Below, piece after piece: positions 1 through 64,000 of a stretch of 64,000 nucleotides of DNA. This DNA comes from Clostridiales bacterium. GTDB taxonomy: Bacteria > Bacillota > Clostridia > Christensenellales > Aristaeellaceae. Position 1 is the first letter of the stretch. Every line of letters starts with the position of its first letter. The translations under genes and the position numbers were made by a program. The notes below the pieces were generated by a model. It was not told the DNA's origin. It worked only from the letters and a program-made list of their open reading frames with translations, and searched no databases. The stretch spans positions 62,001 through 126,000 of the forward strand of contig JALFVL010000042.1 in NCBI GenBank assembly GCA_022787165.1. The letters run 5' to 3'.

Positions 1-1
1 C

Positions 2-1489
2 AAACAGCAGATCAAAAACGCCGTCACGGCGTACCTCTCCCGAGACGCTCTGGGCGAATATGAAATCCCGCCTGAGCAGCAGCGGCCCATCTTCCTGCTC
101 GGCGCGCCCGGCATCGGCAAGACTGCCATCATGAGCCAGATCGCGCAGGAGCTGGGTATCGGCCTGGTCGCATACTCCATGACGCATCACACGCGCCAGA
201 GCGCACTGGGCCTGCCGCAGCTGAGCACACGCGAATACGGCGGCAAGGCCGTCACCGTCACACAATACACGATGAGCGAGATCATCGCCGCCGTCTATGA
301 CACGATGGAGCGCACGGGCGTGCGCGAGGGCATCCTCTTCCTCGACGAGATCAACTGCGTCTCCGAGACGCTCATGCCCTCCATGCTGCAATTTTTGCAA
401 TTCAAGACCTTCGGCCAGCACCGCGTCCCGGACGGCTGGATCATCGTGACGGCCGGCAACCCGCCCGCCTACAACCGCTCCGTGCGGGAGTTTGACGTCG
501 TGACGCTCGACCGGCTCAAGCGCATCGTCGTCGAGCCGGACTACGACGTCTGGAAGGAATACGCCCTCGCGCGGCAGGTGCATCCCGCCGTGCTGACGTA
601 TCTGAACGTCAGGAAGGACAATTTCTATCGCGTGGAAAGCAGCGTCTCCGGCAAGCAGTTTGTGACGGCGCGCGGCTGGGAGGATCTCTCCCGCATGCTG
701 CGCGTATGCGAAAAGCTCTCGCTCCCCGTCGACGACAACCTCATCGGGCAATATCTGCAAAGCGAGAAGATCTGCGCGGATTTTTCCGCCTACTATGCGC
801 TCTTTCAGAAATACAGCGCGGATTACGCGATCGACGATATCCTTGCCGGAAACGCGCCGGAGGCGGTCATCGAGCGCGCCCGCGCCGCGCGCTTTGACGA
901 GCGCTACGCCCTGCTCGGCCTGCTCATCGACCGCATGACCGGCGACCTGCGCCGCGTGCTGCTCATGCAGGATGCGCTGGGCGGCGTCCTCTCCGCGCTC
1001 AAATCGATCAAGGCCGCCCTGCCGCAGGGGGATGTGCTCTCCCTGCTGGAGGAGCAGACCCGGACGCTTGAAGCGCAGCTTCGCAGCGCCGGTGAAGCCC
1101 AGGCGCTCTCTGCCGCCCGGCGCGCAACGCTCCAGCAGGCCGCCGCGATTCTGCGCGCCATGGAGCCGCTGTGCGCCGGGAAATCCGCCGCGGACGCCTA
1201 CGCCGCGCTGCGCGGGGACTTTGCCGCACGCCTGAGCGAGCATCGCGCGGACGTGCGGCGCGCGGGAGAGGCGCTTGAGCATCTCTTTGCCTTCTGCGAG
1301 CGCGCGTTTGCCGGCGGGCAGGAGATGCTGATTCTCGTGACCGAGCTGACCGTCAGCCCCTTTGGCGCGCGCTTCATCAGCCTCTTTGGCTGCGAGGCGT
1401 ACTTTGCGCACAACCGGGATCTGCTCTTCTACGAGCGCCGCAAGGAGATCGCCGGGCAGCTCGACGCGCTCGATCTCTCCGCCCTGTGA
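2..1489 (+). CDS. MoxR-type AAA+ ATPase, 5' end outside window
   Basis: The frame is open from the second base of the window and no start is visible, so this is the C-terminal part of a longer protein. The Walker A motif GAPGIGKT lies at 101-124, before the first internal ATG at 131. Walker B (GILFLDEIN) is near 331-357 and a sensor-1-like TAGNPP follows. The last 200 or so residues form an Ala/Arg/Leu-rich, probably helical region. MoxR-type ATPases act as chaperone-like remodelers, often with a VWA-domain partner, and CoxD of this group helps mature molybdenum hydroxylases. The neighbouring molybdenum hydroxylase genes are convergent, so a maturation role is only a suggestion. The stop is followed by a clear terminator. 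Confidence 0.85.
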   Translation, partial: KQQIKNAVTAYLSRDALGEYEIPPEQQRPIFLLGAPGIGKTAIMSQIAQELGIGLVAYSMTHHTRQSALGLPQLSTREYGGKAVTVTQYTMSEIIAAVYDTMERTGVREGILFLDEINCVSETLMPSMLQFLQFKTFGQHRVPDGWIIVTAGNPPAYNRSVREFDVVTLDRLKRIVVEPDYDVWKEYALARQVHPAVLTYLNVRKDNFYRVESSVSGKQFVTARGWEDLSRMLRVCEKLSLPVDDNLIGQYLQSEKICADFSAYYALFQKYSADYAIDDILAGNAPEAVIERARAARFDERYALLGLLIDRMTGDLRRVLLMQDALGGVLSALKSIKAALPQGDVLSLLEEQTRTLEAQLRSAGEAQALSAARRATLQQAAAILRAMEPLCAGKSAADAYAALRGDFAARLSEHRADVRRAGEALEHLFAFCERAFAGGQEMLILVTELTVSPFGARFISLFGCEAYFAHNRDLLFYERRKEIAGQLDALDLSAL

Positions 1490-1564
1490 CAGTCCGTCCC
1501 TGATCCACCGTCCTCAGCCTGTCGCTCCCGCGTCTGACCCTCGTGACCGTCAACCTGTTCTCGC

Positions 1565-1593
1565 CCTCCGGCTTCCGGGCCGGAGGTTTTTTT
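1565..1593 (+). terminator. Intrinsic terminator after the AAA+ ATPase gene
   Basis: An 8-bp GC-rich stem (CCTCCGGC/GCCGGAGG) with a 6-base loop is followed directly by seven Ts on the plus strand. Confidence 0.9.
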
Positions 1594-1599
1594 CGCGCG

Positions 1600-1625
1600 A
1601 AAAGGGCCGCCATCGCTGGCGGCCC
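1600..1625 (-). terminator. Intrinsic terminator for the molybdenum hydroxylase genes
   Basis: A perfect 8-bp stem (GGGCCGCC/GGCGGCCC) with a 6-base loop, read on the minus strand, is followed by TTTT. It sits just past the stop of the molybdopterin subunit and faces the plus-strand terminator. Confidence 0.85.
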
Positions 1626-1656
1626 CTGGGTGTTACAGAGTATGTGATTGCTTCAA

Positions 1657-4071
1657 TCAGTCGTCCGGATGCATGTAGCGCTCGCGCTCGGCATCGTCCT
1701 CGGGCATGTGGTTCGGGATGCGGTCGTCCTTAAGGCCGTGCATCGCGCGCCAGAGATGCTCCGGATCGAGCGGCAGCTCGGTCAGGTAGATGCCGGTCGC
1801 CATGTTGACGGCGTTGGCGATGGCCGGGGCGACAGGCGCAGCGGAGCCCTCGCCGGCCTCCTTGGCGCCCAGCGGGCCCTCCTCGTCCGGCGTGAAGTCG
1901 TAGAACGTGCGCATCTTCGGCATATCCAGCGCGGTCGGCAGGCGATAATCGCGGAAGTTCGGGTTGAGAATCTTGCCTTCCTTCGTGACGTTGTGCTCAT
2001 AGACGGCGTAGCCCAGGCCCATCGCGATGGAGCCCTCGAGCTGGCCCTCGACGGCGCGGCGGTTGAGCGCGCGGCCGCAGTCATGCGCGAACACGAATTC
2101 ATCGATATCCAGCACGCCGGTCTCCTCGTCGAGCGTCAGATGGACGGCGCCGGTGGAGAAGCTGTACGCCGGGGCGTAGTTGGTCGTGTTGACGCCGTTG
2201 TACTGGCTGTCGTCGGTGCGATGGTAGAAGGAGCCGACGCCGACGAGCTCGTCGCCGCCCTTGACGGTCATGTACTTGAACATCGCGTCCGCCATGGACA
2301 TCTGCAGCTCGGCGTTCTCCTTGCTGATGACCTTGCCCTCCAGGCACTCCAGCGTCGTGGGCATGACGCCCCACATCGGCGCGATGACCTCAAAGAGCTG
2401 GCGCTTGGCGTCGACGGCGGCGCGGCGCGCGGCGTTGCCCGCGAGGAACGTGACGCGGCTGCCATAGGAGCCGGAGTCCCACGGCGTGAGGAACGTGTCG
2501 GACATGAAGGTCTTGACGTCGCTCATCTGCAGGCCGAGCTCCTCGGCGACGATGGCGGTCATGACGGTATCGGAACCCTGGCCGATGTCATGGGAACCGA
2601 TGTACAGCGTGACCATGCCGCGCTTGTTGAGGCGGCACTGCACGCAGGCAGAGCTCTGGTTCGGGGCCTCCAGCACGGCGAAGCCGGTGCCGGAGACGAA
2701 GCCGGTGCCCGCGAAGCCGATGCCCTCGCCCTTCTTCATCTTGCCCTTGCGCTCATACCAGCCGATCTCGCGGGCCGCGGTGTCAAGCGTCTCCTTGTAG
2801 GCGCAGGAGGTGATGGACAGGCCGGCCGGGGCGACATAGCCCGGATCGGCGGCGCTGATCTTGCGGAACTCGACCGGGTCGATGCCCAGCTGATCCGCCG
2901 CGTACTGCATGTTCAGGTCGTGCGCATAATGCACCTGGCAGGCGGTGTAGCCGCGCATGGCGCCGGAGGACGGGTTGTTCGTGTAGACGCGGTGCGCGAG
3001 GAAGTCGACGGAGTTGATCTTGTAGGGGAAGTTCGCCCAGAGGGTCGACTGCGCGCAGGCCGCGACGCCGGAGCCGCCGTAGGGGCCGCCGTCCAGCACA
3101 TGATAGCACTTCTTGGCCAGCAGCTTGCCGTCGGCTGCGAAGGCGGTGTCGATGTGCATGTAGATCGGGTGACGGTTGCGGGTGGTCTGGAAGACCTCCT
3201 CACGGGTGAGGATCATGCGGACCGGACGGCCGGTCAGCTCGGCCATCTTCGCGGCGCACAGGCCAAAGGAATAGGAATCGAGCTTGCCGCCGAAGCCGCC
3301 GCCGACCAGCGGCTTGATCACGCGGACGCACTTCTCCGGCACGCCCAGGCAGCGGGCATACCAGAACTGATCGACATACGCCATCTGGGTGGACATCCAG
3401 ATCGTGTATTCGCCGTTGCGGTAGGTCGCCACGGCGCCGTGCGGCTCCATGGCCGCGTGTACCATGCGGTGGGTCTTGTAGTTGCGGTGCTGGACATACG
3501 CGGCGTTCTTGAATTCCTCGTCGATGTCCGTGCCGGCCTTCATGATCGACTTCATGCCGATGTTGTGGATGCCCTTGCCCTCCCACTGGATTTCGGGGGC
3601 GTCATCCTCCATCGCCTTGAAGGGATCGAACACGCCCTCAAGCACCTCGTATTCGACCTTGATCAGGTCGACGGCGCGCTGGGCAGTCTCCTCGTCGATG
3701 GCCGCGACGGCGGCGATATCGTCGCCCACCTGCTTGACCAGGTCGGAGCAGAGCACGTCCTTGTCCGCGAACTCCGCCGCGAATTCGCCGTTGCCGACCT
3801 TGCTCTTCCACTCGAAGTCCTTCGCCGTCAGGATGCACTTGACGCCCGGCAGCTTCTCGGCCTCGCTCGTGTCGATGGACTTGATGCGCGCATAGGCGTA
3901 GGGGCTGCGCACCATGCGGCCAGTCAGCATATCCGGGAACATGATGTCGCCGACATACTTGCCGTGGCCGGTGACCTTGTCCTCCGCGTCGATGCGGACG
4001 TAGTTGTTGCCGCCGGTCAGGCGGTAGAACTCAGGCTTTTTAAAATAGTGCTTATCGCAGTCCTTATTCAT
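1657..4071 (-). CDS. Xanthine dehydrogenase family molybdopterin-binding subunit
   Basis: This 804-residue protein is the large, molybdenum-binding subunit of a xanthine-oxidase-family hydroxylase. Residues 257-263 are GGGFGGK, the molybdopterin-contacting loop. The C-terminal quarter carries GAKEAGEG, which holds the family's active-site glutamate. Length and order (aldehyde-oxidase hammerhead domain, then Mo-binding domain) are normal. The start overlaps the stop of the 2Fe-2S subunit by one base (TAATG), so the two are translationally coupled. The substrate cannot be read from sequence. Xanthine and related purines or N-heterocycles are possible, as are aromatic CoA esters (4-hydroxybenzoyl-CoA reductase is a relative). 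The matching FAD subunit is missing except for a stub upstream. Confidence 0.92.
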   Translation of the reverse strand: MNKDCDKHYFKKPEFYRLTGGNNYVRIDAEDKVTGHGKYVGDIMFPDMLTGRMVRSPYAYARIKSIDTSEAEKLPGVKCILTAKDFEWKSKVGNGEFAAEFADKDVLCSDLVKQVGDDIAAVAAIDEETAQRAVDLIKVEYEVLEGVFDPFKAMEDDAPEIQWEGKGIHNIGMKSIMKAGTDIDEEFKNAAYVQHRNYKTHRMVHAAMEPHGAVATYRNGEYTIWMSTQMAYVDQFWYARCLGVPEKCVRVIKPLVGGGFGGKLDSYSFGLCAAKMAELTGRPVRMILTREEVFQTTRNRHPIYMHIDTAFAADGKLLAKKCYHVLDGGPYGGSGVAACAQSTLWANFPYKINSVDFLAHRVYTNNPSSGAMRGYTACQVHYAHDLNMQYAADQLGIDPVEFRKISAADPGYVAPAGLSITSCAYKETLDTAAREIGWYERKGKMKKGEGIGFAGTGFVSGTGFAVLEAPNQSSACVQCRLNKRGMVTLYIGSHDIGQGSDTVMTAIVAEELGLQMSDVKTFMSDTFLTPWDSGSYGSRVTFLAGNAARRAAVDAKRQLFEVIAPMWGVMPTTLECLEGKVISKENAELQMSMADAMFKYMTVKGGDELVGVGSFYHRTDDSQYNGVNTTNYAPAYSFSTGAVHLTLDEETGVLDIDEFVFAHDCGRALNRRAVEGQLEGSIAMGLGYAVYEHNVTKEGKILNPNFRDYRLPTALDMPKMRTFYDFTPDEEGPLGAKEAGEGSAAPVAPAIANAVNMATGIYLTELPLDPEHLWRAMHGLKDDRIPNHMPEDDAERERYMHPDD

Positions 4072-4559
4072 TACGCTTTGCCCTCCTCCCAGTTCATTTC
4101 AGCGGCGGCCGCCTGAATCGCCTCGACGATCTTGGCGTAGCCTGTGCAGCGGCAGAGGTTGCCCTCGATGGCCTCGCGGATCTCCAGCTCGGTCGGATGC
4201 GGGTTGACATCCAGCAGCGCCTTCGCGGACATGATCATGCCCGGCGTGCAATAGCCGCACTGCAGCGCCCATTTCTCGATAAACTGCCTCTGAATCGGAT
4301 GCAGCTTGCCGCCCTTGGCGATGCCCTCGATCGTCACGACCTCGCGGCCCTCGCACTCCACAGCGAGCGTGCAGCAGGAGTTGACCGGCTTGCCGTCCAG
4401 CATCACGGTGCAGGCGCCGCATTCGCCCTGCTCGCAGCCCTTCTTGGTGCCGGTCAGGCCGAGCTTGTCGCGCAGCAGATCCAGCAGCGTCATGTTGTCC
4501 TTGACGATGACCTCCGTCGGGTCCCCGTTGAGCGTGAAACTCAAAACTCGTTTGCTCAT
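4071..4559 (-). CDS. (2Fe-2S)-binding subunit of molybdenum hydroxylase
   Basis: This 162-residue protein has the two [2Fe-2S] motifs of the family. The N-terminal plant-ferredoxin-like cluster is [12 protein letters not shown] plus a downstream Cys in NSCCTL. The C-terminal helical-domain cluster is QCGYCTPGM with GNLCRCTGY. It passes electrons from the Mo centre toward the FAD subunit. It is coupled to the Mo subunit by a one-base overlap, and only 12 bases separate its start from the FAD-subunit stub, matching the usual FAD-FeS-Mo gene order. Confidence 0.95.
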
Positions 4560-4571
4560 GATTCTGCCTCC

Positions 4572-5348
4572 TTAGCCTTCCAGCGCCTGCTTGATGGCGC
4601 GCTTGGTGAACACGCGGATCATATCCCTGCGGTATTCCGCAGAGGCACGGATGTCGGAGATCGGGCTGCAGCAGCGCACGACGTACTCCGGGAAGCTTTC
4701 TCTCATGCATTTTTCAATCCTGTCGTCGCTCATGGAGGTGTTGCCGCCCATCAGCTCGCTCAGGTTTGAGAATACGCACAGCGCACGATAGCAGCCGGGC
4801 GCAAAGCGGGTTCCATACCGCGCGTTGCAGGTTTCCTCCGAGAGCAGATGGCGTCTGGCCAGCGCGCGATTCCCAAGGATCAGCTCGTCAAAGAGGCGCT
4901 CGGTCTGCTGGCGTTCCTTCGTGCGTCGCAGGCTCTGCGCCTCCCGGGTGTCGGCCTGCTGGCTGCGAAGCTGGTCGATCCGCCGGCAGACCCGGCTGAG
5001 CGTTTCGTTGAGCTGCGCCTCGTCGATGGGCTTGAGCAGGTAATCCATCACGCTGAGTGAGACAGCCGTTCGGGCATATTCAAAATGTCGGTAGCCGCTG
5101 ATGAGGATGAACAGCGGCGAGACGCCCTCCGCGCGCACGCGCGTGATCAGCTCCAGCCCGTCGAGCCCGGGCATCTTGATATCCGAGAGCACGAAGTCCG
5201 GCTGCAGCCTCAAAATGCTCGCGAGCGCGGCGCTGCCCGTCGTGCAGGTGTCGCAAATCTCGATTCCGAGCTCCTCCCACCTGCCGAGCTGCTCAATCAG
5301 GCGGATGATTTTCGCCTCGTCGTCCGCGATGATCGCCCTGTATTTCAT
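4572..5348 (-). pseudogene. Chimeric ORF: truncated YesN-like response regulator fused to the C-terminus of an FAD-binding hydroxylase subunit
   Basis: The start at 5348 gives MKYRAIIADDE, a receiver-domain N-terminus. The acidic pair, phosphoacceptor Asp (VLSDIKMPGLDG) and conserved Lys (YLLKPID) are all present. The middle (LLSEETCNARYGTRF and on) resembles the linker of YesN/AraC-type regulators, but the HTH domain is absent. From about residue 227 (near base 4670) the protein changes to [18 protein letters not shown], the typical end of the FAD subunit of xanthine/CO dehydrogenases. That is what should precede the 2Fe-2S gene. The fusion is in frame. It is best explained by a deletion or rearrangement joining two genes, or by an assembly chimera. 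It is not expected to bind DNA or FAD. Confidence 0.75.
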
Positions 5349-5496
5349 GTGTATCCGCTCGCTTTCTGCGCGCTTTTCGCGGCGCGCCGTGTCCATCCGT
5401 CGCCAGGGAAAGCCCCGGGTATTCCCGCCGCCGTCCATTTTCGCTTCGCATCGGGGAGGATTTCCGTCTTGAGCGATTTCCCAAAAAGGGATGAAT

Positions 5497-5520
5497 CCCC
5501 CGGGACGCCTGGCCCCGGGG
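5497..5520 (-). terminator. Probable intrinsic terminator
   Basis: A GC-rich hairpin (CCCCGGG paired with CCCGGGG, about 8-base loop) lies just past the broken esterase gene. On the minus strand a five-T tract follows after a 7-9 base gap, so termination strength is uncertain. Confidence 0.5.
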
Positions 5521-5528
5521 AATCTCCA

Positions 5529-6315
5529 TTACTGCGCCTCTCGCGCCACAATTCCGTCGATATAGTTGTAGAGATCCTGCACGTCGATCTCGGCGGGGCT
5601 GTGCGGCTGATCCCAGCTGATCTCCACGACGGAATCCTCAATCCGATCCGCCGCATAGGCCGTCAGGGCATTATGCATCAGCCACGCTGCCGGAATGCCG
5701 TGGTCGCCGTCGGCATCGACAAAGGCGCTGCCCTCGTTGCTGGCCTTGTTGTAGGAATCCAGGCTCGGGCACATCTTGTTTCGGTTGATGAAGCGGCCCA
5801 TCTTTCATCTATCTGCTTGCAGCAGGATGTCCCCGCCTTTGCCGGTGGGATGTCATACGCCCTAAGACTCACGGCGCCTTTGCGCCTGCGCCGGGGCCGC
5901 CCATGGAGACGGGCGCATAGCGATCAGCATAGGCGCCAAACGGGCCGTCCTCATAGGGGAAGCCGTCCGGAATCACGCCGAGCTCGGGCGCCCAGCCGGA
6001 GCCGTAATACGCCGACCATGCCCACTAGGAGACCGGCGGCTGCTCCACCTCAAAGAGTGTGCCGTCCTCGTTGTAGACCGGATAGTCCTTGCGCTCGCCC
6101 GTCTCGGGGTCGGAATAGCGGATGGTCTGGTCGCCCGGGCCCTCCGCCGTGACGAGAATGTGCTTGACGGTCGTCTTTCCGCCGGTGTCGCCGGAGCCGA
6201 AGATCGTGCTGACCGCGCTCAGCTGCGGCAGCGCAGCCTCCTCGGCAAACCCGAACGCCGGGATGAGGCTGCAGGCGGCGATCAGCGCCGCAAGCAGAAG
6301 AATCCATCTTTTCAT
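5529..6315 (-). pseudogene. Broken tannase/feruloyl-esterase-like gene (secreted paralog of the intact esterase next door)
   Basis: The 5' part (6315-6028) encodes a signal peptide (MKRWILLLAALIAACSLIP) and about 75 further residues, and ends at an in-frame TAG at 6025-6027. The same frame continues past that stop with WAWSAYYGSGWAPELGV up to a TGA at 5869-5871. The 3' part (5801-5529) encodes NRNKMCPSLDSYNKASNEG and ends with ISWDQPHSP, matching the C-terminal WDQPHSE of the intact esterase at 6461-8164. The central region with the nucleophile is missing, and both a stop and a frame change occur. This is a decayed secreted paralog, not two small genes. An 8-bp inverted repeat at 6414-6447 lies between it and the intact copy. 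Confidence 0.72.
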
Positions 6316-6460
6316 GTGCCCGTCCTCCTTGTCGTCCTTGGGTTGTTGCCGTCCGCATGAGTCCGTGCTGCCCTCCTCTGCGCGCAGCGGAAGCCAGCCT
6401 GTATGGTGTCAGAACACCCTCTCGGGGCGCGAATCAAACGAGGGTGTCTGAGGGCTCCTG

Positions 6461-8164
6461 TTACGCGCCCGCGCAGATGCTGTCAATCCATTCAAGCACC
6501 TCGCCCGGATAGTCCGCCTCGCTGTGCGGCTGATCCCACACGAGCGCGTAGTTAACCGGATGCCCGGCGTTTTGCAGCTTGACCGCCAGCGTCATCGAGA
6601 CGCTCAGCGACGTGTCCGCATCGCTCGCGCCCACGCGGATGCGGTAATGCTGCGCCTGGGGATTTTCGGCGTGTGCGCAGATAAAGTTCAGCGGGTTGAG
6701 CAGCGCGATGCGCTGCGCCAGCTCGCAGTCGCCGCCCACGTCAAACGCCGCTTCGTAGCGCGCCGCCTCCTGAGGGAAGGCGCTGCGCAGCGCGCCGATC
6801 GCCTCCCCGATGACCGGGTTGAAATGCGCGAAGTCGGCCTGCGCCGTGCCAAATTCCTCGTTCTCCCCGCTGTCGCACGTCAGCTTGTCAAACGAGGTGC
6901 AGGGCTTCATCCGGCGGCGATGCCTGAGCACATAGGTATCCAGATCCGTGATCGTGGCCCGCTTGCCGTCCCAGATCAGCCAGTCGCGCTTGTCCGCGCC
7001 CTGGCGTCGCTCCATCTCCGGCTTCATCTCCCGGAACGGGACGCCCCTGGGCGGGCGGGACATGAGCTCACCGAAACCGGGCCTTCTGGCCGGCGCGTCC
7101 GGGGCGAGGCCGATGCCCGGGCCCGCGTGATGCAGCGCCTTGGGCGCGTCCTTTTTCGGCGCGGGCGCTTCGTAGGTGTAGCGGCCGCAGAGGTAATCCT
7201 TCACAGAATACTCCGCCTGGAGGAGGCCGCGCTCAAGACGCGAGAGGTAATCCGTCGCGGCGTCGCCGAGGCAGTCCATCAGATAGTCGTAGAACGGGCC
7301 GCTGCGCCCGCCGGTATACAGCGTCAGCGGCTCGCCCGTCCGCGGATGGCGCAGGCCCAGCGCGTTCACATAGTCCGCATAGCGGGCGGAAAGCTCGGCG
7401 GAGAGCGCTTCCTTGAAGGGCGTCATCGTCTCCGCAGGGCCGGCAGGCGAGTCCTCGCAGGTCTTGTCCGCGTGAAACATCCACTCATACGCCAGGTCGG
7501 CATGCTCCAAGTCGATGATCGGGCAGTAAATCTGCGCGGCAAAGACCGCGTCGCTCTCGTCCATGAACGCGCCCGCCGCTTCCAGATAGCGGTCGTAGGC
7601 GGGATGGTCGCCCGTCACGCCCAGCAGCGAGCTCATTGCGCCGCCCGCGCTCCAGCCGACGGAGATGATCCGGCTCCAGTCGCCCGGCAGCGCCGCGCGG
7701 TTGTGGCGCAGGAAGCGGATCGCCGTCTTGAGATCGACCAGCGTGATGGGCGCCTTGCCGGCGGGCCTCCCCTGCGCGTCGCGGGATTCGCGCCCGCGGC
7801 AGCCGCAGGTCACGTAGATCAGCCCGTGGCGCAGGTACTGCTCCGCATAGCAGCGCGGGCCGCCCAGCCAGGTATGCGGCATCTGCATGTAGCCGGCCGA
7901 GTTGTTTTCAAACACGACGGGCACCGTCGCCCCCGTGTAGCGCCCGCACCGGCCCTGCGGATTCGGCGTGCCGTCTGCGTTCAGATAGGCCTCCGGCACG
8001 AAGATGGAAAGCCGCTGGAATTTGGGCACATCGGCCTTCTGCGTGTAGAGCACATCCTCCAGACACCAGCAGCCGTATTGCGCGTCAAACGTCCATTTGT
8101 CCCGGCAGTCTGCAAGCTCGGCCGTCTGATTGACGACCGGAATCTCCTGCGTCATGGGAATCAT
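6461..8164 (-). CDS. Large alpha/beta-hydrolase esterase, tannase/feruloyl-esterase-like
   Basis: This 567-residue protein has the nucleophile elbow GWSAGGAMS near the middle of its first half and a C-terminal histidine in VWDQPHSE. The layout is that of tannase and feruloyl-esterase-like enzymes, with a long insertion before the histidine. No signal peptide is seen, so it should act in the cytoplasm on imported esters. The start at 8164 gives an ATGA overlap with the UbiX stop and good spacing from an AAGGAAG ribosome site; an ATG at 8170 is the alternative. It is the last gene of the hydrolase-UbiD-UbiX-esterase operon. Gallate or hydroxycinnamate esters are likely substrates by context, but this is inferred. 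Confidence 0.75.
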   Translation of the reverse strand: MIPMTQEIPVVNQTAELADCRDKWTFDAQYGCWCLEDVLYTQKADVPKFQRLSIFVPEAYLNADGTPNPQGRCGRYTGATVPVVFENNSAGYMQMPHTWLGGPRCYAEQYLRHGLIYVTCGCRGRESRDAQGRPAGKAPITLVDLKTAIRFLRHNRAALPGDWSRIISVGWSAGGAMSSLLGVTGDHPAYDRYLEAAGAFMDESDAVFAAQIYCPIIDLEHADLAYEWMFHADKTCEDSPAGPAETMTPFKEALSAELSARYADYVNALGLRHPRTGEPLTLYTGGRSGPFYDYLMDCLGDAATDYLSRLERGLLQAEYSVKDYLCGRYTYEAPAPKKDAPKALHHAGPGIGLAPDAPARRPGFGELMSRPPRGVPFREMKPEMERRQGADKRDWLIWDGKRATITDLDTYVLRHRRRMKPCTSFDKLTCDSGENEEFGTAQADFAHFNPVIGEAIGALRSAFPQEAARYEAAFDVGGDCELAQRIALLNPLNFICAHAENPQAQHYRIRVGASDADTSLSVSMTLAVKLQNAGHPVNYALVWDQPHSEADYPGEVLEWIDSICAGA

Positions 8165-8763
8165 TCGCATTCTTCCTTTCCTGGCAGCCGCGCCTGACAC
8201 GCTCTGCCCGTCCAGCGGCGGAAATCCTCCGCTTCAAGGTCAAACAGGTCGAGAATTTTGCCCGTCAGATGGTGCAGCATCTCTTCGATGCTGTCCGGCT
8301 TGCTGTAGCAGCTGATCACGGGCGGCAGCACGACCGCGCCCGCCTGCGCAATCTCCAGCAGGTTTTTGAGGTGAATCGCGGAGAGCGGGCATTCCCGGGG
8401 CACGACGGCCAGCCTCCTGCGCTCCTTGAGCGTCACATCCGCCGCGCGCAGCAGCAGGTTGTCGCTGTATCCGCAGGCGATGCCCGCCACGGTCTTCATG
8501 CTCGCGGGCACGACGATCATCCCCCGCGTCCGAAAGCTGCCCGAGGCGATGGCCGCGCCGATGTCCGCGCTGTCATAGACCGAGGCGCAATGCGGCGCGA
8601 GGTCGCGCGCATGGAGACCGCATTCCTGCGCAAGCGTCATTTCCCCGCCGCGGGTCACGACGAGATGCACCTCCATGCCCGCGGCGTGGAGCGCCCGAAC
8701 GACGTCCACCGCCAGCGGAGCGCCCGACGCGCCGCTGATGCCGACGATGATCCGCTTATTCAT
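8161..8763 (-). CDS. ubiX: UbiX-family flavin prenyltransferase
   Basis: The 200-residue protein opens with IIVGISGASGAPLAVDVV, the FMN-binding signature of the UbiX/Pad1 family, and contains MIVVPASMKTVAGIACG, a conserved substrate-site segment. These enzymes prenylate FMN to make the cofactor for UbiD-type decarboxylases. Its start overlaps the end of the UbiD gene by 8 bases and its stop overlaps the esterase start, so the three are tightly coupled. In hydroxybenzoate or gallate decarboxylase operons the same pair appears as the B and C subunits. Confidence 0.93.
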   Translation of the reverse strand: MNKRIIVGISGASGAPLAVDVVRALHAAGMEVHLVVTRGGEMTLAQECGLHARDLAPHCASVYDSADIGAAIASGSFRTRGMIVVPASMKTVAGIACGYSDNLLLRAADVTLKERRRLAVVPRECPLSAIHLKNLLEIAQAGAVVLPPVISCYSKPDSIEEMLHHLTGKILDLFDLEAEDFRRWTGRACQARLPGKEECE

Positions 8764-10243
8764 GGAGCCACTTCCTGTAATCGAGCTCCATGAACGGCGC
8801 GCGCCGGAACTTTTCCTTCAGATGGAACGGCACGGTGCAGTCGAAGATCGTCTTCGTGCTCACGCCCACATCCGGGATGGAGGGGCTGTACGCCGGGTTG
8901 CTGGACGGGTCGAGCGGATGGCAGCGCACGCCCGGGATCGTGATGATGTCGCGGTCGCCCTGGAAGCGCGTGTTCATCGCCCAGAGCACGTCGTCGGTGT
9001 CAAAGAGATCGACATCCTCGTCCACGAGAATCACATGCTTGAGCTCCGGGAAGGCGGAAAACGCCAGCAGCGCCGCCTGCCGCTGCTTGCCCTCGTCGGT
9101 ATGCACGCTCTTGACGCACTGGAGCACGGCCATGTACTTGCCGCCGCCCGCGCGATGGGCGCAGACGTTTTTGACCTTGCCGGGCAGGGCCTTGTCGATC
9201 AGCGCGAGGATGCTCGCCTCGGTCGGGATGCCCGCCATGTTGACATGCTCCTCGCTCGGGCCGATGCAGGTCTGCATGATCGGGTGGCGGCGATGCGTGA
9301 CCGCCTTGACCTTGAGCAGCCAGCATTCGTGGCTCGCGCGCCCATTGTAGCCGGGAAATTCCGGCATCGCATAACCGGTATGGGAATTCTGATCCTCGAC
9401 CACATGGTTGCTGCCGGCGAGGATCTCGCCCTCGATGACGTATTCGGCGTTGGAGATGGCCGACTCGCGGATCGTCTTGCAGGCGCACAGGCGCACGGGC
9501 TCCCCGCGCAGCGCGCCCGCGATGGAGAGCTCGTCAAAGCCCAGCGGCGTCGTCGGCGGCTCGAAGCAGGAGGTGAGCTCAATCGCCGGGTCCACGCCGA
9601 TGGAGACGGAGATGGGCAGCGGCTGCCCCAGCTCGGTCGCGCGCTCCGCCATCGCGCCGATATGCCGCGAGCCGGGCTGCAGGAAGATCGAAAGCTCGTC
9701 GCGCGACTGAATGCACATGCGGTGAATGGTCACATCCGACAGGCCCGTATCCGGATGCGTGGCGTAGCACATGCCCAGCGTGATATACGGCCCGGCATCC
9801 ATCGGGGTGTTCGTCGGGGCGGGAAGGAGCCGGAACAGATCAAAATCCGGATCGCTCGCCAGATGCACGACCTCCTGCGCGGGGGCGGGCTCCTGCGTCA
9901 CGACGGGCGCAATCGGCTCGCGCACGCATTCGCACAGCAGATGGCCCAGATCCTCCTTCGCGCAGCCGAGCATCGCGGCCACACGGCTGCGGCTGGCCAG
10001 CAGACCGATGAGCACGGAGGCGTCCGGATGGCCGTTGACGCTTTCAAAGAGCATCGCCGGGCCGTTCACGGTCGTCGGGCGCATGACGGTGCCGCCCGCG
10101 CCGACGTAGCGATACACGCCGGAGAGCTCCGCCGCGGGGTCGACCGGCGTCCCCGTGCGGATCAACTGGCCCGGCTGATGGTCAAGAAACGCGATCGCGT
10201 CGCGCAGGGAACGGATGGAAACGGGCCTTCTTTTCACACGCAT
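8756..10243 (-). CDS. UbiD-family prenyl-FMN-dependent (hydroxy)aromatic acid decarboxylase
   Basis: This 495-residue protein is full length for UbiD. Recognisable segments are TIHRMCIQSRDELSIFLQPG in the prFMN-binding domain and NAEYVIEGEIL with the catalytic acidic residues. GYNGRASHECWLLKVKAVTH and the C-terminal helix region are also typical. It reversibly decarboxylates aromatic or unsaturated acids using the cofactor made by the next gene. Two flanking esterases make a plant-phenolic acid (gallate, protocatechuate or similar) the likeliest substrate; ubiquinone synthesis is unlikely in an anaerobic Clostridium. It starts 3 bases after the upstream hydrolase stop. Confidence 0.92.
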   Translation of the reverse strand: MRVKRRPVSIRSLRDAIAFLDHQPGQLIRTGTPVDPAAELSGVYRYVGAGGTVMRPTTVNGPAMLFESVNGHPDASVLIGLLASRSRVAAMLGCAKEDLGHLLCECVREPIAPVVTQEPAPAQEVVHLASDPDFDLFRLLPAPTNTPMDAGPYITLGMCYATHPDTGLSDVTIHRMCIQSRDELSIFLQPGSRHIGAMAERATELGQPLPISVSIGVDPAIELTSCFEPPTTPLGFDELSIAGALRGEPVRLCACKTIRESAISNAEYVIEGEILAGSNHVVEDQNSHTGYAMPEFPGYNGRASHECWLLKVKAVTHRRHPIMQTCIGPSEEHVNMAGIPTEASILALIDKALPGKVKNVCAHRAGGGKYMAVLQCVKSVHTDEGKQRQAALLAFSAFPELKHVILVDEDVDLFDTDDVLWAMNTRFQGDRDIITIPGVRCHPLDPSSNPAYSPSIPDVGVSTKTIFDCTVPFHLKEKFRRAPFMELDYRKWLHE

Positions 10244-10246
10244 CGC

Positions 10247-11179
10247 TCAAGCTCCCCTCTCGAGCGCCGGGACGGCCGGCTTCCTTCCGGCGAGCACATC
10301 CTGCACAAAGCCGAAGACGACCCGCTGGTTTTCTTCCTCCCCAAAGCGTCTATCGCCATGCCCCGCGCCCTCCAGCAGCGTGAGGAACACCCTGTCCCCC
10401 AGGCCCTTCTCGCGAAGGCCCCGGACGAATTCCTCGCTCTGCGCGCAGGGCACCAGCTTGTCCGCCGTGCCATGCTGCACGAGCATCGGCGCCATCCGCG
10501 CGCCCGCGTAGCTCAGGGGATTGGCCCGCTCGCAGAGCGCGTCGGGCGCCTGCGCGACGGGCATGCCCAGATACTTCGATTCAGGGGACTGCGGCAGGTC
10601 GTGCTCTGCGATGCCCATGCCGTTCTCCCTTGCCTGCGCGTCCATGGTCTTGAAATCCATCGGCCCGAACTGGTCGACCGCCGCCAGCACAAGGGGCTGC
10701 GGCGCCTCCTGCGGCACATCCGTCTCGCCGGAGAACGCGCCGTTGGGGATGTTCATGCCCAGCATGGCCGCCAGGTTGCCGCCCGCGCTTCCGCCGATGG
10801 CGATGAGGCGCTGCGCATCCAGACAGAGCCGCGCCGCATGCGCCTTGACATGGCGCACGGCCGCCCGCGCATCCAGCACGGCCGCCGGGAAGGCCGCCTC
10901 GCCGGAGAGCCTGTATTCGACGGCGACGACGGCGATGCCTCGCCCAAGCGCCTCCAGATACGGCGTCAGATGGCCGTCGCGCTTGTCGCCCATCGCGAAG
11001 CCGCCGCCGTGGATGTAGATCAGCGCGGGAAACGGCCCCTCGCCTGCCTCGGGCAAATAGACATCCAGCCGCTGATTTTCGCTCAGACTGCCGTAGGGCA
11101 GATCGAGCGTCTTCCGGGCAATGCCGCTGATATCCGCCATCGGCGGCGTCAGGTCGTTCGGGCGTTTTGTCTGCTGCAT
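10247..11179 (-). CDS. Alpha/beta hydrolase of the HSL/acetyl-esterase type
   Basis: This 310-residue enzyme has the oxyanion-hole motif YIHGGGFAMGD, the nucleophile elbow GGSAGGNLA, a catalytic Asp in QHGTADKLV and the His in GAGHGD. That is the complete triad of the hormone-sensitive-lipase family. The start at 11179 was chosen because AAGGAGG lies 9 bases upstream; the frame itself is open further upstream. No signal peptide is seen. It is first in the operon with UbiD, UbiX and the large esterase, so it probably hydrolyses short-chain or aromatic esters feeding the decarboxylase. Confidence 0.85.
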   Translation of the reverse strand: MQQTKRPNDLTPPMADISGIARKTLDLPYGSLSENQRLDVYLPEAGEGPFPALIYIHGGGFAMGDKRDGHLTPYLEALGRGIAVVAVEYRLSGEAAFPAAVLDARAAVRHVKAHAARLCLDAQRLIAIGGSAGGNLAAMLGMNIPNGAFSGETDVPQEAPQPLVLAAVDQFGPMDFKTMDAQARENGMGIAEHDLPQSPESKYLGMPVAQAPDALCERANPLSYAGARMAPMLVQHGTADKLVPCAQSEEFVRGLREKGLGDRVFLTLLEGAGHGDRRFGEEENQRVVFGFVQDVLAGRKPAVPALERGA

Positions 11180-11294
11180 GATCAAAATTCCTCCTTGAAC
11201 GGCGGCGCTTTGCTGCTTCGGCGCGCAGGACGCCGTCCGTCTCTGCCCCCCGCGCCCCTCTCCGCTGCGGGAAAGGCCGTATTTCTGCGCATCC

Positions 11295-11324
11295 AGCATA
11301 GCACCCGCGTCTTGAAAAAGTAAA
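11295..11324 (-). promoter_or_regulatory. Possible promoter of the esterase/UbiD operon
   Basis: On the minus strand TTTACT and TATGCT are separated by 18 bases, about 115 bases upstream of the first gene. The match is moderate. Confidence 0.4.
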
Positions 11325-11488
11325 GGCGGATTTCCGAATTGCTTATTTGATTTTTTTGTCTTTAATCAGAGGAAAAAGCGCTTCATCCCCTTTTTTCCCC
11401 TGATTCTCCCGAATAAAGCGGCTTCCTCGATGCCGGAGCGCCCCAAGCGCTTATTCTATATTCTTTTATATTTCCATCCTTTGGGCAA

Positions 11489-11519
11489 GAAAAAAGCGCC
11501 GGGCTCTCTTCCGGCGCTT
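11489..11519 (-). terminator. Intrinsic terminator of the ZIP transporter gene
   Basis: An 8-bp AGCGCCGG/CCGGCGCT stem followed by a T run on the minus strand, about 30 bases past the ZIP stop. The interval 11325-11488 shows only AT-rich DNA and no gene. Confidence 0.88.
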
Positions 11520-11545
11520 CCGCTTTTCAGTTGTTGATCCCGGCC

Positions 11546-12322
11546 TCATCCCAGCGCGACATCCAGCGCCATCATGAGCGTAAAGCCCAGCGCGAAGAGG
11601 ATCGTCCCGACATTGGAATGCTCGCCCTCGGACATTTCGGGGATGAGCTCCTCGACCACGACGTAGACCATCGCGCCGGCCGCGAAGCCCAGCAGATACG
11701 GCAGCGCCGGCACGGCCAGCCCCGCCGCCAGAATCGTCAGCAGCGCGCCCGCCGGCTCCACCGCGCCGGAGAGCATGCCGCAGGCAAAGGCCCTCCCCTT
11801 GCCCATCCCCTCCGCGCGCAGCGGCATGGAGATGATCGCGCCCTCCGGAAAATTCTGAATGGCGATGCCCACGGAGAGCGTCAGCGCCGCGGCGAAGCCC
11901 AACTCCGCGCTGCCGCCCAGCCAGCCCGCGAGCACGACGCCGACGGCCATGCCCTCCGGCAGATTGTGCAGCACGACGGCGAGCACCATCATCGTCGTGC
12001 GGGAGAGCGCCGCCCTCGGGCCCTCGGCCTGCTCGCTGTTCAGATGCAGATGGGGAATGAGCCTGTCCAGCAGCAGCAGGAACAGCACACCGATCCAGAA
12101 GCCGACAGCCGCCGGGAAGAACGACCATTTGCCCAGGCCCGCCGCCTGCTCCATCGCGGGAATCAGCAGGCTCCAGACCGAGGCCGCGACCATCACGCCG
12201 GCCGCAAAGCCCGTCAGCGCGCGCTGCAGCGTTCGGCTCATCTGATCGCGCATGAAAAAGACGCAGCCGGCGCCCAGCGCCGTGCCCAAAAACGGAAGAA
12301 AGATGCTCACAAGAATATGCAC
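11546..12322 (-). CDS. ZIP family divalent metal transporter
   Basis: This 258-residue membrane protein has about eight hydrophobic segments. It carries the ZIP metal-site motifs HNLPEGMAVG and QNFPEGAIIS in paired helices, followed by GAVEPAGAL and VVEELIPEM. A His-rich short loop (PHLHLNSEQ) precedes the binding helices. It imports zinc, iron or manganese, and the specificity is not readable. The start is a GTG at 12322 with GGAGGAG 7 bases upstream; the frame extends further upstream but without a ribosome site. It stands alone, with its own promoter and terminator. Confidence 0.9.
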   Translation of the reverse strand: MHILVSIFLPFLGTALGAGCVFFMRDQMSRTLQRALTGFAAGVMVAASVWSLLIPAMEQAAGLGKWSFFPAAVGFWIGVLFLLLLDRLIPHLHLNSEQAEGPRAALSRTTMMVLAVVLHNLPEGMAVGVVLAGWLGGSAELGFAAALTLSVGIAIQNFPEGAIISMPLRAEGMGKGRAFACGMLSGAVEPAGALLTILAAGLAVPALPYLLGFAAGAMVYVVVEELIPEMSEGEHSNVGTILFALGFTLMMALDVALG

Positions 12323-12383
12323 AGGGTTTCTCCTCCTCTTCGTATGCTCGCTCGGAACCGCGCGGCTCCGCCGTGCCGCCAAC

Positions 12384-12412
12384 AGGATACGTCATTTTGA
12401 CCCCCGTGTCAA
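12384..12412 (-). promoter_or_regulatory. Sigma-A type promoter of the ZIP gene
   Basis: TTGACA and TATCCT separated by 17 bases on the minus strand, about 60 bases upstream of the GTG start. Between this and the divergent cassette promoter (12413-12561) lie a short palindrome (TCCTCC-AAA-GGAGGA, 12508-12522) and AT-rich DNA, but no gene. Confidence 0.8.
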
Positions 12413-12561
12413 TGCATCTGTTTGCGGAGCCTACCCAATTTCCGCGCAGCGCTTTCGCGCGTGAAACCGGCAGCCTGAACAGCCATATCCCCTGAAATAT
12501 GGGAAACTCCTCCAAAGGAGGAATCATAACGCAATTTTTAAAAACTTTTTAAGAATTGCTC

Positions 12562-12590
12562 TTGATTTTTTCCGGCTTTTCGTTTAAAAT
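12562..12590 (+). promoter_or_regulatory. Promoter of the PqqD/radical SAM cassette
   Basis: TTGATT and TAAAAT separated by exactly 17 bases, about 75 bases upstream of the PqqD-like gene, in an AT-rich tract that contrasts with the GC-rich surroundings. Confidence 0.75.
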
Positions 12591-12667
12591 ATCCGTTGAA
12601 GAGAATTCATAGCAGGTGTATCTTTAAAGATTAGGCCTGTTATGTCGAAAATGGGAGCAGGGCTGAT

Positions 12668-13015
12668 ATGGAGCCGCGCAAGAATTCCGAATCCCCTTCC
12701 GGCATGCCGGAGGATTCCTTCTTCGCCAAAGATACGGCGCGTTACCGCGTCTCCCCGGACTATGTGCTGCGGGAGGTCGCTGGGGAATGCGTGATGATCC
12801 CCATCGGTGAGGGCTGCAAAATCAGCAATGCGCTGATGGCCCCCAACGAAACGGCCGTCTTTCTCTTCAAGGCCTTTGCGCAGCCCGCCCGCAGGGCGGA
12901 GGTTCTGCAAAAGGCCTTGAGCGAATACGACGCCCCGGCAGACGTGCTCTGCCGCTCCATCGATCATTTTATTGCAGAAACCGTAGCATACGGCATTCTG
13001 GAGGAGGTTGAATAG
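12668..13015 (+). CDS. PqqD-like peptide-recognition protein
   Basis: This 115-residue protein matches the PqqD fold in size and pattern: an N-terminal beta region (YVLREVAGECVMIPIG), then NETAVFLFKAFAQPA, and a C-terminal helical part ending with VAYGILEEVE. PqqD-like domains bind leader peptides and present them to radical SAM or other modifying enzymes in RiPP pathways. Here it is first in a cassette with a small Cys-containing protein, a radical SAM/SPASM enzyme and an HPr-kinase-like protein. The next gene starts one base after its stop codon. Assignment rests on pattern and context, since PqqD sequences are divergent. Confidence 0.75.
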   Translation: MEPRKNSESPSGMPEDSFFAKDTARYRVSPDYVLREVAGECVMIPIGEGCKISNALMAPNETAVFLFKAFAQPARRAEVLQKALSEYDAPADVLCRSIDHFIAETVAYGILEEVE

Positions 13016-13016
13016 C

Positions 13017-13418
13017 ATGAACAAGGTTTGGCAGGAGCCGCAGGTGATGGTGCAGCAGTTTGTGGCCAATGAGTATGTCGCGGCGTGCGGAGATCAGTAT
13101 AAGACTTATCTGTTTGAATGCAACGCTCCGGGAGGTTGGCTCACTTACTATAGTCAACATGATAATGCCGTTGATGGCCAGCATGTTGACGATGGTAGTG
13201 ACTATACGTTCTTTAGAACGTATTCTCCTTGCAACGAGAAACACGAAACAGGCGATATCGATGATTTTTACGATGGCTATGTCACCGACCGCAGAGGAAA
13301 TGAGACCCCAGTTATTGTTTGGCTCGAATATGTATTTTTCCGTGGGGAACGCTATTTTAAAAACGCTCATGCCACTACAAAATTAAATATGAATGCATGG
13401 GAAACCGGTAAGTCCTGA
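13017..13418 (+). CDS. Small Cys-containing protein, candidate RiPP-type substrate
   Basis: This 133-residue protein begins MNKVWQEPQVMVQQF and then carries ANEYVAACGD, followed by YLFECNAPGG and TYSPCNEKHE; it ends MNAWETGKS. Such small proteins with a conserved N-terminal segment and a few Cys (here C24, C35 and C71) recur in gut Clostridia, from memory and not checked here. There is no classical signal peptide or membrane segment. GGAGG lies 9 bases before the ATG, inside the end of the PqqD-like gene. The sequence is more AT-rich than its neighbours. Being next to PqqD and a radical SAM enzyme makes it the likely substrate, but no function is known and it may be an ordinary exported or structural protein. 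Confidence 0.65.
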   Translation: MNKVWQEPQVMVQQFVANEYVAACGDQYKTYLFECNAPGGWLTYYSQHDNAVDGQHVDDGSDYTFFRTYSPCNEKHETGDIDDFYDGYVTDRRGNETPVIVWLEYVFFRGERYFKNAHATTKLNMNAWETGKS

Positions 13419-13446
13419 TTCCTCATCTTTCTCAAAAACGCTTTAT

Positions 13447-13476
13447 GGATCGGAGCCTCGCGTTCCGATCCTTTTT
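13447..13476 (+). terminator. Intrinsic terminator or attenuator inside the cassette
   Basis: A perfect 8-bp stem (GGATCGGA/TCCGATCC) with a 9-base loop, followed by TTTTT, lies between the small protein gene and the radical SAM gene. Partial termination here would yield more substrate than enzyme mRNA, a common arrangement in peptide-modification operons. Confidence 0.85.
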
Positions 13477-13501
13477 CTGACCGGAAAGGAGAATCCCGAC
13501 C

Positions 13502-14611
13502 ATGCTGGAGATGGAGGACGCCTCCACGCCGGAGCGCGCGCTCATCGAAATCGCCAAGGCGCGCAGGGCGCCCATCAACGGGAGCCTCGAGCTGCTGCCG
13601 CTGTGCAACATGCGCTGCGACATGTGCTACGTTCGCCTGAGCCGGGCGGAGATGGAGCGCCTTGGCCGCCTGCGCACGGCGGAGGAATGGCTCTCTCTGG
13701 CGGAGCAGATGCGCCGCGCGGGCGTGCTGTTCCTGCTGCTGACCGGCGGCGAGCCGCTGCTCTACCCCGGCTTCAAGACGCTCTTTGCCGCGCTCCGGTC
13801 GATGGGCTTCGTGCTGACGATCAACACCAACGCGACGCTGATTGACGAGGGCTGGGCGGATTTCCTCGCGCAGCACAGGCCCCGGCGCGTTAACGTCACG
13901 CTCTACGGCGCGGATGAGGCGGATTATGCGCGTCTTTGCCATTTTCCGGGCGGCTTTGCCCGCGCCCTGCGGGGCATCCGCCTGCTTCGCGCGCGCGGAA
14001 TCGACGTCAAGCTCAGCTTCAGCGTGACGCGCGCGAACCTGCCCCACATGGAGCGTGTCTTCGCCCTCGGCGGCGAGCTCGACGTCCCCGTACACATCGA
14101 CCCCTACATGATGCCCGCCGTCCGCGAGCGCAGCCTGCCCTTTGACAGCCAGTCCCGCGTCTCGCCGGAGGAGGCGGCCCGCGCCGCGCTGCGCGCGCTG
14201 CGGCTCCAGCTGCCGGAGGATTTCTTCCGCCAATACGTCCGCCAGAGCCTTGAGCGGGTGCGCGATCCCGCCTTCCCCCGGGGCGACGGCCATGTCTCCT
14301 GCCTCGCGGGCAATTGCTCCTTCACGGTCAACTGGCAGGGCGAGATGCGCCCCTGCGTGGTGCTCTCCTCCCCGTCCGTCCCGGTCTTTGACACCGGGTT
14401 TGACGCCGCCTGGCAGACGATCTGCGAGCAGACGCGGGCAATCCGCATCCATCCCCAATGCACGCAATGCAGCCTGCGGCCTCTGTGCAAGATTTGCGCG
14501 GCGGCGGCCCTGCTGGAAACCGGCGCGTTTGACGGCATACCGCCCTACCTCTGCCGCTATGCCGAGGAGACCCTCCGGCTGCTTTTGGAGGAGGAAAAGC
14601 TGCATGGATAA
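13502..14611 (+). CDS. Radical SAM/SPASM-domain enzyme
   Basis: The 369-residue protein has the radical SAM motif CNMRCDMCY at residues 35-43, then LLLTGGEPLLYPGF with the SAM-contacting GGE motif. The C-terminal half has a cysteine set (CLAGNCSF, EMRPCVV, CTQCSLRPLCKICAA, LCRYAEE) typical of a SPASM domain with auxiliary [4Fe-4S] clusters. These enzymes modify peptide side chains by radical chemistry, for example thioether or carbon-carbon links. The ATG at 13502 is preceded by AAAGGAG. It overlaps the kinase-like gene by 8 bases. The likely substrate is the small protein just upstream, with the PqqD-like protein delivering it. Confidence 0.9.
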   Translation: MLEMEDASTPERALIEIAKARRAPINGSLELLPLCNMRCDMCYVRLSRAEMERLGRLRTAEEWLSLAEQMRRAGVLFLLLTGGEPLLYPGFKTLFAALRSMGFVLTINTNATLIDEGWADFLAQHRPRRVNVTLYGADEADYARLCHFPGGFARALRGIRLLRARGIDVKLSFSVTRANLPHMERVFALGGELDVPVHIDPYMMPAVRERSLPFDSQSRVSPEEAARAALRALRLQLPEDFFRQYVRQSLERVRDPAFPRGDGHVSCLAGNCSFTVNWQGEMRPCVVLSSPSVPVFDTGFDAAWQTICEQTRAIRIHPQCTQCSLRPLCKICAAAALLETGAFDGIPPYLCRYAEETLRLLLEEEKLHG

Positions 14612-15515
14612 GTGCTTTCGCATCGGCGATTTCCGCTTTCGCCTGCTCGCCCCGGATTCCCTCCCCTGCCCCGCAGGCTTTCTGCGCTTTGAAACGGCAA
14701 GCGCCGATGTCGAAATGACCTTTCGCGTTTGCCTGAGCGACAGCCTTCCCCCGCCGGAGGGGGAGATCATCGCCAGACGGCCCGACCTCGTCGTCTATGC
14801 CTCGCCGCAGGGGGAGAGCCGCCTCATCGGCCTGCGCGGGCGCGAGGGCTTCTATGCCCGCTACCGGGAGCTGTCGGGCGGGGAGGCGGAGGTGCTCCTC
14901 TCTGCCGCGGCGGCGCAGGAGCTGCGCGTCGACCCGGTGTTTGCCTCCCTCTTCGCGCTGGAACGGCACATGCTGCGCCGGGACAGCCTGATTCTCCATT
15001 GCGCGTACACGGTCTGCCGCGGCGAGGCGATTCTCTTCTCCGGCCCCTCCGGCATCGGCAAGTCCACGCAGGCGGCGCTCTGGGCGCGATACCGGGGCAG
15101 CCGCGTCGTCAACGGCGACCGCGCGCTGCTTCGCCGCGACGCCGGGCGATGGCTGGCCTGCGGCTGGCCCGTCTGCGGCTCCTCGGGCATCTGCGAGGTC
15201 GAGGATACGCCGGTTCGGGCGATCGTCATGCTGCGCCAGGGCAGGGCCAATCGCGTCGAGCGGCTCTCTCCCCTTCAGGCCTTCGCAAGCCTCTACGCGC
15301 AGATCACGATCAACGGCTGGAACCGCGCGTTTGCGCAGCAGGCGATGGCGCTCATCGAGGCGCTCGTCGCGCAGGCGCCCGTGCTGCTGCTGACCTGCGA
15401 CATGACGCAGGACGCCGTCGCCTGTCTGGAAGCCGCCGTGTTTCCCCAAGGCCGCGAGGATGACGCGGCCGCTTCCGGCGGCGTAGCGCCCGACAGTCCC
15501 CCGCGCCGCGCGTGA
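14604..15515 (+). CDS. HPr-kinase/PEPCK-fold-like protein of RiPP type
   Basis: The start at 14604 gives 303 residues. The Walker A motif GPSGIGKST lies at residues 147-155, followed by VVNGDRALLRRD, which resembles the acidic segment after the P-loop in HPr kinase and PEPCK folds. The N-terminal 130 residues lack the HPr-kinase receptor domain, and the kinase part is short. Similar proteins accompany PqqD-like domains in other RiPP clusters, where some phosphorylate the peptide. It overlaps the radical SAM gene by 8 bases with GGAGGAGG just upstream. It may phosphorylate the modified product or act as a nucleotide-dependent maturation factor. Confidence 0.7.
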   Translation: MDKCFRIGDFRFRLLAPDSLPCPAGFLRFETASADVEMTFRVCLSDSLPPPEGEIIARRPDLVVYASPQGESRLIGLRGREGFYARYRELSGGEAEVLLSAAAAQELRVDPVFASLFALERHMLRRDSLILHCAYTVCRGEAILFSGPSGIGKSTQAALWARYRGSRVVNGDRALLRRDAGRWLACGWPVCGSSGICEVEDTPVRAIVMLRQGRANRVERLSPLQAFASLYAQITINGWNRAFAQQAMALIEALVAQAPVLLLTCDMTQDAVACLEAAVFPQGREDDAAASGGVAPDSPPRRA

Positions 15516-15606
15516 GGGCAGGGCGCATCGGCTCGAGCAATCCCCTGACAGCACGCCCGACATGCCGGCGGGGGATTTTTCATTTCGGGGTGAGGAAAGG
15601 AGAGCG

Positions 15607-15646
15607 AAAAAATACCCGGCAGGATATAAACAATCCTGTCGGGTAT
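15607..15646 (-). terminator. Intrinsic terminator of the tRNA operon
   Basis: A 14-bp stem (ATACCCGACAGGAT with ATCCTGCCGGGTAT, one G-U pair) and a 7-base loop are followed by six Ts on the minus strand, directly after tRNA-Leu. Confidence 0.95.
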
Positions 15647-15647
15647 G

Positions 15648-15734
15648 TGGTGCGGGAAACAGGACTTGAACCTGCATGAAATTGCTTTCACTAGAACCTG
15701 AATCTAGCGCGTCTGCCAATTCCGCCATTCCCGC
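15648..15734 (-). tRNA. tRNA-Leu (CAG)
   Basis: An 87-base class II tRNA starting GCGGGAATGGCGGAATTGG, with a variable arm, anticodon loop TTCAGGT, T arm with GGTTCAAGTCC and an encoded CCA. Confidence 0.96.
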
Positions 15735-15742
15735 AAAAAAGA

Positions 15743-15827
<85 letters not shown>

Positions 15828-15836
15828 ATATAAAAT

Positions 15837-15912
15837 TGGAGCTGGTGAAGGGAATCGAACCCGCAACCTGCTGATTACAAATCAGCTGCTCTGCCAATTG
15901 AGCTACACCAGC
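15837..15912 (-). tRNA. tRNA-Thr (TGT)
   Basis: A 76-base tRNA with acceptor GCTGGTG, anticodon loop TTTGTAA, T arm GGTTCGATTCC and an encoded CCA. Confidence 0.96.
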
Positions 15913-15946
15913 ACGATCTCAATGGTGTGAGCACGAAAGAAAAATA

Positions 15947-16023
15947 TGGCGACGCGGAAGGGGCTCGAACCCTCGACCTCCAGCGTGACAGGCTGGCATT
16001 CTAACCGACTGAACTACCGCGCC
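15947..16023 (-). tRNA. tRNA-Asp (GTC)
   Basis: A 77-base tRNA with acceptor GGCGCGG, anticodon loop CTGTCAC, T arm GGTTCGAGCCC and an encoded CCA. Confidence 0.96.
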
Positions 16024-16029
16024 GTATAA

Positions 16030-16105
16030 TGGTGGGCCTTCAGGGTTTCGAACCCCGGACCGAGCGGTTATGAGCCGCCTGCTCTGACCACTGAGCTAAA
16101 GGCCC
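16030..16105 (-). tRNA. tRNA with CAT anticodon, probably tRNA-Ile2 (lysidine type)
   Basis: A 76-base tRNA, acceptor GGGCCTT paired with AAGGCCC, anticodon loop CTCATAA within GCGG/CCGC, and an encoded CCA. The body (CCTTTAGCTCAG and CGGCTCATAACCG) resembles Bacillus tRNA-Ile2 more than elongator tRNA-Met, so CAU is probably modified to lysidine and reads AUA. Confidence 0.88.
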
Positions 16106-16131
16106 CTGAAGAACCATCCGATTGAAAAAAA

Positions 16132-16206
16132 TGGTGACCCCGAGGGGAATCGAACCCCTGTTATCGCCGTGAAAGGGCGGTGTCTTGACCTCTTGACCAC
16201 GGGGCC
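16132..16206 (-). tRNA. tRNA-Glu (TTC)
   Basis: A 75-base tRNA with acceptor GGCCCCG, anticodon loop CTTTCAC, T arm GGTTCGATTCC and an encoded CCA. Confidence 0.96.
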
Positions 16207-16227
16207 GCAACGTTTGCCGAGAAAAAT

Positions 16228-16304
16228 TGGTCGGAGTGAAGGGATTTGAACCCCCGACCCCATGCTCCCAAAGCACGTGCGCTACCAAGCTGCGCTACAC
16301 TCCG
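16228..16304 (-). tRNA. tRNA-Pro (TGG)
   Basis: A 77-base tRNA with acceptor CGGAGTG, anticodon loop TTTGGGA, T arm GGTTCAAATCC and an encoded CCA. It is first of the seven-tRNA operon. Confidence 0.96.
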
Positions 16305-16341
16305 CCGGAAACACGCTTCCCTGATCTCAGGCACGAAATAT

Positions 16342-16370
16342 ATTATACAGGAGACTGTCGGTTCTGTCAA
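16342..16370 (-). promoter_or_regulatory. Consensus promoter of the seven-tRNA operon
   Basis: Perfect TTGACA and TATAAT hexamers with a 17-base spacer on the minus strand, about 35 bases before tRNA-Pro. Confidence 0.95.
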
Positions 16371-16433
16371 CTGCTTTTTTGCGCTTTTTCGCCGTCTGTC
16401 CCAATCTTTGTCCGAAAATTCGCCCGCCGCCGG

Positions 16434-16462
16434 TTGACAGAAGCGCCGCGTTTTGTTATGCT
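16434..16462 (+). promoter_or_regulatory. Promoter of the methionine gamma-lyase-family gene
   Basis: TTGACA and TATGCT separated by 17 bases, divergent from the tRNA promoter and about 100 bases before the ATG at 16563. Confidence 0.75.
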
Positions 16463-16562
16463 GTATTTTGTGCAAATCGGGCGGTCAACGGCCGCCCTTT
16501 GTCTGCCGGGATACATTGTCCGCGGCCACGCCGCGCTATTTCATGATGAAGAGGGCCATATC

Positions 16563-17852
16563 ATGCTTCAACAGGAAAACCTTCCCATCCTCGGCGCGCT
16601 GGGCATCAGCGACGCCGTCTGCCGCTATGGCGAGCAGATCGCCGCTTCCCTGCGTCCGCGCTTTGACGCCATCGACGAAATCGCCGAATACAATCAGGCC
16701 AAGGTGCTTGCCGCCATGCAGAAGAACCGCGTGAACGCGGGCTGCTTCGCCGCAACGACGGGCTACGGCTATAACGACGTCGGCCGCGACACGCTCGAGC
16801 GGGTCTATGCCGACTGCTTCCACACCGAGGCGGCGCTCGTGCGCCCGCAGATCACCTGCGGCACTCATGCGCTCGCCGTCGCGTTCAGCGCCAATCTCCT
16901 CCCCGGGGATGAGCTGCTCTCCCCCGTCGGCCGCCCCTATGACACGCTTGAAGAGGTCATCGGCATCCGGGAGAGCGCCTGCTCCCTCAAGGAATACGGC
17001 GTGACCTATGACGAGGTCGCGCTCCTGCCGGATGGCAGCTTTGATTACGAGGGCATCCGCCGCAAGATCAAGCCGCAGACCAGGCTCGTCACCATCCAGC
17101 GCTCCAAGGGCTACGCGACCCGCCCGACGCTCTCCGTGCAGCGCATCGGCGAGCTGATCGCGTTCATCAAGGGCATCCGCAGCGACATCATCTGCATGGT
17201 CGACAACTGCTATGGCGAGTTTGTCGAGCGCATCGAGCCCAGCGACGTCGGCGCGGACATGATCGTCGGCTCGCTGATCAAAAACCCCGGCGGCGGCCTT
17301 GCGCCCATCGGCGGCTATATCTGCGGCACGAAGGCCTGCGTCGACCGCTGTGCCTATCGCCTCTCCGCGCCCGGTCTGGGACAGGAGGTCGGCGCTAATC
17401 TTGGCCTGATGACCGCGCTGTATCAGGGCTTCTTCCTCGCGCCCACGGTCGTCGCGGGCGCGCTCAAGGGCGCGATTTTCGCCGCGAACATCTATGAGCG
17501 CCTCGGCTTCCGCTGCGTCCCCAACGCGACGGAATCCCGTCATGACATCATTCAGGCCGTCGAGCTGGGCAGCGAGGAGGCCATGCGCGCCTTCTGCCTG
17601 GGCATTCAGGCCTCCGCGCCGGTGGACAGCTACGTCACGCCGCTGCCCTGGGATATGCCCGGCTACGATAGCCAGGTCATCATGGCTGCCGGCGCGTTCA
17701 TTCAGGGCTCTTCGATTGAGCTCTCCGCCGACGGCCCGATCCGCGAGCCCTACGCCGTCTATTTCCAGGGCGGCCTGACGTGGACGCATGCCAAGATCGG
17801 CATCCTCATGAGCCTGCAAAAGCTCGTCGATGCGGGTCTGGTAAACCTTTAA
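16563..17852 (+). CDS. Methionine gamma-lyase family (aluminum-resistance-like) PLP enzyme
   Basis: This 429-residue fold-type I PLP protein matches the family often named aluminum resistance protein or YnbB. Visible features are TTGYGYNDVGRDTLERVYAD near the N-terminus, a PLP-region Asp in IICMVDNCYGEFVE and the PLP-lysine segment GSLIKNPGGGLAPIGGYICG. The likely reaction is a beta/gamma elimination on a sulfur amino acid, but substrate data for the family are thin. The start at 16563 (AGAGGG upstream) was chosen over a longer frame that would run back through the tRNA genes. It is single, with its own promoter and terminator. Confidence 0.88.
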   Translation: MLQQENLPILGALGISDAVCRYGEQIAASLRPRFDAIDEIAEYNQAKVLAAMQKNRVNAGCFAATTGYGYNDVGRDTLERVYADCFHTEAALVRPQITCGTHALAVAFSANLLPGDELLSPVGRPYDTLEEVIGIRESACSLKEYGVTYDEVALLPDGSFDYEGIRRKIKPQTRLVTIQRSKGYATRPTLSVQRIGELIAFIKGIRSDIICMVDNCYGEFVERIEPSDVGADMIVGSLIKNPGGGLAPIGGYICGTKACVDRCAYRLSAPGLGQEVGANLGLMTALYQGFFLAPTVVAGALKGAIFAANIYERLGFRCVPNATESRHDIIQAVELGSEEAMRAFCLGIQASAPVDSYVTPLPWDMPGYDSQVIMAAGAFIQGSSIELSADGPIREPYAVYFQGGLTWTHAKIGILMSLQKLVDAGLVNL

Positions 17853-17877
17853 CGCTATGCTGTCCGTTTTCTTTCTG

Positions 17878-17902
17878 GCATCGGTTCTCCGATGCTTTTT
17901 TT
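17878..17902 (+). terminator. Intrinsic terminator after the PLP enzyme gene
   Basis: A 7-bp stem GCATCGG/CCGATGC with a TTCT loop followed by seven Ts. Confidence 0.92.
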
Positions 17903-17912
17903 CATTCTGCCC

Positions 17913-17941
17913 TTGACGGCCGTTCTTTCTTCCTGTATCCT
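17913..17941 (+). promoter_or_regulatory. Promoter of the secreted PPOX-fold protein gene
   Basis: TTGACG and TATCCT with a 17-base spacer; a TATAAT also overlaps 5 bases downstream. It lies about 40 bases before the ATG. Confidence 0.65.
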
Positions 17942-17978
17942 ATAATCAACAAACCCATTCGAAAGGAAGGATGATTTC

Positions 17979-18473
17979 ATGAGAAACCTGCTCCGTGCTC
18001 TGCTGCTGAGCATACTGCTGCTCGCCGCCCTCGCCCTCCCGGCGCTGGCTGAGGATGCCGTTTCCTCCGCCTCCGTCGCCGATTTCTACGGCGATTACGC
18101 GCTGACCGGCGATGCGCTGATGGACGCCATCAACTCCTTCTCTGGCTGCTACCTCGTGACTACTGTGAGTCCAGAGGGCGTGCCCAACACTGCCTACTTC
18201 ATCTTCGCCATGGTCAAGCACGAGGACAAGTATTACCTCCAGCTCGGCCTGGCTGAAAACCAGTCCAAGGCCAATCTCACCGCCAATGGTGAGGGCATCG
18301 CCATCTATGCGGCGAATCCCACCGGCGAAGAAGGCGCCAAGCCCTACGCCGTCTCCGGCGCGCGCATGTGGTTCAAGGCTGTCGAGGATGAAGCGCTGCT
18401 CGATGCGCTCAATCCGTCTGGCCGTGAGGGCGCAATGTTCTTTGAGGTTGTCGAAGTTCGCTCTCTGGGCTAA
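17979..18473 (+). CDS. Secreted pyridoxamine-5'-phosphate-oxidase-fold protein
   Basis: This 164-residue protein starts with a clear signal peptide (MRNLLRALLLSILLLAALAL, cleavage near ALAED). The mature part has the split-barrel pattern of PPOX-like flavin-binding proteins: ALMDAINSFSGCYLVTTVSP, VPNTAYFIFAM, YYLQLGLAENQSKANL and YAVSGARMWF. Members usually bind FMN, F420 or heme in the cytoplasm, so an exported copy is unusual. GAAAGGAAGG lies just upstream of the ATG. It is single and ends at a strong terminator. Cofactor and role are unknown. Confidence 0.8.
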   Translation: MRNLLRALLLSILLLAALALPALAEDAVSSASVADFYGDYALTGDALMDAINSFSGCYLVTTVSPEGVPNTAYFIFAMVKHEDKYYLQLGLAENQSKANLTANGEGIAIYAANPTGEEGAKPYAVSGARMWFKAVEDEALLDALNPSGREGAMFFEVVEVRSLG

Positions 18474-18490
18474 TCTTCCCGCTAATCAAA

Positions 18491-18526
18491 GGGGCTGACA
18501 GGTCATCGCCTGTCAGCCCCTTTTTT
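18491..18526 (+). terminator. Intrinsic terminator
   Basis: A perfect 12-bp stem (GGGGCTGACAGG/CCTGTCAGCCCC) with a 6-base loop and six Ts. It separates the PPOX gene from the convergent clpX and may work weakly in both directions. Confidence 0.95.
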
Positions 18527-18548
18527 ATGCTGTTGCTCTGACGTTTCG

Positions 18549-19868
<1,320 letters not shown>

Positions 19869-19906
19869 TTCGCACCTCAGATCCTTATGATTCCCGTCGG
19901 AGGGGG

Positions 19907-20509
19907 TTATTTCTTGCGCGGCCGGTAGATGTCATCGATGATGCCGTAGGCCAGCGCCTCGTCGGCGGTCATGAAATAGTCCCGCTCGACATCCCGCTCG
20001 ATCTTCTCAAGCGGCTGCTTCGTCATCTCGCTCATCAGCGCGTTCATCTTGCTCTTCGTGCGCAGCAGCCACTGGGCATGCAGCTGCACGTCGGTCGCCT
20101 GGCCGCTTGCGCCGCCGCTGGGCTGATGAATCATGACCTCGCTGTTGGGCAGGGCCAGACGCATGCCCGGCTCGCCCGCCATCAGCAGGAACGCGCCCAT
20201 CGAGGCGGCCATGCCCAGGCAGACGGTGCGAACCTTCGGCTTGATGTAGCGCATCGTGTCGAAGATGGCCATGCCGTCGGTCACGCTGCCGCCCGGGCTG
20301 TTGATGTACATGGAGATATCCGCATCCGGATCCTCCATCTCCAGGAAGAGCAGCTGCGCGACGATGCTGTTGGCCAGGGCCTCGTTGACCTCGCCGCGCA
20401 GGAACACGACGCGATCCTTCAGCAGACGGGAATAGACGTCATACGAGCGCTCGCCGTAGGGCGTCTTTTCAATCACGCTCGGCTCAAAGTAATAGTTGTT
20501 GCTTGACAA
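19907..20509 (-). CDS. clpP: ATP-dependent Clp protease proteolytic subunit ClpP
   Basis: The 200-residue protein carries the catalytic Ser in [20 protein letters not shown], His in MIHQPSGG and Asp in [14 protein letters not shown], a complete triad at normal spacing. It forms the tetradecameric peptidase that works with ClpX. The start is a TTG at 20509 with AAAGGAGG 10 bases upstream. Only 35 bases separate it from tig, so it is likely co-transcribed. Confidence 0.98.
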
Positions 20510-20544
20510 GGTTGAGACGCCTCCTTTGCGTCGCTTGACGGGGA

Positions 20545-21834
20545 TCAGGCCTCGGCCTTGGCGTTGTCGCAGAGGAACTTGATCGCGTTGTCGCGAATGG
20601 CGTCAGCCTTGAAGTACTCGCGGTCCGCCTCGGTGAGCGTCGCCTTGAGCTCCTCGACGCTCTTGCCGGCCTGCGGCGCGAACTGCGCGATCTGCGCGTC
20701 GATCTGCTCCTCGGTCGCGTCGATGGCCTCGGCCTTCTCAACGGCCTCGAGCACGAGGTGCGCGCGCACGCTCTTCTCGGCCTGATCGCGGTAGTTCGCG
20801 CGGAAGGCCTTCTCGTCCTGGCCGGTGTACTTCATGAAGTCCGCCAGCTTGAGGCCCTGGGAGGCCAGGCGATACTCGAAGTCGCGCATCATGGAATCGA
20901 TCTGGCGCTCGATCATCGCCTCCGGGATCTCGACGGTCGCGTTCGCGATGACCTTCTCGATCACGGCGTTGGTGAAGGCGTTCTGGTCGCGCTCGGCCGC
21001 CTGAGCTTCCAGTTTGGCGCGGATGTCGGCCTTGTATTCCTCGAGGGTGTCAAACTCGCTGATGTCCTTGGCGAAATCGTCGTCAAGCGCAGGGAGCTGC
21101 GTCTCGGTGATGCCGTTGACCTTCACATGGAAGACGGCCTTCTTGCCCGCGAGCTCCTCGGCGTGATACTGCTCCGGGAAGGTCACGTCCAGATCCTTCT
21201 CCTCGCCGATGTTCATGCCGACCATCTGCTCCTCGAAGCCCGGGATGAAGCTGTGGGAGCCGATCTTGAGGGTCTGGCCCTCGGCGGTGCCGCCGGCAAA
21301 GGCGACGCCGTCGACGCTGCCCGCGTAGTCAAGGTTCACGGTATCGCCCTCGGCGACGGCGCGGCCCTCGACGGCGACCTCGGTCGCCTGCTTGCCGCGC
21401 TCCTCCTCAACCTTGGCGTCAACCTGCGCATCGGTGACCTCGGTCTTCTCCTTCTTGACCTCGACGCCCTTGTACTCGCCCAGGGTCACGTCCGGCTTGA
21501 CAAAGACCTCGCAGGTGAACTGCAGGTTCTTGCCCGCGCCGATCTGCCCAATCTCGATCTCCGGACGATCGACAACCTCGACCTTGTTCTCGTCGATAGC
21601 CGGGCCGTAGACCTCGTCAAACACGAGCTCGAAGGCCTCGTCGTAGAAGACGCCCTCGCCGTACATGTTCTCAATCAGCTTGCGCGGAGCCTTGCCCTTG
21701 CGGAAGCCGGGGATATTGACCTGGCCGCGCACCTTGATGTATGCCTTGTCCATGGCCGCGTCGAACTGGGCCGCGTCGATGTCAAAGGACAGCTTAACCT
21801 TATTGCTGGAAATCTTTTCTACGGTGGTGCTCAT
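20545..21834 (-). CDS. tig: Trigger factor, ribosome-associated chaperone
   Basis: This 429-residue protein has the N-terminal ribosome-binding domain with the signature [16 protein letters not shown], the central FKBP-type prolyl isomerase domain ([21 protein letters not shown], then [12 protein letters not shown]) and the C-terminal helical chaperone arms. It is the first gene of the tig-clpP-clpX operon. GGAGGAG lies 8 bases upstream of the ATG, and a promoter sits about 60 bases upstream. Confidence 0.98.
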
Positions 21835-21893
21835 TTCATTTGCTCCTCCACTGGTAATGGTTGCGTCCCGGAAACCCCAAAACGCTATCTTAT

Positions 21894-21922
21894 ATTATAG
21901 CACGCTTATATAGGAAGATCAA
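21894..21922 (-). promoter_or_regulatory. Promoter of the tig-clpP-clpX operon
   Basis: TTGATC and TATAAT with a 17-base spacer on the minus strand. The divergent interval 21923-22077 otherwise shows no gene. Confidence 0.85.
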
Positions 21923-22077
21923 TCCTAAATCCGCGCCAGCCCGGGTTTTTTCCTGTCTTTTTGGCCCGGTCAGCCGCGTTTTTTCCGCCGTTTCCCATTG
22001 TATGCGCCAGGCTTTTCGTTCATGCGCGCGAATAGAAGCCCGTGCTTCCCCGCAAACTTTCATCGGGAGGAATTGCC

Positions 22078-24009
22078 ATGAGAGATACGCCGCTGATCGT
22101 CGTTTGCGCCCGGCCCGCCTCGCTCGAGGATGCCCTGGCGCTGCTGCGCCGCGCGCGGCGGCTGCTTCATGCGCTCGGGGAGGACGGCACGCTGCTGCTG
22201 CTTTGCGCGCTGCCCGATGCCGACGCATCCCGCCTGCCGCAGGACGACGCGCTCATCCGTCTGCTTCAATCCGGCATCGCCAGCGCAGACGCCCGCCTGC
22301 GCGGACGGCTTCTGCTGCTCGTCTGCCCGCGCGCGTGGGATGACGCCGCGCGCGCCTACGTCTGCCGGCCCGACGCGGCGCTATTGACGGCGCGCCTGCT
22401 CATGGGCCTTGAGCCCGGAATGCGCTTTGAGGCCGCCAGCTTTTCCCCCGCCTCGCTCAAAGGCACCCACGCCTGCGCGCTGCTGCTGCCGGATGCCTTT
22501 CTCTGCACGCCGGATATCCCCCGGCGCCTTATGGAGGCTCTCGACGCGCTGCCCTGCGTGACCGGAAGTATCCTGCCCGCGTTCGCCTCGCGCGACACGC
22601 TGCTCACGCGGCTGCAGCGCATGGGCTTTGACCTCTCTCCCGTGCGCGAGGCTGCCGCGCTTTTCCTCGCCAAAGAGGGGCTGGCTCCACTCGATGGGCG
22701 TCCCGTGCTGCTCTCCGCCGGGCTGCTCGAAGCGCTTGCGCAGGGGAAGCCCCTGCCCGGCTGCTGCCCGTTCGCACCGAATTTCCCCTTCGTCCGCCGC
22801 GAGGCCGACACGCCCGATTCCCTGCTTGCCGGAAACCGCGCCGTTCTGGCCGAAGCCCTGCGACAGGAACAGCCCTCCCCGCTCCGCCGGCGCGTGTGGC
22901 TCGAAGCTGTGCTGCCGCTGCTCCGCCTCCTGCTCCTCCTCGCGGGCGCGGCGCTGGGGCTTCCGCTGCTGTGCGCCGTCGCCGTCTTTGCGCCCGAGTG
23001 GCACGCGCTGCTGCATCCCCGGCTTCTGCCCGGCATGCTGGCGCGGCTTGTCCTGCTTCCCGCGCAGGCGATGGGCGCGCTCGACGTGCTCCTGCGCCGC
23101 CTTCTTGCCCGCTCCCGCGTCTTTCGCGTCGAGCTCCCCGCCTCCGCCTTTTCATCCCGGGCCTGCGTCGTCTGCGGCATCGCGCTGCTCCTTGGCGCGA
23201 TTCTCTCCGCGCGCGCCGCCGCGCCGCTGCTCGTCGTTTCGCTGCTCTGGCTGTTTGCGCCGGTGATCTTCTCCGCGCTGGCCTCGCCCGTCCGCGAGCG
23301 CATCCCCCTCACGGAAACCGAGCAGGAGGAGATGCTCGGCCTCGCCCGCTCCGCCTTCTTCCGCCTGCCGGAGGGCAGCGCCTGTCTGCGCGCACTCGCC
23401 GACTGCGCGGGCTGCATGCTCGGCCTGCTCGAGCCGGACGAAGCCGCCCGGCGGGTCGAAAGCCGGCTTGAGCAGCTGCAAACGCCGCCGTCCTCCGCCC
23501 TGGAGCAGGCCTGTCTGCTCTCGTGTGCCCAGTTTCTGCGCGAGCGGATGGCTGCATGTGACGCGGCCCTGCGCCCGCTGCCCGCGCGCCTGGAGGCTGC
23601 CGTCTCCGCCGCACCGCCGCCCAAAGGGCCGGGCCGCCTCGCCGCCCTACTGCGCGCGGCGCGCTCCGGCGATGTGCGCGCGTTTGACCAGGCGGAAGCC
23701 TCCGGCGATGCGATCGACGCGCTCTTCCTCCCACCGGCGCCCGGCGCGCCCGGCGGGGAGCATACTGCCCTGCTCCCCCTGACCCATCCGCATACCTTTC
23801 TCGCCCATCCGCCGCCGGAAACAGGCAAGGGCGGGGAAACGGATGAACTGCTCCGCTTCCTCGCCCTGTCCGCCTCGGCGCTGCATGCGCCCTTTGCCGC
23901 GCTGCTTGCGCGCTCGCCCGTCGTCGAGGCCTATCTGCCGCTGCTCGCGCGCGTTCCTCCGCAAAAGCGGCGGATACCCGCGCGCGGCGCGCTTATCCGT
24001 TCACGTTGA
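22078..24009 (+). CDS. Large membrane protein, possible degenerate relative of GT84/cyclic beta-glucan synthase N-terminal regions
   Basis: This 643-residue, very Ala/Leu/Arg-rich protein has about five hydrophobic segments between residues 280 and 430. The segment after them (LWLFAPVIFSALASPVRERI, then LTETEQEEMLGLARSAFFRL) resembles the join between membrane and helical regions in NdvB-like glucan synthases. The N-terminal part may be an eroded glycosyltransferase-like domain, but no DxD or QxxRW motif is visible. The start at 22078 follows GGGAGG by 7 bases. Its end overlaps the convergent threonine ammonia-lyase by 17 bases. Function is not assigned and the family link is tentative. Confidence 0.55.
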   Translation: MRDTPLIVVCARPASLEDALALLRRARRLLHALGEDGTLLLLCALPDADASRLPQDDALIRLLQSGIASADARLRGRLLLLVCPRAWDDAARAYVCRPDAALLTARLLMGLEPGMRFEAASFSPASLKGTHACALLLPDAFLCTPDIPRRLMEALDALPCVTGSILPAFASRDTLLTRLQRMGFDLSPVREAAALFLAKEGLAPLDGRPVLLSAGLLEALAQGKPLPGCCPFAPNFPFVRREADTPDSLLAGNRAVLAEALRQEQPSPLRRRVWLEAVLPLLRLLLLLAGAALGLPLLCAVAVFAPEWHALLHPRLLPGMLARLVLLPAQAMGALDVLLRRLLARSRVFRVELPASAFSSRACVVCGIALLLGAILSARAAAPLLVVSLLWLFAPVIFSALASPVRERIPLTETEQEEMLGLARSAFFRLPEGSACLRALADCAGCMLGLLEPDEAARRVESRLEQLQTPPSSALEQACLLSCAQFLRERMAACDAALRPLPARLEAAVSAAPPPKGPGRLAALLRAARSGDVRAFDQAEASGDAIDALFLPPAPGAPGGEHTALLPLTHPHTFLAHPPPETGKGGETDELLRFLALSASALHAPFAALLARSPVVEAYLPLLARVPPQKRRIPARGALIRSR

Positions 24010-25192
24010 AGCCCGCCTCGCGCAGTGCCGCAATAACGCGCTGCGCATGCTCGCGATCCTGCGTCTCCATCGTGATCTCCAAAATGGCGTCCCGGATGTC
24101 GAGATCGACGTCCGTCCGGTCGTGATGAATCGCCATGACGTTGGCGCCGTTGCCGCCAATGATCCTGCTGACCTGCTCGAGCTGGCCCGGACGATCCTGA
24201 AGGATGATGCGCAGCTTGGAGACGCGGCCCGCGCGCAGCAGGCCCTTCTCGATGATGCGCGAAAGCATCGTCACGTCGATGTTGCCGCCGGAGATGACCG
24301 CCGCGACCTTGCCGCTGACGTCAAGCTTGTGGTTCATGATCGCGGCGACCGGCGCCGCGCCCGCGCCCTCGGCGACCATCTTGCCCCGCTCCATGAGGAA
24401 CAGGATCGCCTGCGCGATCTCGTCGTCATCGACCGTGACGATTTCGTCAAGGTATCGGCTGCACATCGCAAAGGTCAGCTCGCCCGGCTTCTTGACCGCG
24501 ATGCCGTCGGCGATCGTCTTGGCCGAGGGCAGCGCGACGACGTGGCCCGCGTCCATGGAGGCCTTCATGCCGGCCGCGCCGCTGGCCTGCACGCCGATCA
24601 CCCGCACGTTCGGATGGAGCATCTTGACCGCCGCCGCGACGCCGGAGGCCAGCCCGCCGCCGCCGATGGGCACGACAATCGTGCGCACGTCCGGCAGATC
24701 ATCCATGATCTCCAGGCCGATGGTGCCCTGTCCCGCGATGACCATCGGGTCGTCAAAGGGATGGATGAAGGTCGCGCCGGTCTCCTGCTGAATGCGGCAT
24801 GCCTCCGCATAGGCGTCGTCATACACCGTGCCGTGGAGCACGACGTTCGCGCCAAGCTCGCGCGTCGCCTTGACCTTGGAGAGCGGCGCGCCCGCCGGCA
24901 TGACGATCGTCGCCGGCACGCCGAAGGCCTTTGCCGCCAGCGCGACGCCCTGCGCGTGGTTGCCCGCCGAGGAGGCGATGACACCGCAGGCGCGCTCCTC
25001 CTCGCTCAGGCTGGCGATCTTGATGTAGGCGCCGCGCACCTTGAAGGAGCCCGTGTTCTGCAGATCCTCGGTCTTGAGGTAAATCTGACTCTGCTCGTCC
25101 GAGAGCGCCTTGAACTGCACGAGGCCCGTGCGCTGCGCCACGCCCTTGAGGCGCTCACGCGCTTCCAGAATCATTCCCAATGTGACTGACAT
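23993..25192 (-). CDS. ilvA: Threonine ammonia-lyase with ACT domain
   Basis: This 399-residue fold-type II PLP enzyme has the PLP lysine in NTGSFKVRGAYIKI, SSAGNHAQGVALAA and the phosphate loop PIGGGGLASGVAAA. The C-terminal 75 residues (LRIILQDRPGQLEQVSRIIG and on) form an ACT domain. It deaminates threonine to 2-oxobutyrate, for isoleucine synthesis or for threonine catabolism. This short form with one ACT domain is common in Clostridia and may be the degradative type. The start at 25192 follows GGGGAGAG. No T-box leader is present. Confidence 0.93.
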   Translation of the reverse strand: MSVTLGMILEARERLKGVAQRTGLVQFKALSDEQSQIYLKTEDLQNTGSFKVRGAYIKIASLSEEERACGVIASSAGNHAQGVALAAKAFGVPATIVMPAGAPLSKVKATRELGANVVLHGTVYDDAYAEACRIQQETGATFIHPFDDPMVIAGQGTIGLEIMDDLPDVRTIVVPIGGGGLASGVAAAVKMLHPNVRVIGVQASGAAGMKASMDAGHVVALPSAKTIADGIAVKKPGELTFAMCSRYLDEIVTVDDDEIAQAILFLMERGKMVAEGAGAAPVAAIMNHKLDVSGKVAAVISGGNIDVTMLSRIIEKGLLRAGRVSKLRIILQDRPGQLEQVSRIIGGNGANVMAIHHDRTDVDLDIRDAILEITMETQDREHAQRVIAALREAGFNVNG

Positions 25193-25235
25193 TTCTCTCT
25201 CCCCTTGTCTTCCTGGGCGGGTTTTCCCGCCGCGT

Positions 25236-26006
25236 TCAGCGCTCGCGCGCCATTTCGTAGAGCATGATGCCGGCGGCCACCGCCGCATTGAGCGATTCCG
25301 CGCCGCCGCGCATGGGCAGCGCCAGATGATGCGTCGCCACGCTGCGAACCGCCTCGCTCACGCCATGCCCCTCGCTGCCGATGACGAGCACGCAATTTTC
25401 ATGCGGGCAATGCGCGTAAAAGTCCTCGCCGCCCAGCTCCGTCGCGACGACGGCGTAGCCGCGCGCGCGCATGCTCAAAAGCGCCGCAGCCAGATCGTCC
25501 GTCCGCTTCACCGGCACGCGGAAGACGGAGCCCATCGTCGCGCGCAGCGTCTTCGCGCCGTAGAGGTCGGCGCATTGCGCGCTCAGCAGCGCGCCGTCAA
25601 AGCCGGCCGCGTCCGCCGTGCGCAGGATCGTCCCGACGTTGCCGGGGTCCTGCACGCCGTCAAGCGCGACGATGCGCCGCCCCGCGAGCCTGTCCGGCTC
25701 CCTGGGGATGGCCACCGTGCAGAGGATGCCCTGCGGCGTCTTCGCCTCGCTGAGCGCATGCATCACGGCGCCGGAAACCCGCAGCACCTCGCAGCCCGCC
25801 GCCTCCGCCGCGCCGGTCAGCGCCGCGTAGTCCGCCTCGCGCCCCGCCTCCACGGCGAGCGTCCGGCAGAGCGAGAGCGAAAGCGCCTCGCGCACCATCT
25901 TTTCGCTGTCGGCGAGAAAGAGCCCGCTCTCCCGGCGCGCGCGCGGCTTTTGAAGCTCGCGCAGGCCCTTGATCAGCGGGTTGCTGACGCTCGTAATCTC
26001 CTTCAC
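25236..26006 (-). CDS. TrmH/SpoU-family RNA 2'-O-ribose methyltransferase
   Basis: This 256-residue protein has a short N-terminal RNA-binding domain (NPLIKGLRELQKPRARRESG) and then the knotted SPOUT domain. The three motifs are NVGTILRTADAAGFDG, LVIGSEGHGVSEAV and LPMRGGAESLNAAVAAGI, which bind SAM and the target. It most likely methylates 23S rRNA or tRNA; the exact site is not predictable. The start is GTG at 26006. It precedes ilvA by 43 bases and could be co-transcribed with it. Confidence 0.9.
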   Translation of the reverse strand: MKEITSVSNPLIKGLRELQKPRARRESGLFLADSEKMVREALSLSLCRTLAVEAGREADYAALTGAAEAAGCEVLRVSGAVMHALSEAKTPQGILCTVAIPREPDRLAGRRIVALDGVQDPGNVGTILRTADAAGFDGALLSAQCADLYGAKTLRATMGSVFRVPVKRTDDLAAALLSMRARGYAVVATELGGEDFYAHCPHENCVLVIGSEGHGVSEAVRSVATHHLALPMRGGAESLNAAVAAGIMLYEMARER

Positions 26007-26037
26007 CCGGGCATGCCCCCTTCAAACGTATAGGGCT

Positions 26038-26066
26038 ATTCTATAATAAAACGCGGCCGGATGCAA
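26038..26066 (-). promoter_or_regulatory. Promoter of the RNA methyltransferase gene
   Basis: TTGCAT and TAGAAT with a 17-base spacer on the minus strand, about 30 bases before the GTG start. Confidence 0.6.
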
Positions 26067-26179
26067 GAGAAAAGCGGCCGCCCGCAAAGGACAGCCGCGT
26101 TTTCTTCTCCTCCACAAGGGAGGTAGTGCCGGTTTTTTCTGTTTCTGCCCGCCTCAGGGCCGGCCGTCTTGCAGACCCG

Positions 26180-27661
26180 TCAATAGACGACGGTTTCGCC
26201 CGCGCTCAATCCGCTGGCAATCTGCGTCCGCTCGTCCGTCATGAGGCCAGGCGTCACGCGGCGCGCCGTGCCGTCTGCCAGCGTGACGAAATAGCCCTCG
26301 CTGTCCTTTTGCAGCGCGTCCGTCGGGATGATCACGGCGCTGCGGGCGGTCTGTACGGCGATTTCGCCCGAGACATTCATCCCGCCGAGCACCCGCTCAT
26401 CGACCTCGCCCACGTCGATATAGACGTCGTAGGTCGTCACGCCCGAGCCCACGTTGCCCAGCGGCGCGATCTTTTCGACCGTGCCCCTGAGCGTCAGATC
26501 GCTCAGCGCGTCGACGCTCAGCGTGACCGCCTGGCCCGGCTCCACGCTGACGATGTCCAGCTCGTCCACCGTCAGCATGACCGTCATGCCGTCCGTGCCG
26601 ACGAGGGTCATCAGCTTCGTGCCGCTTGTGACGCCCGCGTCAAGCGCCGTATCGACCGAGACGACGACGCCGTCGCACGGCGCGACCACCTGCAGCGCTT
26701 CCCGCTTTCGCATGGCGGCGTCAAGCTCCATCTTGGCCTTCGCATAGTCGCGCAGCACGCTGTCGTTGTCAAGATACAGCGGAATCTCCTCCCAGACGAT
26801 GCGCGCAAGCACATCACCGCGCCTGACCGTGTCGCCCTTTTGGACCGCCAGACCCTTGATCGTGCCGCCATAGGCGGACACCGCCATGGGCTTGTTGATC
26901 TCGAGGATGCCCTCGCCGATCGCGCCCTCATCCGCCGTCAGGACGGTCACAGGCGTGTCCATCTCAAATTCGTCGCTGTCGATCTGGATGGTGGCCTCCG
27001 TCCCCCGGCGCGTCAGGTTGACCACCACGCCGATCGTCTCAACGTTCTCGCCCGCAACGACCACCGTGTCCCCCAGATCAAGCGTCCCGCTCGCCAGCCC
27101 GCTGAGCTCGACCTTCATGCGTCCGTCGGTGGAGAGCATCATGACCGCGCCCTTCTCGCGGTAGACGGCAAGGGCATCGTCGCCCGGCTCGATGTAGATC
27201 GCCATGATCTTGCCCTCGCAGGGCGCGTAGATCGTGATTTCGTTGGAGAACTGGCCCAGCAGCGGCTCGCCCGTGTTGACGTCAAAGCGCGGCTCTCCGT
27301 CCTCGTCGTAGAGCTGGCGATAGACGTACTGCGTATGCGTCTGCGTCGCCGTGACGGCGTCCTGCGCATCGCTGAGCGCGCTTTCCAGCTCGCTGATCTG
27401 GGCGTCAAGCGCCTCATCGCGCAGCGTCATGAGAATCTCTCCCTCGCGAACCGCGTCGCCCATTTCCTTGTAAATGGCGCTGACCGTGCCGTCCGTTCCG
27501 GCGTAGACGCCCGGCTGGCTGGCCGGCTGAACGCTGCCCGAGCCGTAGACCGTGCGCGTCAGATCGCCGGTCACGGCCTGCGCGGTCTGCGCGTTGGCGC
27601 CGCAGGCGGCCAGCAGCGTGCCCATCAGCGCCAGCGCACAGGCGGTGATGCCTTTTTTCAT
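26180..27661 (-). CDS. Lipoprotein membrane-fusion (HlyD/MacA-like) adaptor
   Basis: This 493-residue protein has a lipoprotein signal (MKKGITACALALMGTLLAAC, Cys at residue 20). It then shows a barrel-sandwich lipoyl-like half (GTVSAIYKEMGDAVREGEIL), a coiled-coil region and a second half-motif (VVAPCDGVVVSVDTALDAG). The C-terminal beta domain contains VDELDIVSVEPGQAVTLSVD. Such adaptors work with MacB-type ABC exporters. It is last in a four-gene set with a permease, an ATPase and a second adaptor, 16 bases after the permease stop. Substrate unknown. Confidence 0.85.
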   Translation of the reverse strand: MKKGITACALALMGTLLAACGANAQTAQAVTGDLTRTVYGSGSVQPASQPGVYAGTDGTVSAIYKEMGDAVREGEILMTLRDEALDAQISELESALSDAQDAVTATQTHTQYVYRQLYDEDGEPRFDVNTGEPLLGQFSNEITIYAPCEGKIMAIYIEPGDDALAVYREKGAVMMLSTDGRMKVELSGLASGTLDLGDTVVVAGENVETIGVVVNLTRRGTEATIQIDSDEFEMDTPVTVLTADEGAIGEGILEINKPMAVSAYGGTIKGLAVQKGDTVRRGDVLARIVWEEIPLYLDNDSVLRDYAKAKMELDAAMRKREALQVVAPCDGVVVSVDTALDAGVTSGTKLMTLVGTDGMTVMLTVDELDIVSVEPGQAVTLSVDALSDLTLRGTVEKIAPLGNVGSGVTTYDVYIDVGEVDERVLGGMNVSGEIAVQTARSAVIIPTDALQKDSEGYFVTLADGTARRVTPGLMTDERTQIASGLSAGETVVY

Positions 27662-27677
27662 CGCAACCGCCCCCGTT

Positions 27678-28897
27678 CTAGCTGTAATGCAGCGCGTCGA
27701 TGGGCTTGAGGCAGGAGGCCTTGTTCGCCGGATAGAGGCCGAAGATGACGCCGACGGCCATCGAGAAGGCGATGGCCAGCTGCGCAACGCCCAGGCTCAT
27801 GCTCAGCGACATGCCGACGTAGTTTTCCAGCACGTGCATCAGCCCATAGCCCAGCACGAGCCCCAGCAGGCCGCCCAGGCCGGAGATGACGACGCTCTCG
27901 ATCAGAAACTGCAGCAGAATGTTGCGCCGCTTTGCGCCGATGGCCTTGCGGATGCCGATCTCACGCGTCCGCTCCGTAACGGAGACAAGCATGATGTTCA
28001 TGATGCCGATGCCGCCGACCAGCAGCGAGATGCCCGCGATGCCGCCGAGCATGAGCGAAAGCGTGCTCGCCGTCTCGTTGGCCGTCTCCAGCATCTGCGT
28101 CTGGTTCATGACGGAATAGGTGCTCTCGTTCTGGTATTTCTTGTAGAGGAAGCGCTCGACCACCTCCTGCGCCGCATCGACGCTGAGCGAATCGACAGCG
28201 GAGACATAGATGGATGAGATCGTCGTGGATTCGAGCATCCGCTGCGCCAGCGTGAAGGGCAGCACGATGGATTCATCCGAGCTGCCGGTCATCGAGGTGC
28301 CCTTGCTCTCCAGCACGCCGACGATTTTGAACTTTCTTGCGTCGATGTAGACCGTGTTGCCCACGACATTCGTGTTGCCGAATAGCTCCTGCGCCAGGTC
28401 AACGCCGATGACGCAGACCGCGCTGCGGTTGTCGACGTCCGCGTCGATGATATAGCGCCCCTGCTCGACGCCCTGATTGATGATGTACTGGTATGCCGGG
28501 AGCACGCCCATGACGTAGGCCGTCGTGTTCGTGCTACCCGCCTTGACGGTCAGGCTGCCCGTGCAGGTCGGGGAGACATAGGCGATGCTCTCATCCTGCT
28601 CCAGTTCAAGGATCTCGTCGAGCTTCAGGATGACGGTACCCTTTGAATTGCTGGATGCGGTCATGCCGCGCGCACCGCCCTTGCCTCCGACGCTGCGGGT
28701 CATGATGTTGACGGTCAGCAGGTTCGTGCCCATCGAGGAAATCGACTCGGTGACCGACGCCGTTGTGCCCTGGCCGATGGCGACCAGCACGATGACGCTC
28801 ATGACGCCGATGATCACGCCCAGCATCGTCAGAAACGAGCGCACCTTATTGCCGGCGATGGCCTTAAAGGCCATGGAAATCGTCTGGAAGAGCTGCA

Positions 28898-28898
<1 letters not shown>
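27678..28898 (-). CDS. MacB/FtsX-type ABC transporter permease
   Basis: This 406-residue protein has one N-terminal membrane helix (KVRSFLTMLGVIIGVMSVIV), an extracellular MacB periplasmic-core-like domain and three C-terminal helices. The FtsX-type segment GIRKAIGAKRRNILLQFLIE follows the second helix. Its start overlaps the ATPase stop by one base (TGATG). MacB proteins are mechanotransmission exporters for macrolides, peptides or lipoproteins. Confidence 0.92.
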
Positions 28899-29587
<689 letters not shown>

Positions 29588-29599
29588 GCCGCGCCTCCT

Positions 29600-31501
29600 T
29601 TAAAACCCGAAGCCCATCATGCCGGGCGCGCCGCCGCCCATATTGCCGCCGCGGTTGTTGCCGCCCCAGCTGTTCGTGGAGGAGGAGGACGAGCTCGCGG
29701 TGTAGAGAATCACGTCGCCCTCGCTCACGCCCGAGAGAATCTCCGCGTAGTCGTCATTCTGCATGCCGGTTTCCACCCGCACGAGCGAGCCGGTCATCTG
29801 CGTTCCGGTCTCTACGCCCTCATAGAGCCAGGCCATGAGCCTGCGGTACGCCTCGCTCAGGAAGCTGCTCTCCGCTTCCCCGGTCTGCGCGCCGGTCGGC
29901 GTAGCGCTCTCCGCCGCGCCGTCTGTCTCCGTGGTCTGCGGCGTGCCGCGCGTGCCTCGCCCGCCAGACTGCCCCTCCGCGGGTGCATCACCCTGCGTGG
30001 GCACGCCCTCCGTGCCGCGCTCCGGACGCGTGCCGGAGGCATTGGCGCCCCGGGCAGCGGGCATCGTCTGGCTCGCGGCGACCGCCTGACCGCTCTCATC
30101 AGCGACCATCACATAGGTCTGGTTGTTGATGGTCATGATCGCCTCGACCGGCACATAGAGGGTATCCTCCTTGGAGGCCACCTGAATTTCGCCTGTCGCG
30201 TTCATGCCCGAGCGCACGCCCGTGCCGTTCGCGTCAAAGCTCAGCTCGACGTCGTAGGTCGTCACGCCGCCGGAATTCGTGCCGACCGGTGCGATTTTGT
30301 AGACCTCACCCTCCATCTCCACGCCGCTGAGCGCGTCGACGGTGATCGTCACCTTCTGACCCGGCTCCACGGAGACGACGTCCAGCTCGTCCACCGCGAT
30401 GGTCAGGCTCATGTCCTCGCCCTGAAGAATCGAGCCGAGCAGCGTGCCGGAGGTGATCTCGTCGCCCTCGCTGACGTTGAGCGTCGCAATCTGGCCGTCG
30501 CAGGGCGCGAGGATGATCAGGCTCTCGCGCTGCGCCTTGGCGTCGGCGAGCTCCTTGGCCGCCGCCTCGCGCTGCAGGCGCAGGTTTTCAAGCGTCAGCG
30601 TCAGCGGGGAATCCTCCAGGGTGAAGAGCGTGTCCTTGCGCTTGACCTCCTGGCCGACCGTCACGCGGACGGACTTGATTGTCCCGCCATAGGAGGAGAC
30701 CGCCATTGGCTTGTTGACCTCCAGCGTGCCCTTGCCGAGCACCTCGCCGCTCTGCGTGACAACGGAGACCTCATGCCCCATCTCAAACTCATCGCTGAGG
30801 ATGGTGACGGTCGCGTGGGTGCCCTGCCGGGTCAGATCGGTGATCGTGCCGGTCGTATCGATGCCGACGCCCTGCACGAGCACGGTCTCGCCGAGCGAGG
30901 CGTTCATGCTCGTCTGCTCGCTGTCAAACTCGACCTTCATCCGCCCGTCCGTCGAGATGATCGCCAGCGCGCCCTCCCGGCGGAACACAGCCAGCGCGTC
31001 GTCCCCCGCCTCGGCATAGACCGCCATGAGGCGGCCTGCCGCCGGCGCGACGATGCTGGTCACCTTGGAGCCGACCGCGGTGCCCGTGATCGTGTCATCA
31101 AGCTCCCAGAGCGAAAACTCCAGATCGGTGATCGTGTCGTCCAGCTCGTCGTTGGTGATGACCGCGAGGATGTCGCCCGCCTTGACCTCGTCGCCGATGG
31201 CGACGCGCAGCTCGGTCAGCGTGCCGTCCGCCTCCGCGAGAAGATTGGGCTGGTTGACCGCGGAGGTCGTGCCCGTGCCATAGACGGTCTCCTCCATCGC
31301 GCCGCGCAGAACGACGCCCTGCGACAGGCTCTCGCTGTCCGCATTGCTCTCCGCCTGCTTGCCGATATATGCCTTGAGCAGGAAGAGAGCCGCTATTGCC
31401 AAAATGACAAGCAGCAGGATCTTGACAATCCGCTTGACCGCCTTTTTGACACGGCCCTTTTTCTTTTTGCGCACAGGCTTTACCGCTTCTGTTTCGCTCA
31501 T
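29600..31501 (-). CDS. Membrane-anchored HlyD/MacA-like adaptor with low-complexity insert
   Basis: The start at 31501 (GGAGG 9 bases upstream) gives 633 residues. A Lys-rich N-terminus is followed by a single helix (IVKILLLVILAIAALFLLKA). The body has the same layout as the adaptor at 26180-27661, with VDELDVVSVEPGQKVTITVD matching it closely. Near the C-terminus is an insert rich in Thr, Gly, Ala and Glu (ARGANASGTRPERGTEG and on). The protein ends in a Ser/Asn/Gly/Met-rich tail. The insert and tail are unusual and may be surface-exposed. It is first of the exporter operon. Confidence 0.87.
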   Translation of the reverse strand: MSETEAVKPVRKKKKGRVKKAVKRIVKILLLVILAIAALFLLKAYIGKQAESNADSESLSQGVVLRGAMEETVYGTGTTSAVNQPNLLAEADGTLTELRVAIGDEVKAGDILAVITNDELDDTITDLEFSLWELDDTITGTAVGSKVTSIVAPAAGRLMAVYAEAGDDALAVFRREGALAIISTDGRMKVEFDSEQTSMNASLGETVLVQGVGIDTTGTITDLTRQGTHATVTILSDEFEMGHEVSVVTQSGEVLGKGTLEVNKPMAVSSYGGTIKSVRVTVGQEVKRKDTLFTLEDSPLTLTLENLRLQREAAAKELADAKAQRESLIILAPCDGQIATLNVSEGDEITSGTLLGSILQGEDMSLTIAVDELDVVSVEPGQKVTITVDALSGVEMEGEVYKIAPVGTNSGGVTTYDVELSFDANGTGVRSGMNATGEIQVASKEDTLYVPVEAIMTINNQTYVMVADESGQAVAASQTMPAARGANASGTRPERGTEGVPTQGDAPAEGQSGGRGTRGTPQTTETDGAAESATPTGAQTGEAESSFLSEAYRRLMAWLYEGVETGTQMTGSLVRVETGMQNDDYAEILSGVSEGDVILYTASSSSSSTNSWGGNNRGGNMGGGAPGMMGFGF

Positions 31502-31673
31502 TGACGTATTCCTCCGCTCCTGGTTTTCTTGGAATGTCGTCATTATAAAGGAACATTTTGTCAAGATTATGGCGCAAACGGGAACAAGTCTCGACCGGGC
31601 AGTCGGTGGCGCTTCCACTTTCAAGCCGCCCTGCACAGAGTTTTTCCTTGCCGCCCGGGCCCCGTTTCCTGCA

Positions 31674-31704
31674 TAAAAAAAGCCCTCACGCCAGAGGCGT
31701 GAGG
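31674..31704 (-). terminator. Intrinsic terminator of the zinc-ribbon gene
   Basis: A perfect 9-bp stem (CCTCACGCC/GGCGTGAGG) with a 3-base loop, then GC and a seven-T run on the minus strand. It separates this gene from the exporter operon. Confidence 0.92.
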
Positions 31705-31727
31705 ACTTGTTCATCATCAATAGCGAA

Positions 31728-32024
31728 TCAATAGCGGGACGCGCGGCGCGCGGCGTAGCACTCGCTGCAATAGATGGGTCGGTCGTTCTTCGGGATGAAA
31801 GGCACGCGAGTCGGGGCGCCACACTGCGCACAGGTGGTCTCGTACATTTCGCGCTGCTGAGCCTCACCGGTAGCCGGGCGGCTGTTCTTACGGGCGATGC
31901 GGCAGGCCTTGCAGCGAGTCGGCTCATTCTGGAAGCCCTTCTCCGCATAGAACTCCTGCTCACCCGCGGTGAACACAAATTCCTGGCCACAGTCTTTGCA
32001 GGTCAACGTCTTGTCCTGATACAT
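31728..32024 (-). CDS. Small zinc-ribbon protein
   Basis: This 98-residue protein has four CxxC pairs: CKDC, CKAC, CAQC and CSEC. They make two probable zinc knuckles (LTCKDCGQEFVFTAGEQEFY with RCKACR, and TTCAQCGAPTRVPF with IYCSECY). The C-terminus is basic. The start at 32024 follows GGAGGGG. Proteins of this kind are common in Clostridia, sometimes near comF. It could bind RNA, ribosomes or DNA, but nothing in the sequence decides. Its ribosome site directly follows the T tract of the upstream RNA candidate, so it may be expressed by read-through. Confidence 0.8.
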   Translation of the reverse strand: MYQDKTLTCKDCGQEFVFTAGEQEFYAEKGFQNEPTRCKACRIARKNSRPATGEAQQREMYETTCAQCGAPTRVPFIPKNDRPIYCSECYAARRASRY

Positions 32025-32040
32025 GGGATATTCCCCTCCG

Positions 32041-32279
32041 AAAAAAATAGAGATAGGCATGATCCAACCGGCTGACCTGGTCTTTGACCCCACACTCGCC
32101 GTCTGGAGCGTTCGCTCATACGCGTTTGTCGCGCCCCACTACTGACCCTCTCAGAATCGCTTCTGGACGGACTTACCTCTAAGCCGCACCATGCTCCCCG
32201 GCGCTTTGGCCGGATTACGTGGATCGCTTTGCCTGCGACTGGCATCGACTTTCAACCACAGACCCGATATGATCATCCT
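32041..32279 (-). ncRNA. Structured non-coding RNA candidate (raiA-motif-like) between comF and the zinc-ribbon gene
   Basis: About 230 bases without a convincing coding frame lie downstream of a consensus promoter. The predicted 5' end (GGATGATC, about 32278) can pair with the 3' end (GGATCATGCC, 32056-32065), extended by CGG/CCG and CTG/CAG, forming a terminal helix. A seven-T tract (32041-32047) follows. Inside are hairpins CCGGC-CAAAGC-GCCGG, CTGA-GAGGG-TCAG, GAGC-GAAC-GCTC and GGTC-AAA-GACC, plus a long-range CCGTC/GACGG pairing. The raiA-motif RNA of Clostridia has about this length and is often found next to comFC. The identity is inferred from position and architecture, not from an alignment. 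Confidence 0.6.
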
Positions 32280-32284
32280 GCATT

Positions 32285-32313
32285 ATTATAAGCGGAGAAA
32301 GGAAAAATTTCAA
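32285..32313 (-). promoter_or_regulatory. Promoter of the ncRNA candidate
   Basis: TTGAAA and a perfect TATAAT with a 17-base spacer on the minus strand, placing the start site at about 32278, exactly where the terminal helix begins. Confidence 0.88.
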
Positions 32314-32331
32314 GCGCTTTTAGAAAGTTTT

Positions 32332-33108
32332 TCACAATTTTCTCGGTTCCTTGTCGGAATCCGCACGTTTTTGTCCCCTTTTTTTCGTCAAAGGAAACGA
32401 TCTCCGGAGGAATTCCGGCAGGCCCCTGCCCCCAATCTGCGTGCGCGCGGCGACCAGCGCGCCGATGCTTTCAGCTCCGGCCTCGCGCAGCGCCCGGGCC
32501 GCCTCCCGGGCGGTGGAGCCCGTGGTATAGACGTCGTCGACCAGCAAAATCCGTCTTCCGCGCACGCATTCTCCGGCACGCATGCAGCCCTTCACGTTCT
32601 TTTCCCGCCCGCTTGCGGGGAGCGTCGTCTGCGCGGCCCGGCTGTCCTCGCGCGTGAGCGCCTGCGCGCAGGGCAATCCCCTTCTGCGCGCAACGGCCTG
32701 CGCCAGCAGCGCCGCCTGATTGTAGCCGCGCTCCCGCAAGCGCCGCCGCGTGGTCGGCACCGGGACAACCAGCTCCTCCCCACCGGCTCGAAGACCAGCC
32801 ATGGTCTCGGCGAGCAGCTCAGCCGCTTCGCGCATCCCCTCAAATTTCAGCCCGAGAACCAGCCGCCGGGCCACGCCGTCATAAGGGTACGCTGCCCGGA
32901 CATAGGCAAGCCCCTCGGCAGGAGGCCGCCGCTCTTCGCGCTCCGCCTTTTCCTGCTCAATCGCCTGCTCCTCCAGCAGCGCGGCGCAGGTCATGCACAG
33001 GCCGCTCCCGCTTTCCGGCACAAGCGCCCTTCCGCAGACCATGCAGCCGGCCTCCTGCGGAAAAATCCAGTCCTCCGCTGCCCTGAGCAGCCTCCTCAGC
33101 GCGCTCAC
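32332..33108 (-). CDS. comF: ComF-family phosphoribosyltransferase-like protein
   Basis: This 258-residue protein has an N-terminal zinc-finger-like part (CMVCGRALVPESGSGLCMTC) and a C-terminal phosphoribosyltransferase fold with the PRPP motif ILLVDDVYTTGSTAREA. In Bacillus ComFC assists DNA uptake during competence; in other bacteria the role is in DNA metabolism. Its start overlaps the recD2 stop by 4 bases (ATGA), so the two are coupled. Confidence 0.92.
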   Translation of the reverse strand: MSALRRLLRAAEDWIFPQEAGCMVCGRALVPESGSGLCMTCAALLEEQAIEQEKAEREERRPPAEGLAYVRAAYPYDGVARRLVLGLKFEGMREAAELLAETMAGLRAGGEELVVPVPTTRRRLRERGYNQAALLAQAVARRRGLPCAQALTREDSRAAQTTLPASGREKNVKGCMRAGECVRGRRILLVDDVYTTGSTAREAARALREAGAESIGALVAARTQIGGRGLPEFLRRSFPLTKKRGQKRADSDKEPRKL

Positions 33109-35321
33109 AGGCTGCTCACCTGCTCAAGCCGCCAGCGGAGCGCGCTGTAGCGGCGGCGCGTGTTGGCGTTGGCAATCATCTGCTCGATGGCCGCCTCCCG
33201 CCCGACGATCATGACCATCCTGCGCGCCCGTGTCACGGCGGTATAGAGCAGGTTGCGCGTCAGCAGCATCGGCGGCCCGCCGACGGCGGGCATCACGACG
33301 ACCGGGAATTCGCTGCCCTGGCTCTTGTGGACGGAGATGCAGTAGGCCAGCTCAAGGTCGTCGATGTCGCCGCCCTCGTAGGTCGCCTCTCGCTCGTCGT
33401 CAAAGCGGACGGTGAGCGTTCGCTCCTGCGGGTCGATCCCGCTGACAAAGCCGATGTCCCCGTTGAAGACGCCCTGGCCCTTCTCCCAGCCGAAGACACC
33501 CTCCTTCTGCCACTCGAGCTGGTAGTTGTTGCGCGTCTGCATGACCTTGTCCCCCTCGCGAAAGGTCGTGTCCCCTCGCGTGCGCTCCTGCTTGCCCGGG
33601 GCGGGCGGATTGAAGCGCGATTGCAGCAGCTGGTTGAGCGCGTAGACGCCACAGTCGCCCTTCTTCGTCGGCGAGAGCACCTGCATTTGCCGCACGGGAT
33701 CGAGCCCCAGGAAGCTCGGCAGGCGCACGGCGCAAAGCTCCACTATCCGCCCCGCTGCGTCCGCCGGCGAGCTCGCCCGCTCAAAGAAGAAGTCGCTGCC
33801 CTTCGCGTTGAGGCGGGGCGCTTCGCCGTGGTTGATCCTGTGCGCGTTATAGACGATCATGCTCTTTTCGTCCTGCCTGAAGATCTCCGTCAGCCGCACG
33901 GAGGGCACGACGCCGCTGTCGAGGATGTCCCGCAGCACGTTCCCCGCGCCGACGCTGGGCAGCTGATCCGCGTCGCCGACCATGATCAGCCGCGTGCCCG
34001 GGACGAGCGCGCGCAGCATCGAGCGCATCAGGAAGATGTCGACCATCGACATTTCGTCGACGATCAGCGTGTCCAGCTCGAGCGGGTTGTCCTGTGTGCG
34101 GGCGAAGTCGCCCTCCTCGCCGCCGTATTCGAGCAGCCGGTGCAGCGTTCTGGCCTCCATGCCGCAGGCCTCGCTCATGCGCTTGGCGGCGCGTCCCGTC
34201 GGCGCGGCGAGCGCGATTTCCCCGCCCACGCTCAGCAGCTTGATGATGCATTTGATGATCGTCGTCTTGCCCGTGCCGGGGCCGCCAGTGATGACGGTCA
34301 TGCCGCTTTTGACAGCCGTCTCTATCGCCAGCCGCTGCTGGGGATGCAGCGTGATGCCCTCCATGCGCTCGATCTCGTCCAGCTGCGCCGTCAGGTCGTC
34401 GGTCATGCTCGTGGGCATCGCGTCAAGCATCTCCCGCAGCCGCCGCGCGACCTCGCATTCCGCGCGGTAGGTCTGCGGCAGGTAGACGGCCACCTCCGCC
34501 TCCCCATCCTCCCGCGGCAGAATCTGCGCCGTGAGCTGATGGGCGAGGATCAGGCTGTCGATCATCCGCTCGATCGCGTCCTCGTCGTTGCCCAGCAGGC
34601 GCTTTGCCGTCTCGCAAAGCTCCGGCCGAGGCAGATAGCAATGCCCCGCGCTGCCCGTCGCCTCGGAGAGCGCGTATTTGATGCCCGCGCTCAGGCGGTA
34701 TTCGCTGTCCCGCTCCACGCCCAGCGATGCGGCGATCCGGTCGGCGGTCTTAAAGCCGATGCCCTCGACATCCTCGACGAGCCGGTAGGGGTTCTTCGTG
34801 ACGACCTGCTTGACGTTTTCCCCGTACTGCTTGAAAATCTTGACCGCGAGCGACGGCGTGATGCCGTAGCTCTGCAAAAAGATCATCGCCTCGCGCTGCT
34901 GCGCCTGCTCGGCGTAGCTCTCCTGAATCATCCTGGCGCGCTTTTCGCCGATGCCCGGCACCTCGAGCAGCCGCTCCGGCTCGGCGTAGAGCACGTCGAG
35001 CGTCTTTTCCCCGAAGGCCTTGATCAGCAGCTTGGCCGTCGCCGGGCCGATGCCGCGGATCATCCCGCTGGAGAGGTATTTCTCGATGCCCGAGAGCGTC
35101 GTCGGCTTTTCGATCTCGCAGCTATGCACCTTGATCTGCCGCCCATAGACGGGATGCTCGACCCATTCGCCCGTGATGCGCAGCTTTTCGCCCGACGCAA
35201 CCGGCGGCAGAATGCCCACAGCGGAGACGCGCGTGCGCCCCGTCCTGACGATCAGCACCGTATAGCCGTTTTCGTCGTTGCGAAAGACCGTCTCGTCGGC
35301 AAAGGCCTCGATAACCTCCAT
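33105..35321 (-). CDS. recD2: RecD2-type ATP-dependent 5'-3' DNA helicase
   Basis: This 738-residue protein has the RecD2 layout: an N-terminal OB-like region, helix-hairpin-helix repeats (MIRGIGPATAKLLIKAF, VPGIGEKRARMI, VEGIGFKTADRIA), then helicase motifs. Motif I is GGPGTGKTT, motif II LIVDEMSMVD, motif III GDADQLPSVGAGNVL, and motif VI LLYTAVTRARR. It unwinds DNA in repair without RecBC. The start at 35321 follows AAAGGAGG; the frame extends further but without a ribosome site. Confidence 0.96.
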   Translation of the reverse strand: MEVIEAFADETVFRNDENGYTVLIVRTGRTRVSAVGILPPVASGEKLRITGEWVEHPVYGRQIKVHSCEIEKPTTLSGIEKYLSSGMIRGIGPATAKLLIKAFGEKTLDVLYAEPERLLEVPGIGEKRARMIQESYAEQAQQREAMIFLQSYGITPSLAVKIFKQYGENVKQVVTKNPYRLVEDVEGIGFKTADRIAASLGVERDSEYRLSAGIKYALSEATGSAGHCYLPRPELCETAKRLLGNDEDAIERMIDSLILAHQLTAQILPREDGEAEVAVYLPQTYRAECEVARRLREMLDAMPTSMTDDLTAQLDEIERMEGITLHPQQRLAIETAVKSGMTVITGGPGTGKTTIIKCIIKLLSVGGEIALAAPTGRAAKRMSEACGMEARTLHRLLEYGGEEGDFARTQDNPLELDTLIVDEMSMVDIFLMRSMLRALVPGTRLIMVGDADQLPSVGAGNVLRDILDSGVVPSVRLTEIFRQDEKSMIVYNAHRINHGEAPRLNAKGSDFFFERASSPADAAGRIVELCAVRLPSFLGLDPVRQMQVLSPTKKGDCGVYALNQLLQSRFNPPAPGKQERTRGDTTFREGDKVMQTRNNYQLEWQKEGVFGWEKGQGVFNGDIGFVSGIDPQERTLTVRFDDEREATYEGGDIDDLELAYCISVHKSQGSEFPVVVMPAVGGPPMLLTRNLLYTAVTRARRMVMIVGREAAIEQMIANANTRRRYSALRWRLEQVSSL

Positions 35322-35367
35322 GACGCACCTCCTTTGTATTTGTCCGCCGCAGCTCTCCGCGCCCGCG

Positions 35368-36600
35368 TCAGCAGCCCTTTCGGTTGCGCACCGGCCCGCG
35401 CAGCATGTCGCCCCGGTGCAGCTTTTCCCCGCAGGGCACGCGCACCCGCTGTCCCGGCACATTCGCCGCGGCGACATGCTCGCCCGTGCCCTCGATGACG
35501 ATGTCCTCCACCATGAGCGTTTCGCTGCCCGCCGGCGTGACGGTCTCCAGCTCGTCGCCGACGAAGAAGCGGTTTTTCATCTCCACAAGCGCTTCGCCGC
35601 CCGATGCATCCAGGACATAGCCCATGTATTCGGCCGCCTGCTCCGTGCCCACAGCCCCGCCGCAGACCTCAGGCTGCCCGAAATAGAAGCCCGTATCGTA
35701 GGTTCTGTGGCTGATTTTATCCAGCTCCGCGCGCAGGCTATGCTTCTTCTCCTCAAACGCCTTCGGATCGCGCGCAAGGGCGTCCATCGCCCGGCGATAC
35801 GCGCCGACAACCGTTCCAACGTAGAGCTCGTTCTTCATCCGTCCCTCGATCTTGAAGCAGGCGACGCCGCTTCCCATCAGCCGCGGCAGATGCTCAAGCA
35901 TGCACAGGTCGCGGCTGGAGAGGATCGCCGTGCCGCGCCCGTCCTCCTCGACGGGCAGGTATTCGCCCGGGCGCGAGCGCTCCTCAAGCGCATAGCTCCA
36001 GCGGCAGGGCTGGCTGCACGCGCCCCGGTTGGCACTGCGCCCATTCAAAAAGCTCGAGAGCATGCAGCGCCCGGAATAGGACATGCACATCGCGCCGTGG
36101 ATGAACGTCTCCAGCTCGATCTCGCCGCGCAGCTCCCGCGACATGCGCTCTATCTGATCAAGCGTCAGCTCCCGCGCCAGCACGACGCGGCTTGCGCCCA
36201 TCGCGCGATAGACCCGCGCGCTCTCGCTGTTTGTCGTGTTCGCCTGCGTGCTGACGTGAATCGCAAGGCCCGGCGCCTCCCGGGCAATGCGCGCAATCGC
36301 GCCCAGATCGGAGACGATCACGGCGTCGACGCCCGCGTCCTTCGCCTCCCGCGCCGCGCGAACCATGCCCGGCAGGTCGCCGTCAAAGGCGAAGATGTTG
36401 AGCGTCAGGTTGACCTGCGCCCCAGAGGCATGCGCCAGCGCCGTCATGTCGGCAAGCGCCTGCCCGTCAAAATTGTCCGCCTGTGCGCGCAGGCCGTATT
36501 GCTTCGCCCCACAATAAACGGCGTCCGCGCCGAAGCGCAGCGCCGTCAAAAAGGGCCTCAGGCTGCCCGCCGGGGCGAGCAGCGCCGGCATCTCATTCAT
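35368..36600 (-). CDS. U32 family protein (probable RNA hydroxylation enzyme, TrhP/RlhA type)
   Basis: The 410-residue protein opens LLAPAGSLRPFLTALRFGAD and has the U32 signature FIHGAMCMSYSGRCMLSSFL followed by ANRGACSQPCRW, whose Cys residues hold an iron-sulfur cluster. Although named peptidase family U32, characterised relatives (TrhP, RlhA) hydroxylate tRNA uridine-34 or 23S rRNA cytidine. It overlaps the mltG stop by 8 bases, in a run with mltG, ylbF and rnj. Which RNA it serves cannot be told here. Confidence 0.9.
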   Translation of the reverse strand: MNEMPALLAPAGSLRPFLTALRFGADAVYCGAKQYGLRAQADNFDGQALADMTALAHASGAQVNLTLNIFAFDGDLPGMVRAAREAKDAGVDAVIVSDLGAIARIAREAPGLAIHVSTQANTTNSESARVYRAMGASRVVLARELTLDQIERMSRELRGEIELETFIHGAMCMSYSGRCMLSSFLNGRSANRGACSQPCRWSYALEERSRPGEYLPVEEDGRGTAILSSRDLCMLEHLPRLMGSGVACFKIEGRMKNELYVGTVVGAYRRAMDALARDPKAFEEKKHSLRAELDKISHRTYDTGFYFGQPEVCGGAVGTEQAAEYMGYVLDASGGEALVEMKNRFFVGDELETVTPAGSETLMVEDIVIEGTGEHVAAANVPGQRVRVPCGEKLHRGDMLRGPVRNRKGC

Positions 36601-37792
36601 CGGTCAGCCCTCTGCTTCTGTCGTATTCCTCCCACAGCGGCCGGTACATCGCCACCGCTGCGTTGTGCTCCTCCAGCGTCTTGGAGAAATGCAGCTCGCC
36701 GGAATCCGGGTCGGTCGAGCAGAAATACAGGTACTTCTGCGCGACATACTGCTCGTCCGGATAGAGCGCGGCGACGACCGCGTCCATCGACGGGTTGCAG
36801 ATCGGGCCGACAGGCAGCCCCGTTCGCGTGTAGGTGTTATAGGCCGAGTCGACCGCCAGATCGCTGTCGCTGAGCGACATCTTCTGCGAGCCGGAGACGT
36901 ACTTGACCGTCACATCCGAGCCCAGGGACATGCCCTTCTTGAGCCGGTTGTGGAACACCGCGCTGACCTTGGCGAAGTCGGCCGTCTTGGCCTCCTTCTC
37001 GATCATCGAGGCGAGCGTGAAGACCTCGTCCATCGTCATACCCAGCTCCTGCGCGCGCTCGTCGTAGCCGAGCAGATAGGCCGCCTCCGTCTGGGAGAGC
37101 AGGCGCTTGATGATCGTGTCCGCGCTCGAGCTGGTGTAGATCTCGTAGGTGTTGGGCGAGAGATAGCCCTCCAGCGCGTAGCGGCGGCTGCCCGCGTCGT
37201 CCCGCGCGAGGATTTCCTCGATGAAGTAATAGCCGCGATAGCTTTCGCCGCTGCGGCACAGCGAGAGGAATTCCTCCGTATCCGAGAGGATACCCTTTTC
37301 CTTCAGATACTGCGCGACATCCTCCACCGTCCAGCCGGGGATGATCGTGATCGTCGCCGTCAGCGGCCTGCCGTCACCGGAGACAAGTTGATCGAGAATC
37401 TCCGTTGCGGACATGGCGCGGCTGAGCTCGTAGTCGCCGCTCTGGATCACCTGGCCCTTGCCCATAAAGTCGGCCATGTATTTGAAGACGGTGTGGTTGT
37501 GAATAAGCCCCGCCTCCTCCAGGTTCCGGGCCACCGTGGACAGCGAGCTGCCCGTGGCGACAGAGAAGGGCCGGGGCTGCGCATCCTGCGCGTCAACGGG
37601 CGCAAAGAACATCGCGTCGAGCTTCTGGTAGCCCGTGTAGACCAGCCCGCAGACAATCACAAACGACGTCGCGAACACGAGCACGGGCCGCAGCAGCTTC
37701 CAGATCCAGTCGTACCAGAAAAAGCCGTAGCGCCGGCTCTCGTGCAGCTCCCGCTCGTCAAGCTCTCCCGCGCGCTTTTTCTTTTTAGCCAA
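36593..37792 (-). CDS. mltG: Endolytic transglycosylase MltG
   Basis: This 399-residue protein has a Lys-rich cytoplasmic N-terminus, one membrane helix (VLVFATSFVIVCGLVY) and the YceG domain. The segment EGYLSPNTYEI and the catalytic glutamate in LASMIEKEAK are visible, as is TRTGLPVGPICNPSMDAV near the C-terminus. It cuts nascent glycan strands to set peptidoglycan length. The start is TTG at 37792 with GGAGG 8 bases upstream; the nearby ATG is out of frame. Confidence 0.94.
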   Translation of the reverse strand: MAKKKKRAGELDERELHESRRYGFFWYDWIWKLLRPVLVFATSFVIVCGLVYTGYQKLDAMFFAPVDAQDAQPRPFSVATGSSLSTVARNLEEAGLIHNHTVFKYMADFMGKGQVIQSGDYELSRAMSATEILDQLVSGDGRPLTATITIIPGWTVEDVAQYLKEKGILSDTEEFLSLCRSGESYRGYYFIEEILARDDAGSRRYALEGYLSPNTYEIYTSSSADTIIKRLLSQTEAAYLLGYDERAQELGMTMDEVFTLASMIEKEAKTADFAKVSAVFHNRLKKGMSLGSDVTVKYVSGSQKMSLSDSDLAVDSAYNTYTRTGLPVGPICNPSMDAVVAALYPDEQYVAQKYLYFCSTDPDSGELHFSKTLEEHNAAVAMYRPLWEEYDRSRGLTDE

Positions 37793-37816
37793 ACGTCATT
37801 CCTCCACGATTTGCAA

Positions 37817-38170
37817 TCAGTTTTTGTCGGGGATATCCAGCGTCACGCCCGCCGCGTCCGTCAAAATCCTGAAGACGTCCGCGAGCACCTTCTGCATCTG
37901 CATCTCCGCCATCAGGTAGGCCTGCACGTCGCTGTTCATGTACAGCAGGGCGGCCAGCTGCTGAAAGCGCTGCATGTCCTCGCCGGGCATTTCCCCCGCC
38001 GCGCCGACCATGCTCATCTGCAGGCGTACCTGCAGCCGCTTGTATTCCTCCAGCAGCAGCCGGTTCGTCTCGTCGCTCATGGCGCGCTCGCGCAGCTCCC
38101 TGAGCCTCACGCATTCCTCGCTCCTGCTGATTTCGCCCGCCAGCGCGTGCGCGGTATCGTAAATGTTCAT
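37817..38170 (-). CDS. YlbF/YmcA-family protein
   Basis: The 117-residue, largely helical protein starts MNIYDTAHALAGEISRSEEC and matches the Com_YlbF family in length and helical pattern. In Bacillus the YlbF-YmcA-YaaT complex modulates RNase Y and affects competence, biofilm and sporulation. The start at 38170 follows GGGGAG. It lies between rnj and mltG, which fits a role in RNA decay. A weak hairpin (GCCGGC with GCCGGT) sits between it and rnj. Confidence 0.8.
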   Translation of the reverse strand: MNIYDTAHALAGEISRSEECVRLRELRERAMSDETNRLLLEEYKRLQVRLQMSMVGAAGEMPGEDMQRFQQLAALLYMNSDVQAYLMAEMQMQKVLADVFRILTDAAGVTLDIPDKN

Positions 38171-38244
38171 GGTGTACTCCCCTTTATTGCGAATGATGCT
38201 CAAAACAGACCGGCGAAATTGCTTTGCCGGCCCGGTTTTTTATC

Positions 38245-39897
38245 TTATGTTTCCATGATGATCGGCAGGATCATCGGGTTGCGCTTGATGAGGTTGAACA
38301 GGTAGGTATGCATCTCATCCTTGATGCCGTTTTTGATGGCGGTCCAGTCGCTCTGCTCAATGCGGTCGTAGCGCGCCAGCACGCTCAGGGCGACATTGCG
38401 CGCGCCGGAGATCAGCTCCTCGTTTTCGCGCACATAGACGAATCCGCGGGAGATCAGCTCCGGCCCGGAGGTCAGCTTGCCCGTCTCCCGGCTCACGCCG
38501 GCAACGACGATGATCAGTCCATCCTGCGAGAGGTGCTTGCGGTCGCGCAGCACGACATTGCCCACGTCGCCCACGCCAAGGCCGTCGACCATGACCGAGC
38601 CGGTCGGAATCGGCCCCGTGATGCTCGCCTCGTCGTCAGAGAGCTCCAGGGCCTGCCCCAGCTCCAAGATGATGACATTGTCCTGCGGCATGCCCAGATC
38701 CATCGCCAGCTGCGCGTGGCGGTGCAGCATCCGGTATTCGCCATGCACCGGGACGAAGTATTTCGGCTTGACCAGCGTATGCACAAGCTTGAGCTCCTCC
38801 TGGCAGGCGTGGCCGGAGACATGCACGTCGGCAATGCGGTTGTAGATGACCGTCGCGCCGCACTTGTAGAGCTGGTCGATGATGTGAGAGACCATCAGCT
38901 CGTTGCCGGGAATCGGCGAAGCGGAGATGATGACCGTGTCCCCCTCGCGGATTTGCAGCTTGCGGTGCTCGCTGTTGGCCATGCGCGTCAGGCCGCTCAT
39001 CGGCTCGCCCTGACTGCCCGTCGTCAGCACGACGATCTCATTGTCGTCATAGCAGTCAAGATCCCCGATCTCGATATAGACATCCTGTGGAATCTTGAGC
39101 TCGCCGATCTCCATCGCCAGCCGCGTGACGTTGATCATGCTGCGCCCGACGAAGCAAATCTTGCGCCCGAACTCGATGCAGTTGTCGACCACCTGCTGGA
39201 TCCTGTGCAGGTTGGAGGCGAACATCGCGATGATGATGCGCCCGGTCGCGTCCTTGAAGAGGCTGTGGAAGGTCTCCCCAATCTTGCGCTCGCTCATCGT
39301 GTAGCCTGCGCGCTCGATGTTTGTGGAATCCGCCAGCAGCGCGAGCACGCCCCGGGTGCCCCAGGCGGCAAGCGTGTTGAGGTCGGTCACCTCGCCGTCA
39401 ATGGGCGTGTAGTCGATCTTGAAGTCGCCCGTCATGATGACCGTGCCCGCCGGGCAGGTGATCGCCATCGCGACCGCGCCGGCGATCGAATGGCTGACCT
39501 TGATGAACTGCACCGTAAACGCGCCGATGCTCACGGTATCCAGCGGCTTGATGACGTTATACTGAACATTGGAGATATTGTGCTCCGTCAGCTTCCCGCG
39601 TATGAGCGCGCAGGTCAGCTTTGTTCCGTAGATGGGCGCGGGCGCGTTCGGGAAGACATACGGCAGCGCGCCGATATGATCCTCATGACCATGTGTAATC
39701 AGATATGCCCGCAGGCGATCGCGGTTGTTGGTCAGGTACGTGACATCCGGGATGACAAGGTCAATGCCCAGCATATCCTGGCGTGGGAAGACAGAGCCGC
39801 AGTCCACCACGACGATATCGTCCCCATATTCGAAGGCCGTCATGTTCTTTCCGATCTCTCCGATGCCGCCCAGCGGGATGATTCTCAGCTTTCCCAT
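38245..39897 (-). CDS. rnj: Ribonuclease J
   Basis: This 550-residue metallo-beta-lactamase ribonuclease has the metal-binding motif THGHEDHIG, a beta-CASP part with FASNLHRIQQVVDNC and VVLTTGSQGEPMSGL, and HVSGHACQEEL before the C-terminal domain. RNase J is the main 5'-3' exo- and endoribonuclease of Bacillota. It has its own promoter and an unusually hairpinned leader of about 120 bases. Confidence 0.96.
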   Translation of the reverse strand: MGKLRIIPLGGIGEIGKNMTAFEYGDDIVVVDCGSVFPRQDMLGIDLVIPDVTYLTNNRDRLRAYLITHGHEDHIGALPYVFPNAPAPIYGTKLTCALIRGKLTEHNISNVQYNVIKPLDTVSIGAFTVQFIKVSHSIAGAVAMAITCPAGTVIMTGDFKIDYTPIDGEVTDLNTLAAWGTRGVLALLADSTNIERAGYTMSERKIGETFHSLFKDATGRIIIAMFASNLHRIQQVVDNCIEFGRKICFVGRSMINVTRLAMEIGELKIPQDVYIEIGDLDCYDDNEIVVLTTGSQGEPMSGLTRMANSEHRKLQIREGDTVIISASPIPGNELMVSHIIDQLYKCGATVIYNRIADVHVSGHACQEELKLVHTLVKPKYFVPVHGEYRMLHRHAQLAMDLGMPQDNVIILELGQALELSDDEASITGPIPTGSVMVDGLGVGDVGNVVLRDRKHLSQDGLIIVVAGVSRETGKLTSGPELISRGFVYVRENEELISGARNVALSVLARYDRIEQSDWTAIKNGIKDEMHTYLFNLIKRNPMILPIIMET

Positions 39898-40025
39898 CGG
39901 TTTTCGCCTCCTTCCGTTTTGTTCAAATGCATATAATATGTTTTAAAATCCACCTGCTTTGTACGCCAAGCGGACTCAAAAAGCGTAAAACGAACACGCT
40001 CAGGCAAGCCTGAGTAATTGATTTT

Positions 40026-40053
40026 ATTATAACACAAAACGTACTGTTGTCAA
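40026..40053 (-). promoter_or_regulatory. Promoter of rnj
   Basis: TTGACA and TATAAT with a 16-base spacer on the minus strand. The leader contains a perfect hairpin CTCAGG-CTTG-CCTGAG at 39999-40014. Confidence 0.9.
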
Positions 40054-40149
40054 AGAAAATGTTTGGATAAGTTTTCTGAAGTATTCGGGTCAGTTCTCTC
40101 CGCCCCGCGCCGGGCATCGTATTCTCCGGGGTTTTTGTCCTTTCGGGCG

Positions 40150-40179
40150 AAAAAAAGAAACGCCCGCCCCGGACGTTTC
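40150..40179 (-). terminator. Intrinsic terminator of trxA
   Basis: A GAAACG...CGTTTC stem with a GC-rich upper part is followed by a seven-T run on the minus strand, 15 bases past the trxA stop. Confidence 0.88.
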
Positions 40180-40193
40180 TCTTTTCATTTCTT

Positions 40194-40508
40194 TTACAGG
40201 TGGCGCTCGATCATCGCGGCGATATCCTGCTTGCCGCGCGCGCCGACCGCCTGCTCGACGACCTTGCCGCCCCTCAGGACGACCAGCGTCGGAATGCTCA
40301 TCACGCCAAAGCGCTGTGCCAGCGCCGGCTCCTGATCGACATCGACCTTGCCCACAATGGCGCGCCCCTCAAACTCGGCAGCCAGCTGCTCAACAGACGG
40401 CGCGATCATCCGGCACGGGCCGCACCAGGTCGCAAAGAAATCCACCAGCACGGGCTTGTCGCCCGCGACGGCGCGCTCAAAGCTCTCCTGCGTAAAATGC
40501 TCCAGCAT
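40194..40508 (-). CDS. trxA: Thioredoxin
   Basis: This 104-residue thioredoxin has the redox motif WCGPCRM (Cys29, Cys32) and the cis-proline region [12 protein letters not shown]. Length and motifs are canonical. It follows an RseC-like gene by about 60 bases; both concern redox, but a functional link is only suggested. Confidence 0.96.
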
Positions 40509-40569
40509 GTTTTTTCCTCCTTTATTTTTCCTGTTGGTTTTGTTGTCCCTGTACCTGTGTTCCCCTGAA

Positions 40570-41001
40570 TCAGGCTCCCGTCATGGGCTTGGAAACGGAG
40601 ACGATTCTCGGCTCCCAGCGTCCCCTGCCCAGCCGCGAATCGAGCACGCGCATCAGGGCATAGGCCGCCGCCGTGCCCAGCACGGCGCACAGCGCCATCA
40701 GCAGCTCCGAATTGATCGCCGTCGCGGCACCGCGAAGCAGCCAGCCGATGAACAGCCCGCCCAGAAAGCCCGCCAGCGGAATCAGATACGCCGTCGCGGA
40801 CATCGCCACGACGTTCGAATCGTCGATTTCCACCTCGACGATATCGCCCTTCTCCGCCTTGCCGCGCAGCGTGATCGTGTGCTTGGCGCAGTCCGCGCTG
40901 CCGTGCATGCAGTTGTGGCATTCGCCGCAGGCCTCCGGCCTGTCGAAGACGACCGTCAGCAGGTCGCCCTCCACGTTGATGACAATTCCCTTGTTGGTCA
41001 T
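40570..41001 (-). CDS. RseC/MucC-family redox membrane protein
   Basis: This 143-residue protein starts [20 protein letters not shown]. It has the Cys cluster [18 protein letters not shown] (four Cys) and then two membrane helices ([20 protein letters not shown] and [18 protein letters not shown]). RseC-family proteins occur with Rnf complexes and in the SoxR-reducing system, where the Cys motif probably holds iron-sulfur. No rnf genes are in the window. AAAGGAG precedes the start. Confidence 0.85.
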
Positions 41002-41106
41002 GTTGCCGCTCCTTTGAAAACACTGTACAGGATGCGCATCGCGGCGCCCTTTCAAACGCCCACACGCGGCTTCCTGTGCCCTTTGCCCCCGGTCATGCAG
41101 GGCCGG

Positions 41107-42369
41107 TTATTCGAAGACCTTTTCAAACCGGCTGTAGCCCTCGGCCTCCAGCAGCTCGATCTGGTGCTTGATGTTCTTGCTCATCGGCAGCACGGTGACA
41201 ATCGCGCCGGTCTTTCGCATCTCCTGCGCCTGCTCAAGCACCTCGATTTTGCGGCTCTGCGGCACGCGGTTTCCGATCAGGAAGGCCGTCGGCTCGCCGG
41301 GGAGCCTGTAGCTGCCCGCCATGTGATCCTTGAGAATGGTGACGATGCGCTCAAAGCCGATGGAGAAGCCGCTCGCGCAGACCTCCTGCCCGCTGAACTT
41401 GCCGATCATCTTGTCGTAGCGGCCGCCGCCCGCGATGGAGAAGTTGTAGCCGTCGATCGTGACCTCAAAGATCGGGCCGGTGTAATAGCCCATGCCGCGA
41501 ACGAGCGTCGGGTCAAAGACGATCTTGACGCCCGGCGCGAGCATCGGCCTGACGCAGGAGAGGATTTCGGAGAGATTCGCCATCGCCTTCTGGGGGCGGT
41601 GCTCCTGCGGGATGCCCTCGCAGAATTCCTCGACGCTGATGCCCTCGCGCACGGCGCGGTAGACCGCCAGGTAGCGCGTGACCGCCTCCGCGTCATAGCC
41701 GTTTTCAAGCAGCTCGCGCTCAATGCCGTCCAGGCCGATCTTGTCAAACTTATCAAGGGAAATCAGCACGGAGCCGATCTGCTCCTGCGCAAAGCCCGCC
41801 GCCAGCGCCACAGCGCCGAGAATCTGCCGGTCGTTGATGTGGACGGTGAAATCGGTCAGACCAATCTCGCCGAGGATCTTCGTGATCATCGCAGAGGTCG
41901 CGGAGATCAGCTCGATTTCGGCCAGGCTGCTGTCGTCGCCCAGGATGTCGATGTCGCACTGCGTGAACTGGCGGAAGCGGCCCTTCTGCGGATTGTCCGC
42001 GCGCCAGACGTTGCCCAGCTGCATCGCCTTGAACGGGGAAGGCAGCTTTTCCTTATTGTTGGCGTAGTAGCGCGCCAGCGGCAGCGTCAGGTCGTAGCGC
42101 AGGCCGTTGTCGGCCAGCTCGCCGTCGCCCTTGTCCAGCGCGCGCTGAAGCTCTGCGCCGCGCTTCATGACCTTGAAGATCAGCTTCTCGTTGTCGCCGC
42201 CCTGCTTGGAGGTCAGGTTCTCGATGTGCTCCATCACGGGCGTCTCAATCTGCATGAAGCCGTAGGCGGCATAGCTCTCCTTGATCATACCCAGCACATG
42301 CTCGCGCAGGCGCATGTCGGCTGGAAGCATATCGCACATGCCCTTGACGGGCGTCTTGATAAATTTCAT
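41107..42369 (-). CDS. hisS: Histidine--tRNA ligase
   Basis: This 420-residue class II synthetase has motif 1 around FMQIETPVMEHIENL, motif 2 GNVWRADNPQKGRFRQFTQC, the histidine-binding segments LVRGMGYYTGPIFEV and AGGGRYDKMIG, and motif 3 ASGFSIGFERIV. A C-terminal anticodon-binding domain follows. It charges tRNA-His; a HisZ-type paralog is unlikely because the catalytic motifs are intact. The start at 42369 follows GGGAGAAG. No T-box leader is seen in the 78 bases upstream. Confidence 0.93.
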   Translation of the reverse strand: MKFIKTPVKGMCDMLPADMRLREHVLGMIKESYAAYGFMQIETPVMEHIENLTSKQGGDNEKLIFKVMKRGAELQRALDKGDGELADNGLRYDLTLPLARYYANNKEKLPSPFKAMQLGNVWRADNPQKGRFRQFTQCDIDILGDDSSLAEIELISATSAMITKILGEIGLTDFTVHINDRQILGAVALAAGFAQEQIGSVLISLDKFDKIGLDGIERELLENGYDAEAVTRYLAVYRAVREGISVEEFCEGIPQEHRPQKAMANLSEILSCVRPMLAPGVKIVFDPTLVRGMGYYTGPIFEVTIDGYNFSIAGGGRYDKMIGKFSGQEVCASGFSIGFERIVTILKDHMAGSYRLPGEPTAFLIGNRVPQSRKIEVLEQAQEMRKTGAIVTVLPMSKNIKHQIELLEAEGYSRFEKVFE

Positions 42370-42447
42370 CGTCTTCTCCCTTTCATCGGCGTCCCGCATC
42401 GCAGAGCTGCCGTTTGGTTGCTTCGGTGCAATCTGATGTATTCGCGG

Positions 42448-45400
42448 TCATTCCTGGTTTTCCTGCATCCGACGCCATTCCTCGCGCGAGATCAGTACGG
42501 TTCTCGGCTTGGTCGGACCCTCGGCCTCGGCCGTGATGCCGCGCAGGGTCATCTCGTCGACCAGCCTGCCCGCGCGCGCGTAGCCCACGCGCAGACGGCG
42601 CTGGAGCATGCTGATGGACACCTGGCCCGCCTCCACGGCGAGCTCGATCGCCTTGTTCAGCATCTCGTCGACCTGCTCGCCGCCCTGCGGCGCGTCGCCC
42701 GAGGCGGCCTTTTCCTCCTCCGCGGCGCTGTTGAGCTGCTCGATGACCTCCTCGCTGTAGTCGGCGCTGTGCTGCCCGCGGACGTATTCGACAATCCGCT
42801 GCACCTCGTCGTCGCTGACGAAGCAGCCCTGCACGCGCGTCGGCTTGCCCGCGCCCTGCGGCGCATAGAGCATGTCGCCCTTGCCCAGCAGCTTTTCCGC
42901 GCCGCCGGAGTCGAGAATCGTCCGGCTGTCGATCTGGCTGGAAACGGCAAACGCGATGCGGCTGGGGATGTTCGCCTTGATGACGCCCGTGATGACGTTG
43001 ACGGACGGGCGCTGCGTCGCGATGACCAGATGGATGCCCGCCGCGCGCGCCAGCTGCGCCAGGCGGCAGATCGATTCCTCAACCTCGCCGGGCGCGACCA
43101 TCATCAGGTCGGCCAGCTCGTCGATGATGACGATGATCTTGCTCATCGGCTCCTCGTCCGGGCCGATGGCATTGTTATAGCCGCGGATGTCGCGCACGCC
43201 CATCGTCTCAAAGCGCTTGTAACGATGCTCCATCTCCACCACGGCCCATGAGAGCGCCGCGGAGGCCTTCTTGGGATCCGTCACCACCGGGATCAGCAGG
43301 TGCGGAATGCCGTTATAGACGGACAGCTCCACGACCTTCGGGTCGATCAGGATGAGGCGCACCTCCCTGGGCGACGCACGGTAGATGATCGAGTTGATGA
43401 TCGTGTTGATGCACACGGATTTGCCCGAGCCCGTCGCGCCGGCGATGAGCACGTGCGGCATCTTCGCCATGTCCGCCACGACCGGCGCGCCGGAAATGCC
43501 CTTGCCCAGCGCAACCGCCGTCGGCGATTTCTCGCGCGTCATCTCCGGGCTCTCCAGCACGTCGCGCAGCGAGACCGTCTCGATCTTCTCATTCGGGATC
43601 TCGATGCCCACGGCGGGCTTGCCGGGAATCGGCGCCTCAATGCGCACGCCGTCGGAGGCCATGTTCAGCGCGATGTCGTCGACCAGACCGACGATGCGCG
43701 AGACCTTGACGCCCGGCGCAGGCTGAAGCTCGTAGCGCGTGATCGCCGGGCCGTGGGTGACATGCGTCAGCTTGGCCTGCACGCCGAAGCTCTCCAGCGT
43801 CTCAAGCAGCTTGCGCGCGCCGGCTTCATCCTTGGCGCGCTGGTTCGGGTCCTGATGGCTTCCGGAGCGGTCGAGCAGGTCGATCGGCGGGTAGGCGTAT
43901 TCCTCCCTGGGCGCGATGGGCGCCTCGTGCGCGTCCTTTTTCGGCATGACCAGCGGCGTGCCGTCCATGCGCGTGCCGCGCAGCTGCACGGCGGGCGCGT
44001 CGCTTTGCCGCTCCTGCGCGGCCAGGACGTTCTGCCCCTTCGGCGCAGTTCTCGCCTCATGCTCGGCCTGCGCGGCGGCGACCTGCTCGGCAAAGCTCAT
44101 GGGCCTTTCCGCGCCGCCCGTCCGGGGCGCTGGCCGCCAGCTGGCCGGAATGCTGGAGGGAACGTGCGTCTCCTCCTCTCCGGCAGAGGCTTCTGCCTGC
44201 CAGGAGGCGGCGCTCCACGGGGAAGCCTCCGCCTGCGTGGCGTCCGTCTCCTGCTGTGCGGAAGGAGACGTCCCGTCAGCCTCCCGCTCGTCATCCGGCG
44301 CGCATTCCATCTGCGCGCCGCCATCCCCCGCCTCAGGCGCATACGCCGCCTGTGCCGCTTCGATGGGCGCATCCATCTGCGCGGCTCCGTCCGGCGCGTA
44401 TGGCTCCTGCTCGTCATCCTCCTGCGCATTTCTGCTTGCGGGCGCGGCTTCCGGCGCGGCGCCCACCGCCGCCTGCGGAGCGGAGGCCTCCTCCTGATCC
44501 GCCGGATGCTCCTGCGGATAGCCGGAGTAGGTTACATGGTTCATGCCGTAAAGGAAGGCGTCCTCCGCCTCCTTGAGGGTGAAGCCGGCGCGCCGTCTCG
44601 CGCCGCGCGGCTCCTGGCGCTCGTCGATGCTCTCCCGCGCGAATTCGTCGTTTCGCTCGATGTAGAGCGTCGCCGGGCCAGCGCTTCTGGGCGCGGAGCG
44701 GGCCGGGCGCACCGGCTGTCCCGCCGTCTCAAAGAACGGCTCCACCGGCTCCTGCGGCTCCGTGCGCACGACCTCGAGCTTCGGCTTTGCCTTTCGCCTC
44801 GTCCTGCGCGTTTCCTCCTGCGTCTGGGCGTCCGCAGTCGGCTCAGCCTCCTCCGGCTGCGCCGCCGGCTCCGGACTCCTGCCTGCGCGGCGCATGGCGC
44901 TCACCTGCCGGGCTTCATCGGCCAGGCGCTCCTCGCGGCTCTGCTGCGCCGGGTTTTCCCGCGCCGCGGCCTGCCGCTCTCGCTCCTCGCGCTTCTTCTG
45001 GCGCTGCTGGGCGAGCTCCTCCTCGCGCGCGAGCGCCTCCTCCTCCTGCGCGGCGCGCAGAGCTTCCTTCTCCTCCCGACGCTCACGGCGCTCCACACGC
45101 AGGTCATCGAGCCATCCGGAAACCGCCATGCCGACATGCCCGAAGGACACGCCGGTCAACAGCATCAGCATGAGCGCCAGCGCGAAGGTCAGCACGATCA
45201 CGCTTCCCCACACATCCAGCGCCGTATACATCGGCCAGGCCAGCAGCGCGCCAATCAGCCCGCCGCCCTTGCAGTCAAGCGAAGCGCTCACATAGGAGCG
45301 CGCCAGAAAGCTGCCGTAGCCGAGCGCCTTGCCGTCCGCCAGCACGGCATTGCTGACCGCCCTCACCTGGAACAGCTGGAGCATCGCCTCCACCAGCAGA

Positions 45401-45729
45401 AACACGATCGCCCCGCAGATCAGGGGCCGCGCGCTCATCCGCTTTTCCGAAAAGAACACGAGCGTCACGCCCGCCCAGCAGACGACCAGCGGCAGCAGCA
45501 GGCAGAGCGTACCGCCCAGCCCGCGCACCACCAGCATGCACTGGTTGAGGAAGCCGCCGCCCGACGGAATGAACTGGCAGGCCAGCGCCAGCAGGCCCAG
45601 ACACAGCACGATGATGCCGATGACGCCGCGCGGCTCTGCCCCCTTCTGCTTCTTTCGGGTTGCCGTGCCGCGCTTGCCGCTGACCGTTCTCTTCCTGTTG
45701 CTGCTCTTTGACGCCGTCTTTTTGGCCAT
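42448..45729 (-). CDS. ftsK: DNA translocase FtsK/SpoIIIE
   Basis: This 1093-residue protein has four N-terminal membrane helices and a roughly 400-residue low-complexity linker rich in Ala, Glu, Gln, Arg and Pro. The motor follows: Walker [10 protein letters not shown], Walker [14 protein letters not shown] and [20 protein letters not shown]. The C-terminal winged-helix gamma domain ([20 protein letters not shown]) reads KOPS/SRS-like sequences. It pumps chromosomes at the division or sporulation septum. The linker is longer than in SpoIIIE. Confidence 0.95.
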
Positions 45730-45808
45730 CGGCCTATCCTCCCCCGGAGCGCAGGCCGATACCGGCGCTCCCGATCTGTTGATACAGTATTGTATGAAGC
45801 TGCGTATA

Positions 45809-45840
45809 AAACAATCCGCCCGACCGAAGTCAGGCAGATT
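45809..45840 (-). terminator. Intrinsic terminator of the DUF3298-like gene
   Basis: An imperfect hairpin (AATCTGCCTGAC with GTCGGGCGGATT, loop TTCG) followed by GTTTTAT on the minus strand. Confidence 0.7.
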
Positions 45841-45861
45841 ATTCTAACACAATTTCAAAAA

Positions 45862-47076
45862 TCAGTAAAGCCCCTCGGGCATGGCGTCACGCAGGATCAG
45901 GCAGCTGAGCACGCCCTGCGCGTCAAAATGCGCCTCGAGCACGACTTCGCCCGCCTCATAAAACAGGCTCTCCCCGGGCTCGAGCATCGCGTCCGCCGCG
46001 TCGCCGCCGTCATAGGTCATAAAAGCGGAAGGCTCGCCCAGCAGCGCCAGCACGTCCGCGCGCAGCGACGCGCCGGTCTCCAGCCCGTACATGGCGATGC
46101 GCGCACAGCGGATCGCGGAAACCGGCGTATCCGCCTCCGCCGTCTCGGCGTATTTGGGAATCTCGACCGCGAAGCCGCGCAGCTGCGGCTCCTCAAAGAG
46201 ATAGACCTTGGCGCTGTCCGTATAGTCCGGGTCGGAGAGCAGCGTCAGCTTGCCAAGCACATCGCCAAGCCGGTCGCCGACAGCCGCCACGCTCATCACG
46301 CCGGGGAAGCGGCCCGCGGAAAGCTGCTCGATGAGCGCATGTCCGTCGGCCTCCTGCGCGCGGGAAAGCGCATAGACGGGGCTCCCCTCGCCGATCCACT
46401 GCGCGATTTCAAACCATGCGAAGTGAACGGCGCCGCTCTTCCCGCCAAAATAGCGGTAGCGATCCTCGGGATAGTAGACCGTCAGCCCGCCCTCGTCAAA
46501 AGAGAAGCAGTCCCTGGGCATCGGCAGCAGGTCGGCATACTCCATATAGTCGCTCAGCCCGTCGACGATCTCCGTCTCGATGATCGCCTCCATGCGCGAG
46601 ACGGCCGCCTGGGGATCGTCAAACAGCGCGTCAAAGCCGATCTCCCCGCCGGTTGCAAGGTCGAGCGAGAGCGCCTTGACCGAGCAGCCGTCCAGCCCGC
46701 CAGCCTGCGTGCCCTCCCAGAGCAGCGCGATGGACGCGAGCTTCCCGTCGTCGTAGACGCGCGCCGTCTGCATGATGTGCGCGCCCGCCCTCTGGCTGAC
46801 CTGCATCGCCTCATCGACGCCCAGCCGCTCCCGGATCAGCGCGTTGAGCGCAGTCATCCGCTCGCCTGCTGCGTCCGTCCCTGCGTCCTCCGCGGTCTGC
46901 GCCGCCTCAAGCACGGCGCCCGGCAGCTCAAGATGGCTCCCGCCAGCCTCCATCACATTCACGGTGATCGAAACGCCCTGCGGCAACAGTGCCTCCGCCG
47001 TGCCCTCCTCGCCCGCCGCGCAGACAGGCAGCGCCAGCGCCAGCGCGCATGCCGCGAGCATCGCTTTTTTCAGCAT
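45862..47076 (-). CDS. Exported protein with RsiV/DUF3298-like C-terminal domain
   Basis: This 404-residue protein has a signal peptide (MLKKAMLAACALALALPVCA). The segment GEIGFDALFDDPQAAVSRME, then FSFDEGGLTVYYPEDRY, resembles the DUF3298 domain found in anti-sigma factor RsiV and in lysozyme-binding proteins. There is no cytoplasmic anti-sigma domain here, so a stand-alone extracellular or cell-wall role is likelier. The C-terminal 150 residues are unassigned. The start is the ATG at 47076. Confidence 0.72.
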   Translation of the reverse strand: MLKKAMLAACALALALPVCAAGEEGTAEALLPQGVSITVNVMEAGGSHLELPGAVLEAAQTAEDAGTDAAGERMTALNALIRERLGVDEAMQVSQRAGAHIMQTARVYDDGKLASIALLWEGTQAGGLDGCSVKALSLDLATGGEIGFDALFDDPQAAVSRMEAIIETEIVDGLSDYMEYADLLPMPRDCFSFDEGGLTVYYPEDRYRYFGGKSGAVHFAWFEIAQWIGEGSPVYALSRAQEADGHALIEQLSAGRFPGVMSVAAVGDRLGDVLGKLTLLSDPDYTDSAKVYLFEEPQLRGFAVEIPKYAETAEADTPVSAIRCARIAMYGLETGASLRADVLALLGEPSAFMTYDGGDAADAMLEPGESLFYEAGEVVLEAHFDAQGVLSCLILRDAMPEGLY

Positions 47077-47110
47077 CAAATCGCCTCACCTCTTCCCGTT
47101 TATCATAGAG

Positions 47111-47152
47111 AAAAAAACGCCAGATGTCAAGAAGACGGAGGACACCGGCGTT
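47111..47152 (-). terminator. Intrinsic terminator downstream of dpaA-dpaB
   Basis: A stem AACGCC...GACA paired with TGTC...GGCGTT is followed by a seven-T run on the minus strand. Three further hairpins (47186-47269) lie between dpaB and this terminator. Confidence 0.85.
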
Positions 47153-47185
47153 TTCTTCCCGTTTTCCCGCGTTTTTTATTCTGTC

Positions 47186-47269
47186 AATCCTGTTGCAAGG
47201 CTCCTGCCACGGTTGCAAAGCAACAGGATTTGCAGCATTTCGTCGGAAATGCAGCCGGCATCATGCCGG
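47186..47269. repeat. Cluster of three hairpins after dpaB
   Basis: Three consecutive palindromes occur: an 11-bp inverted repeat AATCCTGTTGC/GCAACAGGATT (47186-47196 and 47220-47230), GCATTTC-GTCG-GAAATGC (47235-47252) and CCGGCA-TCA-TGCCGG (47255-47269). They lie in the 3' region of the dipicolinate operon. They could be mRNA-stabilising structures or an intergenic repeat. Confidence 0.6.
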
Positions 47270-47851
47270 TTAAAAAATCAGCGGCTGAAGCTGCTTTTCC
47301 TGAAGCGCCGCTCTCGCGGCCGGAAGCAGCTTTTCAAAGTCCGCGACGCAGCTCGTGGGCTTTGCATGCCAGTCATCCTGTTCAAACGGCACGAAGAACA
47401 CGCCCCTGCGCCCCATCAGCAGGCCTATGCTGGCCGCCGAGCCATCGAGCGCGTCGTTGGTCGATACCGCGATGAGCACGGGCCGCCCGTTGCGCCGGTG
47501 GCTCTTGAAGGCGAGCGTCGGCGCGGTGTCGTAGATGCCGCAGGCCAGCTTGCCCAGCGTGTTGCCCGTGCAGGGCGCAATGATCAGCAGATCGAGCAGC
47601 TTTTTCGGCCCAATCGGCTCTGCCTGCGCGATCGTATGGATGACGCTGCGCCCGGAAAGCTCCTCTGCCTGGCGCACCCATTCCGCCGCGCGGCCAAAGC
47701 GCGTGTCCGTCGAATAGGCGTTCTGCGACATGATCGGCGTGATCGCATAGCCCTCCTGTGCCAGAAGCCGCATCTGCGCAAAGGCCCTGGAAAACGTGCA
47801 GAACGATCCCGTGACGGCAAATCCGATCGAAAGGCGCTCATGCTCCTCCAT
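47270..47851 (-). CDS. dpaB: Dipicolinate synthase subunit B
   Basis: This 193-residue flavoprotein-fold protein has GFAVTGSFCTFSRAFAQM near the N-terminus, then LLIIAPCTGNTLGKLACGI and VLIAVSTNDALDGSAASIG, typical of SpoVFB/DpaB. With DpaA it makes dipicolinic acid, the major spore-core solute, in the mother cell. It overlaps dpaA by 14 bases. Its presence is the best evidence that the host forms endospores. Confidence 0.95.
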   Translation of the reverse strand: MEEHERLSIGFAVTGSFCTFSRAFAQMRLLAQEGYAITPIMSQNAYSTDTRFGRAAEWVRQAEELSGRSVIHTIAQAEPIGPKKLLDLLIIAPCTGNTLGKLACGIYDTAPTLAFKSHRRNGRPVLIAVSTNDALDGSAASIGLLMGRRGVFFVPFEQDDWHAKPTSCVADFEKLLPAARAALQEKQLQPLIF

Positions 47852-48665
47852 GCTGCTTTCCTCCCCGCTCCGCGTTCATCGCGCGTTCAAGCACCTCAAA
47901 CAGCGCCGCGCCCGCATCCACCGGCGCAAAGCGCCCCGGCAGCCCGCTCTCGATCGCCATGGGCACGCCCAGATGCCGCGCGAGCTCTGGGTCGGCGCCG
48001 TAGGGCGCGCTCGCCAGCTCGATCACCTGCGCATGTCCCCTGAGCGCCGAAAGCGCTTCTTCATCCAGCACACGCGCGGGCACGGTGTTGAAGACCAGCT
48101 CCGCCTGCGCGCAGGCCGCCGTCAGCGCATGCATCGGCACGGGATGCGCGCCCATGCCGTGCGCCAGGCGCATCTGCGCCTCACTGCGCGCGCAGACGAC
48201 GGCAAACGCCTCCATCGCCGTGAGCCGCGCGACCAGCGCGCGCCCGATCCGCCCAAAGCCCGTCACCAGGCAGCTTCGCCCAAGCAGCGCGCGCCCCGTC
48301 TTCGCGTGGGCCGCAAAGAGCGCGCCCTCCGCCGTCAGCGCCGCGTTTTTGAGCAGAAACGTCTCGTCCTCGCCTGGAAGCACAGCCATCGCCGCCTGCG
48401 GCACCTCCTGCGCGCGCACGTCGCCGCCCAGCAGCGCCGCGCGGCAGGGCGGAATCGCCGCGAGCGTCTGCTGCCGGTCAAGAGCGCCGCCCAAAAGCGT
48501 CTTCGCCTCAAAGCTCCTCGGCCAGGGCAGCAGCACGGCGTCCGCCCCGCCCAGCTCCTGCGCCTCCTCCGGCGCGCAGACATGGAGCGTCTCCCAGCCC
48601 CGCGCTCTCGCGGCGGCCAGCGCGCCGCTCAGACGTTCATCCCCGCCAAAGGCAATCAACCGCAT
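47838..48665 (-). CDS. dpaA: Dipicolinate synthase subunit A
   Basis: This 275-residue protein starts MRLIAFGGDERLSGALAAAR and contains the Rossmann segment CLVTGFGRIGRALVARLTAM, as in SpoVFA/DpaA. It oxidises the heterocycle precursor from lysine synthesis to dipicolinate together with DpaB. In Bacillus the pair is under sigma-K control; no sigma-K box could be read here with confidence. Confidence 0.94.
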   Translation of the reverse strand: MRLIAFGGDERLSGALAAARARGWETLHVCAPEEAQELGGADAVLLPWPRSFEAKTLLGGALDRQQTLAAIPPCRAALLGGDVRAQEVPQAAMAVLPGEDETFLLKNAALTAEGALFAAHAKTGRALLGRSCLVTGFGRIGRALVARLTAMEAFAVVCARSEAQMRLAHGMGAHPVPMHALTAACAQAELVFNTVPARVLDEEALSALRGHAQVIELASAPYGADPELARHLGVPMAIESGLPGRFAPVDAGAALFEVLERAMNAERGGKQHGGA

Positions 48666-48715
48666 CGCTCAACCCCCTCCCGGCGAGGGTATGCACCGCA
48701 AAAGCCGGGTATGAC

Positions 48716-48739
48716 AAAGGGCGGCCGACCGGGCCGCCC
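48716..48739 (-). terminator. Probable terminator of mscL
   Basis: An 8-bp GGGCGGCC/GGCCGCCC stem with a 5-base loop but only three Ts on the minus strand. Confidence 0.6.
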
Positions 48740-48749
48740 TAAGCGGGAT

Positions 48750-49199
48750 TTACTTGTCGAGCATCGAGGTGCAATGCGGGCAGCGGGTCGCGTCCTCGGC
48801 GATCTCGCTCTTGCAGAAGGGGCAGATGCGCGGCGGCTTCGCCGGGGCCTTCGGCGGCTCGGGCTTCTTGAGCTTGTTCATCAGGCGCACGACGAGGAAC
48901 ATGCAGAACGCGATCAGAATGAAGTTGATCACGTACTGGATGAACGCGCCGTAGTTGAGCGTGCCCACGCCCGCCGCGGTCGCCGCCTCAATCGAGGCGT
49001 ACTTCTGGCCGTCCAGCGCGTAGAACAGGCCGCCGAAGTTGATGCCGCCCGTGATCACGCCCAGCAGCGGCATGAAGATGTCGTTGACCAGCGACGTGGT
49101 GATCGAACCGAACGCGCCGCCGATGACGACGCCAACCGCCATGTCCACGACGTTGCCGCGCATGGCAAACGCCTTGAACTCTTCCAGGAACTTCTTCAT
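48750..49199 (-). CDS. mscL: Large-conductance mechanosensitive channel MscL with C-terminal zinc ribbon
   Basis: The first 115 residues are a normal MscL: KKFLEEFKAFAMRGNVVDMA, first helix VGVVIGGAFGSITTSLV and second helix FILIAFCMFLVVRLMNK. The C-terminus adds CPFCKSEIAEDATRCPHC, a four-Cys zinc ribbon absent from E. coli MscL. The channel opens under high membrane tension to release solutes. The ribbon may regulate gating or assembly. Confidence 0.95.
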   Translation of the reverse strand: MKKFLEEFKAFAMRGNVVDMAVGVVIGGAFGSITTSLVNDIFMPLLGVITGGINFGGLFYALDGQKYASIEAATAAGVGTLNYGAFIQYVINFILIAFCMFLVVRLMNKLKKPEPPKAPAKPPRICPFCKSEIAEDATRCPHCTSMLDK

Positions 49200-49271
49200 G
49201 GTTTTCCTCTCCTTTGTGGGTCAAATGTCCTTATGCAAAGGGCAGCCGGGCGCTCCGGCCTTCCCTTCGTG

Positions 49272-49895
49272 TCAATCTGTTTCTTCTGCCGCGGGCGCAC
49301 CGGCGGCCTCGAGTTTCGCCGCGAGGGCGGAAAAGTCAATCTCCGGCAGCTCGGAGAGCGAGGTCAGGCAGAAATGGCGCAAAAACGCGTCCGTCGTGCC
49401 ATAGAGAATCGGCCGGCCGAGCGCCTCCTTGCGTCCGACCTCCTCAATCAGCCCCTTGGCGACGAGCGACTGCACCGAATAATCGCATTTCACGCCTCGA
49501 ATCTGCTCGATCTCCGCCTTGGTGACGGGCTGTCTGTACGCGATGACCGCCAGCGTCTCCATGACGGCCTGGGAAAGCGACTGCTTCTGCACCGGCTGGA
49601 GCAGCTTTTCGACATAGGGCGCGTAGTCCGGCCGCGTCGCCAGCTGCACATGCGCGCCGAAGCGCAGCAGCCTCAGCCCGCGTCGATCAAAGTCATAGCC
49701 GCTCTCCAGCGCGTCAAGCGTCTCCTCGAGCTCTGCCTCGCTGATCTCCATCGCACGGCAGATATCCTTCTTCTCCACGGCGTTGCCCGTGACGAAGAGA
49801 ATGGCCTCGACGATGCCCACGCGCTCGCCCAGCTCAAGCCCCGGTTTCTCCTGCGCCGTCTGCGGCGGCAGCATCGTCATCTGTTCCGTTTTCAT
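49272..49895 (-). CDS. scpB: Segregation and condensation protein B
   Basis: The 207-residue protein has two winged-helix domains and the segments RVGIVEAILFVTGNAVEKKD, ETLAVIAYRQPVTKAEIEQI and GRKEALGRPILYGTTDAFL that define ScpB. It joins ScpA and SMC in chromosome condensation. The start at 49895 follows GGGGAGGG and overlaps the scpA 3' end by 62 bases. Confidence 0.95.
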   Translation of the reverse strand: MKTEQMTMLPPQTAQEKPGLELGERVGIVEAILFVTGNAVEKKDICRAMEISEAELEETLDALESGYDFDRRGLRLLRFGAHVQLATRPDYAPYVEKLLQPVQKQSLSQAVMETLAVIAYRQPVTKAEIEQIRGVKCDYSVQSLVAKGLIEEVGRKEALGRPILYGTTDAFLRHFCLTSLSELPEIDFSALAAKLEAAGAPAAEETD

Positions 49896-50622
49896 GATCT
49901 TCCCTCCCCGCGGGCAGGATCAGGATGTCCTCAAACGTCCCCTCCTGCTCGGCGCGCAGCCTGCCCAGCTTGAGCAGCTCGAGCATCGCCATAAAATAGG
50001 AGACAATCTCGTCGCGCGTCACATGCGGCGAGAGCATGTCCGTAAAGAGCACAGGCCCCTTGCGCAAACGCGCCGTCAGGTTGAAGACGCATTGCTCGAT
50101 GGTAAACCGGTCGCGCGTGATCGAGCGGAAGACGCGCCCCGGCTCATCCGTCTGCGTCTGTCGGGCGATGATCCGCTCCAGCGCGCGCACAAGGCCCTGG
50201 AGCGACAGGCCCGTCAGCTCCACCGGCTGCGGCGGCAGCGGGTATTCCTCCGGCAGCTTCGAGAAGACCTGCATCGCAGCCTGCTCGAATTCCTTCATCC
50301 GCCCCGCGCTCTCCTTGTAGAGCTTGTATTCCTCCAGGCGGCGGATGAGCGCCTGCTCCGGCGTCTCCTCCCCATCCTCCTCAGGCTCCGGCGCGCGCGG
50401 CAGCAGCGCCCGGCTCTTGATCTCCAGCAGCATGGCCGCCATGGTCAGAAACTCGCTGGCCGTGTCCATATCGAGCTCCGAGACGCCCTGCATCGACTCG
50501 AGGTACTGCTCCGTGATCTCCGAGACGAAGATATCCTTGATGTCGACCTTCGCGCGGGTGATCAGATGGAGCAGCAGATCGAGCGGGCCCTCGAACTGCC
50601 TGAGCGAAACATAAACCGCCAT
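49834..50622 (-). CDS. scpA: Segregation and condensation protein A
   Basis: This 262-residue kleisin starts YVSLRQFEGPLDLLLHLI and has a Glu-rich linker and a C-terminal winged helix (DEIVSYFMAMLELLKLGRLR). It bridges SMC heads with ScpB. The acidic tail of about 20 residues is encoded in the part that overlaps scpB. It follows the site-2 protease gene by 3 bases. Confidence 0.95.
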   Translation of the reverse strand: MAVYVSLRQFEGPLDLLLHLITRAKVDIKDIFVSEITEQYLESMQGVSELDMDTASEFLTMAAMLLEIKSRALLPRAPEPEEDGEETPEQALIRRLEEYKLYKESAGRMKEFEQAAMQVFSKLPEEYPLPPQPVELTGLSLQGLVRALERIIARQTQTDEPGRVFRSITRDRFTIEQCVFNLTARLRKGPVLFTDMLSPHVTRDEIVSYFMAMLELLKLGRLRAEQEGTFEDILILPAGREDHENGTDDDAAAADGAGETGA

Positions 50623-50625
50623 CGC

Positions 50626-51405
50626 TTACCCCCAGATCGCCCGGACAGGCCAGAGCACGGCCGCCTGCGCGGGATAGACCGCCGCGCTGATGATCCGCCC
50701 CAGGATGCCCTGCGCGGAGAGCACGAGCACGATGAGCATGCCGATGCGAAACGCCTGCGGGGAGAGATGAAACCGGCCCCTGAAGACGATGTCGTTGAAG
50801 ACATGATACCCGTCCAGCGGCGGCAGCGGCAGAAGGTTGAAGACCGCGAGATTCAGGTTGACCAGCGCCGTATACGCAAACAGCCGCACAAACGGCACGA
50901 GCCAGCGCACGGCGATCAGGCCGCCGAAATCCTCCGCCGCCGTGCCGGAGATCACCGACCAGACGGCGTTATAGCGATAGCTGACCAGCGTGCTCAGCCC
51001 GACCTCGCGCACGACGTCGGCGCGCCACATGAACGCGCTGCACAGCGCAGCCAGATACGTGAAGAGCAGGAAGAGGATCAGGTTGACCGTGATGCCCGCG
51101 AGGGAGACCGCAAGATCGGCCTTGCGGCGGTCGCCCTGAAAGCGATACGGGTTGACCGGCACGGGCTTGGCCCAGCCAAAGCCGACGAAGAACATCAGCA
51201 GCGCGCCCATCGGATCCAGATGCGCAAGCGGGTTGAGCGTCAGCCGCCCGGCGCGCTTCGCCGTGTCATCGCCGCAGCGATAGGCCGCCATCGCATGCCC
51301 CCATTCATGGCAGCAAAGGCCGATGAGCACCGCGAGCACGCGAAAAATCGCCTGATCAAAAAAGGCGAGCGGCTCGCGAAACAGGGTCTGCAAATATTCG
51401 AGCAC
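50626..51405 (-). CDS. Site-2 protease family (M50) intramembrane metalloprotease
   Basis: This 259-residue protein with five or six hydrophobic segments has the zinc motif HEWGH and the third ligand in [14 protein letters not shown]. It is of the short YwhC/YydH type, which usually sits upstream of scpA. The substrate is unknown. A GTG at 51405 with GAAGGG upstream is the preferred start; longer starts lie upstream. Confidence 0.88.
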
Positions 51406-51518
51406 GGCGTTTTTCCCTTCTCTCCCCAGAATAACTTTCTTATTGTAGCGCATGGGCCGTTTTTCTGTCAAGGGGCTGAGCGCTTGAATGGAATATCGCG
51501 CCGAATCCTGACAAGGCG

Positions 51519-51592
51519 CTTTGCTACGCGCGAAGCAAAGAAGGGGGGCGGGGAGCGGAGTCCACCGCCGCCGGTGGCGGATGACGGTGGAC
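51519..51592. repeat. Palindromic intergenic element
   Basis: Two adjacent palindromes in otherwise empty DNA: CTTTGCT/AGCAAAG (51519-51540), and a nested hairpin in which outer arms GTCCACCG/CGGTGGAC (51560-51567, 51585-51592) enclose CCGCC-GGT-GGCGG. A T tract follows at 51604-51610. It looks like a mobile-type or repetitive intergenic element. Confidence 0.5.
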
Positions 51593-51623
51593 GGAGCGTC
51601 GGATTTTTTTGAGGGAGGGGTGG

Positions 51624-51650
51624 AAAAAGCCCTCCCTTTGGGGGGAGGGC
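51624..51650 (-). terminator. Intrinsic terminator of aspS
   Basis: An 8-bp GCCCTCCC/GGGAGGGC stem with a 6-base loop followed by five Ts on the minus strand, 12 bases past the stop. Confidence 0.92.
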
Positions 51651-51662
51651 CGGAGAATTTCC

Positions 51663-52973
51663 TTACGGATTGAGCCTGTTCGGGCCGCGGAAGATGAACA
51701 TCGCTTCCTTGATCGTCATGCCCAGCAGCAGCATGGTCAGGCGGTCGATGCCCAGGCCGAAGCCGCCGTGCGGTGGGCAGCCATACTTGAAGAACTCGAG
51801 GTAGAATTTGACGTCCTCGGTCAGACCCTTTTCATCCGCCTGCGCCTTGAGCTGGTCATAGCGATGCTCGCGCTGCGCGCCGGTCGTGATCTCCACGCCG
51901 CGCCAGATCAGGTCGTAGCCCTGCGGCACGCCGTTCTCGTCGCGCATGTGGTAGAAGGCGCGCTTTTCGGCGCTGTAATCGGTGATAAAGAGGAACTCGC
52001 TGCCATACTTCTTCTTGACCCAGTCGTAGGAGAGATGCTCCGCCTCGGTCGTCAGGTCGCCCTTCTCCTCCTCAGGCACCTTGTAGCCGAACTCGCGCTC
52101 GAGCTCGTCGTACAGGTCGGCCAGCTTGATGATCGGGAACGGCCCGTCCGGCACGATGACCGGGATACCGAACTGCTTCTCGATCTCCTCGCCATAAGCC
52201 TCCTTGACCTTGGAGAGCGCATAGGTCAGCAGACCCTCCTCCATCTTCATGACATCGCGGAAGGAATCGATGAAGCTGAACTCAAGGTCAAAGCCGGAGA
52301 ACTCGGTCGTGTGCTTGCTGGTGAAGCTCTTCTCCGCGCGGAAGACAGGCCCGACCTCGAAGATGCGCTCCAGCCCCGCGGCCATCGCCATCTGCTTGTA
52401 GAACTGCGGGCTCTGCGCCAGATACGCCTTGCGATCAAAATACTTGACCTCAAAGACATCCGCACCGGACTCGCTCGCCGCGCCGATGAGCTTCGGGGTA
52501 TGGATTTCAATGAAATTGCGCTCGCGCAGGTAGTCGCGCATCGCGCCGATGAGCACGGTCTGCACCTTGAACATCAGCTGGTTCTTCTCGGTGCGCAGGT
52601 CGATCCAGCGGTAGTCGATGCGCTGGTCGATGGAGGAGCGCTCATGGCCCTTGCGCGCCTCGCGGTCAATCGGCAGCGGCGCCGCCAGGGACTCGATGGT
52701 GATCTTGCGGGGATAGATCTCCACGCCGCCGAGCTTGACGTATTCGCTCTCAACCGCCTTGCCCTCCACGGTAATCACGGAGTCGAGCGTGATCTGGTTG
52801 ACCGTCTCGTCGAGCGCTGCGTCGCAGCCCTTCTCCACGGTGATCTGCACCTTGCCAGTGATATCCTTGAGCACGATGAACGCCATCTTGCTCTTATTGC
52901 GGATGTTCTCCACGAAGCCGCAGACCTTGATCTCGTCCGCGCCGCGGACCTGTGCCGCATAGGTTCTTTCCAT
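51663..52973 (-). CDS. aspS: Aspartate--tRNA ligase, archaeal-type (AspRS2)
   Basis: The 436-residue class II synthetase has an N-terminal OB-fold anticodon domain and motif 2 FEVGPVFRAEKSFTSKHTTEF. Motif 3 is GFGLGIDRLTMLLLG. The short form without the bacterial GAD insertion is the archaeal type, found in many Clostridia. It may be non-discriminating and also charge tRNA-Asn for the GatCAB route; the deciding residues were not assessed. The start at 52973 has GGAGG 8 bases upstream. Confidence 0.93.
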   Translation of the reverse strand: MERTYAAQVRGADEIKVCGFVENIRNKSKMAFIVLKDITGKVQITVEKGCDAALDETVNQITLDSVITVEGKAVESEYVKLGGVEIYPRKITIESLAAPLPIDREARKGHERSSIDQRIDYRWIDLRTEKNQLMFKVQTVLIGAMRDYLRERNFIEIHTPKLIGAASESGADVFEVKYFDRKAYLAQSPQFYKQMAMAAGLERIFEVGPVFRAEKSFTSKHTTEFSGFDLEFSFIDSFRDVMKMEEGLLTYALSKVKEAYGEEIEKQFGIPVIVPDGPFPIIKLADLYDELEREFGYKVPEEEKGDLTTEAEHLSYDWVKKKYGSEFLFITDYSAEKRAFYHMRDENGVPQGYDLIWRGVEITTGAQREHRYDQLKAQADEKGLTEDVKFYLEFFKYGCPPHGGFGLGIDRLTMLLLGMTIKEAMFIFRGPNRLNP

Positions 52974-53014
52974 GTCCGTATCCTCCGTCCACATTAGGGT
53001 TTTCAACGGTTATC

Positions 53015-53042
53015 ATTATACCTGTATTTTCCGGCAAATCAA
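53015..53042 (-). promoter_or_regulatory. Promoter of aspS
   Basis: TTGATT and TATAAT with a 16-base spacer on the minus strand, about 40 bases before the ATG, leaving no room for a T-box. Confidence 0.88.
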
Positions 53043-53133
53043 GCCCCAAATCCGCCGGGCGCGCCTTTTTCTTCTCCCAGCGTGCCTTTCCGGGACGCAG
53101 GGCCCGCTTTTTGAAAACCTTCCCCGCATGTGG

Positions 53134-53162
53134 TTGACATTCCCTTTTTCGCATAGTATAAT
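53134..53162 (+). promoter_or_regulatory. Consensus promoter of tRNA-Arg
   Basis: Perfect TTGACA and TATAAT with a 17-base spacer, 13 bases before the mature 5' end of the tRNA. Confidence 0.95.
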
Positions 53163-53175
53163 ATCAGACGCGCAC

Positions 53176-53252
53176 GCGCTCGTAGCTCAGTTGGATAGAG
53201 CGTCAGACTCCGACTCTGAAGGCCGCACGTTCGAATCGTGTCGGGCGCACCA
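53176..53252 (+). tRNA. tRNA-Arg (CCG)
   Basis: A 77-base tRNA with acceptor GCGCTCG/CGGGCGC, anticodon loop CTCCGAC and an encoded CCA. It is a single-gene unit with its own promoter and terminator. Confidence 0.96.
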
Positions 53253-53256
53253 GCAG

Positions 53257-53299
53257 ACAGCCTTTGATTTTACAGGAAAATCAAGGGCTGTTTCTTTTT
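53257..53299 (+). terminator. Intrinsic terminator of tRNA-Arg
   Basis: A long stem (ACAGCC and TTGATTTT with AAAATCAA and GGCTGT) and short loop, then TTCTTTTT. The interval 53300-53475 shows no gene. Confidence 0.93.
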
Positions 53300-53475
53300 G
53301 CTCCTGTGCGCCTTCCCTGCGCCGTGCGGTGCTTGACAAGCGTTTTGACATCCCCTGCTTTCCGCCGCGCGCGAATCTCCTGCGCAGCGCCGGGCAATCC
53401 TGCACCGTTTGACAAATAATCAACCTCTTTCTTCAAGCGAAATGCACCTTTTTCATTTTGAAATCCCAATTTCTA

Positions 53476-53504
53476 TTGACAATGTTTACCTGCCGGTGTA
53501 TCAT
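53476..53504 (+). promoter_or_regulatory. Promoter of the opp operon
   Basis: TTGACA and TATCAT with a 17-base spacer. The leader has a short hairpin (GCAGG-AGCA-CCTGC, 53516-53529) followed by six Ts, a possible attenuator. Confidence 0.82.
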
Positions 53505-53568
53505 AACAGGAACTTGCAGGAGCACCTGCGGTTTTTTGCATATTGTCTTGAGAAAGGATGATACCAAG

Positions 53569-55215
53569 ATGAAAAAGTGGATTGCTCTTGGCCTCTTTGC
53601 GGTCATGCTCTTCACCTGCCTCGGCGCCTTTGCCGAGGATCAGTATCTGAGCGTCATGCTCAGCACCAACGTCATGAGCCTGGACACCAACCTGGCCACG
53701 GACGGCGAGTCCTTTGAGGTCATCGCGGACTGTATCGACGGCCTGACGCAGATGGACGCCGACGGCGCGGCCATCCCGGCCATCGCCGAGAGCTACGACA
53801 TCTCCGAGGACGGCAAGACCTACACCTTCCACCTGCGCGACGCGCAGTGGCAGAACGGCACGCCCGTCACCGCCAACGACTTCGTCTTCGCCTGGCGCCG
53901 CATCTGCCAGGAGGCCGGCGAGTATGCCTACCTCTTTGACAGCTCCGTCGGCTGCGTCAAGGGCGCCGACGCCATCATCTACGAGGGCGCCGATCCCACC
54001 ACGCTGGGCGTCTCCGCGCCGGACGAGAAGACCTTCGTGGTCGAGCTCGAGGTTCCGGTTTCCTTCTTCCCGTCCCTGATGTACTTCCCGACGTTCTACC
54101 CGATCAACGAGGAGTTCTACAACAGCCTGGAGGCCGGCACCTACGGCACCAGCCCGGAGACCTTCCTCGCCAACGGCGCGTTCGTTCTGGAGAGCTACAC
54201 CCCCGGCACGGCCAACCTGACCGTCAAGAAGAACGAGACCTACTGGGATGCTGACCGCGTGCAGCTTCCGGGCATCAAGTACCAGGTCGTCGGCTCCTCC
54301 GACAACGCGCTGACCGCCTTCAAGACCGGCGCGCTCAACGTCGTCACCATCAGCGGCAACCAGGTCGCCAGCGCGGAGAAGGACGCTGCCCTCTCCCAGA
54401 ACCTCAAGGTCACCGGCGCCGGCTACCTCTGGTATCTCACCTTCAGCCAGACCGAGAACAACGCTCAGGGCGGCATGCTCGCCAACGCGAACCTGCGCCT
54501 GGCGATCTCCAACGCCCTTGACCGTGAGGCCCTTGTCGAGGACTACGTCATGGATGGCTCCCTGGATACCTACACCGCCGTGCCGCCGCAGTTCGCTGCC
54601 AGCGCCACCACCGGCGAGGACTTCTCCGCCGATCAGGAGCGCTTCGCCGATGTCTGCGGCTACAACCCGGAGAAGGCCGTCGAGTACTTTGACGCCGCCG
54701 TCGCCGAGCTGGGCGTCGATACCTTCACCTTCACCATGATCTACGGCAACAACGAGGGCGACGAGGTCGCCAAGGTCGCTCAGGCGATCAAGAGCCAGAT
54801 CGAGGAGACCCTCCCGAATATCACGATCAACCTCCAGCCGATGACCAAGGCCGAGCGCATCGACAAGATGCAGAACGACAACTACGATGTCGCGCTCACC
54901 CGCTGGGGCCCGGACTATGCCGATCCGATGACCTACCTGGGCATGTGGATCACCGACAACTCCAACAACTACGGCTTCTGGAGCAACGCCGAGTATGACC
55001 AGCTCATCGCGGACTGCACCACCGGCGCGTACATCTCCGATTACGACGCCCGCTGGGCTGCGATGTATGACGCGGAGACCCTCGTGATGCAGGAGGCTGT
55101 CATCGCGCCGCTGTACACGAAGGCCAACGCGAACCTGATCAGCGCCGGCGTTGAGGGCATCGAGTTCCACCCGGTCGCCCTGAACCGTGTGTACAAGAAC
55201 ACTACCCTCCAGTAA
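53569..55215 (+). CDS. oppA: Oligopeptide ABC transporter substrate-binding protein
   Basis: This 548-residue SBP_bac_5 protein has a signal peptide (MKKWIALGLFAVMLFTCLGA, cleavage near AFAED). It shows the family segments SYDISEDGKTYTFHLRDAQW and WQNGTPVTANDFVFAWRRIC, with LAISNALDREALVEDYVMDG in the second lobe. The T before the only nearby Cys makes a classic lipobox weak, so the membrane anchor is uncertain. It captures peptides for the OppBCDF importer downstream. Codon use is strongly GC-biased, which suits a highly expressed gene. Confidence 0.93.
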   Translation: MKKWIALGLFAVMLFTCLGAFAEDQYLSVMLSTNVMSLDTNLATDGESFEVIADCIDGLTQMDADGAAIPAIAESYDISEDGKTYTFHLRDAQWQNGTPVTANDFVFAWRRICQEAGEYAYLFDSSVGCVKGADAIIYEGADPTTLGVSAPDEKTFVVELEVPVSFFPSLMYFPTFYPINEEFYNSLEAGTYGTSPETFLANGAFVLESYTPGTANLTVKKNETYWDADRVQLPGIKYQVVGSSDNALTAFKTGALNVVTISGNQVASAEKDAALSQNLKVTGAGYLWYLTFSQTENNAQGGMLANANLRLAISNALDREALVEDYVMDGSLDTYTAVPPQFAASATTGEDFSADQERFADVCGYNPEKAVEYFDAAVAELGVDTFTFTMIYGNNEGDEVAKVAQAIKSQIEETLPNITINLQPMTKAERIDKMQNDNYDVALTRWGPDYADPMTYLGMWITDNSNNYGFWSNAEYDQLIADCTTGAYISDYDARWAAMYDAETLVMQEAVIAPLYTKANANLISAGVEGIEFHPVALNRVYKNTTLQ

Positions 55216-55364
55216 TCCGCAGATTACAGCAATCATCTCAGGCAGAGCGGTCTATCCCAAGGGCCGCTCTGCCTCTTGCTTCACGGGCGTTTCCCCTTCC
55301 CCGGCGCAACCGACGCGCCGGCAGCCAACCATCTGATTTCTCTTTCCTCAAGGAGCCGGATTCT

Positions 55365-56315
55365 ATGACAAAATATGTCCTCAAGCGGGTCGGCATGGCT
55401 CTTGCAACCCTGCTGATCATCATCTTTCTCCTCTTCGTGCTCGTTCGCATCATGCCCGGCAATCCGTTCCCCGCAGAGCGGATGAACGACCAGCAGATCG
55501 CCAACAAGCGCGCCGAGATGGGCCTGGACGATCCCATCCCCGTCCAGTTCTTCAACTATATGGTCAAGCTGCTCCACGGCGACTTCGGCAACGGCACCTC
55601 TCTGTACAACGGCGCGCCGATCAAGACCGTGCTCTCCACCTGCGTCGCCAACTCCTTCCGCATTGGCGGCATGGCCGTGCTGCTGGGCACGATCGTCGGC
55701 CTGCTGCTGGGCATCTGTGCCGCGCTCAACCGCGGGCGCTTCCTCGACGGCTTCTGTACGGTCGTCTCGATTCTAGGCGTCTGCGTTCCCTCGTATGTCT
55801 TTTTGATCTTCCTGCAATACAATTTTGCCTACAAGCTCCCGCTTCTCCCCTATTTCTTTGATTCCACGAAGTTCCTCAAGTCCTCCGTCGTGCCGGTCGT
55901 CTCCATGAGCCTGTTCACGATGTCGACCATCGCGCGCTTCACGCGCAATGAAATGGTCGAGGTCATCGACAGCGACTACGTCCGTCTGGCCGAATCGAAG
56001 GGCCTGTACGGCGGCAGCCTCGTGCGCCGCCATGTGCTGCGCAACGCGCTGATTCCGATTGTGACCGTGCTCGCCCCGCTGGTCGTCGATCTGCTGACCG
56101 GCGCGCTGGTCGTCGAAAAGATCTACGGCATCAATGGCATCGGCAAACTGATGGTGGACGCCATCGCGGGCGAGGGCGTCGACTACAACTACGTTCTTGC
56201 GCTCGGCATTCTCTATTCCTCGCTGTACATCGGCATCATGCTGGTCGTCGATATCCTCTATGGCGCGCTGGATCCCCGCATCCGTGTCGCCGCGAAGGGA
56301 GGCGCGGACGAATGA
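55365..56315 (+). CDS. oppB: Oligopeptide ABC transporter permease OppB
   Basis: The 316-residue permease has six membrane segments and the EAA-type loop ADDRSLVRRHVLRNALIPIV-like region (seen as GGSLVRRHVLRNALIPIVT) before the last two helices. It starts MTKYVLKRVGMALATLLII, typical of DppB/OppB. The 150-base gap after oppA contains a GC-rich stretch (about 55250-55275) that may reduce downstream expression. Its stop overlaps oppC by 4 bases. Confidence 0.94.
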   Translation: MTKYVLKRVGMALATLLIIIFLLFVLVRIMPGNPFPAERMNDQQIANKRAEMGLDDPIPVQFFNYMVKLLHGDFGNGTSLYNGAPIKTVLSTCVANSFRIGGMAVLLGTIVGLLLGICAALNRGRFLDGFCTVVSILGVCVPSYVFLIFLQYNFAYKLPLLPYFFDSTKFLKSSVVPVVSMSLFTMSTIARFTRNEMVEVIDSDYVRLAESKGLYGGSLVRRHVLRNALIPIVTVLAPLVVDLLTGALVVEKIYGINGIGKLMVDAIAGEGVDYNYVLALGILYSSLYIGIMLVVDILYGALDPRIRVAAKGGADE

Positions 56316-57346
56316 AAAAGCCTGTTCTGGCCTGCGAGCCTTCGAACTACACGCCCGTCGCGGGCGACTTTGAGCTGCTGGAGCAGCAGGATATTCAAAC
56401 CGACAAAAACTTCGCCTCCCAGGGCTACTGGAAGGGCGTTGCGATCCATTTTTCTCGCAACCGCCGCGCCATGGTCGGCCTGGTGATCGTCGTGCTGATG
56501 ATCCTGCTGGCCGTCTTTGGCCCGATGATCAGCGGCTACCGCTACGATGAAATCGTCTCCGCGCTCAACGCGAAGGGCCGCAAGAAGGCCGCCGTCGGCA
56601 TCTCGCCGCGCATCCCGGCCATCCATGAATTCGTGACCGGCTCGCCCTATGACGACATCTATGCCGACAAGACCTTCCTCTTCGGCACCGACGACCTGGG
56701 CCGTGATCTCTGGACGCGCACCTGGTACGGCGCGCGCGTCTCGCTGCTCATCGCCTTCGTCACGATCCTGATCGACATGATCATCGGCATGAGCTACGGC
56801 CTGCTCTCCGGCTACTTCGGCGGGCGGGTGGACAACGTCATGCAGCGCTTTGTCGAGATCGCCAACAGCATCCCGCGTCTGGTGATTGTCTCCGTGCTCG
56901 CGATCTTCATGCCCAAGGGCATCGGGTTGGTCATCGTGGCGCTGCTGCTGACCGAATGGATCGGCATGAGCAAGATCGCCCGCGCGGAGATGCTCAAGAT
57001 GAAGGAGCAGGAATACGTGCTCGCCAGCCGGACGCTCGGCGCGAGCAACACGCACATCATCTTCAAGGAGATTCTGCCCAACACCATCGGCCCGATCATC
57101 ACGCAGGTGATGTTCTCCATTCCGACCGCGATTTTCACCGAGGCGTTCCTGAGCTTCGTCGGCGTGGGCATCGTGCTGCCGCAGTGCTCCATCGGCACGC
57201 TGATCGAGGACGGCTTCAACAACATCACGACGCTGCCTTACCAGATTTTGCCGCCGATCGCCGTCCTTGCGCTGCTGATGCTCGGCTTCAACTTCATCGG
57301 CGACGGCCTGCGCGAGGCGCTGGCGCCGAAGCTCGAGGACATGTGA
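56312..57346 (+). CDS. oppC: Oligopeptide ABC transporter permease OppC
   Basis: The 344-residue permease has a roughly 50-residue cytoplasmic N-terminus, an N-terminal helix (MVGLVIVVLMILLAVFGPMI), the DppC segment LFGTDDLGRDLWTRTWYGAR and the EAA loop SRTLGASNTHIIFKEILPNT. ATGA overlap with oppB. Confidence 0.95.
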   Translation: MKKPVLACEPSNYTPVAGDFELLEQQDIQTDKNFASQGYWKGVAIHFSRNRRAMVGLVIVVLMILLAVFGPMISGYRYDEIVSALNAKGRKKAAVGISPRIPAIHEFVTGSPYDDIYADKTFLFGTDDLGRDLWTRTWYGARVSLLIAFVTILIDMIIGMSYGLLSGYFGGRVDNVMQRFVEIANSIPRLVIVSVLAIFMPKGIGLVIVALLLTEWIGMSKIARAEMLKMKEQEYVLASRTLGASNTHIIFKEILPNTIGPIITQVMFSIPTAIFTEAFLSFVGVGIVLPQCSIGTLIEDGFNNITTLPYQILPPIAVLALLMLGFNFIGDGLREALAPKLEDM

Positions 57347-57362
57347 GAAGGAGGGAGATTTG

Positions 57363-58445
57363 ATGCAAGCCAATAAAACGATTCTGCAAATCAAGAATCT
57401 GGATATCTCCTTCCGCACCAACGCCGGCGTCGTCCACGCCATCCGCGGCGTGAACCTCGACCTGCAAAAGGGCGAGACCGTCGCCATCGTCGGCGAGTCC
57501 GGCTCCGGCAAGTCCGTGACGATGAAGGCGGCCGTCGGCCTGCTGGACAGCAACGCCACGGTCAACAGCGGCGAGATTCTCTACACCTACACGGACAGGG
57601 ACGGCGGCGAAAAGACCGTCGACCTGCTCCGGCTGACCAAGAAGCAGCTGCGCACGGAGTTCAACGGCCAGCGCCTGGCCATGGTCTTTCAGGACCCGAT
57701 GACCAGCCTCGACCCGACCATGACCATCGGCAAGCAGATCATGGAAACCATGATTCTGCACAAGAAGATGACCAGGGAGGCCGCCAAGGCCCGCGCGCTT
57801 GAGCTGCTCACCCTCGTGGGCATCACGGATGCGGAGAAGCGCTTCCGCAGCTATCCGCATCAGCTCTCCGGCGGCATGCGCCAGCGCGTCGTCATCGCCA
57901 TCGCGCTCTCCGCAGACCCGGATATCCTGATCTGCGACGAGCCGACGACCGCGCTGGATGTGACCATCCAGGCCAAGATTCTCGAGCTGATCAAGGACAT
58001 CCAGCAGAAGATGCACCTCTCCGTCATCTACATCACGCATGACCTGGGCGTCGTGGCGAAGGTCGCGGATTATGTGAACGTCATGTACGCCGGCAAGATT
58101 GTCGAGGTCGGCAATGTCGAGGAGATCTTCTACGAGCCCTGCCATCCCTACACCTGGGGCCTGCTTTCCGCCATGCCCGACCTGGAGACCGACGACGACA
58201 GGCTCTATTCCATCCCCGGCAGCCCGCCCAACCTGCTCCATGAGCCGGCAGGCGATGCCTTCGCCGCGCGCAACCAGTTCGCTCTGGCCATCGACAAGAA
58301 GGCCGAGCCGCCGCTGTTCCAGGTTTCCCCGACGCATTTTGCGGCGACCTGGCTGCTGCATCCGGACGCGCCCGATGTCAAGATGCCGCCGGAGCTGACA
58401 GAGCGCCTCGCGCGCGCAAGAAAGGAGGCGGCGAAGTATCTATGA
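57363..58445 (+). CDS. oppD: Oligopeptide ABC transporter ATPase OppD
   Basis: This 360-residue ATPase has Walker [10 protein letters not shown], signature [15 protein letters not shown], Walker [12 protein letters not shown], switch [11 protein letters not shown] and the C-terminal oligopeptide-transport domain ([16 protein letters not shown]). Such domains in this group can carry a [4Fe-4S] cluster in some homologs; the cysteines were not assessed. AAGGAGG lies 8 bases before the ATG. Confidence 0.95.
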
Positions 58446-59380
58446 GCGAACCGCTGCTGAGCGTACAGAATCTCAAACAGTATTTCCCCATCTCCCGCTC
58501 CTACACGGTGAAGGCCGTCAACGGCGTCTCGTTTGACATCTATCCCGGCGAGACCTACGGCCTGGTCGGCGAATCCGGCTCCGGCAAGACGACCATCGGC
58601 CGCAGCATCATCCGCCTGTACAACCCGACGGAGGGCAAAATCACCTTCGGCGGCCGGGAAATCTCCGGCAGGATGGATGCCGCCACGCGCGCCATGCTGC
58701 GCACGGACATGCAGATGATCTTCCAGGACCCGATGGCGAGCCTCAACCCGCGCAAGAAGGTCGGCGATATCATCGGCGAGGGCCTCGACATCCATCACCG
58801 CGCCGCCTCCAAGGCAGACCGCGAGGCGCAAATTGGCGAGATGCTGCGCAAGGTTGGCCTCTCCCCCGAGCATGCCGTCCGCTATCCGCATCAGTTCTCC
58901 GGCGGCCAGCGCCAGCGCGTGGGCATTGCGCGCGCGCTGATCATGCATCCGAAGCTGATCATCGCGGACGAGTGCATCTCCGCGCTGGATGTCTCCATTC
59001 AGGCTCAGGTCGTCAACCTGATGAAGGACATTCAGGAGGAAACCAAGTGCGCCTATCTGTTTATCGCGCACGATCTGAGCATGGTCAAGTACATCTCCGA
59101 CCGCATCGGCGTGCTGCACCTGGGCTACATGGTCGAGTCCGGCACGAAGGAGGAGATCTTCTCCAACCCGATTCATCCCTATACGCGCAGCCTGATCTCC
59201 GCCATCCCGCATCCCAATCCCGTCGTCGAGAAGCGCCGCACGTCGCTGACCTATGACTACGCAACCAGCGGCATCGACTATGCCAAGGGAACGGAGCACT
59301 CGGCCGGCGGCACGCATACGGTGCTGGCCACGGACGAGGAATTCGCCGCGTGGATGAAGGATGCTGCGCCGGTTGTCTAA
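58442..59380 (+). CDS. oppF: Oligopeptide ABC transporter ATPase OppF
   Basis: This 312-residue ATPase has Walker A GESGSGKTT, Q loop MIFQDPMASLNPRKKVGDII, signature FSGGQRQRVGIARAL, Walker B LIIADECISALDVS and the C-terminal segment IFSNPIHPYTRSLISAIPHP. It pairs with OppD to energise import. ATGA overlap with oppD. It is last of the operon. Confidence 0.95.
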   Translation: MSEPLLSVQNLKQYFPISRSYTVKAVNGVSFDIYPGETYGLVGESGSGKTTIGRSIIRLYNPTEGKITFGGREISGRMDAATRAMLRTDMQMIFQDPMASLNPRKKVGDIIGEGLDIHHRAASKADREAQIGEMLRKVGLSPEHAVRYPHQFSGGQRQRVGIARALIMHPKLIIADECISALDVSIQAQVVNLMKDIQEETKCAYLFIAHDLSMVKYISDRIGVLHLGYMVESGTKEEIFSNPIHPYTRSLISAIPHPNPVVEKRRTSLTYDYATSGIDYAKGTEHSAGGTHTVLATDEEFAAWMKDAAPVV

Positions 59381-59391
59381 AAAAGGAACAG

Positions 59392-59436
59392 AAAAAGGGA
59401 GCCCCGCCGTCTGGCAGGGCTCCCTCTTCTGTTTTT
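59392..59436. terminator. Bidirectional terminator between oppF and the MscS-type gene
   Basis: An 8-bp GGGAGCCC/GGGCTCCC stem has a T run on each strand (six Ts on plus at 59431-59436, five on minus at 59392-59396). It ends the convergent opp and MscS-type transcripts. Confidence 0.88.
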
Positions 59437-59446
59437 TCGTGCAGGC

Positions 59447-60292
59447 TTATTCCCCGCGCCCGATCTCCACGCGCGTCGTGCCGCTGGTCAGCATGATGCC
59501 GTCCCGGGCCAGCTCCTCGCGCACGGCGTCGAGCAGCGGATAGTAGACGTCCCAATAGCGCTGCGACGGCATCCAGACGCGCAGCAGGAACGTCACGCCC
59601 GTCTCGCCGTATTCGCTGACGCTGGCAAACGGGGCGTTCGGCCCCTCCTTGACGACGTCGGGCATCCGCTGCCCCGCGCGCCGCAGCGCCGCCGTCACAG
59701 CCGCGTTTTCATGCGCATAGCCCACGCGCACGGTCACGTCCATGCGCCGCAGCGAGCGCTTGTAGTGGTTCGTGATGCGCTGCGCGGCCAGCTCCTGATT
59801 GGGCACGAGCACGAGCTTGCCGTCCGGCATGACCAGATGCGTGTACATCAGGTCGATGGATTCGACCTCGCCCTGCGCCCCGGTCAGCTCGATATAGTCC
59901 CCCGCCGCAAAGGGCTTGGCCGTGAGGATCACCATGCCGCTGACAACATTGGCCAGCACATTCTGAATCGACAGCGAGATTGCCAGAGCAAAGAGGCTCA
60001 GCAGCGCAACCAGCGACGTGACCGGCACGCCGAGCTGACCGGCGACCATCGTGCCCAGCACGATGTAGAGCACGATCTGCGCGGCGGAGCGCAGAAAGCC
60101 GGAGAGCGCCCTGTCCAGCGGCAGGCGATCAAGCGCCCGAGCCGCCAGATGCATCAGGATGCGGATGGCGACAATGCCCAGCAGCAGCGTCAGCGCCGCG
60201 CCAATCCAGCCCTCGAAGGAAACCTTGTCAAGCGCCTGCGCCACCGCCTGCGCGTCGATCGCCTGCGCATCCATCATCGTCGTTTCCGTCAA
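59447..60292 (-). CDS. mscS: Small-conductance mechanosensitive channel, MscS family
   Basis: The 281-residue protein has three N-terminal membrane helices and the pore/beta segment SIQNVLANVVSGMVILTAKPFAAGDYIELTG-like (seen in parts as NVLANVVSGMVILTAKPFAAG), and a C-terminal cytoplasmic alpha/beta domain. Length matches E. coli MscS. The start may be TTG at 60292 (GGAGG 5 bases upstream) or ATG at 60277. It releases solutes on moderate membrane tension. Confidence 0.88.
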   Translation of the reverse strand: MTETTMMDAQAIDAQAVAQALDKVSFEGWIGAALTLLLGIVAIRILMHLAARALDRLPLDRALSGFLRSAAQIVLYIVLGTMVAGQLGVPVTSLVALLSLFALAISLSIQNVLANVVSGMVILTAKPFAAGDYIELTGAQGEVESIDLMYTHLVMPDGKLVLVPNQELAAQRITNHYKRSLRRMDVTVRVGYAHENAAVTAALRRAGQRMPDVVKEGPNAPFASVSEYGETGVTFLLRVWMPSQRYWDVYYPLLDAVREELARDGIMLTSGTTRVEIGRGE

Positions 60293-60335
60293 AAATACCT
60301 CCGTTCTGTACCGAATTGCGTTCGGGTTGAGAACG

Positions 60336-60380
60336 ATAGGGCTGCCGCCCTATAACCTGCCCGAGGGACAACTCCCTCGG
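60336..60380. repeat. Twin-hairpin intergenic element
   Basis: Two perfect palindromes 7 bases apart: ATAGGGC-TGCC-GCCCTAT (60336-60353) and CCGAGGGA-CAAC-TCCCTCGG (60361-60380). The pair has the look of an intergenic repeat or structured RNA leader upstream of the MscS-type gene. No other copy was seen in this window. Confidence 0.5.
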
Positions 60381-60431
60381 ACTCCCTTCTTCGCTTCGCA
60401 TGCGTGAAAGCAGCTAAGAATCAAACCAGAA

Positions 60432-61565
60432 TTACAGCCTGATCAGCTCATACTCGCGGCTGCCCAGGCCGATCTTCTCCGCGTGCTCCAGGCAGCTGCG
60501 CCATTCGGATTCCGGCGTAGAGTTGGTGAACGGGTCCCCCCAGTCCGCAAACCCCGGCTTCTTGAGGTTGTCGGCAAGCTGGCTGTTGGCCATCGGGCTG
60601 GCCTGCATGCACAGGTCGACACAGGCCTGATCCAGCGCCAGCGGGTCAAAGGAGGCGAGCATGCCCAGATTCGGCAGGATCGGCGCGTCGTTTTCGCAAT
60701 GGCAGTCGCAGTTGGGCGAGACGTCGACGATCAGCGAGATATGGAAGCCCGGCCTGCCGTCGACGACGGCCTTCGTGTATTCCGCCATGCGGCAGTTGAG
60801 CAGCGCGTTCGCGTCGTCGTTGTCAAACTCGATCGCGTCGAAGTTGCAGGCGCCCAGGCAGCGGCCGCAGCCGACGCAGTTGTCCTGATTGACATGCATC
60901 TTGCGGCGCTCCTCGTCAAAGACGAGGCCGCCGTTGGCGCATTCCCGCTGGCACTTGCGGCAGCCGCGGCACAGATCCTGCGCGATATGCGGCTTTCCGC
61001 TGGAATGCTGCTCCTTCTTGCCCGCGCGGGAGCCACAGCCCATGCCGATGTTCTTGATCGTGCCGCCAAAGCCGGTCATCTCGTGGCCCTTGAAGTGGGT
61101 CAGGCTGATGAAGACGTCCGCGTCCATGATCGCACGGCCGATCTTCGCCTCCTTGACATATTCGCCGCCCTCGACCGGCACGGCGATATCGTCGGTGCCC
61201 TTGAGGCCGTCGCCGATGAGAATCGGACAACCGACGGTCAGCGGCGTAAAGCCATTCTCCCAGGCGCATTCGAGGTGCTCAAGCGCGTTCTTTCGGCTTC
61301 CGGGGTACATCGTGTTGCAGTCAGTCAGGAAGGGCTTTCCGCCCAGCTCCTTGACGACCTCCACGACGGCACGGGCGTAGTTTGGGCGCAGATAGCTGAT
61401 GTTGCCCAGCTCGCCGAAGTGCATCTTGATGGCGACAAACTTGCCGTCCATGTCGATGGTGCCGATACCGGCCTTGCGGATGAGCTTTTTGAGCTTGGCG
61501 GGCAGCCCGTCGCCGAAGGCAACCGTCCTGAAGTCTGTGAAATACACCTTTGCCTTTTCCATCAT
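60432..61565 (-). CDS. DUF362-domain protein with two [4Fe-4S] motifs
   Basis: The 377-residue protein has the DUF362 N-terminal part (FVAIKMHFGELGNISYLRP and ISLTHFKGHEMTGFGGTIKN). Two ferredoxin-type motifs follow, CRGCRKCQRECANGG and CVGCGRCLGACNFDA. A C-terminal Cys-containing part (NCDCHCENDAPI) follows. Such proteins are common in anaerobes; their reaction is unknown. The start at 61565 follows GGAGGAGG. Confidence 0.88.
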   Translation of the reverse strand: MMEKAKVYFTDFRTVAFGDGLPAKLKKLIRKAGIGTIDMDGKFVAIKMHFGELGNISYLRPNYARAVVEVVKELGGKPFLTDCNTMYPGSRKNALEHLECAWENGFTPLTVGCPILIGDGLKGTDDIAVPVEGGEYVKEAKIGRAIMDADVFISLTHFKGHEMTGFGGTIKNIGMGCGSRAGKKEQHSSGKPHIAQDLCRGCRKCQRECANGGLVFDEERRKMHVNQDNCVGCGRCLGACNFDAIEFDNDDANALLNCRMAEYTKAVVDGRPGFHISLIVDVSPNCDCHCENDAPILPNLGMLASFDPLALDQACVDLCMQASPMANSQLADNLKKPGFADWGDPFTNSTPESEWRSCLEHAEKIGLGSREYELIRL

Positions 61566-61614
61566 GATTTCCTCCTCCCGGATATTCAAAACATGCATAT
61601 CAAAAATCCGTCAC

Positions 61615-62535
61615 TCAGCCTGCGACAAACGCCATCGACAGCGCCAGCATCAGCACGAGGCTGACAGCGATGGACGCCGAGTTCGTGAAGCTGGCCAGCG
61701 CCGTGTCCGAATGGCAGCGATCCGTGTAGAGCGGCGCAAGACTCGACAGCGGCGCAAAGCAGATGACCGCCAGCGTCTGACGGATGACGAGCTCAAAGGG
61801 CGTACAGAAATACACGGCCAGCGCGAAAACCGCCGCAAAGGCATAGCGCCAGAGCAACTCCCTTGCCGTCTCCTTCAGCAGCGCCTTGTCCCCCGCCGGC
61901 TCGAACATCATGCCGATCATCAGCATCGCGACAAAGGCGTTTGCCTGCCCTGCGGGCCGCGTGAGCTCAAAGAGCGCCCGGGGCAGCGGGACATCGAGCG
62001 CCGCCAGCAGGATCATCACCATGTAGGTGTCAAACGGCGTCGATTTGAGAAACTTGAGCAGGATGTCCTTCGCGCTCTCCTTCGTCTCGCCGCCCGTATG
62101 CAGCAGCGTGGAGGTCATCGCGTAGGAGCCGCCCGTCATCATGACGGCATTGCCCGTGTCAAACATGCAGGCGGCCACGGCGCCCGTGCTGCCAAAGAAG
62201 ACCTGCACCAGCGGCAGCGAGAAGCAGCCGATGTTGTAGCCGCCAATGTTGAGCATTCGATAAGCGCGCAGGCGGGTTTCGTCCCGCCCCGTCGAAAGAA
62301 ACATGACCAGCATCGGCAAAAACGCGCAGAGGAAGCCGATGCCAACGATCAGAAACAGCTTGCCCTCGCGCGCAAAGCCGTCAAAGGCCTGCACAATCGC
62401 GCAAGGCAGCGTGATGTTGATCATGATTTTGGAGATCAGCCGGTGATCGTCGCGCCCAAAGAAGCCGGCGCGCTTGAGCAGATACCCCATCGCGATGACG
62501 AGCACATAGGACAGGGGCTTGAGCATGATATCCAT
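61615..62535 (-). CDS. AEC-family (auxin efflux carrier) transporter
   Basis: This 306-residue protein with about ten hydrophobic segments begins KPLSYVLVIAMGYLLKRAGF and matches the AEC family pattern of bacterial malate/auxin-type carriers. The substrate is unknown. It precedes the DUF362 gene by 49 bases and may be transcribed with it. Confidence 0.85.
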   Translation of the reverse strand: MDIMLKPLSYVLVIAMGYLLKRAGFFGRDDHRLISKIMINITLPCAIVQAFDGFAREGKLFLIVGIGFLCAFLPMLVMFLSTGRDETRLRAYRMLNIGGYNIGCFSLPLVQVFFGSTGAVAACMFDTGNAVMMTGGSYAMTSTLLHTGGETKESAKDILLKFLKSTPFDTYMVMILLAALDVPLPRALFELTRPAGQANAFVAMLMIGMMFEPAGDKALLKETARELLWRYAFAAVFALAVYFCTPFELVIRQTLAVICFAPLSSLAPLYTDRCHSDTALASFTNSASIAVSLVLMLALSMAFVAG

Positions 62536-62582
62536 TTGCGTTGATCCTCCCAGCAGGCTGTAACAGCGCCGTTTTCGCCTGT

Positions 62583-62614
62583 GAAAAAAGAATCCCGGGG
62601 AAGCCTCCCCGGGA
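62583..62614 (-). terminator. Intrinsic terminator of the HU gene
   Basis: A 9-bp stem TCCCGGGGA/TCCCCGGGA with a 4-base loop, then TTCTTTTTT on the minus strand. Confidence 0.93.
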
Positions 62615-62622
62615 AATTCTGC

Positions 62623-62898
62623 TTAGCCCTCGACGGCCTCTTTGAGCACCTTGCCCGGCTTGAACATCGGGGAGCGGCGCGCGCCGATCTGGATCTCCTC
62701 ACCGGTCTTGGGGTTGCGCGCCTTGCGCGCCGGGCGCTCCTTAACCTCAAAGGCGCCAAAGCCCACGATCTGAACCTTCTCGCCATTCTTGAGGCTCTCG
62801 GCGATGATATCGCTCATCGCGCACAGGGCGGCCTCAGCATCCTTGCGGGTCAGACCCGCCTTCGCGGCAATCGCCGCGCTCAGTTCGTTCTTGTTCAT
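62623..62898 (-). CDS. hup: HU-type DNA-binding protein
   Basis: The 91-residue protein has MNKNELSAAIAAKAGLTRKD, the HU signature VGFGAFEVKERPARKARNP and a basic C-terminal part. It bends and compacts DNA. It has its own promoter and terminator. Confidence 0.97.
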   Translation of the reverse strand: MNKNELSAAIAAKAGLTRKDAEAALCAMSDIIAESLKNGEKVQIVGFGAFEVKERPARKARNPKTGEEIQIGARRSPMFKPGKVLKEAVEG

Positions 62899-62983
62899 GA
62901 TGAAAAATATCCTCCTTCAACAACGCCCGCGCGCGTTTTGCGCGCCGCTTTGCGTCAATCGCTCAAAATCGCGATTAAGACAT

Positions 62984-63012
62984 ATTCTACATGGTTTCCG
63001 CCTTTCATGCAA
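62984..63012 (-). promoter_or_regulatory. Promoter of the HU gene
   Basis: TTGCAT and TAGAAT with a 17-base spacer on the minus strand, about 85 bases before the ATG. Confidence 0.7.
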
Positions 63013-63049
63013 GGGGGAAGACGCATTTTCTGCGAATTTTCCTGACTGC

Positions 63050-64000
63050 TCAACGTTTTTTTCCCGTCTTCCCGGCGCGTGTGAGCCGCTTTTGCGTCGC
63101 CGTGCGCAGTGCGGTTTCCGCGTCAAGCCCAAGCGCCTGCGCCAGATGCGCGCAGGCGGCGAGCACCTCGCCCAGCGCCGCCTCGTCCCCGCGCTCTGCG
63201 AGCCGGCAGACGGCCTCCTCGAGCGCCTTGAGCGCGTCCCCATCCGTGATGGGCGTGTCGCCGTCCAGGCGTTTGGCGACCTTCTGCGCACGCATCAGCG
63301 CAGGCAGCGAGGCCGGCACATCGAGCGCGCGCTCCAGCGGCGTCTGCTCGCCGCGCTCCCGGCGCTTCGCGCTTTCCCAAACAGTGCCAACCGCCTGCGC
63401 GCTGTCCGCCCGGGCGCGGCCGAAGACGTGCTCGTGGCGCGTGATCATCTTGTGTGTCGCCATACTGGTGACGTCGCGGTCGGTAAAGTCCCTGTGCTCC
63501 GCGCCGATGGCGCTGTTGAGCACGACCTGCAGCAGCACGTCGCCCAGCTCGTCCGCGATCTTCATCGGATCATCGCCGTCCATCGCCTCGGCGGCCTCGC
63601 AGGCCTCCTCGATCATGAACTGGCGCAGCGTGTGATGCGTCTGCGCTCTGTCCCACGGGCAGCCGCCCGGTCCACGCAGCCGCGCGATCACCTGCACAAA
63701 GTCCTCGTAGCTCGCCCGGGAGCGATCATAGACGCTGACCGCCGGGACGAGCACCGCCGTCCTGTGGTCGTAATGGCTCTGCCTGTCCAGCTCGCACAGG
63801 GCGATGGGCCGCGCCGCGGCAAACGGCTCCGCCGCGTTTTCAAGAAAATACACGGTCATCTCATCGTCAAACAGGTCGCCAAGCCAGAGCTTGACGTCGG
63901 AGGCCAGGCATCGGTTGTCGATCTCCGTGACGACCTGCGGGCAATCCGCCTGCACGCGCAGCGCGTCGACCGACAACGCCGTGACCGTGCGCAGGTTCTC
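63050..64000 (-). CDS. mazG: MazG nucleotide pyrophosphohydrolase, probably the C-terminal half of a YabN-type fusion; start beyond window
   Basis: The frame is open to the right edge, so the 5' end is missing. A TTG at 63976 is not the true start, because the codons before it (ENLRTVTAL) continue in frame. The first visible residues, VTEIDNRCLASDVKLWLGDL, match the end of the tetrapyrrole-methylase domain of YabN. The MazG domain follows with CPWDRAQTHHTLRQFMIEE and EACEAAEAM...ELGDVLLQVV. It hydrolyses abnormal or excess NTPs. YabN usually lies in spore or cell-division gene neighbourhoods. Confidence 0.93.
   Translation of the reverse strand, partial: ENLRTVTALSVDALRVQADCPQVVTEIDNRCLASDVKLWLGDLFDDEMTVYFLENAAEPFAAARPIALCELDRQSHYDHRTAVLVPAVSVYDRSRASYEDFVQVIARLRGPGGCPWDRAQTHHTLRQFMIEEACEAAEAMDGDDPMKIADELGDVLLQVVLNSAIGAEHRDFTDRDVTSMATHKMITRHEHVFGRARADSAQAVGTVWESAKRRERGEQTPLERALDVPASLPALMRAQKVAKRLDGDTPITDGDALKALEEAVCRLAERGDEAALGEVLAACAHLAQALGLDAETALRTATQKRLTRAGKTGKKR

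Follow-up and report, generated by a model that had tools for sequence, protein, structure and literature searches.

A four-gene cassette in gut Clostridia that places a radical SAM/SPASM enzyme and an HprK-like kinase beside a serine-ended, RiPP-like precursor

Gene content of the cassette

The window analysed here is the whole stretch of 64,000 nucleotides, and it contains a cassette of four genes with two candidate control elements (Table 1). All four genes had been claimed in the original prediction, and they are real and correctly placed. The hairpin upstream of the maturase gene comes from a scan that found two such elements against 3.1 expected in shuffles, which is weak alone. By a rule of our own, hairpins of this type follow 19 of 81 precursor genes, against 5/79 PqqD, 9/97 radical SAM, 3/85 kinase and 3/28 peptidase ORFs.

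Table 1. Features of the cassette, in window coordinates except for the leader.
Feature	Position	Strand	Evidence
Sigma-70-like promoter match, TTGATT-17-TAAAAT	12562..12590	+	Consensus scan, 9/12; not by itself evidence of function
PqqD-like RiPP recognition element (RRE), putatively leader-binding (from family)	12668..13015	+	Pfam PF05402, 34.9 bits (cut-off 23.4)
Precursor protein, 133 aa	13017..13418	+	Translation; leader profile E 8.6e-14 (itself a profile seed); family alignment; AF2 model
Leader of window precursor (WxxP ... EYVAAC)	~residues 1-24		
C-terminal Ser133 of precursor	codon 13413-13415	+	
Terminator-like hairpin then T-run, between precursor and maturase	13447..13471	+	Scan
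Radical SAM/SPASM maturase	13502..14611	+	Pfam PF04055, 89.3 bits
HprK/PEPCK-fold kinase, predicted to act on precursor Ser133	14604..15515	+	

The maturase carries the cysteines that mark radical SAM/SPASM peptide maturases. C35, C39 and C42 of the CxxxCxxC motif are invariant in 14 aligned sequences, as are C267, C285, C320, C323, C329, C332 and C351 of the SPASM region; the Pfam SPASM model itself scores below its cut-off. The best matches among solved structures are SkfB, 5v1q and an anaerobic sulfatase-maturating enzyme, with PqqE lower. In NCBIfam the 25 top-scoring models all fall far short of their cut-offs, with a weak resemblance to PqqE and to the maturase of mycofactocin.

A fold search predicts a PEPCK/HprK fold for the fourth protein, with PEPCK chains outranking those of HprK. 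Residues H132, G152-K153 and D172 are invariant across 34 sequences. Only one of the two HprK active-site aspartates is kept (ADDR reads NGDR, the first Asp being Gly), and kinase activity is therefore uncertain. One relative (L155) has the kinase and the radical SAM enzyme as a single fusion protein.

The precursor family and its terminal serine

The original prediction proposed the small protein as a candidate substrate, and judged by its sequence it does look like a precursor, with a conserved leader and a variable core. A profile made from the leader alone recovered 81 precursors with dissimilar cores (one ORF, L089:11158-12372, had been removed as spurious before this count). Across the family the [W/Y]xxP leader is conserved and the core is hypervariable, and the leaders read W/YxxP...F..NEYVAAC. 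A [WY]xxP motif with a Cys after it was required of each of the 55 profile seeds. The presence of xxP in 78/81 precursors and of a Cys at residues 18-36 in 81/81 therefore partly reflects that choice, in which the C-terminus played no role. The precursors are 46-176 aa long (median 132 aa), and several loci carry more than one. The core of the window precursor is predicted to be beta-rich (AF2 model, mean pLDDT 75), and a PDB search with it gave no convincing structural match. A first regular-expression scan returned 130 ORFs, 65 of them serine-ended, but it was loose and included many spurious-looking ORFs, and the leader profile was used instead.

Serine ends 66 of 72 non-redundant precursors found by the leader-only profile (E<=1e-6), each counted once by its last 60 residues because loci L085, L101, L108 and L148 appear to repeat contigs of L051, L053, L054 and L047. 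Among control ORFs from the fetched loci, serine ends 11 of 345 enzymes and 73 of 1194 ORFs of at least 200 aa when repeats and overlapping frames are included, and 11/318 and 69/1124, respectively, with repeats removed. Precursors that were not profile seeds behave alike (26/30 serine-ended, 28/30 with [WYF]xxP). In the 81 precursors the last position holds 3.52 bits, while none of the 11 positions before it exceeds 1.12, and of the 32 clusters without detectable mutual similarity into which the cores fall, 23 are mostly serine-ended. Nine of the 81 do not end in serine, all of them in kinase-containing loci; one is interrupted, five have a penultimate serine, a pattern seen for instance in L100, and three have neither feature (one in L153, two in L157). 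At the leader-core border there is no conserved Ser or Thr in the 44 columns covering the 81 precursors (Ser <=15%, Ser plus Thr <=21%).

Distribution of the cassette and its unlinked partners

Relatives of the cassette are found in gut Clostridia and in a small number of Bacteroidota. The original prediction depended on the small protein not occurring mostly without the other three genes. A search with the small protein alone found nine places in six of 100 genomes; a PqqD gene lies in the same stretch at 9/9 places and a homologous radical SAM gene at 8/9, each within ~3.5 kb, so that the association holds for these two partners. Only 3/9 places have the kinase in that stretch as well, although all six genomes encode one, so that it may be supplied in trans. 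The kinase is found in 64 of 80 named loci, a share conditional on their selection, since they are the best 80 of at least 239 confirmed relatives and were fetched by radical SAM similarity. Eight genomes have serine-ended precursors with no kinase in the fetched stretch, and seven of these encode one outside it, compared with a background of 21/100 relatives matching the kinase profile. The L099 genome has a serine-ended precursor, yet a genome-wide profile search gave no kinase match.

Three more kinase-radical SAM loci are present in the same genome as the window; these escaped the original prediction, as did the terminal serine and the exporter-peptidase pair described below. We note that some related cassettes adjoin capsule genes of the Wzz/CpsB kind or genes for large glycosidases of the cell surface; the 101 flanking proteins considered were hand-picked, without a fixed rule, from 150 of 193 candidates.

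It had also been observed that no protease or exporter follows the cassette. This is correct for the locus, but both functions are encoded elsewhere in the genome, as an adjoining exporter-peptidase pair (G000:C30) unlinked to the cassette, and beside the cassettes of relatives (L084, L087, L101 and L102), with peptidase-exporter fusions in L125 and L131. No Pfam family matches the peptidase ORF of this genome at E<=0.01, and the ORF was assigned by its 76% identity to the peptidase of G011. An NTP_transf_5 nucleotidyltransferase (G000:C6) is likewise unlinked. This genome has all of the core genes of linear polyphosphorylated peptides (LPPs), namely those for the RRE, an HprK-like kinase, an SpI peptidase, an MsbA-like exporter and an NTP transferase, and all of these types lie within a single fetched stretch in L084, L087 and L102.

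Interpretation and comparison with known systems

The RiPP-like reading of the original prediction is supported as far as sequence goes, with the hallmark of a ribosomal precursor of conserved leader and variable core lying beside modifying enzymes. We think it probable that the product is a radical-SAM-modified, C-terminally phosphorylated RiPP-like molecule, made with the toolkit of LPPs and phosphorylated lasso peptides. The PqqD-like protein would bind the [W/Y]xxP leader and present the precursor to the two enzymes. The radical SAM/SPASM enzyme would modify the core, with conserved cysteines (e.g. Cys24, Cys35 and Cys72) as the likeliest sites and a carbon-centred cross-link as the likeliest outcome, and the kinase would place a phosphate on the hydroxyl of the terminal serine, an activity shared by several lasso-peptide kinases. 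An archaeal-type signal peptidase would remove the leader, with a predicted cut near VAA/C24, and an MsbA-like ABC transporter would export the product, with the G000:C30 pair probably common to the several cassettes of the genome; the nucleotidyltransferase may decorate the phosphate. Most reported lasso-peptide kinases of the HprK type phosphorylate a C-terminal serine, which is the reported determinant for the paeninodin kinase (PMC8498205, PMC10368454), and an RRE is reported to speed up such a kinase (PMC10368454). We note that a beta-rich core domain is unusual for a RiPP substrate, and this counts against our preferred explanation.

Several other readings must be weighed. The kinase could act on a serine near the leader-core border, as in LPPs or some phosphorylated lasso peptides, with the radical SAM enzyme an accessory and the terminal serine otherwise used. 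LppK and BsfK, two tested relatives of the kinase, do phosphorylate core residue 3 rather than the C-terminus (PMC13381572, PMC10368454), and both kinds of system have the kinase, RRE, SpI-type peptidase, exporter and NTP transferase; but the border lacks a conserved Ser or Thr, the leader-profile precursors lack the full LPP motif YxxPxVLxHQxIxFETxxS, and 16 of 29 kinases without a radical SAM gene in the fetched stretch form a separate set (SH-aLRT 98), albeit with many of those stretches extending only ~1.5 kb in each direction and with weak support at most of the deep forks. We regard this reading as unlikely. It is similarly unlikely that the terminal serine serves as a signal for recognition or processing (in export, by the peptidase or in degradation control) and that the HprK-like protein uses ATP for another purpose, for example as a chaperone or on a small molecule. 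The Asp-to-Gly change in the active site and the higher rank of PEPCK, enzymes with another substrate, are in keeping with such a role, whereas the characterised homologues from RiPP clusters phosphorylate peptide serines (PMC10368454, PMC8498205, PMC13381572), and the paeninodin determinant also argues against it.

A quite unlikely variant is that the product is a small, radical-SAM-modified folded protein with a C-terminal phosphoserine as its handle, to which capsule enzymes and the nucleotidyltransferase would attach a polysaccharide, or on which they would build one, so that a protein-glycan conjugate forms at the surface. It draws on the capsule and glycosidase neighbours, the beta-rich core and the precedent of pseudomycoidin, in which a phosphate of this kind can be glycosylated (PMC8498205). 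The pairing of PqqD with a radical SAM/SPASM enzyme and the weak resemblance of the enzyme to PqqE and to its mycofactocin counterpart would suit a pathway of the PQQ or mycofactocin kind, with the peptide trimmed to a small redox cofactor; this is very improbable given hypervariable precursors of such lengths, the loci with more than one, and maturase scores so far under the NCBIfam cut-offs.

The radical-SAM-modified, C-terminally phosphorylated product would join radical SAM remodelling to HprK-type phosphorylation, RiPP chemistries that we found reported only apart. If so, this gut-bacterial class would have a one-residue substrate rule, the terminal serine, its kinase may tag the ends of many unrelated proteins, and the LPP/lasso toolkit would reach proteins of at least 100 residues. 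Among the papers listed in searches of the open PMC library, none recognisably describes a RiPP cassette with a radical SAM enzyme and an HprK-like kinase, and this combination of two known peptide-modifying machineries is apparently undescribed.

The statement in the original prediction that the cassette matches no nameable class is a fair one; the tested lasso and SynChlorMet marks are lacking, and the nearest class, the LPPs, was published in 2026. SynChlorMet cassettes (NCBIfam TIGR04248-TIGR04251) combine, by their family names, PqqD-like, HprK-like (ScmC) and radical SAM/SPASM genes. The same kinds of gene stand together here, and among NCBIfam models the kinase matches ScmC best, although at 22.8 of 125 bits, and the radical SAM enzyme scores 74.7 of 400 bits against ScmE, both far below cut-off. 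None of ScmC, ScmD, ScmE or ScmF exceeds its curated cut-off in the window cassette, nor among the matches listed for nine cassette-type proteins of relatives.

Lasso precursors are generally much shorter than the long precursors here (median 132 aa), and within the cassette the place of the lasso macrolactam cyclase is taken by a radical SAM enzyme. By Pfam, none of the four cassette proteins is a lasso cyclase or a B2 protease, and genome-wide the B2 leader protease family PF13471 gives a single match, of 20.8 bits, which lies below the cut-off of 26. The phosphorylated lasso peptides paeninodin, pseudomycoidin and Bsf (PMC8498205, PMC10368454, PMC7533575) share an HprK homologue, a PqqD-like RRE and a nucleotidyltransferase with this system, and in paeninodin the HprK homologue acts on the C-terminal serine.

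The LPPs (Popov et al. 2026, PMC13381572) are alike in their discrete RRE, HprK-like kinase, archaeal-type signal peptidase, MsbA-like exporter and NTP transferase, and also in a [Y/W]xxP leader, variable precursors of 35-200 aa, a patchy distribution and capsule-locus neighbours. They differ in that the cassette described here includes a radical SAM/SPASM enzyme, whereas 'radical SAM' or 'rSAM' occurs 0 times in the main text of that paper. Only W/YxxP is common to the LPP leader motif and the Cys-containing W/YxxP...EYVAAC leader, and the reported LPP phosphosite is Ser3 of the core rather than a conserved C-terminal serine. LPPs are said to be restricted to Bacillota and were mapped on Bacilli, whereas the cassettes described here are found in Clostridia and some Bacteroidota.

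Cassette copies and distribution

The source genome is a 2.49 Mb draft in which the window lies within contig C11, and three further kinase–radical SAM loci are present on contigs C4, C25 and C7, with that on C4 showing the same gene order as the window cassette. In the paralogous precursor on C4 (L041) the frame is interrupted and similar sequence resumes in another frame; the adjoining kinase and radical SAM ORFs are open.

Searching 100 genomes with the small precursor protein as sole query identified nine places in six genomes (E≤0.01). The original prediction grouped this protein with three other genes, and this stood for the PqqD-like gene (no more than about 3.5 kb away, in one stretch with it, at all nine places) and for a homologous radical SAM gene (eight of nine). 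The kinase shares the stretch at three of the nine, and is encoded somewhere in all six small-protein genomes versus 15 of the 94 others, although these genomes are related and hence not independent.

An alignment of the radical SAM enzyme was scanned against 84,980 species genomes, and the 80 loci named are the best 80 of at least 239 confirmed. These 80 derive chiefly from gut and rumen Clostridia with some Bacteroidota, the most distant being from Peptococcaceae and one Syntrophobacteraceae MAG; kinase homologues are present in 64 of them, PqqD genes in 58, recognisable precursors in 56 and peptidase homologues in 27, and six show the exact PqqD-precursor-radical SAM-kinase order. The cassette content recurs across relatives, and the order of genes is fluid. 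In one Bacteroidaceae MAG (L118), three radical SAM genes share a 17 kb stretch with five precursors that end in Ser, and the leaders of four of these are almost identical.

Features in the window and in fetched loci (L numbers).
Feature	Locus	Coordinates	Strand
Seven tRNA genes (Leu, Tyr, Thr, Asp, Met, Glu, Pro), directly downstream of cassette	Window	15648-16304	minus
Paralogous precursor, source genome (G000:C4)	L041	7572-8002	
Kinase–radical SAM/SPASM fusion	L155	7107-9077	
Signal-peptidase-like domain–ABC exporter fusion	L125	4882-7044	
Signal-peptidase-like domain–ABC exporter fusion	L131	4784-6979	
Protein >1000 aa, signal-like N-terminus	L129	9147-13877	
Protein >1000 aa, signal-like N-terminus	L144	4645-7887	
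Protein >1000 aa, signal-like N-terminus	L130	9442-14004	
Protein >1000 aa, signal-like N-terminus	L127	5511-9650	
Precursors with penultimate Ser	L100, L103, L104, L106, L160		
Precursors with neither terminal nor penultimate Ser	L153, L157 (two)		

The terminal serine and the kinase

A leader profile, restricted to residues 1–34 of 55 precursors selected by leader pattern ([WY]xxP, then Cys), was run from every start codon within the fetched loci. At E≤1e-6, 66 of 72 non-redundant precursors end in Ser. In the same loci the figure is 11 of 345 for enzyme-profile ORFs and 73 of 1194 for other ORFs at least 200 aa long (11/318 and 69/1124 after removing repeats). At E≤1e-2, with one spurious row taken out, 72 of 81 are Ser-ended, as are 26 of 30 non-seed precursors. 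Information at the last position of the 81 is 3.52 bits, and at most 1.12 in the rest of the last 12; their cores form 32 clusters without detectable mutual similarity, 23 of them mostly Ser-ended. The nine exceptions comprise the interrupted L041, five with a penultimate Ser and three with neither. A kinase is present in the loci of all nine, so a nearby kinase alone does not imply a terminal Ser. Where a Ser-ended precursor has no kinase in the fetched stretch, seven of eight genomes encode one outside it (G105, among the seven, is apparently the previously identified G011), the L099 genome being without a match; the same kinase profile matches in 21 of 100 relatives.

The cassette kinases retain the His, the P-loop Gly-Lys and one Asp, with the ADDR of HprK replaced by NGDR. 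In a Lachnospiraceae MAG (L155), one 656-residue ORF comprises kinase (residues 41–293) and radical SAM/SPASM (298–643) parts, and this fusion, albeit in a single draft genome, ties both enzymes to one pathway. The leader-like ORF upstream ends in Ser; its profile E of 0.012 places it outside the 81.

In paeninodin, according to PMC8498205, a kinase homologous to HprK phosphorylates the C-terminal Ser with little regard to the rest of the peptide, and in pseudomycoidin a nucleotidyltransferase puts hexoses onto that phosphate. From precursor sequences and this analogy, we consider it reasonably likely that the cassette yields a radical-SAM-modified RiPP-like product with a predicted phosphate on its C-terminal serine. 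The lasso kinase BsfK targets Ser3 instead, and is accelerated by its PqqD-like RiPP recognition element (RRE), as described in PMC10368454. BsfK and LppK, the kinase of linear polyphosphorylated peptides (LPPs), both act on core residue 3, which lends a little weight to a target near the leader-core border here too; we regard this as unlikely, there being no conserved Ser/Thr at that border (in any of 44 columns, Ser ≤15% and Ser plus Thr ≤21%).

Precursor fold, finishing genes and neighbours

Among 12 window-type precursors the invariant residues include Cys24, Tyr31, Phe33, Cys35, His76, Gly87, Trp102, Asn116, His118 and Ser133, and Cys72 is nearly invariant. An AF2 model (mean pLDDT 75) shows the leader at low confidence and a core rich in beta structure, with block values of 87–93 for residues 71–120 and 50–75 for 41–70; comparison with the PDB gave no good match. 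Such a folded core, bearing conserved Cys and His residues, would fit a small modified protein no less than a classical peptide. Because the cysteines are conserved, our first guess for the radical SAM product would be a thioether or other carbon-centred cross-link.

The cassettes of L084, L087, L101 and L102 have two further genes beside them, one for an ABC exporter (about 600 aa), the other for a short protein that resembles a peptidase. Pfam, run on the L087 proteins, identifies the exporter as ABC_membrane plus ABC_tran and the peptidase as Peptidase_S24 (25.0 bits versus a cut-off of 23.3). The peptidase sequences show an (S/A)G(S/G)SM motif and MHR, which we take to denote the Ser/His type of signal peptidase, and in two loci a signal-peptidase-like domain is fused N-terminally to the exporter. 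The source genome has an exporter-peptidase pair on contig C30, with the exporter assigned by Pfam; the peptidase, whose ORF as submitted had an over-long start, gave no Pfam match at E≤0.01 and shares 76% identity with its G011 counterpart. Five of the six cassette genomes encode a peptidase of such close similarity (E≤1e-60), G008 being the one without, and none of the 94 others does. The source genome also has an NTP_transf_5 gene on contig C6, where surrounding genes resemble glycosyltransferases by eye. Several cassettes probably have a single finishing unit in common.

Hand-picked flanking proteins (101) include AAA_31 (9), Wzz (6), a surface Ig-like domain (5), CpsB_CapC (4), resolvase (4) and NTP_transf_5 (3). 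The proteins of >1000 aa near some short-precursor cassettes have GH2, GH20, DUF7601 or no family. Such neighbours hint at a cassette role at the cell surface. No capsule genes were seen by eye in the flanks of the window cassette (9–20 kb only).

Relationship to linear polyphosphorylated peptides

LPP makers, as described by Popov et al. 2026 (PMC13381572), comprise an RRE, an HprK-like kinase, an archaeal-type signal peptidase, an MsbA-like exporter and an NTP transferase, frequently encoded in capsule loci. The cassette toolkit equals this one, with a radical SAM enzyme in addition; the main text of that paper uses neither 'radical SAM' nor 'rSAM'. The LPP leader motif given there, YxxPxVLxHQxIxFETxxS, differs from the cassette leaders, and the LPP phosphosite is core Ser3 whereas that predicted here is the terminal Ser. 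Two loci, L057 and L058, have kinase, peptidase and PqqD with no radical SAM match, and resemble LPP clusters.

Of the 29 kinases that have no radical SAM gene in the fetched stretch, many such stretches being short, 16 group together in a phylogenetic tree (SH-aLRT 98), although most deep forks are weakly supported. The radical SAM-linked kinases do not form a single clade (11 changes versus a shuffled mean of 25.8). We class the cassette as a variant beside the LPPs and do not count it as a member of them.
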